DNA of 64,000 nt, taken from an uncultured Porphyromonadaceae bacterium. Lineage in GTDB: Bacteria; Bacteroidota; Bacteroidia; Bacteroidales; Muribaculaceae. A program made the position numbers and the translations under genes. Within the stretch, counting starts at the first letter, position 1. The number at the start of each line of letters is the position of its first letter. Positions 1 to 64,000 of this stretch are shown piece after piece. The notes under the pieces are model-generated. The model was given only the letters and a program-made list of their open reading frames with translations, searched no databases and was not told the DNA's origin. The stretch covers positions 1 to 64,000 of the forward strand of contig CANPGB010000009.1 of assembly GCA_947573485.1 (NCBI GenBank), given 5' to 3'.

Positions 1-40
1 CAATAGTTTATGCCATTTATTACCAAATAGTGACAATCAT

Positions 41-1423
41 CTATTTTCCGATGCAAAACCGTTCAAAAATGGTTTGGAGAATTTCGGGGGTGGTGATGCG
101 GCCGGTGACGGCGCCGAGGTGGTGGATTGTCTGGCGCAGATCCTGGGCGATGAGGTCGGGTGGTAGGGCGGTGGCGAGGCCACGGGAGACGGCGGCGGCG
201 GCTGTGGCGGCGGCGGCGAGTTCGGCGGCGTGGCGGGCGTTGGTCACGGTGTAGTCGGCGGTGGCACCGCTGTCGGTGAGGGCGTCGGCGCGGGAGCGTA
301 TTTCGGCGCGGAGGGTGTCGAGGCCGAGGCCGGTTTTTGCCGATAAGGCCACTATGGTGGCGCCCGGGTGGGCGTCGCGAAGACGGGTTGTGGTGGCGGC
401 CGGGTCTGTGATGTCGGCTTTGTTGACTATGAAAATTGTCTTTTCGGGGTGGTCGCAGTCGGGGAGGGTGGTTTGGGCGGCGTCGACCACATAGAGCACT
501 ATCGCGGCGTTGGCGGCGGCTTTGAGTGAGCGTTCTATGCCGAGGTTTTCTATGGTGTCGGTTGTGTGGCGGAGGCCTGCGGTGTCTTTGAGGCGGAGTA
601 GGTAGGGGCCTATCTCGAGGGTGTCTTCCACGATGTCGCGTGTGGTGCCGTGGATGTCGCTGACAATGGCGCGGTCGTCGCCGAGGAGGGCGTTGAGGAG
701 CGACGATTTTCCGGCGTTTGTGGGCCCGGTGATAGCCACGGGGATACCGTCTTTTATCGCTTGTCCGGCATCGAATGAGCGGGCGAGTGCGTCGAGGTCG
801 TGGTGCAGGGTGTCAGCAAGGGCGCGGAGGCGTTCGCGCGAGGCAAATTCGACGTCTTCTTCCGAGAAGTCGAGTTCGAGTTCGAGGAGTGCCGAGAGCT
901 CGAGCAATTGGTCGCGGAGCTCGTTGAGGCGCCGTGAGTAGTCGCCGCGCATCTGTGTCATGGCGAGGCGGTGCGAGGCCTCGGAGGATGCAGCGATGAG
1001 GTCGGCCACGGCTTCGGCTTCGGCGAGGTCCATGCGGCCAGAGGCAAAGGCGCGACGGGTGTATTCGCCGGGGAGGGCAGGGCGCGCTCCATGGCGGCAA
1101 AGGAGTGCTATAAGGCGGCGTTGAATCCAGCGGGAGCCGTGTATGGCGAACTCTACGGTGTCGTCGCCGGTAAAGGAGTTGGGAGCACGGAAGGTAGTGG
1201 CGACGGCCTGGTCGAGGGTGTCGTCGGTGTCGGGGTCGACAATGTAGCCCAGGTGCACCGTGTGGCTTGACACGGTGCTGAGTGGCTTGCCGCGCCATAC
1301 TTCGTCGGCCAGTGTGAGGGCTGCCGGTCCGCTCAGGCGGCACACAGCTATAGCGCCCGTGCCTTGGGCGGTGGCTATGGCGCAAATAGTATCTGTAGGG
1401 TCGTAAATCTGTGTAGTGTCCAT
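41..1423 (-). CDS. mnmE: tRNA uridine-5-carboxymethylaminomethyl GTPase MnmE
   Basis: MnmE with MnmG modifies the wobble uridine (cmnm5U34) of certain tRNAs in the cytoplasm. Seen here: an N-terminal TrmE domain, a P-loop GPTNAGKSS near residue 234, DTAGL near 282, NKAD near 335, and the family hallmark C-terminus ending in FCIGK, whose Cys is needed for modification. I chose the ATG at 1423 because it gives MDTTQIYDPTDTICAIATA, the normal family start, and 460 aa. The longer frame up to 1546 runs back into the upstream nuclease gene and its extra 41 residues have no family character. It lies 16 nt after the nuclease stop, so it is probably the last gene of the bioA-bioF-nuclease-mnmE operon. 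Confidence 0.97.
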   Translation of the reverse strand: MDTTQIYDPTDTICAIATAQGTGAIAVCRLSGPAALTLADEVWRGKPLSTVSSHTVHLGYIVDPDTDDTLDQAVATTFRAPNSFTGDDTVEFAIHGSRWIQRRLIALLCRHGARPALPGEYTRRAFASGRMDLAEAEAVADLIAASSEASHRLAMTQMRGDYSRRLNELRDQLLELSALLELELDFSEEDVEFASRERLRALADTLHHDLDALARSFDAGQAIKDGIPVAITGPTNAGKSSLLNALLGDDRAIVSDIHGTTRDIVEDTLEIGPYLLRLKDTAGLRHTTDTIENLGIERSLKAAANAAIVLYVVDAAQTTLPDCDHPEKTIFIVNKADITDPAATTTRLRDAHPGATIVALSAKTGLGLDTLRAEIRSRADALTDSGATADYTVTNARHAAELAAAATAAAAVSRGLATALPPDLIAQDLRQTIHHLGAVTGRITTPEILQTIFERFCIGK

Positions 1424-1439
1424 GAGGTCGGTGTCCGGG

Positions 1440-2309
1440 CTATTTGTTTTTTCGGTCGAAATCCCTGAAGTTGTATTGGCGCTCCACTGCATCTTCGATA
1501 GAGTCGGGCAGGGCGCTGAAGAAGTCGAATCCGGTGATTTGCTCAACTTGGTCGACGCTCACTGTGAGTTTTTCGAGCGGGTCGACTTCGGGGGAGTTTG
1601 GCATGATGAATGCAATGGCGCGGGGCGGGTTGACGTAGGGCGACAGTATAATTTTGAAGAAGCGCTCGGGCACGGGGACTTCCGAGGGGCCGATAGTGCG
1701 TGTCATGATGTCGTTCAGCACCGGGCCTGCGATTATTATTATGGCGCTGTCGCGTCGGGCCCACTCGCGGCACCTGCCTTCGAGGGTTGCCCAACGTCCG
1801 CCGTTTAGTTTGCGGTCCTGGGGGCAGATGTTGGTAAGGTAGTGACAGTCGGCCATAGCCTGCTCGCTCCATTTCATGTCGGCAGCGGGAGCCATATGAC
1901 CGCGGTCGAACCCCGAGTTGCGGTAGTCGTCGAGAGTGGCGCAACCGGGCATCTGCCTGTCGGCTTTGAATTTGGAGCTGCGGGGCAGCTCGCCATCGGC
2001 TTCGGTGGCGGTGAGCTCCCATGCCACATAGTTGGGTTGGTGACACTCGGGGTTGAACGATACGGTAAAGCCCTCGTAGTCCTTCATAATCTGAGGAGTC
2101 TCTGCCGGGAGTGTCACGAGCGAGAGAGCGGCGGCATCGTAGCCGGTGAGAGCTTCGGTGGCCTTGCGTCTGGGGATGTATGAGTCTAAGGCGCAGGCCA
2201 CGCCGTAGCATAGCATAATCACTGCTATGCCCAGGAGGGCTGCCTTGGGCGATAATTTGCGTTTTCGGGCGGCGCGGCGCCGGCGGTAGGTGTTTCCTTT
2301 TGCTGTCAT
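1440..2309 (-). CDS. DNA/RNA non-specific endonuclease, membrane-anchored
   Basis: This is a 289-aa NUC-family (beta-beta-alpha metal) endonuclease. A basic N-terminus (RRRRAARKRKLS) is followed by one hydrophobic segment at about residues 24-42, so it is likely a signal-anchored enzyme acting on the periplasmic side. The catalytic motif DRGHMAP is near residue 136, with the His as general base. The downstream NICPQDRKLNGGRW segment carries the expected metal-binding Asn. Its start overlaps the bioF stop by 4 nt (ATGA), which implies translational coupling. Homologues usually scavenge or degrade extracytoplasmic nucleic acid. Its place between biotin genes and mnmE suggests shared transcription rather than shared function. 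Confidence 0.93.
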   Translation of the reverse strand: MTAKGNTYRRRRAARKRKLSPKAALLGIAVIMLCYGVACALDSYIPRRKATEALTGYDAAALSLVTLPAETPQIMKDYEGFTVSFNPECHQPNYVAWELTATEADGELPRSSKFKADRQMPGCATLDDYRNSGFDRGHMAPAADMKWSEQAMADCHYLTNICPQDRKLNGGRWATLEGRCREWARRDSAIIIIAGPVLNDIMTRTIGPSEVPVPERFFKIILSPYVNPPRAIAFIMPNSPEVDPLEKLTVSVDQVEQITGFDFFSALPDSIEDAVERQYNFRDFDRKNK

Positions 2310-3430
2310 TGCGGGAGAGTTTTGCGTAGGGCTGTGCCCAGGTTGTGTATATCGGTGATTGTCAAGGCTGCCGAGAGGCTGAAGCGCAGGCGGTCGGTGC
2401 CGGGCGGAACTGTGGGAGTGCGTATCGGCAGTACGTCGAAGCCCTCGGCGGCGAGGCTTCTCGAGATAGCCACGGCGCGACGCGGGTCGCCGACCACAAG
2501 TGGCTGTATGTGACTCGGGGCCGACGAGGCGCCAACGGTAGCCAGCTCTGCGGCGAGCGCTTCGGCGAGCTTGTGCAGATGAGCGCGCTCTGAATCCATT
2601 CCCATTACGTGATAGAGCACAAACTCACTCCATGCGGCGGATATGGGCGGCAAGGCGGTGGAGAAGATGAGGCTGCGCGCTTTGTTTACCATAAAGCTTC
2701 GCAGGGTGTCGTCCATTATGGCGAAGGCACCTGCCGAGGCGAGGGCTTTTCCGAAGGTGCCTACAATGATGTCGACGTCGCTTGAGAGCGACTTGCACAT
2801 GCCGAGCCCGGCCTCGCCGCAGACGCCTACGGCGTGTGCCTCGTCGACGTAAAGCAGTGCGCCCGGATAGCGCCTGCGCACTTGGGCGAGGCCTTCGATG
2901 TCGGCACTGTCGCCGTCCATGCTGTAGACGCTCTCGGCTATGATGAGAGGCTGCTTGCCATCGGCTACGGCCTTGGCTGCCAGGCGGTCGAGGTGGCTGA
3001 GGTCGTTATGGCGAAAGCGGTCGAAGCTGAGTCCCGACAGCTTGATGCCGTCGATGATACTTGCGTGCACAAGCTTGTCGGCAATTATATGCATGCCTGT
3101 CGATGCCAGCGCCGAGATAAGGCCGGTGTTGGCGTGGTAGCCGCTGTTGAAGAGGAGCGCCGGGCGTCCGTAGGCGTTGGCGAGAGTGGTCTCGAGGCTC
3201 GAGAAAGCACTCTGGCGGCGTGCCAGGAGGCGTGAGGCCGAAGCGCTCATCACAAACTCGCCGGGGTCGAGTATGCCGAGAAAACGCTCCTGCAGGAGTG
3301 TCGACGATGCTATCCCGAGATAGTCGTTGGAACTGAGGTCGACGGCAGCCCCGCTTCCGGGCGCGGGAATAGCCCGCATGTTGCCGGCCTCTTCAAGGGT
3401 GGCTAAGGTGCGCTCAATAGTTGCGTTCAT
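2306..3430 (-). CDS. bioF: 8-amino-7-oxononanoate synthase-type PLP enzyme (BioF)
   Basis: A class II PLP-dependent alpha-oxoamine synthase of 374 aa. BioF condenses pimeloyl-ACP (or CoA) with alanine to 8-amino-7-oxononanoate in biotin synthesis. Visible features are the N-terminal SSNDYLGI segment, [12 protein letters not shown], the [10 protein letters not shown] motif with the PLP-pyridine Asp, and the Schiff-base Lys in TFGKALAS near residue 227. It overlaps bioA by 17 nt and the next gene by 4 nt. Related enzymes are 2-amino-3-ketobutyrate CoA ligase and serine palmitoyltransferase. The bioA neighbour decides for BioF. No bioB, bioC or bioD is present in this window. Confidence 0.93.
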
Positions 3431-4712
3431 CGCTTATTATTTCAATAAGTTGGCGGCACAGTGTGCGCAGGTCGCTGTCGTCTATAATATAAGGAGGCAT
3501 GATGTAGGCGTTCCGTCCGAATGGTCTGATCCACACCCCGCGGCGCACACACTCTTTCTGGAATTTTCCGACGTCGACGCTCCTCTTGAGTTCAACGACG
3601 CCAATCGAGCCGAGCACGCGCACGTCGGCCACGGCGTCGAGGTCGCGCGCTTTGGCAAGCTCTTCCGTCATCACCGCCTCGATATGAGCCACAATGTCGG
3701 CCATCGGTTTCTCGCGCAGCATTTTGAGCGATTCCACGGCTATGGCGCAGGCAAGAGGATTGCCCATGAACGTAGGGCCGTGCATTAGCACTCCGGCCTC
3801 TCCGCGCGAAATTGTGTCGGCCACCTTTTGGGTTGTGAGCACGGCGCTCATGGTAAGGTATCCGGCCGTGAGGCCTTTGCCTATGCACATGATGTCGGGC
3901 TCAACCCCGGCATGCTCCCATGCAAAGAAGCGCCCGGTGCGCCAGAAGCCCGTAGCTATCTCGTCGAAAATCAACAAGATGCCATATTTGTCACACAGAC
4001 GGCGTGCCTGCCGCAGGTATTCGGGATGATAGAACCACATGCCGCCGGCGCCCTGCACCACGGGCTCGAGTATGAGGGCTGCAATCTCGCCGGCCGTTGC
4101 TTTGAGGAGCTCTTCGAGGGGGGCGATGTCGCTCTCATGCCACTCGCCGCCGAAGCGTGAGCGGGGCTGCGGCACGAAGAAGCGCACCGGCAGAGCCGGG
4201 CCGAAAGCACCGTGCATGCCCGTCACGGGGTCGCACACGCTCATGGCGTTCCATGTATCGCCGTGGTATCCGCTGCGGATAGTGGCGAAGTTGGTCTTCT
4301 CGTGGCTGCCCGAAGCTGCCACGGCATATTGCACAGCCATTTTCATAGCCACTTCCACTGCCACAGAGCCCGAATCGGCATAGAAAATATTGTGCATCGA
4401 AGGCGGAGCCACCTCAAGGAGGGCTTTGCCGAGCTCTATTGCGGGGGTATGGGTTAGGCCGCCGAACATCACATGGCTCACGCGGCTCATCTGGCAGGCG
4501 GCGGCAGCGTTGAGGCGCTCGTTGCCGTAGCCGTGAATCATGCACCACCACGACGACATGCCGTCGATGAGCTCGGTGCCGTCGGCGAGGCGGATGCGCA
4601 CGCCCGATGCCGATTCAACGGTGTAGGTGGGCAGCGGGTCGATTGTAGAAGTATAGGGGTGCCACAGGTGTTCGCGGTCGAACCCGCTGTGGACAGCAGT
4701 TTCTTTTTCCAT
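3414..4712 (-). CDS. bioA: adenosylmethionine-8-amino-7-oxononanoate aminotransferase (BioA)
   Basis: A class III aminotransferase of 432 aa, the BioA step converting 8-amino-7-oxononanoate to 7,8-diaminopelargonate with SAM as amino donor. The N-terminus [11 protein letters not shown] and the early [13 protein letters not shown] segment are BioA hallmarks. The PLP Asp lies in [14 protein letters not shown] and the Schiff-base Lys in IGKGLTAGY near residue 278. It is the first gene of the minus-strand operon and is divergent from rpmH. A TAATTTTG-like -7 box sits only about 5 nt before the ATG (plus 4717-4724). No -33 TTTG is found at the usual distance, so either the message is nearly leaderless or the real promoter lies further up. 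Confidence 0.96.
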
Positions 4713-4783
4713 GCCGCAAAATTAGCGAAAATATGCGTGAGAAAGGCTTCTCGACAAAAAAGTTTGATAAACAGAGCCGAAAA

Positions 4784-4815
4784 TTTGTCGGTGTGGGAAA
4801 AAATGCTTAAATTTG
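4784..4815 (+). promoter_or_regulatory. Bacteroidota-type promoter of rpmH
   Basis: TTTG at 4784-4787, 20 nt of spacer, then TAAATTTG at 4808-4815 match the Bacteroidota sigma-ABfr consensus. The start codon of rpmH lies 45 nt downstream. Confidence 0.6.
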
Positions 4816-4859
4816 CGCTCCGAAATAAGTGCAAATAATTGAAAAAAACATAACAGGCA

Positions 4860-5015
4860 ATGAAAAGAACATTCCAACCCTCTAATCGCAAAAGAGTTAA
4901 CAAGCACGGCTTCCGTGAAAGAATGGCAACAGCTGACGGCCGCAAGGTACTCGCCCGTCGTCGTGCCAAAGGTCGCTACTCACTCACTGTATCTGACCAC
5001 CTCGGCAGCAAATAA
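4860..5015 (+). CDS. rpmH: 50S ribosomal protein L34
   Basis: A 51-aa basic protein beginning [20 protein letters not shown] and continuing [19 protein letters not shown], the invariant L34 pattern, with a short C-terminal [11 protein letters not shown] extension as in other Bacteroidales. It is a structural protein of the large ribosomal subunit. It has its own promoter (4784-4815) and a strong terminator right behind it (5038-5078), so it is a monocistronic unit. It is divergent from bioA. Confidence 0.98.
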
Positions 5016-5037
5016 GCCCGCTCTTTACAGTCTAAGG

Positions 5038-5078
5038 CGCGCCCTGCCAAGCAAATGCTTGCAGGGCGCGTTCCTTTT
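5038..5078 (+). terminator. rho-independent terminator of rpmH
   Basis: A 10-bp GC-rich stem (5038-5047 with 5061-5070), extended by an inner AAGCA/TGCTT stem, is followed by TTCCTTTTT. Confidence 0.85.
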
Positions 5079-5101
5079 TAAACTCCTGTCTGCCAAAAAA
5101 T

Positions 5102-5132
5102 TTTGCACACCGCCTTACTTTTTATATCTTTG
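5102..5132 (+). promoter_or_regulatory. promoter of the secreted GH13 gene
   Basis: TTTG at 5102-5105, 19 nt, TATCTTTG at 5125-5132. This leaves a 5' leader of about 60 nt before the ATG at 5202. Confidence 0.65.
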
Positions 5133-5201
5133 CGGTGTAAACTTGGAATCTACCATTGAAAAATAGTTTATATCATCTAAAACTTACCTAAACCCAATTA
5201 C

Positions 5202-7982
5202 ATGAAAAAAGTATGTTCGTTCCTTCTGGTGCTGATGCTTGCCATGCTTCCGGCCTACGCCCAGATCGTGACAACCGAGCCCAGCCCCCTGCAGGAGCAT
5301 AGCCAGGGAGTGGTACTCACCTATCATGCCGATTCGCCCCTGGGCAACAACGGCCTGGCAAACCTCGCTTCATCGTTCGATGTATATGCCCATATCGGTG
5401 TAATCACCAACAAAAGCACCGACAGCTCCGATTGGAAATATGTGGTTACCGACTGGCCCAACACCGGCAACCAGCAGGCCGCCAATACCGACAAGAACCG
5501 TCTTACCTACGTGTCGGCCAATACCTACACCCTCACTATCGGCGACCTCCGCACCTATTTCGGAATCACCGACCACACTGAGTATATCAAGCAGATAGCC
5601 CTCGTGTTCCGCAATGCCGACGGCACCAAGCAGGGTAAAACCAAGGCCGGAGGCGATATTTTTGTCGACGTTCTTTTCGATGGCTTCGCTATCGAACTTA
5701 CCTCCGACCACCCCGACCGCTTCATCAACCAGACCACAACTATCAACTACACCCTCGAAGCTACTGCCGAAGCCGACCTCTCGCTCTCGGTCAATGGCAA
5801 GGAATTTGCCTCGCAGAAGGGTGCCGCTACCCTCAAGGCTCCTTATACGTTCAGCGAGTTTGGCACCTTCTCGGTTGTCGCCACCGCTGTATATGAGGGT
5901 AAAACCTACACAACTTCGCTTGAAGTTGACTATATCGACCCCGGTCTGCAGCAGGACTATCCCGGCGGTGTTCCCAAAATGGGTGCCGTGAAGAACGCCG
6001 ACGGCACAGTTACCTTCTGTCTCGCCGCTCCCGGCAAGAACTCTGTTGTGCTCGTGCCCTCGTGGGATAACTACGCCGTGCTCGAGAAGAACAATATGAA
6101 GTATCAGGACTATGAGGGCAACCGCTACTTCTGGACCACCGTATCGGGCCTTGCCAACGATGTCTACTACTCATACTATTATGTAGTCGACGACACCTAC
6201 AAGGTTGCCGACCCCTATGCGCACCTCGTGCTCGACTGCTATAACGATGGCCGTATGATAGGCTGGGCCGACGCTCCCAAGCACCCCGGCGCTCCTTATA
6301 ACGATATAATGATGGCTGTGTACCGCGGCGACCTCGACGACTACACCTTCTCCGATTTCACTATCCCCGACCACGATAACCTCGTGATCTACGAGATGCT
6401 CTTCCGCGATTTCACCGGCTACGACGGCTATGCCCGCGGCTGGGGTACCGTGCAGAAGGCTATCGAAAAGATTCCCTATATCCGCGAAATGGGCTTCAAC
6501 GCCATTGAGCTCATGCCTATCATGGAGTTCAACGGCAATAACTCGTGGGGCTACAACACAAACTTCTACATGGCGCCCGACAAGTGGTATGGTTCGCCTA
6601 CCGACTACAAAGACTTCGTGGAAGAGTGTCACCGCAACGGCATTGCCGTAATCCTCGACATCGTTTTCAACCAGAGCGACGGTCTCCACCCCTGGTATCA
6701 GATGTATCCTATCGACACCAACCCCTTCTATAACAAGGTAGCGCCCCACTCGTGGAGTGTGCTCAACGACTGGAACCAGGGTCACCCCCTTGTGCAGCAG
6801 CAGTGGACCGACGCCCTCATATACTGGATGGAGAAATATAATGTTGACGGTTTCCGCTTCGACCTCGTGAAAGGTCTTGGCGACAACGAGAGCTATTCTG
6901 CCGGTACTGATGCTTACAACCAGAGCCGTATCGACCGCATGAAACGTCTACACGGCGTTATCAAATCGGTGAAGCCCAACGGTATACATATCAACGAGCT
7001 CCTTGCCGGTGCTGCTGAGGAAAAAGTGCTCGGCGAAGACGGCCAGCTGCAGTGGGCCAACGTCAACGATGCTTCCTGCCAGTATGCAATGGCCTGGGAT
7101 AACGGCAACAACAACCTCCTGCGTTTCCTCTCGTCGATGGACGGCGCCCGCCCCTGGGGCTCGACCGTCTCCTATGCCGAGAGCCACGACGAGCAGCGCA
7201 TGGGCTACAAGTGCCAGGCTTACGGCAACGGTGCCGTGGCGAGCGAAGACGACCCCGCAACCATGTTTGACCGTCTCGCCGGTGTAGCCGTTCAGATGCT
7301 TCTTACTCCCGGCCCGAAAATGGTATGGCAGTTCGGTGAGCTCGGCAACGCCCAGAATGCTAAGTCGGCCAGCGGCGACAACGATACATCGCCCAAAATG
7401 GTGAACTGGACAGAGTGGCTCGCCGACCCCGACCGCGTATATCTCCGCAACATCTACGCAGCTATCATCAACCTGCGCATGAATAATCCTGAGCTCTTCG
7501 CCCAGAGCGCTACCTTCAAGGTGAAGAATCTCTCGACCCGCTTCAACCTCATGCGTTCGATGCGTCTCACCGCCGGTGGCAAAGAGGTGATAGCCTTTAT
7601 CAACCCCTCGCTCACAGGCGATGCTCAGGCGGTGTCGGCAGAATCTGTCAACCTCACTACGGCCAATGCCAAGCTCATCTGCGCCTCGGCAGGCTTCGAG
7701 CCTACTCTCGGCGGCGAGGGCACAAACCTCACCGTAAATGTTCCTGCCAACGGTTTTGCAGTATACGCTACCGATAACATCGCCGGTGTCGATGCTCCCG
7801 CCACAGGTGCCGAACGCAAGGTAGCCGTTTATGGCGCTGAGGGCCGCATTGTAATCGCCGGTGAATACACCAACGCCTCGGTTTACGACCTCGCAGGCCG
7901 CCGCATGGCCTCACTCGAGGTGCCCGCAGGCCTCTACATTGTCAATGTCGACGGCCACGCCACCAAGGTTGTGGTGCGGTAA
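5202..7982 (+). CDS. secreted GH13 alpha-amylase-family hydrolase with C-terminal sorting-like tail
   Basis: A 926-aa starch-type glycoside hydrolase acting on alpha-glucans outside the cytoplasm. Parts in order: a signal peptide (1-20, cleaving after AYA); about 230 residues of N-terminal beta-rich domains; a CBM48/E-set-like segment at about 260-370; the GH13 barrel; and a C-terminal tail with VYDLAGRRM and GLYIVNVDG, ending KVVVR. Catalytic residues are all visible: nucleophile Asp in GFRFDLVKG (about 552), acid/base Glu in IHINELLA (about 599), and Asp in AESHDEQRMG (about 662). The tail resembles a type IX secretion or DUF6383-like C-terminal module. No Sus transporter genes adjoin it and it has its own promoter and terminator. 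The exact substrate (amylose, pullulan or branched glucan) cannot be read from sequence. Confidence 0.93.
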   Translation: MKKVCSFLLVLMLAMLPAYAQIVTTEPSPLQEHSQGVVLTYHADSPLGNNGLANLASSFDVYAHIGVITNKSTDSSDWKYVVTDWPNTGNQQAANTDKNRLTYVSANTYTLTIGDLRTYFGITDHTEYIKQIALVFRNADGTKQGKTKAGGDIFVDVLFDGFAIELTSDHPDRFINQTTTINYTLEATAEADLSLSVNGKEFASQKGAATLKAPYTFSEFGTFSVVATAVYEGKTYTTSLEVDYIDPGLQQDYPGGVPKMGAVKNADGTVTFCLAAPGKNSVVLVPSWDNYAVLEKNNMKYQDYEGNRYFWTTVSGLANDVYYSYYYVVDDTYKVADPYAHLVLDCYNDGRMIGWADAPKHPGAPYNDIMMAVYRGDLDDYTFSDFTIPDHDNLVIYEMLFRDFTGYDGYARGWGTVQKAIEKIPYIREMGFNAIELMPIMEFNGNNSWGYNTNFYMAPDKWYGSPTDYKDFVEECHRNGIAVILDIVFNQSDGLHPWYQMYPIDTNPFYNKVAPHSWSVLNDWNQGHPLVQQQWTDALIYWMEKYNVDGFRFDLVKGLGDNESYSAGTDAYNQSRIDRMKRLHGVIKSVKPNGIHINELLAGAAEEKVLGEDGQLQWANVNDASCQYAMAWDNGNNNLLRFLSSMDGARPWGSTVSYAESHDEQRMGYKCQAYGNGAVASEDDPATMFDRLAGVAVQMLLTPGPKMVWQFGELGNAQNAKSASGDNDTSPKMVNWTEWLADPDRVYLRNIYAAIINLRMNNPELFAQSATFKVKNLSTRFNLMRSMRLTAGGKEVIAFINPSLTGDAQAVSAESVNLTTANAKLICASAGFEPTLGGEGTNLTVNVPANGFAVYATDNIAGVDAPATGAERKVAVYGAEGRIVIAGEYTNASVYDLAGRRMASLEVPAGLYIVNVDGHATKVVVR

Positions 7983-8005
7983 TCGCTTATACAACAATAA
8001 AATCA

Positions 8006-8040
8006 GCGAGGGCTGCCCGTCGGGCAGCCCTCGCTTGCTT
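8006..8040 (+). terminator. terminator after the GH13 gene, probably bidirectional
   Basis: A 14-bp perfect stem (8006-8019 with 8021-8034) lies between the convergent GH13 and sigma factor genes. The plus side is followed by TTGCTTAAAT. The minus side is followed by GATTTTATTG. Confidence 0.8.
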
Positions 8041-8057
8041 AAATAAGGTTTATAAAC

Positions 8058-8648
8058 TTATCGCGTGAGCGATACATCTTTCTCTTTTGCCATGCGGCGC
8101 AGGTTGAGCAGTGCATAGCGCATGCGGCCGAGGGCGGTGTTGATGCTCACCCCGGTTTGTTCGGCTATCTCTTTGAAAGAGAGGTCGCGGTAGAAACGCA
8201 TGGTCACCACCTCGCGCTGATTGTCGGGCAGGCGGTCGACCAGACGGCGGAGGTCCTCTTCAATCTGGAGATCTACCATGATGTCTTCCACGGTATCCTC
8301 GGCCAGGTCGCGGCGGTTGAGGATGTCGTAGTTGCAGTCGTCGGTAGAGAGGGTGCCCTCGCTCTTGTCGGCGCGGAAGCTGTCTACGGCAAGGTTGCGT
8401 GCAATGCGGTAGAGCCATGCCGAGAACTTGCCGAAGTCGTGGTAGCGACCCTGGCGGATAGTCGTGATGGCCTTGACGAAAGTCTCCTGGAAGATGTCGT
8501 CGGCAAGGTCGCTGTCGCGCACAAGCTGGTATATGTAGCTGAACAAACGTTGCTTATGCCTCATGAGGAGGGCGTCGAAAGCCTTGTTGTCTCCCTGAGC
8601 GTAAGCCGCCACCAACTGCTCGTCGGTAAGCTTCTGTTGATTTCGCAT
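8058..8648 (-). CDS. ECF-type RNA polymerase sigma-70 factor
   Basis: A 196-aa sigma factor with region 2 at about residues 20-95 (ALLMRHKQRLFSYIYQLV, DIFQETFVKA, WLYRIARNLAVD) and region 4 at about 135-190 (LPDNQREVVTMRFYRDLSFK, then a helix-turn-helix with SINTALGRMRYAL). It recruits RNA polymerase to a specific promoter set. No anti-sigma factor gene adjoins it: upstream is the divergent SulP gene and downstream a convergent terminator. It is therefore a solitary ECF factor, a type common in Bacteroidales with a general growth role. It has its own promoter at 8765-8796. Confidence 0.95.
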   Translation of the reverse strand: MRNQQKLTDEQLVAAYAQGDNKAFDALLMRHKQRLFSYIYQLVRDSDLADDIFQETFVKAITTIRQGRYHDFGKFSAWLYRIARNLAVDSFRADKSEGTLSTDDCNYDILNRRDLAEDTVEDIMVDLQIEEDLRRLVDRLPDNQREVVTMRFYRDLSFKEIAEQTGVSINTALGRMRYALLNLRRMAKEKDVSLTR

Positions 8649-8764
8649 TTTTCTATTCCTTAAAGTTAGAGTAGAGGTATGTCGATAGGCGAAATGCGGT
8701 TTTAATTAGATAATATACTATGTTAGAGTCTCGATTGATGAAACACGCTGTACGCGCGTAAGTA

Positions 8765-8796
8765 CAAAGGTACGTAAATTATTGCCCATAAACAAA
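8765..8796 (-). promoter_or_regulatory. promoter of the ECF sigma factor gene
   Basis: On the minus strand TTTG (8796-8793), 20 nt, TACCTTTG (8772-8765). The leader to the ATG at 8648 is about 110 nt, long enough for post-transcriptional control, though no clear fold was recognised. Confidence 0.6.
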
Positions 8797-8899
8797 TTTT
8801 TTCAGCCCGAATTATTGTTATTTAACAGTGTTGGCGCTATTGTTTATGGTTTTGGCTCCTCTTCAGAGGGAAAGCTCGGCGTATGCACGGTTACAAAAT

Positions 8900-8930
8900 T
8901 TTGCCATTTAGTGAAAAAATATTAATTTTG
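8900..8930 (+). promoter_or_regulatory. promoter of the SulP transporter gene
   Basis: TTTG at 8900-8903, 19 nt, TAATTTTG at 8923-8930. Confidence 0.65.
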
Positions 8931-8990
8931 CAGCCGAATACAGGTGCGGCCGCAAACCGCTCAATGTCACATTTCTAAGGAAAAAGATTT

Positions 8991-10754
8991 ATGTCGCTAC
9001 TCAACAACCCCGGCAGCGGTGTCGGAGCCACGGCAAGGACTGTGGCCAAATCGGCTGTCGACTTTCATCCCAAGCTTTTCAGTGCGCTGCGCCACTATAC
9101 CCCGGCCAAACTCAAGGCCGACCTTATTGCGGGTATCGTGGTGGGTATTGTGGCTCTTCCGTTGGCTATAGCCTTCGGTATCGCCTCGGGTGTGAGCCCC
9201 ACAATAGGCCTCGTCACGGCCATTATCGGCGGCTTCATGGTGTCGTTCTTCGGAGGCAACTCTGTTCAGATCGGCGGCCCCACAGGTGCGTTCATCGTCA
9301 TCGTCTACAACATCATCGCTCAGTTCGGCCTGCACGGCCTCGCCATTGCCACTTTCATGGCCGGCGGCATACTCGTGCTCATGGGTCTTTTCAGGCTCGG
9401 CACTGTCATCAAGTTTATTCCGTATCCTATCGTGGTGGGCTTCACTGCGGGTATCGCCCTCACCATTTTCTCAACCCAGATCAACGATTTCTTCGGTCTC
9501 GGTCTGCGCGACATCCCCGGCCAGTTCCTGCCAAAATGGGGGCTGTACCTCTCGAGCTTCGGCAATATATCGCTGCCCGCACTCGCAACCTCGGTGGTGG
9601 CTCTCCTTATTATAGTTTTGGCTCCCAAGGTGTCGAAACGCCTCCCCGGCGCACTCCTCGCCATTATCATAGTAACCGCAGCCTCGTATATCATGGGCCG
9701 GTGCTTCGACTGGTATAGCGTTGAGACTATCGGCGACCGCTTCGGTACCATGGCTACCGACATACCCACACCCCACGGCTTTACGCTCAACATGGCCACT
9801 ATCAACATGTTGCTCCCCTCAGCGTTCACCATTGCCGTGCTCGGCGCCATTGAGTCGCTCCTCTCTGCCACGGTAGCCGACGGTGTCACCGGCTCGCACA
9901 CCAACAGCAACACCGAGCTCATCGGCCAGGGTATAGCCAACATCGCCGTGCCTTTCTTCGGCGGTATTCCCGTGACCGGCGCTATAGCCCGCACCATGAC
10001 CAACATCTCCAACGGCGGCCGCACTCCCGTGGCCGGTATCGTGCATGCACTGGTGCTCTTGCTTATCTTCCTCTTTGCCATGCCTCTCATCAACTATGTG
10101 CCCCTGGCATGCCTTGCCTCGGTGCTTATGGTTGTGGCCTATAACATGAGCGGCTGGCGCACCATTGTGGGCATTTTCCACGCCCCCAAGAGCGATATCT
10201 CGGTGCTCGTGGTCACCTTCCTCCTTACGGTGATTTTCGACCTTACCATTGCCATTGAAATCGGCCTCCTCCTTGCTGTTGTGCTCTTCATGCGCCGCGT
10301 TACCGAGAATACCGAAATCAAGGTTTACTCCGAGCAGCTCGACGTGGCCGAGGGTACCGACCTCTCGCAGCACGAGGTGCTCAATGTGGCCAAGGGTGTG
10401 AGCGTCTACGAAATCGATGGCCCCTTCTTCTTCGGTGTCGCCACCAAGTTCGACGAGCTCATGCGCTCGACCATAGGCAATATGAAGCCGATTGTGCGCA
10501 TCATACGCATGCGTAAGGTGTCGTTTATCGACGCAACCGGCCTCCACAACCTCGAGCTCCTCATCAAAGCGTCGCACAACGAGGGCATACATGTGGTGCT
10601 CTCGGGTGTGAAACCCAACGTGCGCGCCTCGCTCGAGCACGCCGGCATTGAGAAACTTATACCTGCCGACCATATCTGCGACCACATAACCAAGGCCGTG
10701 AAAATGGCCAACCTCATAGCTTCGGAGGAGAGAGCTCCGCTCGCACGTAGCTGA
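8991..10754 (+). CDS. SulP-family inorganic anion transporter with STAS domain
   Basis: A 587-aa inner-membrane protein. About 10-12 hydrophobic segments fill residues 35-420, including the SulP signature region GLVTAIIGGFMVSFFGGN followed by IGGPTGAF. A cytoplasmic STAS domain follows at about 440-560, with the characteristic RMRKVSFIDATGLHNLE stretch near its conserved loop. Members carry sulfate, bicarbonate or other anions, often with H+ or Na+. The substrate cannot be assigned here because no carbonic anhydrase or sulfate assimilation gene is adjacent. It is transcribed alone from 8900-8930 and ends at the hairpin at 10783-10812. Confidence 0.95.
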   Translation: MSLLNNPGSGVGATARTVAKSAVDFHPKLFSALRHYTPAKLKADLIAGIVVGIVALPLAIAFGIASGVSPTIGLVTAIIGGFMVSFFGGNSVQIGGPTGAFIVIVYNIIAQFGLHGLAIATFMAGGILVLMGLFRLGTVIKFIPYPIVVGFTAGIALTIFSTQINDFFGLGLRDIPGQFLPKWGLYLSSFGNISLPALATSVVALLIIVLAPKVSKRLPGALLAIIIVTAASYIMGRCFDWYSVETIGDRFGTMATDIPTPHGFTLNMATINMLLPSAFTIAVLGAIESLLSATVADGVTGSHTNSNTELIGQGIANIAVPFFGGIPVTGAIARTMTNISNGGRTPVAGIVHALVLLLIFLFAMPLINYVPLACLASVLMVVAYNMSGWRTIVGIFHAPKSDISVLVVTFLLTVIFDLTIAIEIGLLLAVVLFMRRVTENTEIKVYSEQLDVAEGTDLSQHEVLNVAKGVSVYEIDGPFFFGVATKFDELMRSTIGNMKPIVRIIRMRKVSFIDATGLHNLELLIKASHNEGIHVVLSGVKPNVRASLEHAGIEKLIPADHICDHITKAVKMANLIASEERAPLARS

Positions 10755-10775
10755 TCGAGGGCTGCTGTATGATGA

Positions 10776-10812
10776 TAAAAAGGGGGCGCGCGACTCATCG
10801 GTCACGCGCCCC
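10776..10812 (-). terminator. terminator between convergent SulP and helical-protein genes
   Basis: Arms at 10783-10794 and 10801-10812 pair with one mismatch. On the minus strand the stem is followed by CTTTTTATC, a good U-tract, so it mainly serves the minus-strand gene. The plus side has only a weak T-run. Confidence 0.75.
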
Positions 10813-10853
10813 TTCACTATATTTATCTACAATATTTTTTGTGTTGGTCAAGC

Positions 10854-11222
10854 TTAGTCGAGCTTGTCGGCAAGGTCGTGGGCTTTGTCGCCGAGAGCGT
10901 CGAGGAAGTTGGCTGCGGCGCCTTTCACTTTTTCGGCTACACCCGAGGCTTTTTCCTTGATCTGATTCAAAGTAGAGTCGGGGTCTTCCTGCTGCTGCTC
11001 GAACTGCTCTTTTGCGGCGGCCATGGCGCTTGCGGCCTTTTCTTTAACGTTCTGCACGGCTTCGGCTGCCTGCTCTTTAATCTGCGACACCTTATCCTGG
11101 GCGTCTTCTTTTATAGCGTTTTCCTGAGCTTCTGCGGCGATGTCGGCGGCTTCGGCCGAAACTTTGGCTGCTGCCTCCGAAACTTTGGCGGCGGCGTTTG
11201 CTTTTGCTTGTTCAGTATTCAT
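10854..11222 (-). CDS. Ala/Lys/Glu/Gln-rich helical protein, LEA-like
   Basis: A 122-aa protein made almost wholly of amphipathic helix: repeated AAAKVSEAAAKVSAEAADIA and KVKGAAANFLDALGDKAHDL patterns, no Cys, no signal peptide, no membrane segment. It resembles the loose LEA/YtxH/apolipophorin-like class of stress-associated helical proteins; that is similarity of composition, not an assignment. The ATG at 11222 (MNTEQAKANAAAK) is preferred over a GTG at 11273, because the longer reading would translate a perfect inverted repeat as coding sequence. It sits alone between a hairpin leader and a good terminator. Confidence 0.75.
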   Translation of the reverse strand: MNTEQAKANAAAKVSEAAAKVSAEAADIAAEAQENAIKEDAQDKVSQIKEQAAEAVQNVKEKAASAMAAAKEQFEQQQEDPDSTLNQIKEKASGVAEKVKGAAANFLDALGDKAHDLADKLD

Positions 11223-11226
11223 AACA

Positions 11227-11273
11227 GTGGCGTTTAAGTTAGTGTTTATTGTCTTTACCAACTTAAACGCCAC
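11227..11273 (-). promoter_or_regulatory. 14-bp perfect inverted repeat in the leader of the helical-protein gene
   Basis: Arms GTGGCGTTTAAGTT (11227-11240) and its exact complement (11260-11273) enclose a 19-nt loop. The structure ends 5 nt before the ATG at 11222. It lacks a U-tract, so it does not look like a terminator of the upstream gene that stops at 11291. It could be a translation-controlling RNA hairpin or a dimeric-repressor site. Confidence 0.6.
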
Positions 11274-11290
11274 GTGCTGTGTGAGGGTTC

Positions 11291-12121
11291 TCAGTTTAAC
11301 AATAATTGTGTGCCGTAGGGAGTGAGGTAGTCGGCAATCATATAGGCCGGTATCGGTATCTGAATTTCGCCCTGGGCGTAAGAGGCGACCTCGTAGGGCT
11401 GGTACGAGAACACGAGCTCGTATGATGCCGTGATATAGAAGTTGTCGCCGCCGGGCAGTGCGTCGATGTCGGTGCGGCCTATCACGTCGCGCATCTGTTC
11501 GGCGGTGCTGCGCAGGCGTATGGGCATCTCCACTATACCCTCGGGGGTGAGGATGTCGGAGAGTTTTATAATCTTGCCTGTCTCGAGGTCGTAGTTGATA
11601 TAGCTTATGCCGTAGTTGCCGTGGGCGGCGCCGGGCGAGTACTCCGAGACGTTGGTGGCGTACGACAGCACTTTGGGTGTGAGGGTCTCCACGTCGCCTT
11701 CAACCGAGGCGAAGCCGTCGACGCACGCAAGGTAGTTCATGCGGGCGGTGAGGGTGTCGGGGAGCACGGTGTCGGCAAGGGTGTAGCCGTAGTCGGCAGC
11801 ACGCTCTTTCATCTGCTCCTCGATGAGCTTGTTGTGGTCGGCGCCGTATTTGCCGAACGCACGCTGCATGATGCTGTCCTGCAGGGCGTTGATGTCGTGC
11901 CCGAAGAGGGCTGTGGGCATGAGCATGTTCACACGGCAGCCGAAAGTGAGGTCGGCGGGGCGCCCGTAGTCTTCGGCCGACTTCTCGAAGGCATAGGTGC
12001 GGGTGTACTCTATGCGCTGGAAAGCGCTCGAGTTATCAACGTATTTCCCCGAGTTTGAGCAGCCCGGGAGTATGGCGGCGGCAGCTATAGCCGGGGCGAG
12101 GAGGCGGATGAGGGTTTTCAT
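11291..12121 (-). CDS. lipoprotein with RsiV-like (DUF3298) C-terminal domain
   Basis: A 276-aa exported protein. The ATG at 12121 gives MKTLIRLLAPAIAAAAILPGCSN, a signal peptide with lipobox LPGC. The frame extends further up but adds only a non-signal stretch. The C-terminal half has the DUF3298 look: AAHGNYGISYINYDLETGK followed by IIKLSDIL. This fold occurs in the extracytoplasmic part of RsiV, the lysozyme-sensing anti-sigma factor, and in many free-standing Bacteroidales lipoproteins. No transmembrane or anti-sigma part is present, so no sigma-factor link can be claimed even though an ECF gene lies 3 kb away. Confidence 0.85.
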   Translation of the reverse strand: MKTLIRLLAPAIAAAAILPGCSNSGKYVDNSSAFQRIEYTRTYAFEKSAEDYGRPADLTFGCRVNMLMPTALFGHDINALQDSIMQRAFGKYGADHNKLIEEQMKERAADYGYTLADTVLPDTLTARMNYLACVDGFASVEGDVETLTPKVLSYATNVSEYSPGAAHGNYGISYINYDLETGKIIKLSDILTPEGIVEMPIRLRSTAEQMRDVIGRTDIDALPGGDNFYITASYELVFSYQPYEVASYAQGEIQIPIPAYMIADYLTPYGTQLLLN

Positions 12122-12150
12122 TGTAGTAAGTGGTTTTGTAGATAAATAAC

Positions 12151-12184
12151 ACCCGGAGTGCACTGCGGGTTTGCGCTCCGGGTT
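12151..12184 (-). terminator. hairpin terminator after the M23 gene
   Basis: Arms ACCCGGAG (12151-12158) and CTCCGGGT (12176-12183) form a stem. On the minus strand it is followed by GTTATTTATC, an imperfect U-tract. Confidence 0.5.
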
Positions 12185-12209
12185 TTATAAGTTATTGTGT
12201 AGTCTGCTT

Positions 12210-13181
12210 TCAGCGCAGCTTAAGGCGCTGGCCTACCTGTAGCTTCGACGATGTCTTGAGGCCGTTTAGGCGGCAGAGCTTGGCCACCGTGGTGCCGTTG
12301 CGCGATGCGATTTTGCTGAGCGAGTCGCCCTTGCGCACGCGATAGGTGGCTGCGCCTGCTGTCGATGAGGCTGCCGCCGACGAGGCCGAGCGCACGTAAG
12401 GCTTCACGGGGTGGTCTTTGAGGTACTGCTTGGCATATTCGCTGTTGGCCGACGGCGAGTAGTTTCGGGCGTTCTGGTAAGTGTTTTTGTCGAACGTGAA
12501 AGTATCGGTGTGCGTCGTCTGGTTGGCGAAGTCGAATATTGCGCAGGGGTTGATGGCGTAGCCCATGTAGCGGGTCTCGAAGTGGAGGTGGGGGCCTGTG
12601 GAACGGCCTGTGTTGCCTGCTAAGGCTATGGGCTGGCCGGCCTTTACATACTGGCCGGGCTCAACGAGGAAGCCCGAGAGGTGGCCGTAGACGGTCTCAA
12701 GGTCGTTGGTGTGGCGTGCCACCACATAGTAGCCGTAGCCGCGGCGCTCGAAGTTGGTGATGCGTATGCGGCCGTCGAAAGCAGCGCGCACGGTGTCGCC
12801 CACGTTCACCTTGAGGTCCACTCCCTTGTGCATGCGGCGGAAGCGGCGGCGGTAGCCGTAGGGCGAGGTTATGTAGCCGGGGTGAGGCATGGCGAACTTC
12901 GATACGTCGATAGTGGCCGTCTGTGGCACGGCGACGCCCGAGTAGCAGTTCACGAGCTTGCTGTCCCACCCTTCGGTGTAGATGTCGAACTCGGGCTCTT
13001 CTTCTTCGTTGAAGAGCTCTTCGAGGTATTTGGTGGTGTTCTCTACCGATATGCCTGCGTTGCCCTGGTTGGCAAGAAGCTGGTCGTGCTGCGACAGGTG
13101 ACGGTCGGGGAGGCGGTACTCCTGGGCGCCGGCGCTGAGCGCAAGCAGGCATGCGGCAGCTGTTAGTATCAGTGACTTCAT
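12210..13181 (-). CDS. secreted M23 peptidoglycan endopeptidase with C-terminal LysM
   Basis: A 323-aa periplasmic cell-wall hydrolase. It has a signal peptide (MKSLILTAAACLLALSAGAQ), then an M23 domain with zinc ligands in MHKGVDLKV (about 119) and HLHFE (about 198). A LysM domain (about 278-323) begins YRVRKGDSLSKIASRNGTT. The combination cleaves peptide cross-links while holding glycan through LysM. The LysM being C-terminal rather than N-terminal is common in Bacteroidota. It starts 48 nt after ndk and may share its transcript. Confidence 0.95.
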   Translation of the reverse strand: MKSLILTAAACLLALSAGAQEYRLPDRHLSQHDQLLANQGNAGISVENTTKYLEELFNEEEEPEFDIYTEGWDSKLVNCYSGVAVPQTATIDVSKFAMPHPGYITSPYGYRRRFRRMHKGVDLKVNVGDTVRAAFDGRIRITNFERRGYGYYVVARHTNDLETVYGHLSGFLVEPGQYVKAGQPIALAGNTGRSTGPHLHFETRYMGYAINPCAIFDFANQTTHTDTFTFDKNTYQNARNYSPSANSEYAKQYLKDHPVKPYVRSASSAAASSTAGAATYRVRKGDSLSKIASRNGTTVAKLCRLNGLKTSSKLQVGQRLKLR

Positions 13182-13229
13182 CGGTTTATTATGGAGAGAT
13201 AATTGTTTATGCGATGCTTCCGGCGGGGT

Positions 13230-13691
13230 TTAGAGCTCGTCGGGAGCGTAGAGGGCTGCGAAAGTGAGGGGCTTGTAGTCGAAGATTTCGTCGGGCTTGA
13301 AGAAGCGCTTGATTTCGATCTCGGCGTTCTCGGGGCTGTCGGAGGCGTGGATAATGTTTTCCTGGCCGCTCATGCCGAAGTCGCCGCGTATGGTGCCGGG
13401 GGCGGCTTTGCGGCAGTTGGTGGCGCCTGTCATGGCACGCACCACAGCCACGGCGTCGACGCCTTTGACTACGGCAACGATTACGGGTGTGCGCATCATG
13501 GAGTGCACAAGGTCGGGGAAGAAGGGGCGGTCAACAAGGTGCGCGTAGTGCTCGCGGAGAATTTCTTCGCTGAGCTGCATCATTTTAAGACCGGTGATGA
13601 TAAAACCTTTGCGTTCGAAGCGGGTGAGAACGTCGCCTGCAAGGCCGCGGGTTATGGTTGAGGGTTTGAGGATTATAAATGTCTGCTCCAT
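13230..13691 (-). CDS. ndk: nucleoside diphosphate kinase
   Basis: A 153-aa cytoplasmic enzyme transferring the gamma phosphate from ATP to nucleoside diphosphates. It begins MEQTFIILKPSTITRG, the family start, and holds the active-site His in ENIIHASDS near residue 113. KAAPGTIRGDFG precedes it, as usual. It is slightly longer than the 140-aa classic form because of an insertion after the second helix, typical of Bacteroidota enzymes. Confidence 0.97.
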   Translation of the reverse strand: MEQTFIILKPSTITRGLAGDVLTRFERKGFIITGLKMMQLSEEILREHYAHLVDRPFFPDLVHSMMRTPVIVAVVKGVDAVAVVRAMTGATNCRKAAPGTIRGDFGMSGQENIIHASDSPENAEIEIKRFFKPDEIFDYKPLTFAALYAPDEL

Positions 13692-13878
13692 GGGGAGGTG
13701 TTAAGGGCTGTTAATGGGCTGAATTTCAAAGCACGAATTTAAGAAAAATCGGCGTCTTTTCCTATTTTCCGCAGTATAAAAAATGCAAAAAGCCCCGGAT
13801 TCCCTCCGTTTTGTCGCTGTAATGTATTGTTATACAGGGTTGTGCGCAAGAATATGTTTTACAACATGTTTTCAAACG

Positions 13879-13911
13879 CAAGTACCCAGGCATGTGTTGC
13901 CGGGGTACTTG
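13879..13911 (-). terminator. hairpin downstream of the VWA gene
   Basis: Arms CAAGTACCC (13879-13887) and GGGTACTTG (13903-13911) pair, with a further GGCA/TGCC inner stem. The gene on the minus strand stops at 13940. There is little U-tract, so this may be a weak or Rho-assisted end, or an RNA 3' stabiliser. A second short hairpin lies near 13789-13813. The remainder of 13692-13939 shows nothing else. Confidence 0.4.
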
Positions 13912-13939
13912 TTGAGTTAAAATGGTTAAATGGCAGCGA

Positions 13940-14629
13940 TTACTTGAGTTTCGATTCGCTGTTGCTCTTGCGGAAGCGGGCGCGCAGGCTCTCCTCGCTC
14001 TCGCCGGAGGCGGCTGCCGCGCACATGTCGGCGTGGATGCGGCGTGAGTGAGCGGCGCGGCTGTCGCTGAGGCTTGCGTACATGTTGCGTGTGCCGGCCT
14101 CGCTGGCCTCGAAGTTGAGGCTGTTCTCGATGTTGAGCGACTGTGCAACCTTGTCGACGTCGATGTTGGCGCCTATGAAGTTGAAGTTCCAGCCCAACTC
14201 GGTGAGGGCCTGTATCATCTTGGCCACGTGCTCGTGGGTGTATTTCTCCGACGAGTTCTCGTAGCCGTCGGTTATGATTGTCACCGAGCCTATGGCGAGC
14301 TCGTGGTGGCGCACTGTCTCGCGCAGGTCGGAGAGGGTGGTGCCTATGGCGTCGTAGAGTGGCGTGTTGCCCCAGGGGCGGTAGAGCTCATTGTTGATGT
14401 GCTGCGCCTTGGCTGCGGGCACCTCGCGGAGCAGATAGCGCGACGGTACCGACGTGCCGCCCTGGAAGGCGTAGATGCTCACGAAGTGCTCCTGCGAGTC
14501 TTTGAACTCGCCCTGCGACGATATTATGGTGTTGATAGTCTCGTTGCAGCCATCGATAGTGGCTTTAGTGAGGTTGCCCATAGAGCCGCTTTCGTCGAGG
14601 ATGATAAGGTTGAAGATTGCTGTTTTCAT
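13940..14629 (-). CDS. von Willebrand factor A-domain protein
   Basis: A 229-aa cytoplasmic-looking VWA protein without signal peptide. The MIDAS metal-binding motif is complete: DESGSMG at residues 12-18, a Thr in the NTPLYD loop, and TDGYEN near 121. The last 40 residues are charged and Ser/Arg-rich (SEESLRARFRKSN). It starts 39 nt behind the Nudix regulator stop and is probably co-transcribed. Stand-alone proteins of this shape resemble TerY-like or YegL-like VWA proteins, but no tellurite-type or kinase partner lies beside it, so the role is unknown. Confidence 0.88.
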   Translation of the reverse strand: MKTAIFNLIILDESGSMGNLTKATIDGCNETINTIISSQGEFKDSQEHFVSIYAFQGGTSVPSRYLLREVPAAKAQHINNELYRPWGNTPLYDAIGTTLSDLRETVRHHELAIGSVTIITDGYENSSEKYTHEHVAKMIQALTELGWNFNFIGANIDVDKVAQSLNIENSLNFEASEAGTRNMYASLSDSRAAHSRRIHADMCAAAASGESEESLRARFRKSNSESKLK

Positions 14630-14668
14630 AGCTGTAAAGTGGTTAGTTTATTGATTATTGATTAGATA

Positions 14669-15337
14669 TTAAAGATTCCAGAATGAGTCGTCGTCGAACA
14701 CCTCTTTTGCGAGGCTGTAGGCCGTCTTCTGCCTGCCCGAGCCCGGGGCTGCCTCCTCGCAGGCGAGCACTCCCGAGCTGCTCATCTTGCGGGCGAAGTT
14801 GCGGCGGTCGTAGCTCTGGCCGGTTATCAGTTCGTACACGCGCTGCAGCTCGGGCATCGAGAATTTTTTGTCGAGCAGCTTGAAAGCTATAGGCCGCGTG
14901 TGAATCACCTCGCGCAGCTTGCGCCGGGCACTTTCAATTATCGACGCGTGGTCGAAGGCCAGTGGCGGCAGGGCGTCGAGCGAGTACCAGCAGGCCTTGG
15001 CGGCATCGTCGCCCGCTATGAGGCGGAACTCCGACTTGCGAACGAGGGCGTAGAAGGCCACCGAGAGCACCCGTGTGCGAGGGTCGCGCGAGGGCTTGCT
15101 GAACACGTGGAACTGCTCGAGGTATTCGGGCCGTGCGCCCGTCTCCTCTTCGAGCTCACGCCGGGCGCAGTCCTCCACCGTCTCGTCGGGCTTGAGGAAG
15201 CCTCCGGGTAGCGCCCACGAGCCCTTGAAAGGCTCTACGCCTCGCTCTATGAGAAGAACGAAAAGCTCGCGTCCGTCGAAGCCGAACACCACGCTGTCGG
15301 TCGCCACTGAGGGTCGGGGATACTTGTAGATAAACAT
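14669..15337 (-). CDS. Nudix-domain transcriptional regulator (NrtR/AraR-like)
   Basis: A 222-aa protein joining an N-terminal Nudix domain (about 1-140) to a C-terminal winged-helix region (about 150-222, SMPELQRVYELITGQSYDRR). This is the architecture of NrtR-type regulators, whose Nudix fold senses ADP-ribose or a sugar. The Nudix box is intact (GGFLKPDETVEDCARRELEE then ETGA, matching Gx5Ex7REUxEExGU), so hydrolysis may be retained. The ATG at 15337 gives MFIYKYPRPSVATD, the usual family start. The longer frame would translate through the operators described next. The ligand and target genes are not evident, and self-regulation is likely. Confidence 0.88.
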   Translation of the reverse strand: MFIYKYPRPSVATDSVVFGFDGRELFVLLIERGVEPFKGSWALPGGFLKPDETVEDCARRELEEETGARPEYLEQFHVFSKPSRDPRTRVLSVAFYALVRKSEFRLIAGDDAAKACWYSLDALPPLAFDHASIIESARRKLREVIHTRPIAFKLLDKKFSMPELQRVYELITGQSYDRRNFARKMSSSGVLACEEAAPGSGRQKTAYSLAKEVFDDDSFWNL

Positions 15338-15353
15338 GGCTTTAAGAGTTGAA

Positions 15354-15399
15354 GTGTTATTTTGACACAAAGTTAATGTGTTATTTTGACACAACCAAA
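15354..15399 (-). promoter_or_regulatory. promoter with two operator copies, autoregulation of the Nudix regulator
   Basis: On the minus strand TTTG (15399-15396), 20 nt, TAACTTTG (15375-15368). Two exact copies of the 15-mer GTGTCAAAATAACAC (minus 15392-15378 and 15368-15354) lie 24 bp apart. One falls between the -33 and -7 boxes and the other begins at the -7 edge over the start site. Each copy has GTGT/ACAC palindromic arms. Confidence 0.65.
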
Positions 15400-15469
15400 T
15401 TTCTATGCGAAAATATCCTTTTTTGACCAAGAAATAGTGAAAAAGGGATAGTGAAATGGAGTGATTGGC

Positions 15470-16141
15470 GTGGGGGTAGGAGTTATGGGTTAGGAGTTAG
15501 GGCTTTAGTCTTTGTCGGACTTGGCGGACAGGTCTGACTTGTCTGACCGGTCTGACTTGGGCGTCCGCCAGGACGCAGATTAACCCAGTAACCCGTGCGC
15601 CGGAGCTTGCGGAGGCGTGCGGGGATAGTAACTCCCTAAAGGAGAGCGTCCGGCAGCGTGTAGGGCGTCCGTCAGGACGCAGATTAATCCAGTAACCCCG
15701 TACGCCGGAGCTTTAGCGGAGGCGTGCGGGGATAGCAACTCCCTCAAGGAAAGCGTCCGGCAGGACGCAGATTAAGATCGTAGACTAATGCTAAAAGCCG
15801 AAAAATTCAACCCCTGCCTCGCTTAATAAATTGCAGTACTCATCCTCAAAAGAGAGGCCTCGGTGATGCTGTGTGACTCATGGTGCAAAGGTGTTGATAA
15901 ATAGATAATTATGCAAATCTTAATCTGCGTCCTGCCGGACGCCCCTCGTGTGGGTATCGCTACCCCCGCACGCCTCCGCAAGCTGCGGCGTACGGGGTTA
16001 CTGGGTTAATCTGCGTCCTGGCGGACGCCCGTGTCAGGCTGGTCAGACAAGTCAGCCAAGTCCGACAAGTCCGACGGGTCCGACAAAAGCCCCCCACTCC
16101 TCACCCCCTAACCCCTAACTCCTAACCCCTAACCCCTAACT
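15470..16141. repeat. composite palindromic repeat element A
   Basis: This 670-nt non-coding stretch is built symmetrically. From the left come a GTTAGGAG-type tract (15470-15502), a tract of GTCGGACTT/GTCTGACTT units (15513-15558), and two inverted copies of a 25-nt core (15559-15583, 15663-15687). Then come a shorter core variant (15753-15776), a central unit (about 15777-15915), forward cores (15920-15944, 16016-16040), and the mirrored TCCGACAAG and CCCCTAACT tracts (16040-16141). Each core is a hairpin, GCGTCC-loop-GGACGC. Between cores sits a second hairpin of the CCCCGCACGCC/GGCGTACGGGG type. The central unit is the reverse complement of that in element B. No transposase is present. 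Confidence 0.85.
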
Positions 16142-16176
16142 AAAAAACCCGGGCGCCGCTGTGTGCGACGCCCGGG
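16142..16176 (-). terminator. terminator of the protease/cohesin operon
   Basis: A CCCGGGCG stem (16148-16155 with 16169-16176, extended inward) is followed on the minus strand by TTTTTT (16147-16142). Confidence 0.88.
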
Positions 16177-16209
16177 CGGGTATACTTGATTTTATGAAGG
16201 AGGCGAGGC

Positions 16210-18249
16210 TCAGAGCACCACTTTGGTAACCTTCGTGCCCTGCTTGCGCAGGTAGATGCCGTGCGTGGGACGGGCCACACGCAGGCCGTCGAGGGTGTAG
16301 TACTCGGCGGGTGCCTCGGCGTCGGCCTCTATGGAAGCCACGCCGGTGCTGGGATTGTAGATGAACGACTGCTCGTAGAAGGGAGCTCCCGAGTGGCGGT
16401 CGCTCATCGCGGCGTCGGAGATTTTGATGTTCTCGATGTGGAAGTTATAAGTCTTGCCCGTCTCTATCTTCTCGTGCGAGAAAGGCAGCTCCATAATCTT
16501 CTCGCAGCCGGGAGCCATGGTGGCGGCTGCCAGTGAGAACACGAATACGCGCATCTTGCCGGGACTCAGCGTGCGCACCTCGGCGGTGAAGCCTTGGGCG
16601 CGACCGGTGAATACGGGGTCGCCGGGAGTGAGCTCGGTGGGGTAGTCGAGGTCGAACTGCAGGGCGCTCACGGCGTCGTAGCTGTCGAGAGTTACCTCTA
16701 CCTTGCTGTCGGCGCTTGCGTTGGCTGGTGCCACGGCTTCGAAAATCAACTCATTGGGAGCATAGCGCGTTGCCGAGACGTTGACGGCGGCCATGCGGCG
16801 CTCGGGGTCATTGCTGTAAATCTGCATGCGAGTGCTGAGGTCGCCCTCTGTGGCGGTCTCGCAGAGCACTGGCAGTCTCGCAGAGCCCCAAGGCTCTATG
16901 GTGAGCGGCAGTTCGGCGTTGTGGCTTATGTCGGCGCCGTCGAAAAGTATGCGCTCTATAATTAGCGGTGCGTTGCCCCAATTGCTGATGCCAAGTTCTG
17001 TGGTGGCTGATTCTGTCACGGGGGTGCGGCCGAGCGAGAGCTCGTAGGTGTCAAGCCCGAGGTAGGGATAGGAGATCGACACCTGGCCGGGATAGGTGGC
17101 CGAGAGCACGTCGCTCACGGCACCGGCTACCACAGCGGGCAGCACGGCCTTGCTCGGGGCGAGGCTCACCGACGAGCTGCCTTTGAGCAGCACCTCGAAG
17201 GAGGCTATCTCGCCGTCGTTGCCCGCAAAGGGGCTGTCGCTGAGCGAGAAACAAGTGGCGTGCAGTTTGCCGCCGCTGCATGTGGCCGTCACGCTGTGGT
17301 CGGCTTTGCGGTCTGTGAGGGCGAAGCTGCCCTCAACATACTCTAACCACGAGGGTAGCTCGAACTCGAGGGTGAAGCCCGTTACGGCGTCCATGTTCTT
17401 CATGGTCAGGGGTATGCGCACTGCCGAGTCGCTCGGCCCCGATACGTCGCCCACATGAATCTCGTTTACGGCGAAAGGCTCGGCGAGGATTCGCAGCACA
17501 TCGTTCCCCGTGGTGCTGTTGCCCGAGAGGGTGGCTGTGGCCGAGAAAGTGCCGCGCTCCTCGGGGGCGAACACTATATCGCAAGCCGCCGTCGAGCCCG
17601 GCGCTACCGTGAGGGGCAGCATGCCCTCGGCAGCCGAGAGCGAACTGTGGCTGAACTCGATTGCATCAATCGTGAGAGGCACGGTTCCGGCATTGTGCAC
17701 AGGCACCGTCATGGTGTATGATGAGCGTATGGGCACACGGCCGAAGTCGTAGGCGCGCCCCGAGGGAAACTCAGCCTTGGCGGCCTCTACCGTGAAGGTG
17801 AAGCCCTGCGCCGTGCACTCCACGGCATTGCCATCGGTGTCGGTGGCCTTTACCTGCGGTGCAATGTAGAGCGACACCGGGCTATCGGCGAGTAGCACCT
17901 TGAAGGTGGCAATCTCGCCCTCGCCTGCCGCTATGGCGCTCATGGCGGGGGAGTAGAGCAGCAGCGTCACCGAGCCGTCGGAGCGGGTGCCCGCGGTGGC
18001 GGAGAGCGCAGATGCGCGTCCCGTGGCCGTGGCGGTGTTCTCGCTCACTGTGGCGGCCTGTCCCATGCCGGGGAGGGTGAGCTGCAGGGCACCTAAGGGA
18101 GCGTCGGAACTGAGGCTCACACTTACAGTGGCCTCGCTTCCGGGCGCCCCGGTGCCGCTCACCGCCACGCCGAGGCTGTGGGCCGACGCTTGCAGCGCCA
18201 GTCCCACGGCTGCAGCTGTGAGTATTTGCTTTATGGCGGTGAATTTCAT
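16210..18249 (-). CDS. secreted protein with three cohesin-like modules alternating with two ASH-type beta domains
   Basis: A 679-aa exported protein with a signal peptide ending near ALQASA. I read three cohesin-like modules at about 22-155, 268-400 and 505-630. Each has a VSVSLSSDAPLGALQLTLP-like opening (third: VEVTLDSYDAVSALQFDLDY) and an IASFEVLL-like or related strand. They alternate with two ASH/DUF1573-like domains (FGRVPIRSSYTMTVPVHNAG and LGRTPVTESATTELGISNWG). The end, EYYTLDGLRVARPTHGIYLR followed by VTKVVL, is a sorting-like tail. Cohesins bind dockerins through calcium-dependent contacts, and the gene just upstream encodes a dockerin-bearing protease. The ATG at 18249 overlaps that gene's stop by 1 nt (TGATG); the GTG before it is less likely. 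Domain calls are by eye and need a profile search. Confidence 0.72.
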   Translation of the reverse strand: MKFTAIKQILTAAAVGLALQASAHSLGVAVSGTGAPGSEATVSVSLSSDAPLGALQLTLPGMGQAATVSENTATATGRASALSATAGTRSDGSVTLLLYSPAMSAIAAGEGEIATFKVLLADSPVSLYIAPQVKATDTDGNAVECTAQGFTFTVEAAKAEFPSGRAYDFGRVPIRSSYTMTVPVHNAGTVPLTIDAIEFSHSSLSAAEGMLPLTVAPGSTAACDIVFAPEERGTFSATATLSGNSTTGNDVLRILAEPFAVNEIHVGDVSGPSDSAVRIPLTMKNMDAVTGFTLEFELPSWLEYVEGSFALTDRKADHSVTATCSGGKLHATCFSLSDSPFAGNDGEIASFEVLLKGSSSVSLAPSKAVLPAVVAGAVSDVLSATYPGQVSISYPYLGLDTYELSLGRTPVTESATTELGISNWGNAPLIIERILFDGADISHNAELPLTIEPWGSARLPVLCETATEGDLSTRMQIYSNDPERRMAAVNVSATRYAPNELIFEAVAPANASADSKVEVTLDSYDAVSALQFDLDYPTELTPGDPVFTGRAQGFTAEVRTLSPGKMRVFVFSLAAATMAPGCEKIMELPFSHEKIETGKTYNFHIENIKISDAAMSDRHSGAPFYEQSFIYNPSTGVASIEADAEAPAEYYTLDGLRVARPTHGIYLRKQGTKVTKVVL

Positions 18250-21200
18250 CACTTGATAATCTTGTTACCGTTTACAATATAGATGCCGCGGGGCAGACGG
18301 TCGAGAGCCTCGGCATCGTCGGCGAGTTTCACACCCATGGTGTTGTACACGCCGGTGGCGGGGATAGCGTCCGGCGATACGGCGGTGACGCCCGTCGACT
18401 GGTTGCCCTCGATAGCGAGCACGTTGGCACCCATGGGGTCGGAGAGCTTGATAGCCTTGATTTCGGCGTCCTTGCCTATAGTGAGTATGGCGTGGGTACC
18501 TGCGGGAACGGTGAGGTTTTTCATAGTGTAGGCCATGAAGATATACTCGTCGTCGGCAATCCATGCGCCGGTTTTCTCGAAGCCGTCGAGTGCGGCGGTG
18601 GCTGTGGCCGACTCGCTGCGCGGCATGTTGAGGTTAACCTGCACGCCTGCGAGGGCCACGGGGGTATCGATATACACTGTGCCGTCCTCTATATAATAGG
18701 TGGCGGTGGCTTCTATCGAGGCGGTGTTTGCGGCTGCGGGGTTGAGGATGGTGCGGATAATGCCCACAACGTCGAGGATGTCGATTTCGCTGTCATGGTT
18801 CATGTCGGCGGCATCGAAGATAAAGGGTCGCGGATTCATGCCTGCGGCGTGGTTCACGGTGGTGATAACGTCGGCAACGTCTACGTCGCCCGAGCCGTTG
18901 GCATCGCCTGCTACGGCGGTGAGGGGCGTTACGGCAACGGTCTTCGAAGGCGAGTTCTCGCTCATGTCGGTGCGCATCACGCGGTAGTAGTAGCAGTAGG
19001 TTGTGCCGGGCACTACCTCATAGTCGGTGAGGGCGGTGGCGGCTGCCTCGATAAGGCGCTCGTTGACGCGGATAGTATCCGATGCGGCACCTTGGTCGTC
19101 GACGGTGTAGCGGTACATGTTGTAGCCGAGCATATCGTCGAAGTTCTCCTCGCTGTTGTCCCAGTCGAGCTGAACGCGGCCTACGCCAGCCTCGGCGGTG
19201 AAGCCTTCGGAGAGCGAGCCTGCGGCCTGTACGTTGACGTTGAAGCGGATGTTCTCGAGGGGTATCTCGAAGAACTCCTCGTCTTCGGCGCCGGCAACGT
19301 AGATGCGGTTCATGCCGTCGTAGGAGCTGCGGCCCGAGATTGTGAGATAAGCCGTGTAGATGTCGCCTGCCTCATTCCAGCTGCCGTCTTCGGCAATGGC
19401 GGTCTGGGTGTAGGGGGCGCGCACGCCCATGGCAATGGTGGGTGCCACGGCCTTGTTCATCGGGCGGTTGAAGTAAACTTCGAATTTGTGGCGACCTACG
19501 CCGAGGGCGGGGATAATATCGTAATCGTCCTGTGCGTCATAGCCGTTGACAACAACTTTCCACACTATGCCGTGAGCCTCGGCGACCGGGCGCAGGAGCA
19601 TATTGGAGAGGTCGTATTCGCCCATGGAACTGCCAAAGCCGTTGGTGATATCTCCTACATTGCGGCGGGCGATATCGAAGCGGGAAGTCCCTGTATAGCT
19701 TGGTTCGGTAGGTGTATATACAATTGGATTATCTGAATAAAACGAGAAAGAATAGTAACGATTGCCAAGACGATTGTTAAAAACATTACTACTTTTGAAC
19801 GATTTCGCTTGGATGTAATAATATTCATTTGATGAATATAGATTATCATCATAACAATTCATTATATTTGAATATATATAGTGCTCTCTATTGCCGTCAA
19901 TTGAATGTCCATGACAGTCTAAGCCGCTTCGAGTTGTGTTGTTCAGGAAATTACAGCGAAAGTTGGAATTAATTGACCCAAGAATGTATTCTCCCCCACA
20001 ATTCTCTATAATACAGTCCCTAAAATCTCCGTAAAGTCCCCACCCTACACTCGGAATATTTGAATTTAGGTACAAATCTTTGATATGAATATAAGATAAT
20101 TCTGAAAGATAATTTTGGGGGAGAATGTTTCCAAATGAAATATACCCAACATCGCCTAAGTCCAAATCAGTCTTTGTAAAAGTAATCATTTTCCCCGGTT
20201 CTCCATTTGCAATAATCTTGCCATCAACCGCAATCGCCGTTCCATCCTTCATCTTAATAGTCGTCCCCGGCAGAATTGTAAGCGTTACACCCTCAGGTAC
20301 AGCGAAGTTAGAGGTGACTATATAGTGCTGGTCGGGGTAGAGAGTCATATCCTCGCGCAGAACTCCCCCAAGCTCCACGCCGTTCTCTACTGTAAAGATA
20401 ATTTCCTGTTCAAGTGGCTCGGAGATATTGTCACAGGTGGCGGTAAGGAGCATCTTCACCTTGCGGCCGTCAACAACCGATTTGTTGAATTTGAGTGCGA
20501 AAGGCACCTGAGCTTCCACGGTGGCATACGACGACAGCTGGCTGAGCACGCAAGCGTTCATGTCGCTGAGAATCTCCACCGTCGAGGGGTCTTCGAGCTC
20601 GTCGAGGGCTATGCTGTAGCGTATGTTTTTGGCAGTGCCCCACGAGTTGCGGAATTTGGGATAAACATAAACTGTCTCACCGGCGTCAACACGGCCGTCG
20701 TCATCGCCCGTCTTGGCATCGTCGAGGCGGTAGCTCACGAGGGCGAGTGAGGGGCGGCGGTCGGCGTCCTTAATCTTGTAGGCAGCGGCAATGTCGAGGT
20801 TGCCAAGGGCGTTCACGGAGTTTATAAGGTCGCCGAAGAGGAGCTCGCGGCTGCTGTACTCCTTGCTCTGGAGGAGGCGCGATACGGCACCTGCCACGAG
20901 AGGTGTTGCCATAGATGTGCCGTTGAGCTGCTTGTAGCCGCCACCGGGATATGTACTCATCACGGCCACGCCTGGAGCGGTAATCTCGTAGTTATAGAGT
21001 TTTTCTTCGGAGTATTCCGAGTAAACGGGGCCGTTGTCGTCGTAATTCGAGAATCCGGCAAGGCCGCCACCGGCAGCCGAGGCCTGCACGCCGAGCACAA
21101 AGGTGTAGGCTGCGGGGAACATGGGCATGGGTCCCATTTGACCATTTTCGGGGTGTGCGTGGTTGAGGCAGTAGCCGTCGTTACCGGCGGCAGCTACAAT

Positions 21201-22226
21201 CACCGCCTTCTGATATGCGCGGCCGAGTGCCTGCTCAAGGGCTGCCGACTCGGCATAGGTGCCGAGAGACATCGAAATAACCTGGGCGCCATTGGCAGCG
21301 GCATAGTCAATGGCCTTGATGATAGTTGCAACGTCGCCCTGACCTGTGCTCTGGAGCACTGTGAGGGGCATGATGCGGGCGTTGGGGTTGGCGCCGATAA
21401 TTCCGAGGCCGTTGAAGCCCGAAGCTGCGGCGATACCGGCGCAGTGTGTGCCGTGGCCGTTGTAGTCGCCGATGCGACCGGTCTGGTTCACAAAGTCCCA
21501 GCCGTGGAGGTCGTCGGTGTATCCGTTGTTGTCGTCGTCATAGTCCGAAGCGCCCTTTGCCTCGGCCTCGTTAGTCCATATGTTGGCGGCAAGGTCGGGG
21601 TGCTCGATGTCGACACCGGTGTCGAGAATGGCTATCACGGGAGCCTCCTTCGAGATTACGGGTTGCCACCACAGTTCGAAGAGGTTGATGTCGCTGATAC
21701 CGTACTGAAGGTTGTAGTAGGGGTCGTCGGGGGTGGTGATATCGCCTGCGAGGGCGTGTACCGTAAAGTTGGGCTCGGCAAACTCAACGTCGTCGAGCGT
21801 ATTGAGGCGCTCCACAGCCTTGTGTATGTCGCTGCCGGCGGCAAGGCGCAGGCGGTAGGCGTTGTGCATGGGGGCGGCCTCGACGGTGCGGCCGTTATAT
21901 GCGCGCACGGCACGCCCGGTGTTCTGCGAGCCGCTCAGAGGCATGAGCTGCTCTATCTCGGTGACGCCGAGCTCGCTGAAAGCGCGGTCGACGGCGCTCA
22001 CTCCCGATGTGCGGAAGCGCACAGCCTGCGGAGCGCGAACTCCGGCTCGTGATGTGGTCTTGAATTTTACAATAACTTCCCCGGGAACACTCTCGTAACG
22101 GGAAGCAAACGCGTCGAGTGTGGCTACTTCGCTGTTATCCAGGGTGTTACAAATGGGGGGGGTAGAAGCATTGGCAGCTCCCAGGGCTAAACCGGCCATG
22201 AGGGCGCAACAGAGATGCTTTTTCAT
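18249..22226 (-). CDS. secreted S8 subtilisin-type protease with beta-helix region, dockerin-type module and sorting-like tail
   Basis: A 1325-aa exported serine protease. Order: signal peptide (1-20); I9-like propeptide (about 45-150); S8 domain with the full triad, Asp in AILDTGVDIEHPD (about 202), His in GHGTHCAGIA (about 259) and Ser in LNGTSMATPLVAG (about 435); CARDB-like domain (about 500-620); a parallel beta-helix-like region (about 640-860) from much more AT-rich DNA; a fibronectin-like segment. A dockerin-type double calcium motif (about 1107-1165: GDANGSGDVDVADV and DMNHDSEIDILDVV) follows, and a C-terminal tail ends GIYIVNGNKIIK. The first gene of a two-gene operon, it is read from a clear promoter at 22272-22303. 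The likely role is extracellular or surface protein degradation; the substrate is unknown. Confidence 0.92.
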   Translation of the reverse strand: MKKHLCCALMAGLALGAANASTPPICNTLDNSEVATLDAFASRYESVPGEVIVKFKTTSRAGVRAPQAVRFRTSGVSAVDRAFSELGVTEIEQLMPLSGSQNTGRAVRAYNGRTVEAAPMHNAYRLRLAAGSDIHKAVERLNTLDDVEFAEPNFTVHALAGDITTPDDPYYNLQYGISDINLFELWWQPVISKEAPVIAILDTGVDIEHPDLAANIWTNEAEAKGASDYDDDNNGYTDDLHGWDFVNQTGRIGDYNGHGTHCAGIAAASGFNGLGIIGANPNARIMPLTVLQSTGQGDVATIIKAIDYAAANGAQVISMSLGTYAESAALEQALGRAYQKAVIVAAAGNDGYCLNHAHPENGQMGPMPMFPAAYTFVLGVQASAAGGGLAGFSNYDDNGPVYSEYSEEKLYNYEITAPGVAVMSTYPGGGYKQLNGTSMATPLVAGAVSRLLQSKEYSSRELLFGDLINSVNALGNLDIAAAYKIKDADRRPSLALVSYRLDDAKTGDDDGRVDAGETVYVYPKFRNSWGTAKNIRYSIALDELEDPSTVEILSDMNACVLSQLSSYATVEAQVPFALKFNKSVVDGRKVKMLLTATCDNISEPLEQEIIFTVENGVELGGVLREDMTLYPDQHYIVTSNFAVPEGVTLTILPGTTIKMKDGTAIAVDGKIIANGEPGKMITFTKTDLDLGDVGYISFGNILPQNYLSELSYIHIKDLYLNSNIPSVGWGLYGDFRDCIIENCGGEYILGSINSNFRCNFLNNTTRSGLDCHGHSIDGNREHYIYSNIMNCYDDNLYSSNEYYYIQAKSFKSSNVFNNRLGNRYYSFSFYSDNPIVYTPTEPSYTGTSRFDIARRNVGDITNGFGSSMGEYDLSNMLLRPVAEAHGIVWKVVVNGYDAQDDYDIIPALGVGRHKFEVYFNRPMNKAVAPTIAMGVRAPYTQTAIAEDGSWNEAGDIYTAYLTISGRSSYDGMNRIYVAGAEDEEFFEIPLENIRFNVNVQAAGSLSEGFTAEAGVGRVQLDWDNSEENFDDMLGYNMYRYTVDDQGAASDTIRVNERLIEAAATALTDYEVVPGTTYCYYYRVMRTDMSENSPSKTVAVTPLTAVAGDANGSGDVDVADVITTVNHAAGMNPRPFIFDAADMNHDSEIDILDVVGIIRTILNPAAANTASIEATATYYIEDGTVYIDTPVALAGVQVNLNMPRSESATATAALDGFEKTGAWIADDEYIFMAYTMKNLTVPAGTHAILTIGKDAEIKAIKLSDPMGANVLAIEGNQSTGVTAVSPDAIPATGVYNTMGVKLADDAEALDRLPRGIYIVNGNKIIK

Positions 22227-22271
22227 AAGTAACGCAATTTTGTTATAATGAGAAGTTTAGGTTTATCGCGC

Positions 22272-22303
22272 CAAAGATACGCATTATTCGCGGATTGTGC
22301 AAA
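22272..22303 (-). promoter_or_regulatory. promoter of the S8 protease/cohesin operon
   Basis: On the minus strand TTTG (22303-22300), 20 nt, TATCTTTG (22279-22272). The leader is about 40 nt. Repeat element B begins just upstream, so element boundaries may influence this promoter. Confidence 0.65.
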
Positions 22304-22646
22304 AAAAAATTGGCGGGGAGGGGGAGAGTTAGGGGTTAGGAGTTAGGGGGTAGGAGTTAGGGCGTTGGGAGGTAGGGGTCATGGAGTTTGGGGGTGGGAG
22401 TTAGGAGTTAGGAGGGTAGGTTTTTGTCGGACTCGTCGGACGGTTCCGACCCGGGCGTCCGCCAGGACGCAGATTAATCCAGTAACCCCGTACGCCGTAG
22501 CTTTAGCGGAGGCGTGCGGGGACAGCAACTCCCTAAAGGAATGCGTCCGGCAGGACGCAGATTAAGCTATGTGGAAAAGTTGGGCGGAGGGTTACGGAGC
22601 TTTCACCGTTGATGCTTCGTTGAGGGAGATAAGAAAACTATATATC

Positions 22647-22745
22647 ATGAATCAGAAGCAGCATCACCGAGACCTCTCTTTTGAGGATGAGTACGGCAAT
22701 TTATTAAGCGAGGCCGGGGTGGAATTTCTTGGGTTCGAGCATTAG
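22647..22745 (+). other. 32-codon small ORF inside the element B centre
   Basis: ATG at 22647 to TAG at 22743 encodes MNQKQHHRDLSFEDEYGNLL followed by SEAGVEFLGFEH. The matching part of element A (minus strand, about 15870-15790) reads HHRGLSFEDEYCNLL then SEAGVEFFGF and also ends in TAG. Four of the differing codons are synonymous. In A the in-frame start is lost behind a TGA, so that copy looks decayed. A real small protein is possible but unproven; the frame may simply be a fossil of a longer gene. Confidence 0.3.
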
Positions 22746-22782
22746 CCTACGATCTTAATCTGCGTCCTGGCGGACGCCCTTC

Positions 22783-23174
22783 TTGAGGGATGGCTATCCC
22801 CGCACGCCTCCGCAAGCTTCGGCGTACGGGGTTACTGGGTTAATCTGCGTCCTGGCGGACGCCCGTGGTTGGATCTGCCGGACGCTCTCCTTGAGGAGGG
22901 TAGTATCCCCGCACGCCTCCGCTAAAGCTTCGGCGTACGGGGTTACTGGGTTAATCTGCGTCCTGGCGGACGCCCTTCTTGAGGGATGGCTATCCCCGCA
23001 CGCCTCCGCAAGCTTCGGCGTACGGGGTTACTGGGTTAATCTGCGTCCTGGCGGACGCCCGTGGTTGGATCTGCCGGACGCTCTCCTTGAGGAGGGTAGT
23101 ATCCCCGCACGCCTCCGCTAAAGCTTCGGCGTACGGGGTTACTGGGTTAATCTGCGTCCTGGCGGACGCCCTTG
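22783..23174 (+). repeat. two tandem copies of a 196-bp higher-order unit
   Basis: 22783-22978 recurs almost exactly at 22979-23174. Each unit holds two cores separated alternately by 85 and 111 nt, so the array is a duplicated pair of about 98-nt sub-units. It has no coding look despite giving open frames. Confidence 0.8.
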
Positions 23175-23211
23175 GTTGGGGCTGGCAGACGCCGCCCTGC
23201 GCATTACACAG

Positions 23212-23256
23212 CTACCCCCGCATGCCTCTGCTTGTGGCATAGGCGTGCGGGGGTAG
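23212..23256. terminator. long-stem hairpin at the right end of element B
   Basis: CTACCCCCGCATGCCT (23212-23227) pairs with AGGCGTGCGGGGGTAG (23241-23256) with one G-T pair. It lies about 40 nt beyond the stop of the minus-strand nucleotidyltransferase gene and may end that operon, although no U-tract follows. Confidence 0.4.
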
Positions 23257-23297
23257 TTGTTATTCCGCGTCACGGCTGACGCTATGTGGGTGCTATC

Positions 23298-24206
23298 TTA
23301 TTTCTTGAAGAGGGGAGTGGGGTACTCGCCTTTCTCGTGGAGCTCGGCAAATTTGGCGACTACGCCGGGACGGTCGGCGCTGTAGGTAACGCCAAACCAG
23401 CGGGAGTCGGTGTCGAGAACCTTGACGGTTGCTTCGCCGCTATTGATGAGGGTGTCGATGCACAGGGGGATGAAGTACTCCGACTTGGGGGTGTTGATGT
23501 CGCGGTCGAGGAAGTGCTTGAACTCGCGCTCGCTGAAGTCGAAGTAGTCGGGAGTGAAGCCCCAGAGATTCATCGAAACGGGAGTGTTGGGTGCGAGAGT
23601 CTGCTCCTTGCCGTTCTCGTCGGTGAATACGATGCGGTGCTCGGGGTCGAAGCTGATGGCTGTGCGCTCTACCACGGATGTGAGGAGGCCGTCTTTGGTC
23701 TCGCAGACGCCGCGTGCCACAGAGCCGTTTTCGGTCATTGTGTTGCCTACGCGGAAGCCTACCATGCAGTAGTCGCCCTTGCGGTCGTGCTCGCGGCTGA
23801 GTTCTTTGGCGATAACCTCGAAGGCGTCGCGGCCATAGAAGTCGTCGGCGTTGATAACGGCAAAGGGTTCTTTGATAGCGTCTTTACCCATGAGCACGGC
23901 GTGGTTTGTACCCCAGGGTTTGGAGCGGTCGGCGGGGCAGGTGTATCCTTCGGGGAGCGCGTCGAGCGACTGGAACACCACTTCGGTGGGGATAATGCCT
24001 TCGTATTTGCTGAGCACCTTCTCGCGGAAGTCCTGCTCGAAGTCTTTGCGGATAACGAACACCACTTTGCCGAAACCGGCGCGCATGGCGTCGAAAACCG
24101 AGTAGTCCATTATGGTTTCGCCGTTGGGGCCGAGGCCGTCGAGCTGCTTGAGACCGCCGTAGCGGCTGCCCATACCGGCTGCAAGAATGAATAATGTAGG
24201 TTTCAT
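23298..24206 (-). CDS. sugar-phosphate nucleotidyltransferase
   Basis: A 302-aa NTP-transferase-fold enzyme. The nucleotide-binding signature LAAGMGSRYGGLKQLDGLGP is at residues 8-27 and a metal-binding Asp pair lies in AVINADDFYGRDAF. It is last in the galK-galE-galM operon, 9 nt behind galM. It plausibly forms a UDP- or dTDP-sugar from a hexose 1-phosphate, closing the Leloir route where galT would otherwise act. No galT is visible in the window. The exact sugar and nucleotide cannot be told from sequence alone. Confidence 0.88.
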   Translation of the reverse strand: MKPTLFILAAGMGSRYGGLKQLDGLGPNGETIMDYSVFDAMRAGFGKVVFVIRKDFEQDFREKVLSKYEGIIPTEVVFQSLDALPEGYTCPADRSKPWGTNHAVLMGKDAIKEPFAVINADDFYGRDAFEVIAKELSREHDRKGDYCMVGFRVGNTMTENGSVARGVCETKDGLLTSVVERTAISFDPEHRIVFTDENGKEQTLAPNTPVSMNLWGFTPDYFDFSEREFKHFLDRDINTPKSEYFIPLCIDTLINSGEATVKVLDTDSRWFGVTYSADRPGVVAKFAELHEKGEYPTPLFKK

Positions 24207-24215
24207 TATTAATCT

Positions 24216-25262
24216 TTATTTATCTATGGAGAATTTGAAATTGATGTGACGTGTGTATTCCTCGCCGGGGTTTAGGCGCGTCGAGGGGAAGGCGCGCTTG
24301 TTGGGCGAGTCGGGGAAGTCCTGGCACTCGATAGCCACGCCGTCGTAGTCGTCGTAGGAGCGCCCGGCCTTGTTTGCGGGGCTGCCTGCGAGCCAGTTAC
24401 CGGTGTAGACCTGCACGCCGGGCTGGTCGGTGGTGACGGTAAGCCGACGACCCGAGGCGGGGTCGGTGAGGACGGCGGCCTCGGCCATTTTACCGGGGGT
24501 GTAGCTGTCGATGCACCAACAGTTGTCGTAGCCCTTGCCGTAGACGAGGGCGGGGAACTCGAGCTTGATGTCGCTGCCGAGAGCCTTGGGCGAGGTGAAG
24601 TCCATGGGCGAGCCTTCGACGGGTACCTGCACGCCCTCGGGGATGAGGGTGCTGTCGGTGGGCAGGTAGGTGGAGGCACGCAGTGTGAGCTTGTGGCTCA
24701 GCACGCTGCCTGCGTTATGGCCGGCGAGGTTCCAGTAGGCGTGGTTGGTGAGGTTTACCACAGTGGGTGCGTCGGTGGTGGCACGCAGGGTGAGCTGCAG
24801 CTCGTTGTCGTCGGTCCAGCGGTACTCGGCGGTGGCGGTGAGCACGCCGGGGTATCCGGCTTCGCCGTCGGGCGAGGTGTAGCTCATAACTACGGTGTTG
24901 CCTTCGGCCTTGACGAGCGTCCAAATCTTGTTCTGGAAGCCGTCGGGGCCGCCGTGCAGGTGGTTGGGACCGTTGTTTATGGGCAGGCGGTACACCTTGC
25001 CGTCGATTTCGAGATTACCGGCAGCTATGCGGTTGGCGTAGCGGCCGGGCACCTTACCGGCGCAGGGGCCGTCGGCGAGGTAGTCGGCGGGGTTGGCGTA
25101 ACCGAGAGCCACGTCGGCGAGGCGGCCTTGGGCGTCGGGCACGTTAACTGCCACGATACCTGCGCCGAGGGTGCTGAGCTCAACCGAAGCGCCCGAGGCG
25201 TTGGTGAGAGTCAGCACTGTAATCTCGCCGATAGCCGAGGGATATTTTTTCTCGCTGATCAT
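24216..25262 (-). CDS. galM: aldose 1-epimerase (galactose mutarotase)
   Basis: A 348-aa enzyme interconverting alpha and beta anomers of galactose or glucose. Visible features are PGRYANRIAAGNLEIDG, the His-bearing GPNHLHGGPDGF, and NLTNHAYWNLAGH with the catalytic His. The catalytic Glu is in VAIECQDFPDSPN near the C-terminus. The ATG at 25262 overlaps the galE stop (ATGA), so it is translationally coupled. The ORF extends 10 codons further up into galE but without family similarity. It has no signal peptide, so it is cytoplasmic. Confidence 0.95.
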   Translation of the reverse strand: MISEKKYPSAIGEITVLTLTNASGASVELSTLGAGIVAVNVPDAQGRLADVALGYANPADYLADGPCAGKVPGRYANRIAAGNLEIDGKVYRLPINNGPNHLHGGPDGFQNKIWTLVKAEGNTVVMSYTSPDGEAGYPGVLTATAEYRWTDDNELQLTLRATTDAPTVVNLTNHAYWNLAGHNAGSVLSHKLTLRASTYLPTDSTLIPEGVQVPVEGSPMDFTSPKALGSDIKLEFPALVYGKGYDNCWCIDSYTPGKMAEAAVLTDPASGRRLTVTTDQPGVQVYTGNWLAGSPANKAGRSYDDYDGVAIECQDFPDSPNKRAFPSTRLNPGEEYTRHINFKFSIDK

Positions 25263-26283
25263 AATCCGCGCACGTGTTTTTCCCAGGCCCATGCGGCACG
25301 GAGGGTGTCGTCGATATCGCGCTCAGCCTTCCAGCCGAGTTCCTCGTTGCCGAGCTTGGTGTCGGCCCATACGGCGGGCACGTCGCCGGGGCGGCGGCCT
25401 GTGATTTTGTAGTTGAGCTTGAGGTTGTTGGCTTTCTCGAAGCGGGTGATGAGCTCGAGTACCGAGAGGGGTTTGCCCGTGCCTACGTTGAAAATCTCGT
25501 AAGCCTCTTTCATCTTGCCTTGTGTCATGCGGTTGACGGCTGCGACGTGAGCCTTGGCGAGGTCAACGACGTCGATGTAGTCGCGCAGGCAGGTGCCGTC
25601 GGGGGTGTTGTAGTCGTTGCCGAACACCGAGAGGCACTCGCGGATACCTGCGGCGGTCTGTGTCACGAAGGGGATGAGGTTGTTGGGCACACCGCGGGGG
25701 AGCTCGCCGATGAGAGCGCTGGGGTGCGCGCCCACGGGGTTGAAGTAGCGCAGCGCTATGCCGTGGAAGTTCTCATAGGCACGGCAGCAGTCGCGGAGTA
25801 TATCCTCGGCAATCTGCTTGGTGTTGCCGTAGGGCGAGGTTGCGGGCTGGCGTGGCGTCTGCTCGGTCACGGGGAGCACCTCGGCGTCGCCGTATACGGT
25901 TGCCGACGAAGAGAAGAGCACGTTGGGGCGCTTGTACTCCTTCATGAGCTCGAGGATGTTCATATACGATACCAGGTTGTTCTGGTAGTATTTGAGGGGC
26001 TCAGCCATAGATTCGCCCACAGCCTTGTAGGCCGCGAAGTGGATTACGGTAGAGAAGTCGTGGCGCTCAAACACCTTGCGGAGGGCTTCCTTATCGCAAG
26101 TGTCAACTTCCTCGAAGGTGATTTTGCGACCGAGAATTTTCTCCACACCCTCGATAGCCGAGGGCTCCGAGTTGGAGAAGTTGTCGATAACCACCACGTC
26201 GTAGCCTGCCTCAACGAGAGCCACTGTGGTGTGAGTGCCTATGTAACCGGCGCCGCCGGAAACGAGAACTGTTTCTTTTGCCA

Positions 26284-26284
<1 letters not shown>
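25259..26284 (-). CDS. galE: UDP-glucose 4-epimerase
   Basis: A 341-aa extended short-chain dehydrogenase-type enzyme interconverting UDP-galactose and UDP-glucose. It has the NAD-binding VSGGAGYIGTHT at the N-terminus, the catalytic Ser region FSSSATVYGD, and Tyr-x3-Lys in SPYGNTKQ near residue 153. GTGKPLSVLELI and the C-terminal DVPAVWADT region are typical GalE. It starts in a TAATG overlap with galK and ends in an ATGA overlap with galM. Confidence 0.97.
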
Positions 26285-27425
<1,141 letters not shown>

Positions 27426-27479
27426 GGTTTTAGGGGAATTTATTTTGTGTTTAAATTTCGGTATTATGTTAGACAACTG

Positions 27480-27511
27480 CAAAGTTACGCTTTTTTGGCG
27501 TTACGTGCAAA
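27480..27511 (-). promoter_or_regulatory. promoter of the galK operon
   Basis: On the minus strand TTTG (27511-27508), 20 nt, TAACTTTG (27487-27480). The leader is about 48 nt before the galK ATG. Confidence 0.65.
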
Positions 27512-27547
27512 TATAAATAATGTTATAAATTCACTGAGGAGGGGCAT

Positions 27548-27585
27548 AAAAAACGCCGGAGGCCGATTCTGTGTCGGTCTCCGGC
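27548..27585 (-). terminator. terminator of the galactan utilisation operon
   Basis: A 12-bp stem with one mismatch (27555-27566 with 27574-27585) is followed on the minus strand by GTTTTTT. It separates the GH2 gene from the galK promoter. Confidence 0.88.
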
Positions 27586-27600
27586 TTGTAGGGAGGGGCC

Positions 27601-30030
27601 TCAGCGCACCTCAACGCTTGCCGTGGCAGGCTTGAGGCCTTTTGCCGTGGCTTTTATGGTGAGTGTGCCTGCAGCTGTTGCGGGGCGCGCTATGGCGGTT
27701 GCGGCACCGCTGAAGAGCTTCATCTCGGGGTTCTGGAAGGGAAGGAGGCAGGTGGGGTCGCCGTTGGCGGTGGCCTCGAAGGTGCCTGCTCCGCTTACTG
27801 TGAATTTCACGAGATTGTCGGCGTCGGGCACGGGGTTGCCTTGGGCGTCGACCGCGGTTACGGTGAAGTATACGAGGTCGTCGCCGTCGGCTGCCACGCT
27901 CTTGCGCTTAGCCTCTATTTTCAGCGCCTTGGCCTTGCCTGCGGTGCGCACGGTGCGGCTGTCGGCTTCATTGCCCTGAGCGTCGTAGGCTACCACTTTG
28001 AGTTCGCCGGGCTCGTAAACGACGTCGTTCCAGCGCAGGCGGTAGCGGTCGATTGTCGATGTGGGGTTGAACTTGCGGCGCCCCCGGCTCTTGCCGTTGA
28101 CAAAGAGCTCGGCCTCGGGGTAGGAGGTGTAGACGAACACGGGCGTAACCTGACCTTCGCGACCGGGCCAAGTCCAGTGCGGGAGCACGTGCAGGGTGGC
28201 GTCTTTGTCATTCCACTGCGAGCGGTAGAGCCAGTAGCGGTCTTTGGGCAGCGACGCAAGGTCGATGATGCCGAAGTAGGAGCTGTGGCTTGGCCATGCG
28301 TCGGTGTCGTAGGGCGAGGGCTCGCCGAGATAGTCGAAGCCGGTCCATACAAACTGGCCAATCACCCAGGGACGGTCGTCGTCCATGGCGAAATCGAGGT
28401 CGGGGGTGTTCGACCAGTAGCACGATTCGTTGTCGTAGCTGTTGCTCTGGTTGTCGGGATGCATCGCCACGTGGTGTTCGCCGAACTCAATGGGGAAGTA
28501 ATACTTGCCGCGCGACGATACCGTAGAGGCCGTCTCCGATCCCAAGATAAGCTTCTGAGGCAGTTTGGCGTAGGCGTCGTCGTAGTGCTGGGGCTTGTAG
28601 TTGAAGCCGGGGATGTCGAGAGCGGCGGCGAAGCCGTTGTCGAGCACGGCGCCAATCTGGTCCATGCCGCAGGTCACGGGGCGCGTGGGGTCGAGATTGT
28701 GTACGATATCCTGAAGCATGGTGAGCTCCGATATGCCGTCGGGACCCCACTGCGAGGGCACCTCGTTGCCTATCGACCACATTACCACGGCGGGCGAGTT
28801 GCGGTAGTGCTCAACCATGTTGGTCATGTCGCGTGCGGCCCACTCTTTGAATACTGAACCGTAGCCGTTGGGCGACTTGGGACGGAAGCCCCAGTCGTCG
28901 AAAGGCTCAACCATAAGCATCATGCCTATTTCGTCGCAAAGCTCCACGAGCTCGGGGGCGGGCATGTTGTGCGAGGTGCGTATGGCGTTGACGCCCATGT
29001 CTTTGAGCAGCTCTATCTGGTGGCGGAGAGCCGAGCGGTTGACAGCGGCGCCGAGGGGGCCGAGGTCGTGGTGGTTGCACACGCCCTTGAATTTGGTCTC
29101 CTTGCCGTTGAGGAAGAAGCCGCGCTCGGGGATATATTCTATTGTGCGTATGCCGAAACGGGTCTCGTAGCTGTCGACCTCCTTGCCGCCTACGCTGAGG
29201 GTGGTGCGGGCGGTGTAGAGCTCGGGGCTGTCGAGGTCCCACAGACGGGGATTCTTGACGAGGAAGTTCTGTGCGAACTGCTGGCCGTGGGCGTGGTACA
29301 CCGAGCGGTCGGTGGCCACGGTGCTGCCGTCGGGAGCGATGATGTCGGTGTTTACGGTCACTTTCTCGCCCTTGGCGGCGCCGTCGATTTTCATGGAGAG
29401 GTGCACGGTGGCGCTCCCGGTGCTTACGCGCGGGGTGGTGACATATGTGCCCCACACGGGAATATGCACGCGGTCGGTGTTCACAACATGCACGTTGCGG
29501 TAGAGGCCGGCGCCGGGATACCAGCGGGAGGCGCGCTCGAAGTTCTCAAGCTCCACCACAAGCTCGTTGCTGCCGGGCACGAGAGCCGGGGCGGCGTCGA
29601 CGTAGAAAGAGTTGTAGCCATAGGGCCAGCGGCCTATCTCCTTGCCGTTGAGCATAACGCGTGCGTTGCTCATTGCTCCGTCGAACACGAGGGTCACGGT
29701 GCGCCCGGCGGTGTCGGGCACCTCGAAAGTGGTGGTGTACACGCCTTTGCCGATGAAGGGCAGCCCACCTGTGCGGCCGGTCTTCACGGTCTCTTCTTTC
29801 TCGCCGTTCTGCTCCACGGCTACCGTCTGAAGGTCGTTGGCGCGGTCGAAGGGGCCGTAGATAGCCCAGTCGTGGGGCACGCGCACCTGCTGCCACTCCT
29901 TGACGTCGGCAAGATGACCTTTCGAGAATTTCCAGCCGTCGTTGAGCGTTGTCTCGCTGCGTTGAGCCACGGCAACCATGGCTCCCGTAAGAGCCATGGC
30001 GCTGAGTGTGAGGATTCTGAGTTTATTCAT
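27601..30030 (-). CDS. secreted GH2 beta-galactosidase
   Basis: An 809-aa exoenzyme with a signal peptide (1-22, AVAQ). Domains: GH2 jelly-roll sugar-binding domain (about 28-185), Ig-like domain, and catalytic barrel from about 300. The acid/base Glu is in WSIGNEVPSQ (near 423) and the nucleophile Glu in LGSETAST (near 497). C-terminal DUF4982-like and Ig-like domains end in KGLKPATASVEVR. The product of the neighbouring GH53 endogalactanase, beta-1,4-galacto-oligosaccharide, fits as substrate. The N-terminus has no lipobox Cys, so it is likely periplasmic. It overlaps the GH53 stop by 8 nt. Confidence 0.95.
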   Translation of the reverse strand: MNKLRILTLSAMALTGAMVAVAQRSETTLNDGWKFSKGHLADVKEWQQVRVPHDWAIYGPFDRANDLQTVAVEQNGEKEETVKTGRTGGLPFIGKGVYTTTFEVPDTAGRTVTLVFDGAMSNARVMLNGKEIGRWPYGYNSFYVDAAPALVPGSNELVVELENFERASRWYPGAGLYRNVHVVNTDRVHIPVWGTYVTTPRVSTGSATVHLSMKIDGAAKGEKVTVNTDIIAPDGSTVATDRSVYHAHGQQFAQNFLVKNPRLWDLDSPELYTARTTLSVGGKEVDSYETRFGIRTIEYIPERGFFLNGKETKFKGVCNHHDLGPLGAAVNRSALRHQIELLKDMGVNAIRTSHNMPAPELVELCDEIGMMLMVEPFDDWGFRPKSPNGYGSVFKEWAARDMTNMVEHYRNSPAVVMWSIGNEVPSQWGPDGISELTMLQDIVHNLDPTRPVTCGMDQIGAVLDNGFAAALDIPGFNYKPQHYDDAYAKLPQKLILGSETASTVSSRGKYYFPIEFGEHHVAMHPDNQSNSYDNESCYWSNTPDLDFAMDDDRPWVIGQFVWTGFDYLGEPSPYDTDAWPSHSSYFGIIDLASLPKDRYWLYRSQWNDKDATLHVLPHWTWPGREGQVTPVFVYTSYPEAELFVNGKSRGRRKFNPTSTIDRYRLRWNDVVYEPGELKVVAYDAQGNEADSRTVRTAGKAKALKIEAKRKSVAADGDDLVYFTVTAVDAQGNPVPDADNLVKFTVSGAGTFEATANGDPTCLLPFQNPEMKLFSGAATAIARPATAAGTLTIKATAKGLKPATASVEVR

Positions 30031-31093
30031 TTATGAAAGCGTTGAGGGCGTCGGTGGGAGCGCCGTTATCGAAACAGCCTTTGGTGTAACCGCGGTCGGC
30101 GGGAGCTTCGGGTTCCCACCAGAAGATGCCTTTGAGGTCGGCAGCCTTGCCTTTGCTCATCATTGCAGTGAGGAGCTTGTCGGCAATTTCGGGCTTGGTG
30201 TAGTCGAAGCCTATCTCGCAGAGCATCACAGGTTTGTTGTAGGTTGTCTGTACCATTTTGACGGTTGCGATGCAGTCGTCGACGTCTTTTTCCCAGGTCG
30301 ATTCATCGGGGTAGAGCGACATGCCTATCATGTCGTAGCGTGCGCCTTCCGACTCGATTTTGCCAAAGAGCCTTGTGAACAACTGAGCCTGATTGCCGCA
30401 GTCGACGTGGACAATAACCAGGGCGTCGGGGAAGATAGCCTTCACCGCATCGCATCCGGCCGATACGAGCTGGCTGAAATTGTCGCCGTTCTGGTATTCA
30501 CCAAGGGGCCACATCATGCCTGTTCGCGTCTCATTGCCGATCTGCACCCATTCGGGCTCGATGTTATAACGCTTCAATGCGTTCAATAGTGTGCTCACGT
30601 GGTCGGCCATTGCAACTTTTGTCTCCTCGAGGGTGAGACCGTCCCATGCCGAGGGTATGTACTGCTGCCCGGGGTCGGCCCAGCGGTCGCTGAAGTGGAA
30701 GTCAATCATGAGTCTGAGACCGAGGTCATTGGCACGGCGTGCCTTGAGCACGACGTCGTCGATATTGCACCAGCCGTTGATTTCCTCGTCGCGCTCGGGG
30801 TTGACGAACACACGCAGGCGGATAGCGTTCACGCCGCAGTCGTCGCGGAGGAGTTCCATGAGTTCTTTTTCCTTGCCCTCGCGGTTGCTGAAAGTATAGC
30901 CTGCGGCCTCGAGCTCGGTGAGCCAGCTCACGTCGGCGCCTTTGGCAAAGGTGCCTCGCTCAATGGGTGCGGGTTCGTCGGAGGGCTTGTTGCCGTCGGG
31001 CCATACGGTCACGGGGCTGTCCTGGGTGCAGGCGCCGAGGGCGAGAGTCACGCCCAAGGCTGCCGTAAACATTATATTCTTGAGTGCTTTCAT
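30023..31093 (-). CDS. GH53 arabinogalactan endo-beta-1,4-galactanase, lipoprotein
   Basis: A 356-aa lipoprotein with lipobox LGAC. The GH53 fold is clear: GADVSWLTELEAAGYTFSN near the start, NAIRLRVFVNP, and LMIDFHFSDRWADPG. The acid/base Glu is in VQIGNETRTGMMWP (near 186) and the nucleophile Glu in VMLCEIGFDYTKP (near 292), with the family ending GIFWWEPEA. It cuts internal beta-1,4-galactosyl bonds of type I galactan, probably at the cell surface. This enzyme assigns the substrate of the whole Sus-like locus. It starts 3 nt after the SusE-like gene. Confidence 0.96.
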   Translation of the reverse strand: MKALKNIMFTAALGVTLALGACTQDSPVTVWPDGNKPSDEPAPIERGTFAKGADVSWLTELEAAGYTFSNREGKEKELMELLRDDCGVNAIRLRVFVNPERDEEINGWCNIDDVVLKARRANDLGLRLMIDFHFSDRWADPGQQYIPSAWDGLTLEETKVAMADHVSTLLNALKRYNIEPEWVQIGNETRTGMMWPLGEYQNGDNFSQLVSAGCDAVKAIFPDALVIVHVDCGNQAQLFTRLFGKIESEGARYDMIGMSLYPDESTWEKDVDDCIATVKMVQTTYNKPVMLCEIGFDYTKPEIADKLLTAMMSKGKAADLKGIFWWEPEAPADRGYTKGCFDNGAPTDALNAFINE

Positions 31094-31096
31094 AGC

Positions 31097-32803
31097 TTAT
31101 TTCGTGGTGTAGTTAAAGGTGCAGTTTGCAAGATCGACGGTGAGGATGTATGTGCCGTTGGCGAGTTCGTTGTCGCCTTCGAAACCGTCTTTGCCGTAGC
31201 TGAGTTCGCCGGGGTTGCCGTTGCCGCCGAAGAAGAGGTCCCAGCTTTCGTTGATGCAGATTTTCACGCCCCAGGGGGTGTTGGCGGTCTTTTCGATTTC
31301 GGCGGTGAACACGCAGGGGTTGTCGGCCGACTGGGTCATGGCGTGGAAGTTCCAGTCGTCGTTAAGGCCGGTGTAGCTCACGGTGTTGACTTTCGTAACC
31401 TTGTACGAGAGCCAGCCGAGCGATACATCCATGAGGTAGATGCCCTCTTCGGGAGCTGCAACATTGTTCTCGCCCTGGAACTCGAGCTTGCCTTCGAAGG
31501 CGTTGCCACCGGCGACCATGGTGTAGATGTCGCCCCAGTTATCTTTTTCGATAGCAATCTGATAGCCCCATGCCGAGTTGATGTGGTGAACTGCTGCATA
31601 GCTCTTGTTATCCTCGTCGTAGAGGGGGAGGAAATCGTCGAAGCCCCAAGGGTCAACGATACCCGGCAGGTAGAGCATTGCCGGAATCTCTTCGGCGGCA
31701 GCGAGCTCGCCTGTGCCGAGGGTCCACTGCTTGGAGTTGCTGAGGTCGAGCACGAGGGTTGTCTCGCCTGCCGAAGCGGCAGTGAAGCTGACGGTTGAGG
31801 CTGTGGTGCCGAAGGTGAGAGCCTCCGAGCTGCCTGCGAAACCTACCTGCACGCCTTCCTGCGAGGGAGCGCCGTCGCCGCCGTTGTGGTCGTAGAGGTT
31901 GGCCACGCCGCTGAGAGTAACATTATAGGTGCGGGCGTCGGCAGTGAAGGTGTAGGTCCATGCGTTGGCCTTGCGGTCGTATTCCATAGCGCCGGTGAGG
32001 TCGCCGCCGAGGTTGAGCTCGGTAACGAGGAGTGCGGTCCACTCGTTGGCGGGCAGATTCATGGTTGTGTAGTAGCAGCCTGCGGGTTCGGGGAACCAGA
32101 GGTTCCAGAGCGAGGCGTCGGTACTGCTCTTGCCGAGGATGAAAGCCTGGCCGGGGTCGCTGGCGGTACCCCATACTTCGCCCGAGGGATCGCGGAAGAA
32201 CCAGTTTTCCCACGACGAGGCGCCGATGAAGCCTGCGAACACGTTCTCACGGTCGGTGAGTGCGAGGGTGCGGCCCGAGTCGCCGCGGTTGCTGTCGAGG
32301 ATAACGCCCGAGGTCATATCCACCATATAGGTGGTGAGGTTGAACTTCAGGGTGTTGCTGTAGCGGGGGGCGATGTTGGCGCCGAGCACGCTCTTTATGC
32401 GTACATATACCGGAGCGGTGGTGCCGCTCTCCATGCCGCCGCGCAGGGCTGCCGAGTTGAGTTCGGCGCAGCTGAACTGGCGCGAGCACACGCCTTCGCC
32501 AAGAGTCTCTTCAAAAGCCTGCGAGAAATCTTCAAAGGCCGAGAGCTGCAGGGTGTTGGTGAAAGCATACTGGGGTGCGGCCACCAGGGGGTCGCTCAGC
32601 GAGATTTCGCCGTTGTCGTTCCAGTACACGGTGAGGGCGAGCATGTCGAGGCGGTTCTCGTCGAGCACGATGTCGGCAGCGGTTGTCTCGACGGTGGTGT
32701 CGGTCACTCCCGACACATATATGGTGTCGCCGTCTTTATCGCAGGCCGTCAGCGCCATGGCGGCGAGTGCCAGCGAAGCTATATATGATTTTCTTACGTT
32801 CAT
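31097..32803 (-). CDS. SusE/SusF-like surface glycan-binding lipoprotein
   Basis: A 568-aa lipoprotein (lipobox LTAC) in the position of the surface glycan-binding protein, right after SusD. It begins with an Ig-like SusE-type domain (ADIVLDENRLDMLALTVYWN). Two related C-terminal modules follow, with aromatic-rich ends such as TPWGVKICINESWDLFFGG. No catalytic motif is seen. It should hold galactan for the SusCD complex. Its sequence is specific to this type of locus and not close to starch SusE, so binding specificity is inferred from the neighbours. Confidence 0.85.
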   Translation of the reverse strand: MNVRKSYIASLALAAMALTACDKDGDTIYVSGVTDTTVETTAADIVLDENRLDMLALTVYWNDNGEISLSDPLVAAPQYAFTNTLQLSAFEDFSQAFEETLGEGVCSRQFSCAELNSAALRGGMESGTTAPVYVRIKSVLGANIAPRYSNTLKFNLTTYMVDMTSGVILDSNRGDSGRTLALTDRENVFAGFIGASSWENWFFRDPSGEVWGTASDPGQAFILGKSSTDASLWNLWFPEPAGCYYTTMNLPANEWTALLVTELNLGGDLTGAMEYDRKANAWTYTFTADARTYNVTLSGVANLYDHNGGDGAPSQEGVQVGFAGSSEALTFGTTASTVSFTAASAGETTLVLDLSNSKQWTLGTGELAAAEEIPAMLYLPGIVDPWGFDDFLPLYDEDNKSYAAVHHINSAWGYQIAIEKDNWGDIYTMVAGGNAFEGKLEFQGENNVAAPEEGIYLMDVSLGWLSYKVTKVNTVSYTGLNDDWNFHAMTQSADNPCVFTAEIEKTANTPWGVKICINESWDLFFGGNGNPGELSYGKDGFEGDNELANGTYILTVDLANCTFNYTTK

Positions 32804-32827
32804 GATAATGACTTGTTGGAGTGGTGA

Positions 32828-34393
32828 TTAGTAAAGCTCGTTCTTGAGGTTGGGGTTAGCCGAGAGCTCGGTGGCGGGAATCGGGTAGATGTTGTAGCGG
32901 GCATCAACGGCACGGCCGTCGATAACGCCGCCCTTCCATTGCCACAGGTACGCCGAGGTGGTGAAGCGGCCGAAGCGCACGAGGTCGGTGCGGCGCTGGA
33001 GTTCGTTGAAGAGCTCGCGGCCACGCTCGTCGATCATGAAGTCGAGGTTGAACTGGGCGTCTGAAATCTTGCCGGCGTCGCTGCCGTAGGCGCGGGTGCG
33101 CACGGCGTTCACGAGTTCGAGGGCCTCGCTGCGGCTCATGCCCTGACCACCGCGGAGCACAGCTTCGGCAGCGGTGAGGTAGATTTCGGCCAGACGGAAG
33201 GCGGGGAAGTCGGTGTTCACGCCGATGTCGGTAACGCAGGCCTGCTCGCCCTCGTCGGTGAGGTTGGTCCACTTATAAGAGCGGTAGCCCTGGTTGGCAG
33301 TTTCTATTGCGTCGGTGAAGAATTCGTCGCGGCCGTCGGTGAGGAACAGGAAGCGGCCGTCGTTCTCTTTGTCGTAGAGCGAGGTTATCTCGCCGCGAGC
33401 CGAGAAGTTGCCCCAGGCTGTGCCTACGCCGTAGAGGCCGGTGACGTCGTCGCCGTCGTTGGGGCAGGAGCCTGCTATAAGGTACGTTGCCGAGCCCCAG
33501 GTTGCCGAGTTGGCGTTGTCGGTGGCGAAGGCGAAGATTATCTCGTTGGTACGGCGGTCGTTGTCGGCATTGAAGAGCTTGGTGAAGTCGCTTTCGAGAG
33601 AGTAGCCGAGAGCCATTACTTTCTTGCAGTACTCAACAGCCTCGGTAGCGTGGCTGGTGCCGGTGTAAACCTCACCGTTGAGGGCCAGACGTGCACCAAG
33701 TGCATAGGCTGCGCCCTGGCCTGCGCGGGCATAGGTGGGGTGCTCGGGGAGGCGGGGAGCGATCTCGTCGATTTCACCCTTGATGAAGTCGTAGAGCTGG
33801 CTGCCGTTGTAGGCCTCGGGGATGAAGGCCGTCATGGGGGTGTTCTCGTCGACGTAGGGAGCCTTGCCGAAGAGGTCGAGCGCTATATAATATGTATATG
33901 CGCGCATGAAGCGTGCCTCGAGGGCGTAGGTTTCGAGGGTTGCGCGGTCGGCATCGCTGAAGCCGCTGAGGGCACCGTCGGTGCAGTTGCGCAGGAGCTC
34001 GTTGGTGAGCGATACGATGTAGAACAGACGGTAGTAGGCATCGGAAACCCACACGTCGGTGGCATCCCAGTTCATGTAGGTGATGTTGCCGAGGTTGTCG
34101 CCCGAGATATATTTATAGGCGGCCTCGTCGGTGGGGAGTTCCTGGAGGTTGAAGAGAGTGCGGAGCATATCCTGACCCATTTCGCTGCTGATGTCGGCCG
34201 AGCCGCCGCCGCGTTCGGCGCCGATGAGGCTGTAGGAACTGTAGATTTTTGCCAGTACCGAGCGGTAGCCCTCGACGGTGCTGTACACAGTCTCTGAGGT
34301 GTCGCCGATTACGGGAGTCTGGTCGAGGTCGCCGGTACAGGCGCTTGCAAGAAGCACAGAGGCGGCCGCGAAGAGCTTATATATTTTTTTCAT
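32828..34393 (-). CDS. SusD/RagB-family outer-membrane lipoprotein
   Basis: A 521-aa lipoprotein (LASACTGDLDQTP) that forms the lid over the SusC channel. Family marks: YSTVEGYRSVLAKIYSSYS, the tetratricopeptide-like helices around LEARFMRAYTYYIALDLFG, PAFRLAEIYLTAAEAVLRGG, and the C-terminal LFNELQRRTDLVRFGRF and NIYPIPATEL segments. It lies 15 nt behind the SusC gene. It captures galacto-oligosaccharide at the outer face. Confidence 0.97.
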   Translation of the reverse strand: MKKIYKLFAAASVLLASACTGDLDQTPVIGDTSETVYSTVEGYRSVLAKIYSSYSLIGAERGGGSADISSEMGQDMLRTLFNLQELPTDEAAYKYISGDNLGNITYMNWDATDVWVSDAYYRLFYIVSLTNELLRNCTDGALSGFSDADRATLETYALEARFMRAYTYYIALDLFGKAPYVDENTPMTAFIPEAYNGSQLYDFIKGEIDEIAPRLPEHPTYARAGQGAAYALGARLALNGEVYTGTSHATEAVEYCKKVMALGYSLESDFTKLFNADNDRRTNEIIFAFATDNANSATWGSATYLIAGSCPNDGDDVTGLYGVGTAWGNFSARGEITSLYDKENDGRFLFLTDGRDEFFTDAIETANQGYRSYKWTNLTDEGEQACVTDIGVNTDFPAFRLAEIYLTAAEAVLRGGQGMSRSEALELVNAVRTRAYGSDAGKISDAQFNLDFMIDERGRELFNELQRRTDLVRFGRFTTSAYLWQWKGGVIDGRAVDARYNIYPIPATELSANPNLKNELY

Positions 34394-34408
34394 TGTATTA
34401 TTCCGGTG

Positions 34409-37408
34409 TTAGAAGTTGAGACCAACGGTGAGTGAATATGTACGGGGGCGGGGGTACATGGTGTTCTCTATGCCCCAGTCGCTTTCGGGGTCTACGCCCT
34501 TGTATTTGGTAACGGTGAACACGTTCTGCACCATTGCCGATACGTGGAGGTCGAGGTTGCGGGCAACCTTGCCGAAGTTGTAGCTCAGCTGCAGGTTATC
34601 CATTTTGAGGAAGGAGGCGTTTTCCACGTAGTGGTCAGAGCCATACTGGCGGCGCTGGAAATTGGTGTCGAGGAAGCTCTGCGAGAGGTTGTTGACCTGG
34701 CCTACGTTCCACGATACGCACTCCCATGCACCCATGTTGGCGGCGTTGCCGTTGTACACGTAGTTGCCTACCTGCGCGCGGAGGGCGGTGCTCAATGTCC
34801 ACTTTTTCCAGCGGAGCGAGCTGCTGAGACCGAAAATCCAGTCGGGCGATGCGTGGTGGTAGTAGTACTGGTCGTCGGCGGTTATGCGGCCGTCGCCGTT
34901 GAGGTCGGCGTAGAGGCCTTCGATAGGCAGGCCGGTAGCCTCGTCGTAGATCTGCTTGTAAACCTTGAAGGTGTTGGGGGCATAGCCGGTCTTGTAGACC
35001 ATTACGGGGGTTGCCTCCATGTAGCCTACGCCGGTGTCGGAAGCTTCCATGCCGGGCACGAGGCTCAGGTTGGTGATTTTGTTCTCCTGCCAGGTGGCGT
35101 TGAAGGTGGCAGTCCAGTTCCAGTCGGCGGTGTCGATGATGTTTGCGGTAAGAGCAATTTCGACGCCCTTGCTGCTCACGTTGCCCACGTTGCTGAGCAT
35201 TGTCTTGTTGAAGTTTATGCCTGCGGGCACGGGTACGGTGGCGAGGAGGTCTTCGGTGCGGCGGGTGTAGAAGTCAACCGAGCCGTAGATGCGGTTGTTG
35301 AGGAAGCCGTAGTCGAGGCCGAAGTTCCAGCTCTTGGTGGTCTCCCAGCGGAGATCGGGGTTGTAGGTCTGCGGGCGGAATACGGGAATCCACTGACCGT
35401 CGAACCAATAGTATGCACCGGGGTTCGATGTGGTGTAGTTGGGTAGATAACCGTAGTTCGAGATACCGTCCTGCTGGCCGGTGACGCCATAGGTAGCGCG
35501 AATCTTGAGGTCGTTCATCACCTGGCGGGCGCCTTCAAAGAAGCTTTCGCCGGCCACGCGCCATGCGAGGGCTACCGAGGGGAAAGTACCCCAGCGGCGG
35601 TCTTTGGCAAAGCGGCTCGAGCCGTCGCGGCGGAAGGTGGCGGTGAGCAGGTAGCGGCTGTCGTAGCTGTAGTTCACACGTCCGTAGTAAGAGATGAGGG
35701 CGTGGCGCTCGTCGTAGGGCTGGCTGCTGTTGGTAATCTCACCTGCCTCATTGAAAGTGTCGTAGGCGGGATAGTCGTTGCGCCAGTGCTGGTAGTCGTA
35801 ACCAATGGTGGCGTCGAGGGTAGAGTTTATGGCGTCGAATGTCTTGTTGTAGTTGGCATAGACGGTGAGCAGCTTGTTCATGTTCTTCTGCGGGCCCTGG
35901 GTGTAGTTATAGCCGCCCGAGGTGTAGTTGTCGAAGCTGTTCATAGGCATGCTCACGCTGCGCTTGCCGTGCGAGTAGTCCATACCGCCCGTCACGTGGA
36001 ATCGGAGTTCGGGCAGCGGGTGCAGGCGGTAGTCGATGTCGAAGTTGCCCACAAAGCGCCATACCTTCGAGCGGTTGTCATATTGCTCGAGCATGGCCAC
36101 GGGGTTGGCGATAGCGCCCTGTGCGGGGTTGTTTTCCGAGTCGATAACCTCATGGAAGCCACCGAAAATAGGCTGACCTGAGGCAGTGAGTATCTGGTTG
36201 CCGTTGGCGTCGAGGGTGCCGTAGACGGGCTGGGTGGGGTCGTATGCGCCGGCGTTCCATATTGCGCCGCTGTTGGCGGTGCGGTTGTCGGCATAGGTGC
36301 CCTTGCCGCTGAGGGTTATGCGGAGGTGGTCGTTAAAGAACGAGGGGGTGAGGTTGATGTTGGCGGTGTAGCGGTTCGAGTTGTCGGTGCGCAGGATACC
36401 GTCCTGGTACATTGCACCTACGGCTACACGGAAGGGGAGCCACGAGGCTGCGCGGCCCGAGACGCTGAGGTTGTTGTCGGTGCCGAAAGCCGGGCGGAAA
36501 ATCTCATCGTACCAGTTGGTGGTGTTTTCGCCAAGGAGGGCGGCCTGGTCGGCGGTGCCGAAGGTGTTGATCACGTCGCGGAACTCGCCTATGCTAAGGT
36601 GCGGTGCGGTGCGGGTCTTGGTCGATACCGAGTTGGTGGTCTGGAAGCTTACTTTCACGCCGTCGCCTGAGCCTTTCTTGGTGGTGATGATGATAACACC
36701 GTTGGAGGCGCGCGAACCGTAGATTGCCGTCGAGGAGGCGTCTTTAAGAATTGTCATGCTCTCGATGTCGTTGGGATTGATGAGGCTCAGGAAGTTGCCC
36801 GAACCTTCAACGCCGCCGCCCACTTCCATGGGCACGCCGTCGAGCACGATAAGAGGGTCGTTGGAGGCGTTGAGCGATGCACCGCCACGCACGCGGATTG
36901 TGGCGCCGCCGTTGGGCGAGCCGCCCGAGTTGGTGATCTGCACACCGGCAATCTTACCGTTGATGAGCTCTTCGGGCGATGAAATCACGCCCTGGTTGAA
37001 GTCTTTCTCCGAAATAGAGCTTACCGAACCGGTAAGGTCGTTTTTCTTCTGAGTACCGTAGCCGATAACCACCATTTCCTGCAGCGACTGCGAGGAGGGC
37101 TCGAGAGCTACGTCGATGCGCTCCGAGGTGATTTCGACTTCCTTGGTGTTGTAGCCTATATAGCTGAACGAGATTTTGGTGGCACCGGCAGGAACGGCAA
37201 TGCGGTAGTTGCCGTCGAGGTCGGTGGTCACGCCGCCCGGATGCCCGGGGAGGGTAACGGAGACGCCAATCAGGGGCTCTCCCAGTTCGTCGATAACGGT
37301 GCCGGTCACCTGGCGCGAGCCTTGGGCCCATGCCAGTGCGGGCAGGAGAAGCAGCACCAGTGCTGCAACCAATCCTTTGGCCGTCGCTGAGATACTGTGG
37401 TTTTTCAT
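34409..37408 (-). CDS. SusC/RagA-family TonB-dependent outer-membrane transporter
   Basis: A 999-aa beta-barrel importer. Signal peptide (1-28); carboxypeptidase-like domain (about 32-105, VTGTVIDELGEPLIGVSVTL and DLDGNYRIAV); a TonB-box-like VVIGYGTQKKNDLTGSVSS; a plug with GVQITNSGGSPNGGATIRVR and ASNDPLIVLDGVP; and the barrel to a C-terminal strand ending SLTVGLNF. It imports galacto-oligosaccharides with the SusD partner. It is the first gene of the operon proper, 128 nt after the GH clan A gene. No extra N-terminal signalling domain (STN) is seen. Confidence 0.97.
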   Translation of the reverse strand: MKNHSISATAKGLVAALVLLLLPALAWAQGSRQVTGTVIDELGEPLIGVSVTLPGHPGGVTTDLDGNYRIAVPAGATKISFSYIGYNTKEVEITSERIDVALEPSSQSLQEMVVIGYGTQKKNDLTGSVSSISEKDFNQGVISSPEELINGKIAGVQITNSGGSPNGGATIRVRGGASLNASNDPLIVLDGVPMEVGGGVEGSGNFLSLINPNDIESMTILKDASSTAIYGSRASNGVIIITTKKGSGDGVKVSFQTTNSVSTKTRTAPHLSIGEFRDVINTFGTADQAALLGENTTNWYDEIFRPAFGTDNNLSVSGRAASWLPFRVAVGAMYQDGILRTDNSNRYTANINLTPSFFNDHLRITLSGKGTYADNRTANSGAIWNAGAYDPTQPVYGTLDANGNQILTASGQPIFGGFHEVIDSENNPAQGAIANPVAMLEQYDNRSKVWRFVGNFDIDYRLHPLPELRFHVTGGMDYSHGKRSVSMPMNSFDNYTSGGYNYTQGPQKNMNKLLTVYANYNKTFDAINSTLDATIGYDYQHWRNDYPAYDTFNEAGEITNSSQPYDERHALISYYGRVNYSYDSRYLLTATFRRDGSSRFAKDRRWGTFPSVALAWRVAGESFFEGARQVMNDLKIRATYGVTGQQDGISNYGYLPNYTTSNPGAYYWFDGQWIPVFRPQTYNPDLRWETTKSWNFGLDYGFLNNRIYGSVDFYTRRTEDLLATVPVPAGINFNKTMLSNVGNVSSKGVEIALTANIIDTADWNWTATFNATWQENKITNLSLVPGMEASDTGVGYMEATPVMVYKTGYAPNTFKVYKQIYDEATGLPIEGLYADLNGDGRITADDQYYYHHASPDWIFGLSSSLRWKKWTLSTALRAQVGNYVYNGNAANMGAWECVSWNVGQVNNLSQSFLDTNFQRRQYGSDHYVENASFLKMDNLQLSYNFGKVARNLDLHVSAMVQNVFTVTKYKGVDPESDWGIENTMYPRPRTYSLTVGLNF

Positions 37409-37461
37409 GCTTACGGGATAATAATGGTTTGTTATTTTATGATTGTTTTATTATTCGTTGC

Positions 37462-37491
37462 CATTGTACATTAACTGCACATTGTACATTA
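37462..37491. repeat. direct repeat upstream of the SusC gene
   Basis: CATTGTACATTA occurs at 37462-37473 and 37480-37491, spaced 18 bp, each with a TGTACA palindrome. It lies about 55-85 nt upstream of the SusC start. No TAnnTTTG box is visible in this intergenic stretch (37409-37536), so expression may depend on an activator binding here, or this may be a dispersed repeat. Confidence 0.4.
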
Positions 37492-37536
37492 TATTATATG
37501 CTTTTAAATTCTTGTGATTTAGTCAGATATTTTAAT

Positions 37537-40101
37537 TTAAAATTCCTTGGGAAGTATAAGCGACACACCTTCGATATCTACGCTGAAAGGCTCTGCCGAG
37601 CCGGTGTAAAGCGTCACCGATTCGATGTCGGCTACATTGAACGGCAGCGCTGTTGCCGCATCGGGCACGAAACGGCGGCTCAGGAACGATGGGTAGGGCG
37701 CCGGCAGAAGCAGTGTGGGTTCAAGTGCGAGCTTGCCGAGGTCTATTGTGGCTGTGCCGTGGTCGGCTACGGGTACTTCGGCGGCGTAGGTGAAGCCGTC
37801 GCGGGTAACGAAACCTACTTTTATCTTGTCGAGCCCCGAGGCTTTGCCGAAGAATACTTTGGCATGGGTCGCGCGGGTATCGGCTCTGTCGGCCATGATG
37901 TCGCCCACATATTTGCTCACCACCATTGTCTCGAGCGCGGGGGCGTCGGCGTTGCGGTAGAAGGTGAGGGCGGGGGTGCCGGCCAAGGGGGCGTCGTTGA
38001 AGTAAGCACCTACACTGCGCCACGCCTCGGGAATCGACGAAAACTCGATGTTGTCGGCGTCGCGGCGGCAGTCGAGCAGGGTCACGTCAGCGTCGGCACT
38101 TTCTATAGCCGTGCTGTAGAGGTTGGTGCGGCTACCGGCACGCCCGGCGCCGAAATCCCAGTCGAGGGGCGTGCCCGCCTCCCCCGAAGGGAAGGTCGTG
38201 GCGCCGCCTCCGGCATAGACAACGATATTGTATGCAAACCTATCTTTATCCATTACCTTATCACTCGCGTCTATGTCGGCTTTGTAGGTATATTTACCTG
38301 TCTTGGTCATTTTTATAAGGTGATTCTTCTCGCGCCAGAAGTCAACCGATGCCGGGTAGATGAGCACCGAGTCAACGGGCGCCGAAGAGAGCACTGTAGC
38401 TTCTATGGCAAGGCCCGCGCCGGGAGCCACACGCTTTTTCGCGTTGTGTAGCACAGTGGGAGCAATGTGCTTTGATACCGGTGGCATGGTATATTCGCCA
38501 ACGCGGAGCGCACGGGCGCTGTCGTAAACCTTGTCGGCCGGCCATTTGTCGAAATTCTTGCCGTTGCCTATGAGGTATACGCCGGGCATCACACTTATGG
38601 TAGTGCCGTCGGCCTTGCCCGAGCCCCGGGTGCCGCTGTAGCTGAAACCGCTTTTGAGCGAGGGCAGGTTTAGGCTGAGCGTAACAGGCGAGTCTATGAT
38701 TTCGGCCACCGTACGGTGCAGCGAGGGGCGTGCGAAGGGGTCGCTCGTTATTACCACATCGGGCAGAATTTCGAGGCGCCAGGTATCGGCGTCAAGACGG
38801 TCGAGAAAGTAAACTCCGAGACCGTCGGTTGCGACTATCGGCGATGAACCTACTCCCATGATATTCACCAACTTGGAGGGCGCTTTTGGTGCGCTTGCGG
38901 TAGAGTTGGTGTGGTAATATTTTTTCTCACTGTTGAGCATGGCAAGGTTCTGACGCGCACTTACCGAAAAGTCGCCGAACACGGTGTCGACCGGATACTT
39001 GCCGTAGTCGGTGCCTATGGGCGTCTGCCGCATGACTTCGGCGGCTATTGCCATGCCCACGGCCTTGCCCGGAGTATAGGCGGTGTTGAGGTAGTGGGTC
39101 TGGTACTCGGTGTTGAAGCGTGCCATGTCGATAGGGTCGTAGGCAAACTGTGTCACCCAGTCGAAGCCCTCTTTGCGGAAGGTGCGGGCGGCGGCAGGGA
39201 AGAGATATGTGTCGAGTACGTCGGCAGGGTCGTATTCGTAGATGAGTTTGGGTTGTGCGGCATAACCGGCAACGGTGTCGAAGGGTATGTCGTAGCTGTC
39301 GAGCACGGGCAGGAAGTTGCCGCGGCGGCGCGAACCTTTTACGAGGCCTGTGGGATACCACTGGTAGGTGGTGCCGTCGATGTCGGCGCGGTAGAAAGCC
39401 GATGTGCGCCATAGGTTGTGCGACACATTGTATATCACATCTTTATCCCAGCCCGCGCGGCGTATTGCCGAGGCCATGCGGTTCACATAAGCGGTAATTT
39501 CGTCGTGTGTGCCGCTGTGGCAGGGTTCATTGTTGATTTCAATGGCAAGGATATTGGGGTCGGCGGCGTAGCTTTTGTCCGTGTGCGGGTTCACGTGGCG
39601 CACGAGGGCGTCGAGATAGCGCTCCTGGGCAGCTTGTGCGGCGGGGTCATCGTGCACGTGGCATTTCTCGAAGTCGTATGAGAAAGCGCCGTTGGGGTCG
39701 GTGTTGCGCTCGGGGTAACCGTTGCCGAAGTTGGTCTGTGCGGTGAGTATCACCGAAATACCGCGCTTCTCCATGGTGGCTATGAGGTAGTCGAGGAGCG
39801 CGAGGTGCTCGTTTTCGAGGAGATTGCCTTGTGCGTCGCTGAGTTCCACGTCCCAAAGGTGGAGGCGGAAGGCGTTGAGGCCGAGTTTCGAAAGGTGGTA
39901 GGCGTCGCGGTCGATAGCCTCGCGGTGGTCAACGCCGAGGCTGTCGAGGGCACGGTAGGCGTGCGCGAAAGGCACCGTGTAGTTGGTGCCGTAGTAGGCT
40001 CCGGACAGACGGGCGCCCGCGGGGAGGGCGGCGGCAAGAGCGAGGGCGGCGGCCACGAGCCCGCGCAGTGTTATGAGGGGGTGTTTCATGCTGTATTTCA
40101 T
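37537..40101 (-). CDS. secreted clan GH-A glycoside hydrolase, possible GH147-type beta-galactosidase
   Basis: An 854-aa exported protein. The ATG at 40101 (MKYSMKHPLITLRGLVAAA) gives a good signal peptide; ATG 40089 is an alternative. The N-terminal barrel has clan GH-A marks: GLNAFRLHLWDVEL, acid/base Glu in LAIEINNEPCHSG (near 191), and nucleophile Glu in PKLIYEYDPADV (near 288). A long beta-rich C-terminal half follows. Bacteroidales homologues are often labelled only membrane or secreted protein. The position beside a GH53 locus favours a galactosidase such as GH147, but the family is my inference. It precedes the SusC gene on the same strand with a 128-nt gap. Confidence 0.75.
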   Translation of the reverse strand: MKYSMKHPLITLRGLVAAALALAAALPAGARLSGAYYGTNYTVPFAHAYRALDSLGVDHREAIDRDAYHLSKLGLNAFRLHLWDVELSDAQGNLLENEHLALLDYLIATMEKRGISVILTAQTNFGNGYPERNTDPNGAFSYDFEKCHVHDDPAAQAAQERYLDALVRHVNPHTDKSYAADPNILAIEINNEPCHSGTHDEITAYVNRMASAIRRAGWDKDVIYNVSHNLWRTSAFYRADIDGTTYQWYPTGLVKGSRRRGNFLPVLDSYDIPFDTVAGYAAQPKLIYEYDPADVLDTYLFPAAARTFRKEGFDWVTQFAYDPIDMARFNTEYQTHYLNTAYTPGKAVGMAIAAEVMRQTPIGTDYGKYPVDTVFGDFSVSARQNLAMLNSEKKYYHTNSTASAPKAPSKLVNIMGVGSSPIVATDGLGVYFLDRLDADTWRLEILPDVVITSDPFARPSLHRTVAEIIDSPVTLSLNLPSLKSGFSYSGTRGSGKADGTTISVMPGVYLIGNGKNFDKWPADKVYDSARALRVGEYTMPPVSKHIAPTVLHNAKKRVAPGAGLAIEATVLSSAPVDSVLIYPASVDFWREKNHLIKMTKTGKYTYKADIDASDKVMDKDRFAYNIVVYAGGGATTFPSGEAGTPLDWDFGAGRAGSRTNLYSTAIESADADVTLLDCRRDADNIEFSSIPEAWRSVGAYFNDAPLAGTPALTFYRNADAPALETMVVSKYVGDIMADRADTRATHAKVFFGKASGLDKIKVGFVTRDGFTYAAEVPVADHGTATIDLGKLALEPTLLLPAPYPSFLSRRFVPDAATALPFNVADIESVTLYTGSAEPFSVDIEGVSLILPKEF

Positions 40102-40119
40102 GGTGTGGTTCAGGTAGCG

Positions 40120-40127
40120 CAAAATTA
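40120..40127 (-). promoter_or_regulatory. -7 box of the clan GH-A hydrolase gene
   Basis: TAATTTTG on the minus strand. The -33 region has TTGC rather than TTTG at the right distance, so the match is partial. The leader would be about 12 nt. Confidence 0.35.
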
Positions 40128-40183
40128 ATATCGCGCGGCTCCGGACGCAAGCACAAAGCGGACAGAGTTGGAAACAAATCGGA

Positions 40184-40220
40184 CAAAACCCCGCGCAGAG
40201 GCCTCTCTGCACGGGGTTTG
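40184..40220 (-). terminator. terminator after the hybrid two-component gene
   Basis: Arms 40184-40200 and 40205-40220 form a long, nearly perfect GC stem flanked by TTTTG on the minus side and TTTG on the plus side. Confidence 0.7.
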
Positions 40221-40266
40221 TCTGATTTATATCCGCAAATGTCTGTTTTCTTTCGTTGCTGTTTTT

Positions 40267-42987
40267 TCAGCCTCCGAGATTCTCACGCAGTGCCGTCGGG
40301 GTCTCGCCGTAGGCGTCGCGGTAGCACTTGGTGAAGTAAGCCGGAGTTGAGAAACCTACCTCGTAGGCAATCTCGCTTATGGTGCGGTCGGTGGTGCGGA
40401 GCAGGGTGCGGGCTTGCTGCAGGCGCAGTTTGCGCATGAGCTCCACGGGCGAGTAGTTGGTGAGCGCCTTTATCTTACGGTAAAATTGTGAGCGACCGAG
40501 GCCAAGCTGTGCGGCAAGGGCGTCGACGCTGAGGTCGGGGTTGTGCATGTCGGCCTTGAACAGCTCGAGGAAGCGGTTGTAGAAGTCGTTGTCGAGCCGC
40601 GCACCGGTGCCCTCGGGAGTGTCAACGACTGCCGGTGTGGCGGCCGCAGGAGTGGTCTCGGGGGTCAGGTTCTTTATGCGGCGGCGGTTCTGAATAAGAC
40701 TGCGGCACTGGGCGGCGAGTACGGCGTGGTTGAATGGTTTTGCCACATAGCCGTCGGCGCCGCTGTCGAAGCCCTCGACGCGCTGCGTATCCATAGAGCA
40801 GGCCGTGAGCATGAGCACGGGTATATGCGAGGTCGAGGTCTCGTTCTTGAGGCGGCGGCAGCACTCGAGGCCGTCCATAACGGGCATCATCACATCGCAC
40901 ACAATAAGGTCGGGCACATATTTGGCGGCGAGTTTCAGGCCTTTGGCGCCGTTCTCGGCTCCTATCACCCTGAAATCATTGCCCATGAGCGTGCTCACAA
41001 GGGTGCGGATGTCGGCGTTGTCGTCTATGACAAGCAGCAGCGGTCGCTCGTCACCGTCGGCAGCCTCACTGTCGGGCAGGTCGGTGTCTGGCTCATATGG
41101 CACAGCGGCGATTTTTTCAGCCGGAAGTGCCTCGGCATTCTCAGCCACGTGCCGCAGGGGTATCGCGGCGGTGAAACAGCTCCCTTTGCCGGGCTCGCTC
41201 TCCACGCTCAGAGTGCCTCCGTGGAGCTCCACAAGGGCTTTGGAGAGCGCAAGCCCTATGCCTGAACCGTTGGGGTTCACCTTGTCGACCTGGAAGAAGC
41301 GGTCGAAGATGCGCGAAATATCTTCCTCACTTATGCCTACGCCGGTATCGGCCACGGCAATTGTGAGGGTTGAGGCGTCGGCACTCCAGCGCACCATAAT
41401 GGAGCCGTTGTCGGGGGTGTAGCGGAAGGCGTTGGAGATGAGGTTGAACACCACACGCTCTATATTGTCGCGGTCGAGTGCGCAGTGGAAACCGGCGTCG
41501 CCGCCTGTGAGCGTGAGTTTTATGCTGCGGCTGCGGGCAAGATTGCCGAAGGCCTCAATCCATTGCTCCATAAGTTCTCCGAAAGGAATCTCTGTGGCGT
41601 GGAGCGTCATTTTGCCGTTCTCGAGTTTTCGGAAATCGAGAATCTGGTTTATGAGGCGCTTGAGAATCTTTACATTGCGGTCGGCAATGCGCATCATTGT
41701 GTGTTGGGCGGGTGTAAGGTTCGGGGCCGACGCCATTTGCTCCACCGGCTCGGAAATGAGGGTGAGAGGCGTGCGCAGGTCATGCGAGACATTGGTGAAG
41801 AACATGAGCTTCGACTGCGTGGCCTCCTCCAACTGGCGGTTGAGCGAGCGTTGGGTGTCGCGCTCGTTCTCCAGGAGCTTGTTCCGGTGCATGAGTTCCT
41901 GCTGGTAGTGTTTGTGCTGCCAGAACGTGCGCAGGAGCATGAATAGGAGCACCGCCAAGAGCACCGCAATGGCAATTATGGCGTAGAAGAGTTTGGTCTG
42001 AGCCGAGTGGCGCAGCCAGTAGTCGTCGACTTCGTTCTTGATGTCGACCATGCGTTGGGTCTCCTCGTGCAGCGATTCGTTCTGCATGAGCAGGATGTCG
42101 GCGTTCGAGGCATCGACGGCCGATGTCACCGGCACCGACACCACGCGCTCATAGGGCTCACCTTTGAGTATGGCCAGGGCAGTGCGCAGTATGCGGTGCC
42201 CCTCGGTGGGGTAGAGGAAGGTGGCGTCGATAACACTGTCGGCCACGGCGCGTATGCCTATCTCGGGGGCGGCGTCGATGCCTATTATGTAAGGGCGTAG
42301 GCCGCGGCGCCGTGCAACGTCGGAGGCGGCGATAGCCATGCGGTCGTTGTGGGCGTAAATAATGTCGGCGTCGGGGTGGGCGGCGAGCATGGAGTCGGCA
42401 ACCTTGGCGGCATCGTCGTAGTTCCACAGTCCCTCGGCCGAAGCTACTATGCGTGCATTGCCGCGCCCGCGCAGACCTTCGGCAAAGCCACGGGCGCGGT
42501 CGGTGGCCGGCGTTGAGCCGTCGAGACCGCGGATTTCTATTATTCTCGCGTCGTCGGGGCTGTGGTGGAGTGCCAGGGTGGCTGCCGCGGCACCTATCTC
42601 GGCATTGTCGACACCAACATAGGCGGTGAAGCTCTCGCCGTTGATGTCGCGGTCGAAGATTATCACGGGGATGCCGCGGTTATAGGCCTCCTCGATTATG
42701 GGTGTCACGGAGTCGGCCTCGTTGGGCGCGGCTATTATGATGTCGAAACCTTCGTCGATAAAGTAACGGATATCCTCAATCTGTCGGGCGCTGCAGTCGT
42801 TGGCTGAGCGTATCTCCACCTTGGCGTCGGGGTGGAACATTATCTCGCGTTCTATCTCCTCGTTCATCTTCGAGCGCCAGTCGTCGGAGCTGCATTGCGA
42901 GACGGCGATACGGTAGGTGTGTTCTTCGGTACAGCCACACAAAAGCACCGCCATTATTAAGGTTATGATAGTGACTTTTAGATTCAT
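40267..42987 (-). CDS. hybrid two-component sensor/regulator with periplasmic sugar-binding domain
   Basis: A 906-aa one-protein two-component system. Order: lipoprotein-like signal (MNLKVTIITLIMAVLLCGC); periplasmic binding protein type I domain (about 25-310, LacI/RbsB-like, VPVIIFDRDINGESFTAYVG); membrane helix (about 332-350); histidine kinase with phospho-His in NVSHDLRTPLTL (near 401) and ATPase; receiver with Asp in IVCDVMMPVMDG (near 698); AraC helix-turn-helix to the end. This matches the BT1754 type, whose binding-protein domain senses fructose. It is divergent from a GH32-transporter-fructokinase operon, so fructan control is inferred. The ATG at 42987 is chosen for the signal peptide; an upstream start at 43008 is less likely. 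Confidence 0.92.
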   Translation of the reverse strand: MNLKVTIITLIMAVLLCGCTEEHTYRIAVSQCSSDDWRSKMNEEIEREIMFHPDAKVEIRSANDCSARQIEDIRYFIDEGFDIIIAAPNEADSVTPIIEEAYNRGIPVIIFDRDINGESFTAYVGVDNAEIGAAAATLALHHSPDDARIIEIRGLDGSTPATDRARGFAEGLRGRGNARIVASAEGLWNYDDAAKVADSMLAAHPDADIIYAHNDRMAIAASDVARRRGLRPYIIGIDAAPEIGIRAVADSVIDATFLYPTEGHRILRTALAILKGEPYERVVSVPVTSAVDASNADILLMQNESLHEETQRMVDIKNEVDDYWLRHSAQTKLFYAIIAIAVLLAVLLFMLLRTFWQHKHYQQELMHRNKLLENERDTQRSLNRQLEEATQSKLMFFTNVSHDLRTPLTLISEPVEQMASAPNLTPAQHTMMRIADRNVKILKRLINQILDFRKLENGKMTLHATEIPFGELMEQWIEAFGNLARSRSIKLTLTGGDAGFHCALDRDNIERVVFNLISNAFRYTPDNGSIMVRWSADASTLTIAVADTGVGISEEDISRIFDRFFQVDKVNPNGSGIGLALSKALVELHGGTLSVESEPGKGSCFTAAIPLRHVAENAEALPAEKIAAVPYEPDTDLPDSEAADGDERPLLLVIDDNADIRTLVSTLMGNDFRVIGAENGAKGLKLAAKYVPDLIVCDVMMPVMDGLECCRRLKNETSTSHIPVLMLTACSMDTQRVEGFDSGADGYVAKPFNHAVLAAQCRSLIQNRRRIKNLTPETTPAAATPAVVDTPEGTGARLDNDFYNRFLELFKADMHNPDLSVDALAAQLGLGRSQFYRKIKALTNYSPVELMRKLRLQQARTLLRTTDRTISEIAYEVGFSTPAYFTKCYRDAYGETPTALRENLGG

Positions 42988-43028
42988 GGTATTTCGATTT
43001 CTCGGCAAAGGTATATATTATCTTATAA

Positions 43029-43128
43029 AAATCGGTGCGTAAATGCCTAAAAATCGTGCCCTGCAACATTTATTATATACATCGGCACATTTTTTATAGC
43101 CTCCGCATGCTTCTATTATGTAGTTTTG
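43029..43128 (+). promoter_or_regulatory. fructan operon control region
   Basis: TAGTTTTG at 43121-43128 is a good -7 box, but no TTTG lies at -33, as expected for an activator-dependent promoter. Upstream, AAATCG followed by GTGC or TGCC recurs at 43029-43038 and 43051-43060, exactly 22 bp apart, with a third ATCGGCAC at 43081. A 22-bp spacing suits AraC-type binding. The divergent regulator has its own TACCTTTG box (minus 43013-43006). Confidence 0.45.
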
Positions 43129-43163
43129 CAACACCGAACAAAAACACCACCTTTTGCAATAAC

Positions 43164-44975
43164 ATGAAAATAGCAGCCCCCATAGCAATTGCCGCCCTCA
43201 TGCCCGCTCTCGCCCTCGCAGGCGAAGTTAAGGTTGAGCATCTCGGCACCAACAATACCCTCGTGCGCGTCTCGCCCGAGGCCGGAGAACTTCTGCTTAT
43301 GCCCGTGCAGGAGTCGAACGACGACGCCCGCATAAATGTGCTTGTCGACGGTAAGCTCGACCGTACGATGTACGTGCGTCTGGCCAAATCGAAAGTCGAC
43401 TATTCCGTGCCCTTCGACCTCACTCCCTACAAGGGGCACGACGTGGTGCTCGACATCGTAACCGAGCAGAACCGCTCGTCGGTGCGCGAGGCCAAGGACG
43501 ACGTGTGCTGGCGCAACTTTACCGTGAGCGATACTTTCGACACCACAAACCGCGAGAAATATCGCCCGGCATACCACCATACCCCCGCCTACGGCTGGAT
43601 GAACGACCCCAACGGCATGTTCTACGCCGACGGTGTTTGGCACCTCTACTACCAGTATAATCCTTTCGGCTCCAAATGGCAGAACATGACCTGGGGCCAC
43701 TCGACTTCCACCGACCTCGTGCACTGGAAGCACGAGCCCATAGCTATCGAGCCCGACGGCATAGGCACCATATTCAGCGGCAGCGCCGCCATCGACAGCA
43801 CCGGCAGCGCCGGGTTCGGCAAAAATGCCGTGGTGGCGATGTATACCTCGGCCTCACGCAGCCAGATGCAGAGTCTCGCAGCAAGCAATGACGGCGGTAT
43901 GTCGTTCACCAAATTCAACGGCAACCCCGTGCTCACCCTCGAGAGCGAGGCCCGCGACCCCAATTTCTTCTTCGACCCCGCAACGGGAGAGTGGAAACTG
44001 GTGCTCGCCCACGCCCTCGACCATGAGATGCTCTTCTTTACCTCGCCCGACCTCAAGACCTGGACTCTCACCGGCAGCTTCGGCAAAGGTATCGGCGCCC
44101 AGGACGGTGTATGGGAGTGCCCCGACCTCTTCCGCCTGCCCGTCGACGGCACCGGCACTCAGAAGTGGGTGCTTCTGTGCAACATTAACCCCGGCGGCCC
44201 CTTCGGCGGCAGCGCTACCCAGTATTTTATAGGTGAGTTCGACGGCAAGACTTTCCGCGCCGACACCCTCGCCGACGGCACCATACCCACAAAATGGCTC
44301 GACTACGGCAAAGACCACTATGCCACCGTTACGTGGAGCGACGCCCCCGAAGGCCGACGCACCGCTATCGGCTGGATGAGCAACTGGCAATATGCCGCCG
44401 AGGTGCCCACCATGCAATACCGCAGCGCCAACACTCTGCCGCGCGAAATCAGTCTCTTCACCGCCCCCGACGGCCAAATTTATGCCGCTTCCGAACCCTC
44501 GCCCGAGCTCCTCGCTCTCCGTGGCAAGGCTGTGGCCAAGGCTTCGGGCTTCTCGGCAGGCAAATCGGCCCGCGATTTCGCGATGCCTGCCAACGGTCTT
44601 TGCGAGATTGAATCCACGCTCACGCCTGCAAAAGACGCCGTGATAACTTTCACCCTCTCCAACTCAAAAGGCAATAAGGTTTCCATTTCATATAATCAGA
44701 GCGACGACAAGCTTGCCGTCGACCGCACGGCAAGCGGCGAGAGTTCTTTCATCGAAGAGTTCCCCGCCGTTACCGCCGGGCCGGCTTTCACAGCGGGAAA
44801 AGAGCTGTCGCTCAGAGTGTTTGTCGACCGCTCAAGCATCGAGGTTTTTGCCAACGGCGGTCGCCTCGTGCTCACAAACATCGTGTTCCCCGAAGAGCCC
44901 TACACAACGCTTTCGGTATCCTCTACGGTAAAATCGAAAATCAACAGTCTTAAAGTTTACGACATAAATATCTAA
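43164..44975 (+). CDS. secreted GH32 fructan hydrolase (levanase/inulinase type)
   Basis: A 603-aa exported enzyme with signal peptide (MKIAAPIAIAALMPALALAG). An N-terminal beta domain (about 20-125) precedes the five-bladed propeller. Catalytic motifs: nucleophile Asp in WMNDPNG (near 147), transition-state Asp in ARDPNFFF (near 264), and acid/base Glu in WECPDLF (near 317). A C-terminal beta-sandwich ends VFVDRSSIEVFANGGRLV. It releases fructose from levan, inulin or sucrose. No lipobox Cys is seen, so it is likely periplasmic. The ATG at 43164 is chosen because the frame upstream to 43035 crosses the promoter. Confidence 0.95.
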   Translation: MKIAAPIAIAALMPALALAGEVKVEHLGTNNTLVRVSPEAGELLLMPVQESNDDARINVLVDGKLDRTMYVRLAKSKVDYSVPFDLTPYKGHDVVLDIVTEQNRSSVREAKDDVCWRNFTVSDTFDTTNREKYRPAYHHTPAYGWMNDPNGMFYADGVWHLYYQYNPFGSKWQNMTWGHSTSTDLVHWKHEPIAIEPDGIGTIFSGSAAIDSTGSAGFGKNAVVAMYTSASRSQMQSLAASNDGGMSFTKFNGNPVLTLESEARDPNFFFDPATGEWKLVLAHALDHEMLFFTSPDLKTWTLTGSFGKGIGAQDGVWECPDLFRLPVDGTGTQKWVLLCNINPGGPFGGSATQYFIGEFDGKTFRADTLADGTIPTKWLDYGKDHYATVTWSDAPEGRRTAIGWMSNWQYAAEVPTMQYRSANTLPREISLFTAPDGQIYAASEPSPELLALRGKAVAKASGFSAGKSARDFAMPANGLCEIESTLTPAKDAVITFTLSNSKGNKVSISYNQSDDKLAVDRTASGESSFIEEFPAVTAGPAFTAGKELSLRVFVDRSSIEVFANGGRLVLTNIVFPEEPYTTLSVSSTVKSKINSLKVYDINI

Positions 44976-44981
44976 TAAACA

Positions 44982-46160
44982 ATGAATAATACATCTTCGG
45001 CGACGGTTGCTCGCCGCAGCTCACTTCTACAGATTGTGCCCGTGATGCTCTGCTTCTTTGCCATGGGCTTCGTAGACCTCGTGGGTACCGCCTCGAATTA
45101 CGTGCAGAAAGACCTCGGCCTCACCGACTCGCAGGCCAACCTCTTCCCCTCGCTCGTTTTCTTCTGGTTCCTGATTTTCTCGGTACCCACCGGCATGCTC
45201 ATGAACCGCATAGGTCGCAAGAAAACCGTGCTTATAAGCCTCGCCGTCACGGCTCTCTCGCTCATAATCCCCCTCTTCGGCAGCTCTTATGGCTTCATGC
45301 TCGTGGCTTTCTCGCTCCTGGGCATAGGCAACGCCATTATGCAGACCTCCCTCAACCCCCTCGTATCTAACCTTATCAGCGGCGACAACCTTGCCTCGAC
45401 CCTTACTTTCGGTCAGTTTGTCAAGGCTATTGCCTCGTTCCTCGCCCCCATAATCGCAGCATGGGGCGCCACCACCCTCATGCCCACCTTCGGGCTCAGT
45501 TGGCGTGTGCTCTTCCTCATCTACGCTGTGGTGAGCGTGCTTTCGGTGTCGGTGCTCGCCGCCACCCCCATTGAAGAAGAGCGCCCCGACAAAGCCTCGG
45601 GCGTAGGGGAGTGCCTCAAACTCCTCGGCATGCCCTTCGTGCTCCTCTGCTTCCTCGGCATCATGTGCCACGTGGGTATCGACGTGGGCACCAACACCGT
45701 GGCTCCCAAGATTATCATGGAGCGCCTCGGCCTGCCACTCGAAGAGGCCGGATTCGCAACAGGCATCTATTTCATATTCCGCACCGCCGGATGCTTCCTC
45801 GGCGCCTTCCTGCTGCGCGTTATGAAGCCCAAAGTGTTCTTCGGCATCAGCGTGCTCATGATGCTCGCCGCCATGGCCATACTCTTCACCGGCACTTCGC
45901 TCCCCGTGCTCTACACAGGTATCGCGCTGGTAGGCTTCGGAAACTCCAACGTTTTCTCGGTGATCTTCTCGCAGGCTCTCATCGCACAGCCACGCGAGCG
46001 CAACGAAGTCTCGGGCCTCATGATTATGGGCCTCTTCGGCGGTACCGTGTTCCCCCTCGCCATGGGCTTCGCTTCCGAGGCCATGGGTCAGGCAGGTGCG
46101 GTAGCCGTGATGACCGTTGGCGTGGTTTATCTCTTGTACTATACCCTAAAGATTAAATAA
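44982..46160 (+). CDS. MFS sugar transporter (FHS family, fructose uptake likely)
   Basis: A 392-aa inner-membrane permease with 12 predicted helices. The GRKKTVLISL loop between helices 2 and 3 is the MFS signature, and FGQFVKAIASFLAPIIAAWG and GIDVGTNTVAPKII fit the fucose/glucose-galactose symporter branch. It lies 6 nt after the GH32 gene and 4 nt before the fructokinase gene. Fructose is therefore the probable cargo, by context. It should act as a proton symporter. Confidence 0.92.
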   Translation: MNNTSSATVARRSSLLQIVPVMLCFFAMGFVDLVGTASNYVQKDLGLTDSQANLFPSLVFFWFLIFSVPTGMLMNRIGRKKTVLISLAVTALSLIIPLFGSSYGFMLVAFSLLGIGNAIMQTSLNPLVSNLISGDNLASTLTFGQFVKAIASFLAPIIAAWGATTLMPTFGLSWRVLFLIYAVVSVLSVSVLAATPIEEERPDKASGVGECLKLLGMPFVLLCFLGIMCHVGIDVGTNTVAPKIIMERLGLPLEEAGFATGIYFIFRTAGCFLGAFLLRVMKPKVFFGISVLMMLAAMAILFTGTSLPVLYTGIALVGFGNSNVFSVIFSQALIAQPRERNEVSGLMIMGLFGGTVFPLAMGFASEAMGQAGAVAVMTVGVVYLLYYTLKIK

Positions 46161-46164
46161 TATC

Positions 46165-47049
46165 ATGCAAGACAAGCAAGTAGTTGTAGGTATGGGCGAA
46201 GCCCTGTGGGACGTCCTTCCCGAAGGTAAGAAACTCGGCGGTGCTCCCGCAAACTTCGCATATCACGTATCGCAGTTCGGCCTCGACAGCGCTGTGGTAA
46301 GCGCTATTGGCGACGACGCCCTCGGCGCTGAAATCCTTGAGAACCTTGACAAGAAAGAACTTAATCACCTTATAGAGACGGTTCCCTATCCTACCGGCAC
46401 TGTGCAGGTGGAGCTCGACCCCGCAGGCATACCCCAGTACGAGATTAAGGAGAATGTGGCATGGGACAACATACCCTACACCGCCAAGCTCGAAGCTCTC
46501 GCAGAGCGCACCCGTGCCGTGTGCTTCGGCTCGCTCGCTCAGCGTAATGTGGTGTCGCGCAAGACTATAAACCGCTTTCTCGACGCCATGCCTCACGACA
46601 ATGACGCGCTCGTGGTTTTCGATGTCAACCTCCGCCAGGGTTTCTACACCAAAGAGATTCTCTGCAACTCTATGGAGCGTTGCAACATACTCAAAATCAA
46701 TGATGAAGAACTCGTTACGGTAAGCCGTCTCTTCGGTTATCCCGGTATCGACCTCCAGGATAAGTGCTGGATTCTTTTGGGCAAATACAACCTCAAGATG
46801 CTCATCCTCACCTGCGGCATCAACGGCAGCTATGTGTTCACCCCCGGCAAGGTATCGTTCCAGCCCACCCCCAAGGTGGAGGTTGCCGACACCGTAGGCG
46901 CAGGCGACTCGTTTACAGCCGCTTTCATAGCTTGTATACTCCGCGGCCTCCCCGTAGAGGAAGCGCACGCACGCGCGGTGGCTACATCGGCATACGTATG
47001 CACGCAGAACGGTGCCATGCCAGTGCTCCCCGCCGAGTATACCGCCTGA
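46165..47049 (+). CDS. PfkB-family fructokinase
   Basis: A 294-aa cytoplasmic sugar kinase making fructose 6-phosphate. It begins VVVGMGEALWDVLPEGKKLG with the GGAPANFAYHVSQFG substrate region. The catalytic signature DTVGAGDSFTAAF near residues 240-252 holds the base Asp. It ends the fructan operon; its TGA (47047-47049) abuts the stop of the convergent PAP2 gene with no base between. A ribokinase-type specificity is less likely given the GH32 neighbour. Confidence 0.94.
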   Translation: MQDKQVVVGMGEALWDVLPEGKKLGGAPANFAYHVSQFGLDSAVVSAIGDDALGAEILENLDKKELNHLIETVPYPTGTVQVELDPAGIPQYEIKENVAWDNIPYTAKLEALAERTRAVCFGSLAQRNVVSRKTINRFLDAMPHDNDALVVFDVNLRQGFYTKEILCNSMERCNILKINDEELVTVSRLFGYPGIDLQDKCWILLGKYNLKMLILTCGINGSYVFTPGKVSFQPTPKVEVADTVGAGDSFTAAFIACILRGLPVEEAHARAVATSAYVCTQNGAMPVLPAEYTA

Positions 47050-47769
47050 TTATAAGAGAGAACGGAGAATAATATATGCTACCGTGAGCGCGCCTACCGA
47101 AATGGCGATGTCGCTGTAGCGGAAATTGATTACTTTGAGGCTCATCCATGGGCCGAGGAGCCCTGCAGGATAGGCGAAGACAACCGCCGGCCTGCGGGGC
47201 TCTTCGTCTTTATCAAGCACCAGGGCGCGCACGGCGGCATATACGCCGTAGCCTATGAGCGAGCCTATCATGCCGCCCACGAGGAGGTCGCCGGTGAAGT
47301 GTACGCCAAGGTAAATGCGTGAGTAGCAGGTGAGCAGCGCCCAGCCTACCATTGCTTTGGTGAAGCGTGGTGAGCGCACTAAGAGCGACATGAAGGTGGC
47401 CAGGGCAAAGGTGTTGGCGGCATGGCACGAGGGGAAGCCGTAGGAGCCTCCGCGGTGCCCGTTGACAATGTGCACAAGAGCCGATATGGCGTTATCGGGG
47501 TTGGAGGGCCGCAGACGTTGCACGAAGGGCCTTATGAGCGTGGCGCAGGTCTGGTCGGCAAGGGCTATAACTGCCGTTATGCCAAGCACTATGACTATTG
47601 TCTGGCGCAGTGTGAAGGTGCGCGCTATCATGGCAAGCAGGGCGGCATACATGGGCAGCCATATCCATTTGCCTGAAAAGAGATACATGAAGGTATCCAG
47701 CGGCTCGGTGTGCAAGCCGTTGAAAAACAGGAATATCGTGGTATCGAGCTGTATGAGGTAATCGAGCAT
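47050..47769 (-). CDS. PAP2-superfamily membrane phosphatase
   Basis: A 239-aa integral membrane protein with about six helices. The three PAP2 motifs are present: RPFVQRLRPS (variant of KxxxxxxRP), YGFPSCHAAN (PSGH with Gly replaced by Cys), and SRIYLGVHFTGDLLVGG (SRxxxxxHxxxD). Members remove phosphate from lipid phosphates such as undecaprenyl pyrophosphate or phosphatidic acid. It sits 11 nt after an LTA-synthase-like gene, so the pair may act in envelope lipid or headgroup turnover. Confidence 0.92.
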   Translation of the reverse strand: MLDYLIQLDTTIFLFFNGLHTEPLDTFMYLFSGKWIWLPMYAALLAMIARTFTLRQTIVIVLGITAVIALADQTCATLIRPFVQRLRPSNPDNAISALVHIVNGHRGGSYGFPSCHAANTFALATFMSLLVRSPRFTKAMVGWALLTCYSRIYLGVHFTGDLLVGGMIGSLIGYGVYAAVRALVLDKDEEPRRPAVVFAYPAGLLGPWMSLKVINFRYSDIAISVGALTVAYIILRSLL

Positions 47770-47780
47770 TTGAGAGAGAG

Positions 47781-49601
47781 TTATAATGTGTCGAGTATGG
47801 TATAGATGGTTTGTAGATAAGCTGCTGCGCTGTCGGCGGGTGCACTGTCGGTGTCGGCAGTGCCGTGTACTGCTGTAGAGCTCTCGGTGACAAGGCCGTA
47901 GTATGAGGGAGTGCTGAAAAATGCGTGCTTGGGAGCCGAGGGGCTCAGTACGTCTTTGCTGAACGCGAACCCGCTGTGGTCTATGCCGAGTTGGGCAAGA
48001 AGCGTTGCCACAATGTCGGTCTGGGCGGCGACGCTGTCAACCCGCAGGCCATGCCGGGCGAGTGCTCCGCCGGTGAGAACGAAAGGTATGCGGTGCCGCT
48101 CGGGGCCTTCGGGCAGATTCTGCGGGTATGCGCCGTAGTGGTCGGGTACTATGGCCACTATGCTGCGGTCGTAGCGGCCGCTCGCTTTCAGCCCGTTAAG
48201 AAAAGCAGTGAGGCAACTGTCGGTATATGCAAAGGCATTGCAGCGGGCATCGCTGTGACCCGAAGTGAACGGCACCTCAAAAGGCTCATGGCTGCTCGAG
48301 GTCTGTATAACCTTGAACTGCGGGGCAGCCTCAGGCGAAATGCTGAGAGCGTCGGCAAGCGCACGCCCGAACACAAGGTGGTCGTGGGCGCCCCACTTGC
48401 TTGTGCGTTCGGCAACGGGGAAGTCTTTGTCGCACACTATCTGCCCGAAGCCGCAGCTCTTGAGGTAGGCGCGCATGTTGGTGAAGTCGGCGTCGCCGCC
48501 GTAGTAATATTCCGCTTCCCAGCCGGCGTCTTTAAGCGAGCGGGGCAGCGAGGGCAGTTTCTCGAATTTCGAGGTGAATTTCAGCAGACTCGTGCCCGGT
48601 TGGGCGGGGAAAGCGCTGAGAATAGCGGGCAGCGCGCGGTCGGTGCGGAAACTCGAGGCATACATGTTGCTGAACAATACACCGTCGGCCGCAACAGAGT
48701 CGAGGCCCGTAGCCACGGCTTCGCCCCCGAGTGAGGGCAGCAGGTGGCTCGAAAAGCTTTCGAGGATAACGAGGTAGATGTCTGGGCGTGAGGTGCTGAA
48801 GAGCGTGTCGGCGGGCGAGCATTCGCCTTTGTCGGCGAGGGCGTCCATTATTGCCTCACACTCGGCGTCGGGCATAAAGCGGTACTGACTACCGAAATCG
48901 GCCTGATGTGCGGCAGAGTAGAGGAGGCTGAACACCGGGTTGACAGCCGCGTGGTTCAACAGGCGGTCCTCACTGAAATATGCGCGGCTGAGGTTCATGG
49001 TCGATACCGTAACGCCTCCTCGAATAGCAAGGAAAAGCAGCCCTAAGGCGAGGATTCCCGCGCAACTCACCTTGATGCGGCTCCCGCGCGTGCCTGCCTG
49101 CCCCCGCCGGGTGAGTCGCGTAACCCACATCAGCGCTGCAAAAATAAGAGCTGCAAACACAGCTATAGCCGCTATGCCGCCTATAGCCTCGCCGATACCG
49201 GCGCTTGCCATTGCCGCCGAGGGCGACGATGTGAAGTAGAACACAGGAGTCATGTCGAGCGGGAACTCCCAGTAGCCGTAAAGCCCTAAATTGAGAGCTG
49301 CGGTAGCCGAAAGGGCAAGTGCCGACATGGCATAATAAACATACGCAAGCACCTTGAGAGCCTTGCCGCCCCCGAGCCATAGGCACGCTATGGCTGCAAG
49401 TGCCGGTATGGCAGTGAGATAGCCTGCAACAGCCATGTCCATGGGCAAGCCCGCAAGCATCACGTCGGCAAAATCGCCAAACCCGGGCTTCGCCTGCGCC
49501 AACGACCCGTAGAGCCACAGAAACACAGGCTTCTGTAGCACCCCGGCCACGGTATAGACCCCGAAAATTGCGGCGATATATGCTAAAACCTTGCGGTACA
49601 T
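47781..49601 (-). CDS. LTA-synthase-like sulfatase-fold membrane enzyme
   Basis: A 606-aa protein with about five N-terminal membrane helices (to residue 210) and a large periplasmic alkaline-phosphatase-fold domain. Catalytic marks: DIYLVILESFSSHLLPSLGG with the metal Glu, the nucleophile Thr in SSFRTDRALP (near 320), KWGAHDHLVFG, and IVPDHYGAYPQ. In Gram-negative bacteria such enzymes add phosphoglycerol or phosphoethanolamine to glycans or lipids. The acceptor here is unknown. I take the ATG at 49601 (MYRKVLAYIAA); the frame continues 16 codons upstream through the probable promoter (TATTTTTG, minus 49634-49627). Confidence 0.92.
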   Translation of the reverse strand: MYRKVLAYIAAIFGVYTVAGVLQKPVFLWLYGSLAQAKPGFGDFADVMLAGLPMDMAVAGYLTAIPALAAIACLWLGGGKALKVLAYVYYAMSALALSATAALNLGLYGYWEFPLDMTPVFYFTSSPSAAMASAGIGEAIGGIAAIAVFAALIFAALMWVTRLTRRGQAGTRGSRIKVSCAGILALGLLFLAIRGGVTVSTMNLSRAYFSEDRLLNHAAVNPVFSLLYSAAHQADFGSQYRFMPDAECEAIMDALADKGECSPADTLFSTSRPDIYLVILESFSSHLLPSLGGEAVATGLDSVAADGVLFSNMYASSFRTDRALPAILSAFPAQPGTSLLKFTSKFEKLPSLPRSLKDAGWEAEYYYGGDADFTNMRAYLKSCGFGQIVCDKDFPVAERTSKWGAHDHLVFGRALADALSISPEAAPQFKVIQTSSSHEPFEVPFTSGHSDARCNAFAYTDSCLTAFLNGLKASGRYDRSIVAIVPDHYGAYPQNLPEGPERHRIPFVLTGGALARHGLRVDSVAAQTDIVATLLAQLGIDHSGFAFSKDVLSPSAPKHAFFSTPSYYGLVTESSTAVHGTADTDSAPADSAAAYLQTIYTILDTL

Positions 49602-49739
49602 GATGAGAGATTGGCTGTTTTGTCTGCAAAAATAGCAAAAATCTCGCAATTATCGCTGCCCCTTATCTTTCCTTAACACATACACACTGTTGTTGCTTGC
49701 TATTATTTTGATATCCCTGCACAATCTTCATTAGGTTTT

Positions 49740-49770
49740 TTTGCATCTTCAAAAAAAATAGCTAATTTTG
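49740..49770 (+). promoter_or_regulatory. promoter of the Rhs-core/lipase island
   Basis: TTTG at 49740-49743, 19 nt, TAATTTTG at 49763-49770, with the first ATG at 49820. It is the only clear promoter in 49602-52627, so the three plus-strand genes are probably one operon. Confidence 0.65.
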
Positions 49771-49819
49771 CAAACGATGCTATTTTAGTTGTTTATCTCA
49801 TGACCTAAGTCTACATATT

Positions 49820-50732
49820 ATGAAAAAATCAGTTCTTGTCATTGTCCTTTTCATAGGCACTTTGTCGTTGTGGTGCCGTGATAGGGGTGTGAAATACTAC
49901 CTCCCTAATGACTTCGTGACTTATGATAGTTTACCATATATGGTTTACGACCAATTCTTTGAAGAAGCCTATACAGAGATAGCAGGAATGATTGACGGAT
50001 TATATCCATAATAAGGTTGCACCTAATTTTGCTCTTTTTGAGTTCTTTACTAAGCCATGTGAGTTGAACAATAATAAAATCTTTACCTATGACTTCGACA
50101 ATGCTTTCGGAGATGAAGATTTTACAGTGTTTTTTGCTTCAAGAGTACTGTCTACGCATAAAGGGCAATGCTTTTCCATGCCCTTGTTGTATAAGATTTT
50201 ATGTGATGAACTTGGTGGAGGCTCTTTTCTGGCACTCGCACCGATGCATATGTATATCAAGCATATAGGAGAGGAGGGCGGTTGGGTAAATGTCGAACTG
50301 ACCCATGGAGGTTTTGTCCGGGACGTTTGGATTATAGAACAACATAATGTTTCGACAGAAGCTATAAGGAACGGAGTTTTCATGTGCGCTCTCAGTCCTA
50401 TCGAAGAAATTTCTCTGATGCTTGCGCAGTTGTGTAGGACATATTATGCCAAATATAAGAGTTACGATTACTTCATAGAGCGAGGCGTGAATAAGGTACT
50501 TAGCCATTTACCTCATTTCTGCGAAGCTTTGGCTTTGAAACATAACCTATTGTATGAGCAATGCCTTATGTTTCTTAATAAGTATGGAGAAATCGATTCG
50601 CTTCATGGCAGCTTTATGTTAGCGCAGTTGCGTACGACTTTTGACTTGCTTAATCATCTCGGTTATTCTTTTCTAAATATCGAGGAAGTAGCGGCACGCT
50701 TAGCTGAAAATAAACGTTTATATCAAAAATAA
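49820..50732 (+). pseudogene. secreted transglutaminase-like protein split by a 1-nt frameshift
   Basis: From ATG 49820 the protein has a signal peptide (MKKSVLVIVLFIGTLSLWC) and stops at 50009-50011. Deleting one G at 49997-49998 joins it to the next frame as MIDDYIHNKVAPNF and gives about 303 aa. The downstream frame alone would need a TTG start and would lose the signal. It carries a transglutaminase-like core: Cys in KGQCFSMPLLYKIL, ALAPMHMYIKH, and WVNVELTHGG with a candidate catalytic His. This is the papain-like or SirB1-type pattern seen in many Bacteroidales secreted proteins. It is AT-richer than its flanks. It precedes the Rhs-core/lipase gene by 5 nt. Sequencing error versus true lesion cannot be decided here. 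Confidence 0.72.
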
Positions 50733-50737
50733 ATAGG

Positions 50738-51790
50738 ATGAAAAAGTTCTGTTTACTTTTATTATTGCTGGCTATCGTAAATTCGATGGATGCGGCTGAT
50801 AACGAGAGCCCTTATGCGCTTTTCGGAGATGTAACACCAATTCTTGATGTTTGCCCAAAATCGGAAGAAAACCAGTGCACCCTCACAGTTATTATTGGAG
50901 ATTCTGTACATGCACGTCTTGAATTGCATGGAGATTATCTTCTGGCAATTGATTGCAGTGGCGATACTATTGGTTCTGTTCATGTCAATAGAGCCGCGAA
51001 AGCTTCATTTCTGTCAATAGATCCAAGAGCAGGAGAAATGCCTCGGGTGTCCCCTTATGCGTTTTGTTTTGCAAATCCTGTTAATTTCGTAGACAATAAT
51101 GGGTTAGAGCCAACGGCAACAGAAGGTGCGTTAATGTCTCTCGTAGTATATAGGGATCCAAATGAGAAAGAATTGTACAACTTTGCCGTAGATCAACTAA
51201 AAAAAACCGGGTGGGGAATTTCACTTCCACCTGGCACAAACCTTTTACCATTAAAAAAAGGAGAGTCACCACGCCCCATGCTCTTTGAAAGAACTAATTC
51301 AGATGGACGCACTGAGTATGCGCTTGCATATGCCGGAACTGTAAACTACAAGGACGTAATTCAAGATGTATTTCAATTAGTTGGTTTATCACCACTCTAT
51401 GCAGAAGGTATTAAAGACGCCCGGAATCTTTCTGCTATGCTTGGCGAAAATGTGGAGCTTACTTTTGTCGGGCACTCATTAGGAGCAGGTAGAGCAGCCG
51501 CTGCGAGCATGGCCACCGGTCGAAAGGCTTTGTGCTATAATCCTGCGGCAGTCAGCCCGGCAACCAAGCAATTCAATAATCTTGGAAGCGATGTCAATAT
51601 AACAAATTATAGAATTGTCCCGTCAGGCACAGGACAGATACGTATGGGTGGATGCCTGATTAATAACTTTCAGGATAATCTCGGCATGCCTGCTCCCGGG
51701 ACAACTATTTGTTTACCCATGCCAATAAGCAATCCTTTGAGGGCTCATGGAATCGCTAATTTTATTGACTTCTTTTTTAACGGTCGCTGA
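50738..51790 (+). CDS. secreted Rhs-core remnant fused to a GHSLG lipase domain (candidate toxin)
   Basis: A 350-aa exported protein (signal MKKFCLLLLLLAIVNSMDAA). Residues about 90-122 (SFLSIDPRAGEMPRVSPYAF, then CFANPVNFVDNNGLEP) match the C-terminal end of the RHS repeat-associated core, which normally closes a large shell protein just before a toxin. Here the shell is absent. The core's closing DPxG is DNNG and the first DPxG is missing, so self-cleavage is doubtful. The rest (about 125-350) is an alpha/beta hydrolase of the class 3 lipase type: nucleophile Ser in FVGHSLGAGRAAAAS (near 247) and a C-terminal His in NPLRAHGIANFIDFF (near 335). The acidic residue is unclear. A phospholipase effector or orphan toxin is my inference. 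Confidence 0.75.
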   Translation: MKKFCLLLLLLAIVNSMDAADNESPYALFGDVTPILDVCPKSEENQCTLTVIIGDSVHARLELHGDYLLAIDCSGDTIGSVHVNRAAKASFLSIDPRAGEMPRVSPYAFCFANPVNFVDNNGLEPTATEGALMSLVVYRDPNEKELYNFAVDQLKKTGWGISLPPGTNLLPLKKGESPRPMLFERTNSDGRTEYALAYAGTVNYKDVIQDVFQLVGLSPLYAEGIKDARNLSAMLGENVELTFVGHSLGAGRAAAASMATGRKALCYNPAAVSPATKQFNNLGSDVNITNYRIVPSGTGQIRMGGCLINNFQDNLGMPAPGTTICLPMPISNPLRAHGIANFIDFFFNGR

Positions 51791-51807
51791 CTTTCTAATA
51801 TATTCTT

Positions 51808-52545
51808 ATGAAATTATCATTCGCATTAATTTGGCGCCGCTTTATCAAAATAATAACACTTGGCATAATCCTCTTTACATTGAAGGGTTGCTTTGGCTTA
51901 TACTACTCCGAAATGTCGCATATGTGGCCGGGCGAATTGAAATGGACTGAAAACGTACGTAACAACATATTGCCTAATTGCATAGACGATATCATAAGAA
52001 TAAATGGGGGACCAATAAGGGGTACGTCTATCAAGTTCATATCTGATTCGGCGTCAACCTCTACTCTAAGAATCCTATCTTTTTGGAAATCCAATTCTTT
52101 AAATCCTTTTGTATTTAGTTTCCAGCATAGCGATATATATATTGCCAATTCTTCGTATGATTTCGTAATTAAAGGTTCTAAAGCCGACCTGGAAGGACGC
52201 TTTGCAATTTTCAAGGATATTGATAACGGCGATTTGGAAGTCTCTGCACGATTGGGAAACCTGCAGGCAGGGAGCCGATATGTGGCCCGGTTTCCTGATT
52301 CTATCGCAAAACCTTATATAATAGCGGAAAATCTTAGCTCTTTTTCTGTCGGAGGTAAAGTGTTAGACAATTGCCTTGTGTTCGATAAGAGCAATTCTCA
52401 GCCGTATGAATACATGCAGGCGGGAGATAGTGTGCTGGTAGATAAATTTGTTATCTCTCGCGACTTCGGTCCTGTATATTACCGCTTGGTGACGGGCGAG
52501 GAATTTTTCAGAGATTTTGCGTCGGACTCCGCCGGTAGAGATTAA
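51808..52545 (+). CDS. lipoprotein of unknown function, candidate immunity partner
   Basis: A 245-aa exported protein with a basic then hydrophobic start (LIWRRFIKIITLGIILFTLK) and lipobox LKGC at residue 27, so it is anchored in the envelope. I recognise no domain in the rest; it is rich in beta-forming stretches and ends DFASDSAGRD. It follows the lipase gene by 17 nt in the same AT-richer island and has the position and cellular location of lipoproteins that protect against periplasmic phospholipase effectors. This role is inference from position alone. Confidence 0.7.
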   Translation: MKLSFALIWRRFIKIITLGIILFTLKGCFGLYYSEMSHMWPGELKWTENVRNNILPNCIDDIIRINGGPIRGTSIKFISDSASTSTLRILSFWKSNSLNPFVFSFQHSDIYIANSSYDFVIKGSKADLEGRFAIFKDIDNGDLEVSARLGNLQAGSRYVARFPDSIAKPYIIAENLSSFSVGGKVLDNCLVFDKSNSQPYEYMQAGDSVLVDKFVISRDFGPVYYRLVTGEEFFRDFASDSAGRD

Positions 52546-52558
52546 ACTCTAAACGTGC

Positions 52559-52605
52559 GAAAAATACACAGCCCACGGCTGAGATTGATTCAGACGTGGG
52601 CTGTG
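52559..52605 (-). terminator. terminator between the convergent island and receptor genes
   Basis: CACAGCCCACG (52567-52577) pairs perfectly with 52595-52605. On the minus strand TATTTTT follows. It ends the receptor gene and may also stop the island transcript. Confidence 0.85.
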
Positions 52606-52626
52606 AGTGTGCATGGATTGTATGAG

Positions 52627-55452
52627 TTATCGTCCGGGAGGAGGGCCGCCGTGACCACCGCCCGGAGGCGGACCCATGGGCCCGCGGCCTCGCCACGCGT
52701 TACGGTCGGTGGGCTGGTTGCCCTTGCCGAAGGTGTTGAACTTCCAGCTCAGGGTCACCATAAAGTAGCGGGTGAGCGAGTTGTAGCGTTCGTCGCTGAT
52801 GTAGTTGGCTGTCACATTGCGGCGTACGTTTGACTTCTGGCCGAGGAGGTCGTAGGCTTTGAGCGAGACAGTCATCGAGCGGTCGCGCAGGAACTGGTAG
52901 GCGAGTGAGGCGTTCCACATCCATGTGCGGGTATCGTAGCCTGCCGAGTAACCCGAGGTGGCCGAGTAGTTGAGGTCGGTGCTTATCGTTACCCCTATAG
53001 GCGTTGTGTAGTTGCCGTAGAAGGTGCCTCCGTAGGTGTGTACCGAGCGGTTGGAGCCTTTCTGTACGGTGTTCGCCACGTTCTGGAAGTTGTAGTTCGG
53101 CCTGAGCTCGAGCGAGAGGTTGTCGGGGCGCCATGCCGCGCCGAGCGATTCGCCTATCATGAACGAGCCCGAGCGGTTGCGCTCGCCGTTGTTGAAACCT
53201 ATGGTGTTGGAGTACGAGAGGAAGAGGTGGTTGGTGAACGTGAACGTCTTGTTGCGCGGCAGCGGCAGCGAAATCATGTTCATGCCTCGCACGCTCCACA
53301 CGCCGTTGACGTTGGTGTAGGTAGTGCGTTGTGCACCGGTCTGCGGGTCGAAGGTAGTCTGCGAGATAATGGAGTTCTGCTGGAAGTTTCCGTCGAGCAT
53401 TGCCATTATCGAGCGCTGAGCTTTCTGGTCGAAGTCCTGGAAACGCACGTTGAGGCTGTGGGTGAAGGTGGGCTTCAGGTCGGGGTTACCGATAACGATG
53501 TTCATGGGGTTGGAGACATCGGCCACGGGCTGCAACTGCGTCATCGAAGGCTGCGACGAGCGTCCGTTGTAGAACATGTTCATACTCCTGTTCTTGCCGA
53601 ACTTGTAGCGGTAGCGCAGGAAGGGGGCGAAGTTGAGCACATTTCGCTTTGGTATCGACTTGTTGTCGTCGATAAGGTTGCGCGACTCACTCATCTGGGG
53701 CACGAGCGACACGCCCACGTTGAGGTTGCCGTTCTTGGTCACGCGGCGGTAGCCAAGGCGTACATCCTGGCTCATGTAGTCGTTGCGGAAGCGGTTCGAG
53801 AGCTCGGGGTCGTAGATAGGGTCGGGGTCTATTATAATGGGGCCGTCCCATCCTTCGGGGAAGCTTATGGGGTAGTCGTAGGTGAGCTTGTCGGCATTGT
53901 TCCAGCGGTACGAGAAGTTGTACGATAGGGTCAGAAAGTGACCTTTGGAAACATCGCCGAGGGGCTCAGTCCAGCTTGCGCGTGCGCTCACGGTGTTGCT
54001 CCACGTGTGGTTGTCGGCCCACTGGTCGTAGGCGTCGACAGAGTCGTTGAGCAAGAAGAAGCGGTTGAAGGAGTAGGTGGTGGCGTCTTCGCGCACGTTG
54101 CTCATGCGGTAGTTCATCATAAGCGAGAACGAGCGGCCGCGGCGTGCCTTGAAGTTGTGGTTGTATATAAGGCGCCCGCCGAACTCGAAGGAGTGGCCGT
54201 CGGAGCTGCCGCGGTTAATGCTTCGGGTAACCTCGGTATTGGCGGCATTGCCGGCGAAGGTGCTCGAGGAGTCGCTTGATGCCGAGTTATTGTAGTTGAG
54301 CGAGATGTTGGGGCGGAACTCGAGGGTATTGAAGCTGTCGGGCTTCCATATCATGCGGAAGTCGGCGCGGAAGTTGTGGCCCTTGTCGCGCGAGAGCGAG
54401 CGTGCCGTGGTTGTTGAGCTCGAGTCGCTGAAGAGGTACATCTTTTCCGACGAGGTGCGGGTGTCGCGGTCGGTGTGGCTGTACATCACGTCGCCGCCAA
54501 TGCGGAATATCTCTTTATTGCCAACGTTGAAGTTGATGCCGAACGACTGCGAGTTGGTTATGCCGTTGCTGCCGCCGAAGCGCCTGAAGCGGCCCGAGGC
54601 ACCGTCGGCGAAGCCGGGCTCATTGATGTTGTTGGCCGAGCCGAGGAAGGTTATCTGGTTGTCGTTCCAGAAGCGGTTGATGTTGAAGTTGCCTTTATAA
54701 CGGCCGTCGGTGCCGTAACCGCCCTCCATGTTGCCGAACCAACCGTTCTTCATGTCTTTCTTCACCGTGAGGTTGATCACGGTCTCGTCCTCGCCGTCGT
54801 CAACGCCGGTGAGGCGTGCGAGGTCGCTCTTGCGGTCGACTACCTGCAGTTTGTCTACCATATCCACGGGCAGGTTGCGCGAGGCAACGGTGGGGTCGTC
54901 GCTGAAGAACTCCTTGCCGTCGACAAGGATTTTGGTCACTTCTTTACCGTTGGCGGTGATTTTGCCTTCCGACGACACCTCTACGCCTGGCAGGCGCTTG
55001 AGGAGGTCTTCCACAACGGCATTAGGCTGCGTGCGGTAGGCATCGGCGGCAAACTCCACCGTGTCTTCCATAACTTTTACCGGGGTGCGTATTCCCACTA
55101 CCGTGGCCTCTTTGAGCATGATAGAACTTTCGCTGAGGGCGAAAGGCTCGAGGCGCAGGTCTTTGTCGGCCATGGTCACGTTGCGGGTCTGGGGGTCGTA
55201 GCCTACATACGAGGCTTCGACAATATACTTGCCCGGCGACAGGCCTGCTATGGCAAACCGTCCTTGGGTGTTGGTTACTGCCCCTTTTACAAGGGATGAA
55301 TCTTTGGCGGCGAGAATCCTGACGGAGGCCTGGATAAGTTCTTCGCCGGTGGATGAGTCTTTGACGCTTCCACGAAGCGTGGCGGCCATCACGGTCGCCA
55401 CGCTCGGGAATGCAAAAACCATCAAAACAATAAGTTTAATCAATTCTCTCAT
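52627..55452 (-). CDS. TonB-dependent-receptor-like outer-membrane beta-barrel protein
   Basis: A 941-aa outer-membrane protein. Signal peptide (MRELIKLIVLMVFAFPSVAT), carboxypeptidase-like domain (about 25-105, LRGSVKDSSTGEELIQASVR), and a plug-like domain (NAVVEDLLKRLPGVEVSSEG, ITANGKEVTKILVDGKEFFS). A long barrel follows with many aromatic beta strands. It belongs to the outer-membrane beta-barrel group that lacks a SusD partner. The last 25 residues are a Gly/Pro/Arg tail (GPMGPPPGGGHGGPPPGR) after the usual barrel-closing strand. The ATG at 55452 is chosen for the signal peptide. Cargo unknown. Confidence 0.9.
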   Translation of the reverse strand: MRELIKLIVLMVFAFPSVATVMAATLRGSVKDSSTGEELIQASVRILAAKDSSLVKGAVTNTQGRFAIAGLSPGKYIVEASYVGYDPQTRNVTMADKDLRLEPFALSESSIMLKEATVVGIRTPVKVMEDTVEFAADAYRTQPNAVVEDLLKRLPGVEVSSEGKITANGKEVTKILVDGKEFFSDDPTVASRNLPVDMVDKLQVVDRKSDLARLTGVDDGEDETVINLTVKKDMKNGWFGNMEGGYGTDGRYKGNFNINRFWNDNQITFLGSANNINEPGFADGASGRFRRFGGSNGITNSQSFGINFNVGNKEIFRIGGDVMYSHTDRDTRTSSEKMYLFSDSSSTTTARSLSRDKGHNFRADFRMIWKPDSFNTLEFRPNISLNYNNSASSDSSSTFAGNAANTEVTRSINRGSSDGHSFEFGGRLIYNHNFKARRGRSFSLMMNYRMSNVREDATTYSFNRFFLLNDSVDAYDQWADNHTWSNTVSARASWTEPLGDVSKGHFLTLSYNFSYRWNNADKLTYDYPISFPEGWDGPIIIDPDPIYDPELSNRFRNDYMSQDVRLGYRRVTKNGNLNVGVSLVPQMSESRNLIDDNKSIPKRNVLNFAPFLRYRYKFGKNRSMNMFYNGRSSQPSMTQLQPVADVSNPMNIVIGNPDLKPTFTHSLNVRFQDFDQKAQRSIMAMLDGNFQQNSIISQTTFDPQTGAQRTTYTNVNGVWSVRGMNMISLPLPRNKTFTFTNHLFLSYSNTIGFNNGERNRSGSFMIGESLGAAWRPDNLSLELRPNYNFQNVANTVQKGSNRSVHTYGGTFYGNYTTPIGVTISTDLNYSATSGYSAGYDTRTWMWNASLAYQFLRDRSMTVSLKAYDLLGQKSNVRRNVTANYISDERYNSLTRYFMVTLSWKFNTFGKGNQPTDRNAWRGRGPMGPPPGGGHGGPPPGR

Positions 55453-55461
55453 TTTCGAAAG

Positions 55462-55469
55462 CAAAGTTA
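55462..55469 (-). promoter_or_regulatory. -7 box of the beta-barrel receptor gene
   Basis: TAACTTTG on the minus strand. The -33 position has CTTG in place of TTTG (minus 55493-55490). Confidence 0.45.
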
Positions 55470-55544
55470 GGCAAAATGAGTAGTCCCCGCAAGGGCTTAC
55501 CGACATTTAAGTAAATTTTCCCGAAAAAACCACAATTTTTATCG

Positions 55545-55590
55545 ACAAAAGCGGCGGACGCCTTTCAGTGGTGCCCGCCGCCTTTTATAT
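55545..55590 (-). terminator. terminator of the yqeY-serS operon
   Basis: GCGGCGG (from 55551) pairs with CCGCCGC (to about 55582) and the stem is flanked by T-runs on the minus strand (GCTTTTGTCG). Confidence 0.75.
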
Positions 55591-55607
55591 TATATAATGT
55601 GGGTTTC

Positions 55608-56879
55608 TCAGTCGATGATGTCGAAACCGGTGTATTTGCGCAGGCACTCGGGCACTACAATGCCTTGGGGAGTCTGGTTGTTCTCGAGCAGGGCGGCCAT
55701 GATTCGGGGCAGAGCGAGAGCCGAGCCGTTGAGAGTGTGGCAGAGGTGGGTTTTCTTGTCATCGCCACGGTAGCGGCATTTGAGGCGGTTGGCCTGGTAG
55801 GTCTCGAAGTTCGATACCGACGAAACCTCAAGCCAGCGACCCTGGGCTGCCGAGTAAACCTCGAAGTCGAATGTTATGGCCGAGGTGAAGCTCATGTCGC
55901 CGCCGCAGAGGCGAAGTATGTGCCAGGGCAGACCGAGTTTCTCGAGCAGACCCTGCACGTGGGCTTTCATCTCTTCGAGAGCGGCGTAGGAGTTCTCGGG
56001 CTTCTCGATGCGCACGATCTCAACCTTGTCGAACTGGTGCAGACGGTTGAGGCCGCGCACGTCCTTGCCGTAGCTGCCGGCCTCGCGGCGGAAGCATGCC
56101 GAGTAGGCGCAGTTCTTGATGGGGAGTTTGTCGGCGGGGATGATAACGTCGCGGTAGAGGTTGGTGACGGGCACCTCGGCGGTGGGGATAAGGTAAAGCT
56201 TGTCGGCGTTCACGAAGTACATCTGGCCTTCTTTGTCGGGGAGCTGGCCTGTGCCGTAGCCCGATGCCTCGTTGACAACATAGGGGGGCTGCACTTCAAG
56301 GTAGCCTGCCTCCGATGCCTGGTCGAGGAAGAACTGGATGAGGGCGCGCTGCAGTTTGGCTCCCTTGCCGAGATATACGGGGAATCCGGCGCCGGTGATT
56401 TTAACGCCGAGGTCAAAGTCGATGAGGTTATATTTGCGGGCGAGCTCCCAGTGGGGGAGAGCGTCGGCGGGCAGGTCGGGCATGGGGCCTCCGGTGAGCT
56501 CTACCACGTTGTCGGCGGCAGAGGTGCCTTCGGGCACGCCTTCGTAGGGTACGTTGGGTATGTTGAGGAGCTCCTCGCGAATCTCGTTCTCGGTGCGCTC
56601 GAGCTCTTCGGCCAGGGCTTTCTGTTCTTCTTTGAGCACGGCTACGCCTGCTTTGGCTTTTTCCGCGTCGTCTTTGCGGCCTTCTTTCATGGCTTTGCCA
56701 ATGGAGGCTGCCATGCGGTTGAGTTCGGCGGCGGCGTTGTCGTTCTTGAGCTGGAGGCCGCGGCGAATGTCGTCGAGGGCGAGTACGCGGGCTATGGGTT
56801 TCTCACCTTTGAAACCTTTTACGGCCAGCCTTGCTACTATTGCTTCGGGGTCGGCCTTTATCTGTTGGAGGGTAAGCAT
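55608..56879 (-). CDS. serS: seryl-tRNA synthetase
   Basis: A 423-aa class II synthetase charging tRNA-Ser. An N-terminal two-helix coiled-coil arm (about 28-105) binds the tRNA. The active site has motif 2 (FRREAGSYGKDVRGLNRLHQ) and motif 3 (NGSALALPRIMAALLEN). TAEVPVTNL is the serine-binding TxE loop. It starts MLTLQQIKADPEAIVARLAV and lies 15 nt behind the GatB/YqeY-like gene. Confidence 0.98.
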   Translation of the reverse strand: MLTLQQIKADPEAIVARLAVKGFKGEKPIARVLALDDIRRGLQLKNDNAAAELNRMAASIGKAMKEGRKDDAEKAKAGVAVLKEEQKALAEELERTENEIREELLNIPNVPYEGVPEGTSAADNVVELTGGPMPDLPADALPHWELARKYNLIDFDLGVKITGAGFPVYLGKGAKLQRALIQFFLDQASEAGYLEVQPPYVVNEASGYGTGQLPDKEGQMYFVNADKLYLIPTAEVPVTNLYRDVIIPADKLPIKNCAYSACFRREAGSYGKDVRGLNRLHQFDKVEIVRIEKPENSYAALEEMKAHVQGLLEKLGLPWHILRLCGGDMSFTSAITFDFEVYSAAQGRWLEVSSVSNFETYQANRLKCRYRGDDKKTHLCHTLNGSALALPRIMAALLENNQTPQGIVVPECLRKYTGFDIID

Positions 56880-56894
56880 TGTCTCTTGGGAGTG

Positions 56895-57353
56895 TTATCT
56901 TATTTTGTTAAGAAGCTCTTTTACGATAGCCGAAATGGCACGGCCGTCGGCCTTGCCTGCGAGGGCTTTTGTGGCGGCGCCCATTACCTTGCCCATGTCG
57001 GCGGGCGACGAGGCACCTGTCTTGGCAATGATTTCGGCAACGGCAGCCTTGAGTTCCTCAGGCGAGAGGGGCTTCGGCAGGTAGCTTTCAATCACGGCAC
57101 ACTCGGCAAGCTCGCCGGCGGCAAGCTCGGGGCGGGAGTTCTCCTCGTAGATGCGCGCGCTCTCGCGGCGCTGTTTTGCCATTTTGGTAAGAATCTTGAG
57201 GGCGGCCTCGTCGGTGAGCTCGCCATTGGAGCCCGGAGCCGTCTTTCCTTCTATAAATTCTTTTTTGATGCCGCGCAGAGCCTGGAGGCGGGCCATATCT
57301 TTGGCCAGCATGGCTGCTTTGATGTCGGCTTCAACCTGTGTATATAAATCCAT
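56895..57353 (-). CDS. GatB/YqeY-domain protein
   Basis: A 152-aa cytoplasmic protein of the YqeY family, similar to the tail of the GatB amidotransferase subunit. Signs are LYTQVEADIKAAMLAKDMAR at the start, LPKPLSPEELKAAVAEII, and the closing DMGKVMGAATKALAGKADGR. Its role is presumed in tRNA-linked processes and is not settled for the family. It is the first gene of a two-gene operon with serS, divergent from guaB. Confidence 0.95.
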   Translation of the reverse strand: MDLYTQVEADIKAAMLAKDMARLQALRGIKKEFIEGKTAPGSNGELTDEAALKILTKMAKQRRESARIYEENSRPELAAGELAECAVIESYLPKPLSPEELKAAVAEIIAKTGASSPADMGKVMGAATKALAGKADGRAISAIVKELLNKIR

Positions 57354-57427
57354 ATTATATATGTGTTTGTTTCAAGCCGCAAAAATACAAAAAATAAGGC
57401 AGACCCCGCTGCCTGCCGCCGAAAAAT

Positions 57428-58963
<1,536 letters not shown>

Positions 58964-59000
58964 TATACCGCACACAATAAACCACAATTGGCGACGTTAC

Positions 59001-59045
59001 TATAAGTAGGCTCTGCATGAAGCGGAGCCTGCTTATAACTTTAAA
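59001..59045 (+). terminator. hairpin after guaB
   Basis: TATAAGTAGGCTC (59001-59013) pairs with GAGCCTGCTTATA (59025-59037) with one G-T pair and is followed by ACTTTAAAAT. The U-tract is weak. Confidence 0.65.
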
Positions 59046-59069
59046 ATAGTAAACCAAGTAATCCATAGT

Positions 59070-61001
59070 ATGAAAAATAGAATTCTCGCCGCCGCTCTTG
59101 TCGCCCTTTGCGCAGGAACTGCCGCCGCACAGAATACCGACCCGGTGCTCATGAATGTTGCCGGACGCCCTGTGCACCAGAGCGAGTTTGAATACCTTTT
59201 CAACAAGAACAATAGCCAGCAGCTTGAGAAACAGTCGCTTGACACCTATCTCGACATGTTTGTCGACTACAAGCTCAAGGTTGCCGACGCTCTTGCCGCC
59301 GGTCTCGACAAAACTCCCGAGTTCGCAAACGAATTCAAAAACTTCCGCAGCGACCTGGCCGCCCCCTACTTCCGCGATGCCGACGTTGCCGAAGCTCTCG
59401 TGCAGGAAGCCTACAATCATCGCCTCTACGACGTGTATGTGAGCCATATAATGCTCCCCGCATCGCCCGACGGCGAAGCCAAACTCGACTCGCTCCGCAG
59501 CGCTATCCTTGCCGGAAAGGTGTCGTTCGAGCAAGTTGCACGCGACTATTCTATTGATAAGTACAGCGGCCCCCGCGGCGGCCTCATGGGCTTCGTTACC
59601 CCCGACCGCTTCCCCTGGCCTTTCGAAGAAATGGCCTATAACACTACCGAAGGCGAGATTTCGCCCGTAGTAAATTCAGGCATGGGTTACCACATTATCC
59701 GTGTGGAGAGCCGCACTCCGGCTATCGGCGAGGTCAATGCCGCACATATCCTCCGCACCACCCGTGGCAAGTCGCCCGAAGATGCCGCCGCTGCCAAAGT
59801 GACAATCGACTCGCTCTACACCGTGCTCACTCAGGGCGCCGATTTTGCCGAGCTTGCCAAGAAATACTCCGAAGACCCCGGTTCCGCTGCCCGTGGCGGT
59901 GACCTCGGCTGGTTTGGCCGCGGCGCTATGGTTGCTGAGTTCGACAGCGTGGCTTTCGCACTCCCCGACGGTGGTCTCTCTAATCCTTTCGCCACCTCGT
60001 TCGGCTACCATATCATCAAGCGTAACGGCCACAAGTCGGTTGCTCCCCTCGACTCGCTCCGCCCCGCTATAGAGGCTGCCATAAGCCGCGACGAGCGTTC
60101 GCGCCGCCCCGAGGAAGTTGCCATTGAGCGCATCATGGCTCAGTATGGCGCTGCCGTCAACAATGCCGCTATCGACCGTGCCGATGCCATAATAGCCGCT
60201 GCCGGCGCTCTCGACTCTGCCTCGATAGCTTCTGTAGCCGCTATCGACGAAGCTGCAGCCACATATAACGGCAGTACGGTTTCTTTTGCCGAAGTTGCCG
60301 CCGCGCTCCCCGCAAACGGGGCTGTTACACCGGCCCGTGCGCGTGAGGTAATTGCCGCTGCTGCAAACGATAAGCTCCGCGATGCTGTTCTCGAGCTTGC
60401 CCGCACTCAGCTCGAAGCCGATAACGCCGACTACCGCAACCTCGTGAACGAGTACCGCGACGGTATTCTCCTCTACGAAATCGCCAACACCAACGTATGG
60501 GACCGTGCCGCCAAAGACACCGAGGGCCTCAAGGCTTTCTTCGAGAAAAACAAAGCCCGCTACGCATGGCCTGCGCCCAAGTTCAAGAGCTATATTCTCT
60601 TTGCCACCAACGACTCGGTGCTCAACCTCGCAATGGACTATGCCGCTACACTCAGCACCGCCGACCCCGCCAAGTTCACCCAGGATATGCGCACCCGCTT
60701 CGGCCGCGACATCAAGGTTGAGCGCGTAATTGCCGCCAAGGGTGAGAACGCTATCACCGACTTCCTCGGCTTCGGCGAAGCAAAGCCCGAGACTGCCGCA
60801 AATAATAAGTGGAAAGCCTACAAGGCGTTCAACGGGCGTGTTATCGACGCTCCCGAAGAACCCGCCGACGTCCGTGGGGCAGCCGTCACCGACTACCAGG
60901 CCGAGCTCGAGAACCAGTGGATTCAGAAGCTCCGCAAGAAATATAAAGTGAAGGTCGATAAGAAAGTATTCAAGAAACTTAAAGAGCAGTATGCCAACTG
61001 A
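59070..61001 (+). CDS. SurA/PpiC-type periplasmic peptidyl-prolyl isomerase
   Basis: A 643-aa exported foldase with signal peptide (MKNRILAAALVALCAGTAAA). Two consecutive rotamase (PpiC) domains lie at about 128-235 (VSHIMLPASPDGEAKLDSLR; RGGLMGFVTPDRFPWPFEEM) and 238-345 (AAHILRTTRGKSPEDAAAAK; GGDLGWFGRGAMVAEFDSVA). A helical chaperone-like region follows, with a basic C-terminus. It should assist outer-membrane protein folding. It is the first of three adjacent envelope genes and overlaps the next by 11 nt. Confidence 0.93.
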   Translation: MKNRILAAALVALCAGTAAAQNTDPVLMNVAGRPVHQSEFEYLFNKNNSQQLEKQSLDTYLDMFVDYKLKVADALAAGLDKTPEFANEFKNFRSDLAAPYFRDADVAEALVQEAYNHRLYDVYVSHIMLPASPDGEAKLDSLRSAILAGKVSFEQVARDYSIDKYSGPRGGLMGFVTPDRFPWPFEEMAYNTTEGEISPVVNSGMGYHIIRVESRTPAIGEVNAAHILRTTRGKSPEDAAAAKVTIDSLYTVLTQGADFAELAKKYSEDPGSAARGGDLGWFGRGAMVAEFDSVAFALPDGGLSNPFATSFGYHIIKRNGHKSVAPLDSLRPAIEAAISRDERSRRPEEVAIERIMAQYGAAVNNAAIDRADAIIAAAGALDSASIASVAAIDEAAATYNGSTVSFAEVAAALPANGAVTPARAREVIAAAANDKLRDAVLELARTQLEADNADYRNLVNEYRDGILLYEIANTNVWDRAAKDTEGLKAFFEKNKARYAWPAPKFKSYILFATNDSVLNLAMDYAATLSTADPAKFTQDMRTRFGRDIKVERVIAAKGENAITDFLGFGEAKPETAANNKWKAYKAFNGRVIDAPEEPADVRGAAVTDYQAELENQWIQKLRKKYKVKVDKKVFKKLKEQYAN

Positions 61002-61887
61002 TAAGCTCCGTCTTATCGCTGCCGCCTCGCTCTTTGCAGGCATCATCACCGCCACCGGCACCCTCGCTACAGGGTGCTCCGGTGGCGCCGATGTTTCTGC
61101 TGACCCCGATGTGCTCGTTGCCATAGGCAGCGAGACGCTGCGCACCCCCGAGCTCCGCAAGGCTGTGCCCGCCGGGCTCCCCGAGGCCGACAGCATAGCC
61201 GTGGCTCACGCCTACATGCGCTCGTGGATTGAAACACGTGTGGTGGCGCTCCGTGCCGCCGAGGTCGTTGATATGGACGAAATCGACCGACTCGTTGACG
61301 ACTACCGCGCTGAGCTCGTGATGAACCGCTACCGCAGCGCCATGGCTGCTCAGGCCTCCGACGGCATCTTTGCCGAGGACTCGCTCCGGGCTTACTACGA
61401 GAGCAACCTCAATGCTTTCAAGCTCGAGCGCCCCATGCTCAAAGGCATATATCTCAAGCTCCCCGACGACGCCGACAAGCTTGCGCAAATCAGGCGCCTC
61501 TATAAATCAGACAAGGAGGCCGACCTCGACCGCCTTGAGAAGGCCGCTGCCTCAGAGGCAATACACTACGATTATTTCCGCGACAACTGGATAGACATCG
61601 AGCAACTCGAGACACGTATCCCTGCCGACTTCGAGACCCTCAAACCCCAGTTGGCGGCGCGACGCCCCGTCGATGTCACCAGCGATGGCTTCGTATACCT
61701 CCTCTCAATCAGCGATTACCTGCCTGCCGGTGCCACCATGCCCTATGAGGCTGCCCGTCCGCTCATCCGCGAACGCATGCTCGCGGTCAAGCGACTCGAC
61801 TACGACCGCCGCCTCCGCGAGAGTCTGTTCAACAGCGCCGTGGCCGACGGTACGGTAGTTTTCCCCAATAAAAATCCATTAAAATAA
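60991..61887 (+). CDS. lipoprotein of the SurA-like chaperone cluster
   Basis: A 298-aa lipoprotein (lipobox ATGC near residue 29) of mostly charged helices. The opening after the signal (VLVAIGSETLRTPELRKAVP) and ALVMNRY-type helices resemble the N-terminal chaperone part of SurA proteins (VGDxxIxxxELxxxxP). I see no rotamase signature. The 11-nt overlap with the isomerase gene points to joint function in outer-membrane protein transit. Enzymatic activity is not claimed. Confidence 0.8.
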   Translation: MPTDKLRLIAAASLFAGIITATGTLATGCSGGADVSADPDVLVAIGSETLRTPELRKAVPAGLPEADSIAVAHAYMRSWIETRVVALRAAEVVDMDEIDRLVDDYRAELVMNRYRSAMAAQASDGIFAEDSLRAYYESNLNAFKLERPMLKGIYLKLPDDADKLAQIRRLYKSDKEADLDRLEKAAASEAIHYDYFRDNWIDIEQLETRIPADFETLKPQLAARRPVDVTSDGFVYLLSISDYLPAGATMPYEAARPLIRERMLAVKRLDYDRRLRESLFNSAVADGTVVFPNKNPLK

Positions 61888-61899
61888 ACATAAATCATT

Positions 61900-62493
61900 A
61901 TGAAAATCAAAGCAATGCTTTTGACGGCAACCGCTGCCGCCGCTATCCTCGGCCTTGCATCCTGCGGTGCAAAGCAGGCCGAAACCGAAGCCGCTCCCGA
62001 AGCGCTCCCCGTTGAATATGTACTTAATGACGCCGATAACATCCTCGGCGACACTATCGAGGTTGAGGGTCTCGTATCGCACCTCTGCGCTCACGGTGGC
62101 CGCAAAGCATTCCTCGTAGGCTCTGTCGACACCACCGCTATCCTCCGCTGCGAGGCTACCGCCGAAATGGGTGGCGCTTTCGCTCCCGACACCAAGGGCA
62201 AGACTATCACCGTGAAAGGTATCGTTCGTGAGAACCGCATCGACGCCGAGGCTATCGCCAACATGGAGGCCCGCCACGCCGCCGCCGACTCTGCCGCAAA
62301 CGCTCACGGCAGCTGCGACACCGAGAAGAAAGCCCTCGGCCAGCAGAACATCGACACCTTTGAAGCTCGCATGGCCGATTTCCGTGCCAAAATCGCAGAG
62401 CGCGACTCCCTCGAAGGCAAGCCCTACCTCTCGAACTACTTCATCGAGACTCTCTCTTACACCGTTGACACTCCCGAAACCGAAGCTGAATAA
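61900..62493 (+). CDS. lipoprotein with OB-fold-like domain
   Basis: A 197-aa lipoprotein (lipobox LASC) after a short signal. The central part (DTIEVEGLVSHLCAHGGRKA; KTITVKGIVRENRI) has the strand order of a small OB-fold and includes Cys and His residues that might bind metal. The last third is a charged helix (TFEARMADFRAKIAERDSLE). It lies 12 nt behind the SurA-like lipoprotein, so it is probably in the same transcript. Function unknown. Confidence 0.78.
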   Translation: MKIKAMLLTATAAAAILGLASCGAKQAETEAAPEALPVEYVLNDADNILGDTIEVEGLVSHLCAHGGRKAFLVGSVDTTAILRCEATAEMGGAFAPDTKGKTITVKGIVRENRIDAEAIANMEARHAAADSAANAHGSCDTEKKALGQQNIDTFEARMADFRAKIAERDSLEGKPYLSNYFIETLSYTVDTPETEAE

Positions 62494-62515
62494 TCTTCTC
62501 CGGCAAAAATAAATC

Positions 62516-62549
62516 AACCCGCCTCAGGCATATGCCCGGGGCGGGTTTG
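62516..62549. terminator. bidirectional terminator between convergent genes
   Basis: AACCCGCC (62516-62523) pairs with GGCGGGTT (62540-62547) and an inner stem adds to it. The minus side continues GATTTATTTTTG, the plus side TTTGC. Confidence 0.75.
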
Positions 62550-62601
62550 CTATGTGGTATGGAAGCTTTATCAGTACGCTGTTGAGGGGAGAGGAGCGGG
62601 C

Positions 62602-63621
62602 TTATATAGTGCCCACTACTACGAGGGCTATTGCTATGGCTGCGAGCATAACCGATGTGATTACGAGTGATACAACCCACGATTTCGATGTCTTGGGCAG
62701 ACTGAAGAGCACCGAGGCGCAGCCCCAGGCTATGGCGCCGAAGAGAATCACGGCGAGCATGAATCCGGCCATTATTGAGCCAAGCAGGCTCCATGCCATG
62801 CCCGAGAGCTCAAGACCCTGCAGGATAACGTCGCTGGAGGCGAAGGCCATGGCGAGGGTGCCCGAAAGCACGCAAAGGAAGCCTATGAGGCAGGCAAAAG
62901 AGACAACCCCGGCAACGAGGCCTATAAGCCCCAAAATGCACTTGCCTACGATAGCAAAAAAGGTGTTGAAAAAGTTGCCGTCCTCAACTGCCGGAGGGGT
63001 GGTGGGGGAGTCGGCTATTATAGTCTGGCCTACGGTGTCGAGATTCACCGGTTCGCCCTTCATCTGCAGCACCTGCCGGGGAGTGACGGCGGGCGGAATA
63101 ATCATCCACGCAATCAGGTAAACCAAGGCCAGCGGGAAGAGCTTGGTGCACAGCGCAAGTATAATAAGGAGCAGGCGCATTACATTGGCGTTCCAGCCGA
63201 GGTATACTGCAAGGCCGCCAACCACACCGCCGAACACCTTGTTCTTCATGTTGCGGTAGAGTTTCTTGCGCGTGGGCATGTTGAACGATATAAAGGGGCG
63301 CGAGCCTTCCTGGGCCTGTGCCTTGCCCTCGCCCGAGCTTTCGGGAGCACCTTCGGCGGGAGTATCGCTGAGGTCTTCGGGGCGCCCCATGGTCTCGATT
63401 ACGCGCTCTACGTCGGCAAGCACTATCACCGCCTTGCCTTCGTTGATTTTTTCGTTGAAATGCTCGCGGATGCGGCTCTCTATGTCGGCGACTATCTCTT
63501 CGCCCTCATTGCCGCTGAAAGTGGTCTTTAACTGTTGCAGATAGTTTTGCAGCAACATGAAAGCGTCCTCGTCGATGTAGAAAATCTGGCCGTTGACGTT
63601 TGTTGGGTAAGTACGTTTCAT
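62602..63621 (-). CDS. PspC-domain membrane protein
   Basis: A 339-aa membrane protein. An acidic N-terminal region (about 1-110: NGQIFYIDEDAFMLLQNYLQ; IVADIESRIREHF) precedes the PspC motif (KKLYRNMKNKVFGGVVGGLA, VYLGWNANVMRLLLIILAL). Four or more helices follow. PspC proteins sense or relieve inner-membrane stress. It is coupled to the PadR regulator by a 4-nt overlap (ATGA), a pairing common in Bacteroidota. Confidence 0.93.
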   Translation of the reverse strand: MKRTYPTNVNGQIFYIDEDAFMLLQNYLQQLKTTFSGNEGEEIVADIESRIREHFNEKINEGKAVIVLADVERVIETMGRPEDLSDTPAEGAPESSGEGKAQAQEGSRPFISFNMPTRKKLYRNMKNKVFGGVVGGLAVYLGWNANVMRLLLIILALCTKLFPLALVYLIAWMIIPPAVTPRQVLQMKGEPVNLDTVGQTIIADSPTTPPAVEDGNFFNTFFAIVGKCILGLIGLVAGVVSFACLIGFLCVLSGTLAMAFASSDVILQGLELSGMAWSLLGSIMAGFMLAVILFGAIAWGCASVLFSLPKTSKSWVVSLVITSVMLAAIAIALVVVGTI

Positions 63622-63971
63622 TCCTGTGTGGTGATTGTAGATTTAGACAAGAGGTGGTTTACGGTGAGGTTGATTTCGTCCCACGACGCTTTGAGTTGCT
63701 GTAGGAACTGCGAGCCGAGAGGTGTTATGGAGTAATATTTGCGGGGCGGCCCCGAGGGCGATTCTTCCCAGCGGTAGGAGAGAAGACCGTCGTTTTTGAG
63801 GCGGGTGAGCAGGGGGTAGAGCGTTCCTTCCATTACTATCAGATGAGCCTCTTTCATCTCAGTGATAATCTCGGAGGCGTACGCATCGCCCTCGCTCAAT
63901 AGCAGCAGCACGCAAAACTCCAGCATCCCCTTGCGCATTTGCGATTTTAGATTGTCGATGTTAGTTGGCAT
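63618..63971 (-). CDS. PadR-family transcriptional regulator
   Basis: A 117-aa winged-helix protein: MRKGMLEFCVLLLLSEGDAY, the recognition helix near EGTLYPLLTRLKNDGLLSYR, and the wing SPSGPPRKYYSITPLGSQFL. PadR proteins repress a neighbouring gene until a ligand binds, so control of the coupled PspC gene and itself is likely. Its promoter must lie at or beyond the window edge; 63972-64000 shows no clear box. Confidence 0.95.
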   Translation of the reverse strand: MPTNIDNLKSQMRKGMLEFCVLLLLSEGDAYASEIITEMKEAHLIVMEGTLYPLLTRLKNDGLLSYRWEESPSGPPRKYYSITPLGSQFLQQLKASWDEINLTVNHLLSKSTITTQE

Positions 63972-64000
63972 TGAATGTTTTTTTGTTTTTAGATTGTAGA

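Follow-up and report, generated by a model that had tools for sequence, protein, structure and literature searches.

The window, a stretch of 64,000 nucleotides from contig CANPGB010000009.1 of an uncultured Muribaculaceae bacterium, probably carries a member of a Bacteroidota-wide class of Sec-exported polymorphic antibacterial toxins, in which a Rhs cleavage tag is combined with a menin-like partner protein that probably acts on it in trans; in the window the partner gene is broken. The class itself, its architecture, the partner linkage, the exchange of toxins, the toxin-immunity coupling, the insertion and the broken partner are well supported by sequence comparison. Such exported, swappable toxins on a Rhs stub are apparently widespread and undescribed. 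The features of the cassette are given in Table 1.

Table 1. Features of the cassette and of its flanks in the window.
Feature	Position	Strand	Remarks
Sulfatase-type gene	47781..49649	minus	left flank of cassette
Whole AT-rich cassette	49650..52626		between sulfatase-type gene and outer-membrane protein gene
Promoter-like element, TTTG-N19-TAATTTTG	49740..49770	+	read from sequence
5' piece of transglutaminase/menin-fold partner gene	49820..50011	+	63 aa, signal peptide; matches homologue residues 3-63
3' piece of partner gene	49992..50732	+	246 aa, catalytic Cys + His region; homologue residues 110-348, 51%
Mini-Rhs toxin candidate	50738..51790	+	350 aa; signal peptide, N-domain with SPYALFGD, Rhs-core end, Tle6-like lipase
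Immunity candidate	51808..52545	+	245 aa; N-terminal membrane anchor, possibly lipoprotein
Inverted repeat	52567..52605		16-nt arms 94% complementary, 7-nt loop; between cassette and convergent outer-membrane protein gene
Outer-membrane protein gene	52627..55506	minus	right flank of cassette

The cassette genes, encoding on the plus strand a broken transglutaminase-like protein, a 350-aa protein and a 245-aa protein, have a GC content of 38.9-43.2% over about 3 kb, in a Bacteroidales host genome of about 58% GC. Fourteen sites were examined in an empty-site comparison, and one genome, that of the relative G028, had the site uninterrupted (84% identity between its outer-membrane protein and that of the window). 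Since both flanking genes adjoin each other in G028, the cassette is regarded as an insertion, and the earlier view that the AT-rich DNA had been acquired was borne out. No integrase look-alike was detected among the cassette reading frames, no tRNA in the window, and nothing reading as a target-site duplication among the repeats around the cassette. The promoter-like element fits the Bacteroides -33/-7 promoter consensus, and the inverted repeat was terminator-like on the minus strand only; in the promoter and terminator scans, counts were no higher than in shuffles. Next to the 3' side of this outer-membrane protein gene in another species (G026:C2, L274/L239) lie a Rhs tail that has no signal peptide and carries a related lipase, and a tandem of three genes of the immunity family, so that the spot may be a recurrent landing site.

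In the 350-aa protein the Rhs-core end spans residues 89-123 and the lipase approximately residues 126-350, with Ser247 and His337. The lipase domain is of the Tle6 type and its best match is a T6SS toxin. The Rhs-core profile TIGR03696 scored 21.9 bits, below the curated cut-off of 32.5, and covered profile positions 43-76 only. In the structural model, most of residues 21-50 and 91-120, in the N-domain and tag, had a pLDDT of about 46-60. No acid residue could be pinned down for the window lipase; the column with Asp in three homologues is Cys in the window and in L152.

The partner gene of the window lies in two pieces in different frames, and about 46 residues of the intact homologues are absent between them. 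No second copy was found in the window's genome. Because the halves are out of frame, the secreted transglutaminase-like protein read earlier from the letters is not made as such, unless the sequence is misassembled. The gene belongs to the partner family that accompanies these toxins, and both points had escaped the earlier reading. The window copy could be dead or decaying: a former weapon whose immunity gene alone may still be of use. This is a serious possibility, although on balance a doubtful one: it fits the broken, single partner gene, the missing acid residue and the immunity-family copies found away from a lipase elsewhere in the genus (where the family as a whole has 16 places, in 8/49 genomes), whereas the toxin and immunity frames are both intact, and the Cys at the lipase column is shared by L152, whose partner gene is not broken.

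From 74 loci, 77 non-duplicate mini-Rhs proteins were collected. Their general plan is a signal peptide, usually an N-domain of about 70 residues, the final 20-35 residues of the Rhs core (SPYxYxxNNPIxxIDPxG), which in full Rhs proteins lie just before the self-cleavage site that sets the toxin free, and then a C-terminal toxin that can be exchanged. Near-invariance is limited to the start Met and the pattern SPY..P....D..G, and TIGR03696 matched 76 of the 77 proteins at E<=0.01. Class A has the N-domain, which is common to members from different orders. In class B, found in Muribaculaceae and some others, the signal peptide leads straight to SPYSYCGGDPINCVDPTG. By a crude rule, a signal-like N-terminus was present in 72/77 toxins and 92/113 partners. 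Almost all of the proteins (75/77) are shorter than 400 aa. The two longer ones, L140 (691 aa) and L142 (684 aa), unite partner, N-domain, tag (at 436-471) and toxin in a single chain; upstream of each lies a further partner gene, which is longer.

The partner family was linked to these toxins. When four N-termini and the intact upstream partner protein were searched against 49 genomes of the genus, nine intact partner genes were revealed, all directly followed by a short Rhs-tagged gene; the tenth is the broken one of the window. In G026 (L083) a truncated partner remains and the toxin has been lost. The family was present in 22/393 genomes of the order, and when each species was represented by a single genome, 60 loci with named hosts were obtained; the hosts include Muribaculaceae, Bacteroides salyersiae, Leyella, Dysgonomonas, Alistipes, Prevotella and Tannerella within Bacteroidales, and Thermoflexibacter, Fulvivirga, Flavobacteriales, Sediminibacterium and Balneola outside it. 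After removal of 14 duplicate loci (L114 and L192, for instance, are one contig stretch, listed for Heminiphilus faecis and present in G073, a genome placed in the window's family), a core-bearing ORF was found on the same strand within 3.5 kb of 94/104 partner genes. Among the ten unlinked genes, five reach the sequence end (L139, L143, L178, L197 and L200), L171 has a toxin ORF in which the tag is absent, and L122, L128, L133 and L153 have no tagged neighbour in the sequence examined around each. In the phylum the partner occurred in 8/394 genomes, that of the window included, and the linkage held in 7/7 further genomes, six of them new since L277 is the Balneola genome already counted as L179. 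Neighbour-gene clustering did not reveal a third conserved component: immunity families made up the larger groups, and one generic gene family occurred in six loci and another in five.

In many operons (e.g. L123, L127, L129, L132 and L136) a partner gene of about 350 aa is accompanied by a second, N-terminally extended one of about 450 aa; the two lie either together on one side of the toxin or on both sides of it. A record titled Lachnoclostridium MAG, named as a Firmicute, has on a 980 kb contig (L193) a partner and a toxin that resemble those of Muribaculaceae; this is either a cross-phylum transfer or a misnamed bin. Carriage of the partner by phages was rejected, with no match among 50,697 phage records. 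Plasmid carriage was rejected as well: the five matched plasmid records are all rhizobial and align with 40-51% of the query; the name 'transglutaminase family protein' is borne by three, in two species groups, and one record is unannotated.

A C-H-N triad is kept in 106/108 partners. The best fold match of the predicted partner structure was menin, and LapG and transglutaminases also appeared in the fold list. LapG cleaves a surface adhesin. At the sequence level, the partner profile gave no menin among PDB sequences at E<=10, and the menin profile PF05053 had no match above its cut-off in 21 genomes; one match below it (E=0.013) lay away from any partner gene. The C93/BTLCP profile matched none of the nine proteins scanned. 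For the periplasmic BTLCP protein HvyA, PMC4241560 reports that changes of Cys or His abolish function and that Asn is tolerated as the third residue.

The partner might instead serve as a scaffold, anchor or crosslinker by which the toxin is held at the cell surface or tethered to the envelope. We consider this rather unlikely. The menin match is consistent with it, human menin being a scaffold that lacks the catalytic Cys (PMC10318531). So is the suggestion of Zhang et al. 2012 (PMC3482391) that transglutaminase domains which are inactive and fused to RHS proteins serve as anchors; but a pure scaffold would not need the C-H-N triad, and LapG and transglutaminases share the fold list. The scaffold or anchor is the main rival of processing in trans, which is favoured because the tag lacks a shell, its exported companion has the C-H-N triad and the LapG fold class, and the HvyA residue data agree. 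One partner-family protein (L279, G743:C201, 2379-3551, minus strand) has a leader much like the N-domain of the toxins (NPYESIG...), which hints at a common export or docking signal in partner and toxin.

In the mechanism we propose, the mini-Rhs toxin and its partner would both be exported by Sec, the Rhs shell being absent and the core end kept. The partner enzyme would act in trans on the Rhs tag or the N-domain, by cleavage or, less likely, by crosslinking, and this action would release or activate the toxin, taking the place of the shell and built-in protease of normal Rhs effectors. The partner probably processes the mini-Rhs toxins. In the window, the Tle6-like lipase may attack membrane lipids from the periplasmic side, with the downstream product as its putative membrane-anchored immunity protein. 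Toxicity, immunity function and the substrate of the partner are what we infer. For full Rhs effectors, PMC8765631 and PMC8636562 state that the aspartyl protease of the shell, which has two aspartates, cuts after PxxxxDPxG[W/L/F], and, for P. protegens RhsA, that self-cleavage is required for killing (PMC8765631). An Asp at the distance of the first of these was present in 47 of the 66 parsed mini-Rhs and absent from 19, with 11 proteins unparsed; class B is without it.

The toxins of the class are varied. At E<=0.01 Pfam matched Toxin-JAB1 (6), Ntox21 (2) and Peptidase_M10 (2), together with single matches to Peptidase_M91, Ntox44, DUF4329, LysM and others, and by the match counts at least 54/77 proteins had no Pfam match at this threshold. 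About 36 toxin groups were obtained by single linkage. In 47 pairs, a few of which involve truncated or short carriers, the carriers are more than 70% identical and the toxins belong to different groups. Unrelated toxins are borne by carriers 0.90 identical over 118 (L123/L126), 0.89 over 130 (L147/L149), 0.91 over 129 (L175/L202) and, in two neighbouring carriers of L188, 0.86 over 132. The downstream gene family tracked the toxin: a downstream family was common to 45/147 pairs from the same toxin group, against 8/2554 from different groups. The first downstream gene was exported-looking in 67/74 cases, compared to 23/65 control ORFs. In the Ntox21 group (L132, L141) it looks cytoplasmic.

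At E<=1 the immunity candidate of the window matched neither Pfam nor NCBIfam, and thus no Pfam ankyrin family. Its family directly follows the lipase in all five operons whose mini-Rhs carries this lipase (window, L073, L074, L148 and L152). A related lipase was found at three Rhs-tail or shell loci without a signal peptide, and two of these have the family, as one copy (L003) or three in tandem (L004); the most distant, L005, has an ankyrin lipoprotein in its place. Homologues are therefore not always without such a neighbour, so that this possible refutation of the sequence-only reading failed; lipidation is plausible for the window protein and not general in the family. Only the window's own genome was positive among the 393 of the order, so that beyond the genus the family rests on L148 and L152. 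Immunity genes usually also occur away from their toxin, and some of the copies in the genus do so. Traces of toxin replacement were observed at L082 (5544-6613), with immunity-type genes behind a mismatched toxin, and at L270 (1540-2334), where an immunity-family gene is fused to an apparent scrap of lipase tail. By comparison across loci the toxin-immunity assignment is well supported, and the recurrent downstream family lent support to the idea that a candidate toxin exported by Sec and the immunity candidate beside it form a self-contained system. Overall, the earlier observation was confirmed in part and its interpretation partly supported.

It had also been suggested that the cassette is the displaced end of a former Rhs locus. 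Such orphan cassettes would arise by recombination at full Rhs loci and be kept as a reservoir, the signal peptide being incidental and the transglutaminase-like gene a hitch-hiker. True displaced ends do exist in the genus: at L003 and L004, Rhs tails devoid of a signal peptide carry this lipase together with its immunity family, and the mini-Rhs L076 of G013:C48 adjoins Rhs material and has no partner gene. As a general explanation it was nevertheless rejected on account of the shared N-domain and the partner linkage: 77 proteins belonging to several orders have this short exported layout, nearly all with a signal-like N-terminus, and neither the linkage nor the partner-toxin fusions are expected of debris. 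We hold it to be improbable. On the same contig as L076, whose toxin is untyped, the shell-type Rhs L005 has a related lipase followed by ankyrin lipoproteins (Tli6-like). Least probable of all is that the lipase is no weapon and, helped by an accessory lipoprotein, is secreted for housekeeping or scavenging, given that the same carrier bears unrelated toxins, JAB and Ntox21 domains among them, that the best match is a T6SS toxin and that the downstream family tracks the toxin.

The lipase domain is of the same type as in Tle6-Tli6, a T6SS phospholipase effector and immunity pair of Enterobacter cloacae (PMC11470151, PDB 7ubz/9cys). Unlike in that pair, the immunity candidate is not ankyrin-type, and a Sec signal and Rhs tag replace T6SS loading. 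Delivery by a T6SS was rejected: of the 31 carrier genomes, 25 were analysed, and TssC (PF17541) was detected in one of them and is missing from that of the window. On T9SS delivery the data say nothing either way: SprA was present in 25/25, a count made in carrier genomes only, and none of the NCBIfam families matched in the 77 mini-Rhs was a T9SS tail.

Like the full-length self-cleaving effectors P. protegens RhsA (PMC8765631) and P. laumondii Rhs1 (PMC8636562), mini-Rhs proteins have the end of the core, with its DPxG, in front of the toxin, and many of class A also keep the first Asp. They differ in having no YD-repeat shell, for which there is no room at their length, and in having a Sec signal and a separate partner enzyme. 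The nearest described systems are the domains of Zhang et al. 2012 and the TANFOR toxins of Bacteroidetes (PMC7073777). The former are also transglutaminase-fold, exported and associated with Rhs toxins; they are inactive and fused, with RHS repeat arrays following, whereas the partner is usually a separate gene with the triad kept and no repeats. The latter share the phylum, the Sec signal and exchangeable C-terminal toxins, but are large proteins with a TANFOR domain. The TANFOR profile TIGR02542 was absent from the NCBIfam families matched at E<=0.01 in the 77 mini-Rhs, and the word transglutaminase is absent from that paper. No description of the class was found in the full-text literature; most subscription papers and bioRxiv lie outside its coverage, so that priority is not established.

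The partner differs from menin, a eukaryotic regulator that in humans lacks the Cys, in having no match to it by sequence, and from LapG and HvyA in the missing C93/BTLCP match. It is conceivable, though as a joint claim we think it unlikely, that Bacteroidota possess a distinct release mechanism, in which a shell-less Sec-exported tag is cut or modified in trans by a dedicated menin-fold Cys enzyme, and that the partner family is related to menin and has kept the catalytic residues; the human tumour-suppressor scaffold may then go back to an enzyme that processes toxins in bacteria. With its triad kept and a predicted fold like that of menin, the bacterial partner would bear on the origin of menin. 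Mini-Rhs proteins may be the smallest natural Rhs unit, in which the role of the core tag could be tested without the shell. If the proposal is true, it would add a new class of weapon for Bacteroidota, including gut Muribaculaceae, Bacteroides, Dysgonomonas, Alistipes and Prevotella, in hosts of which 24 of the 25 genomes tested are without the T6SS sheath protein TssC.
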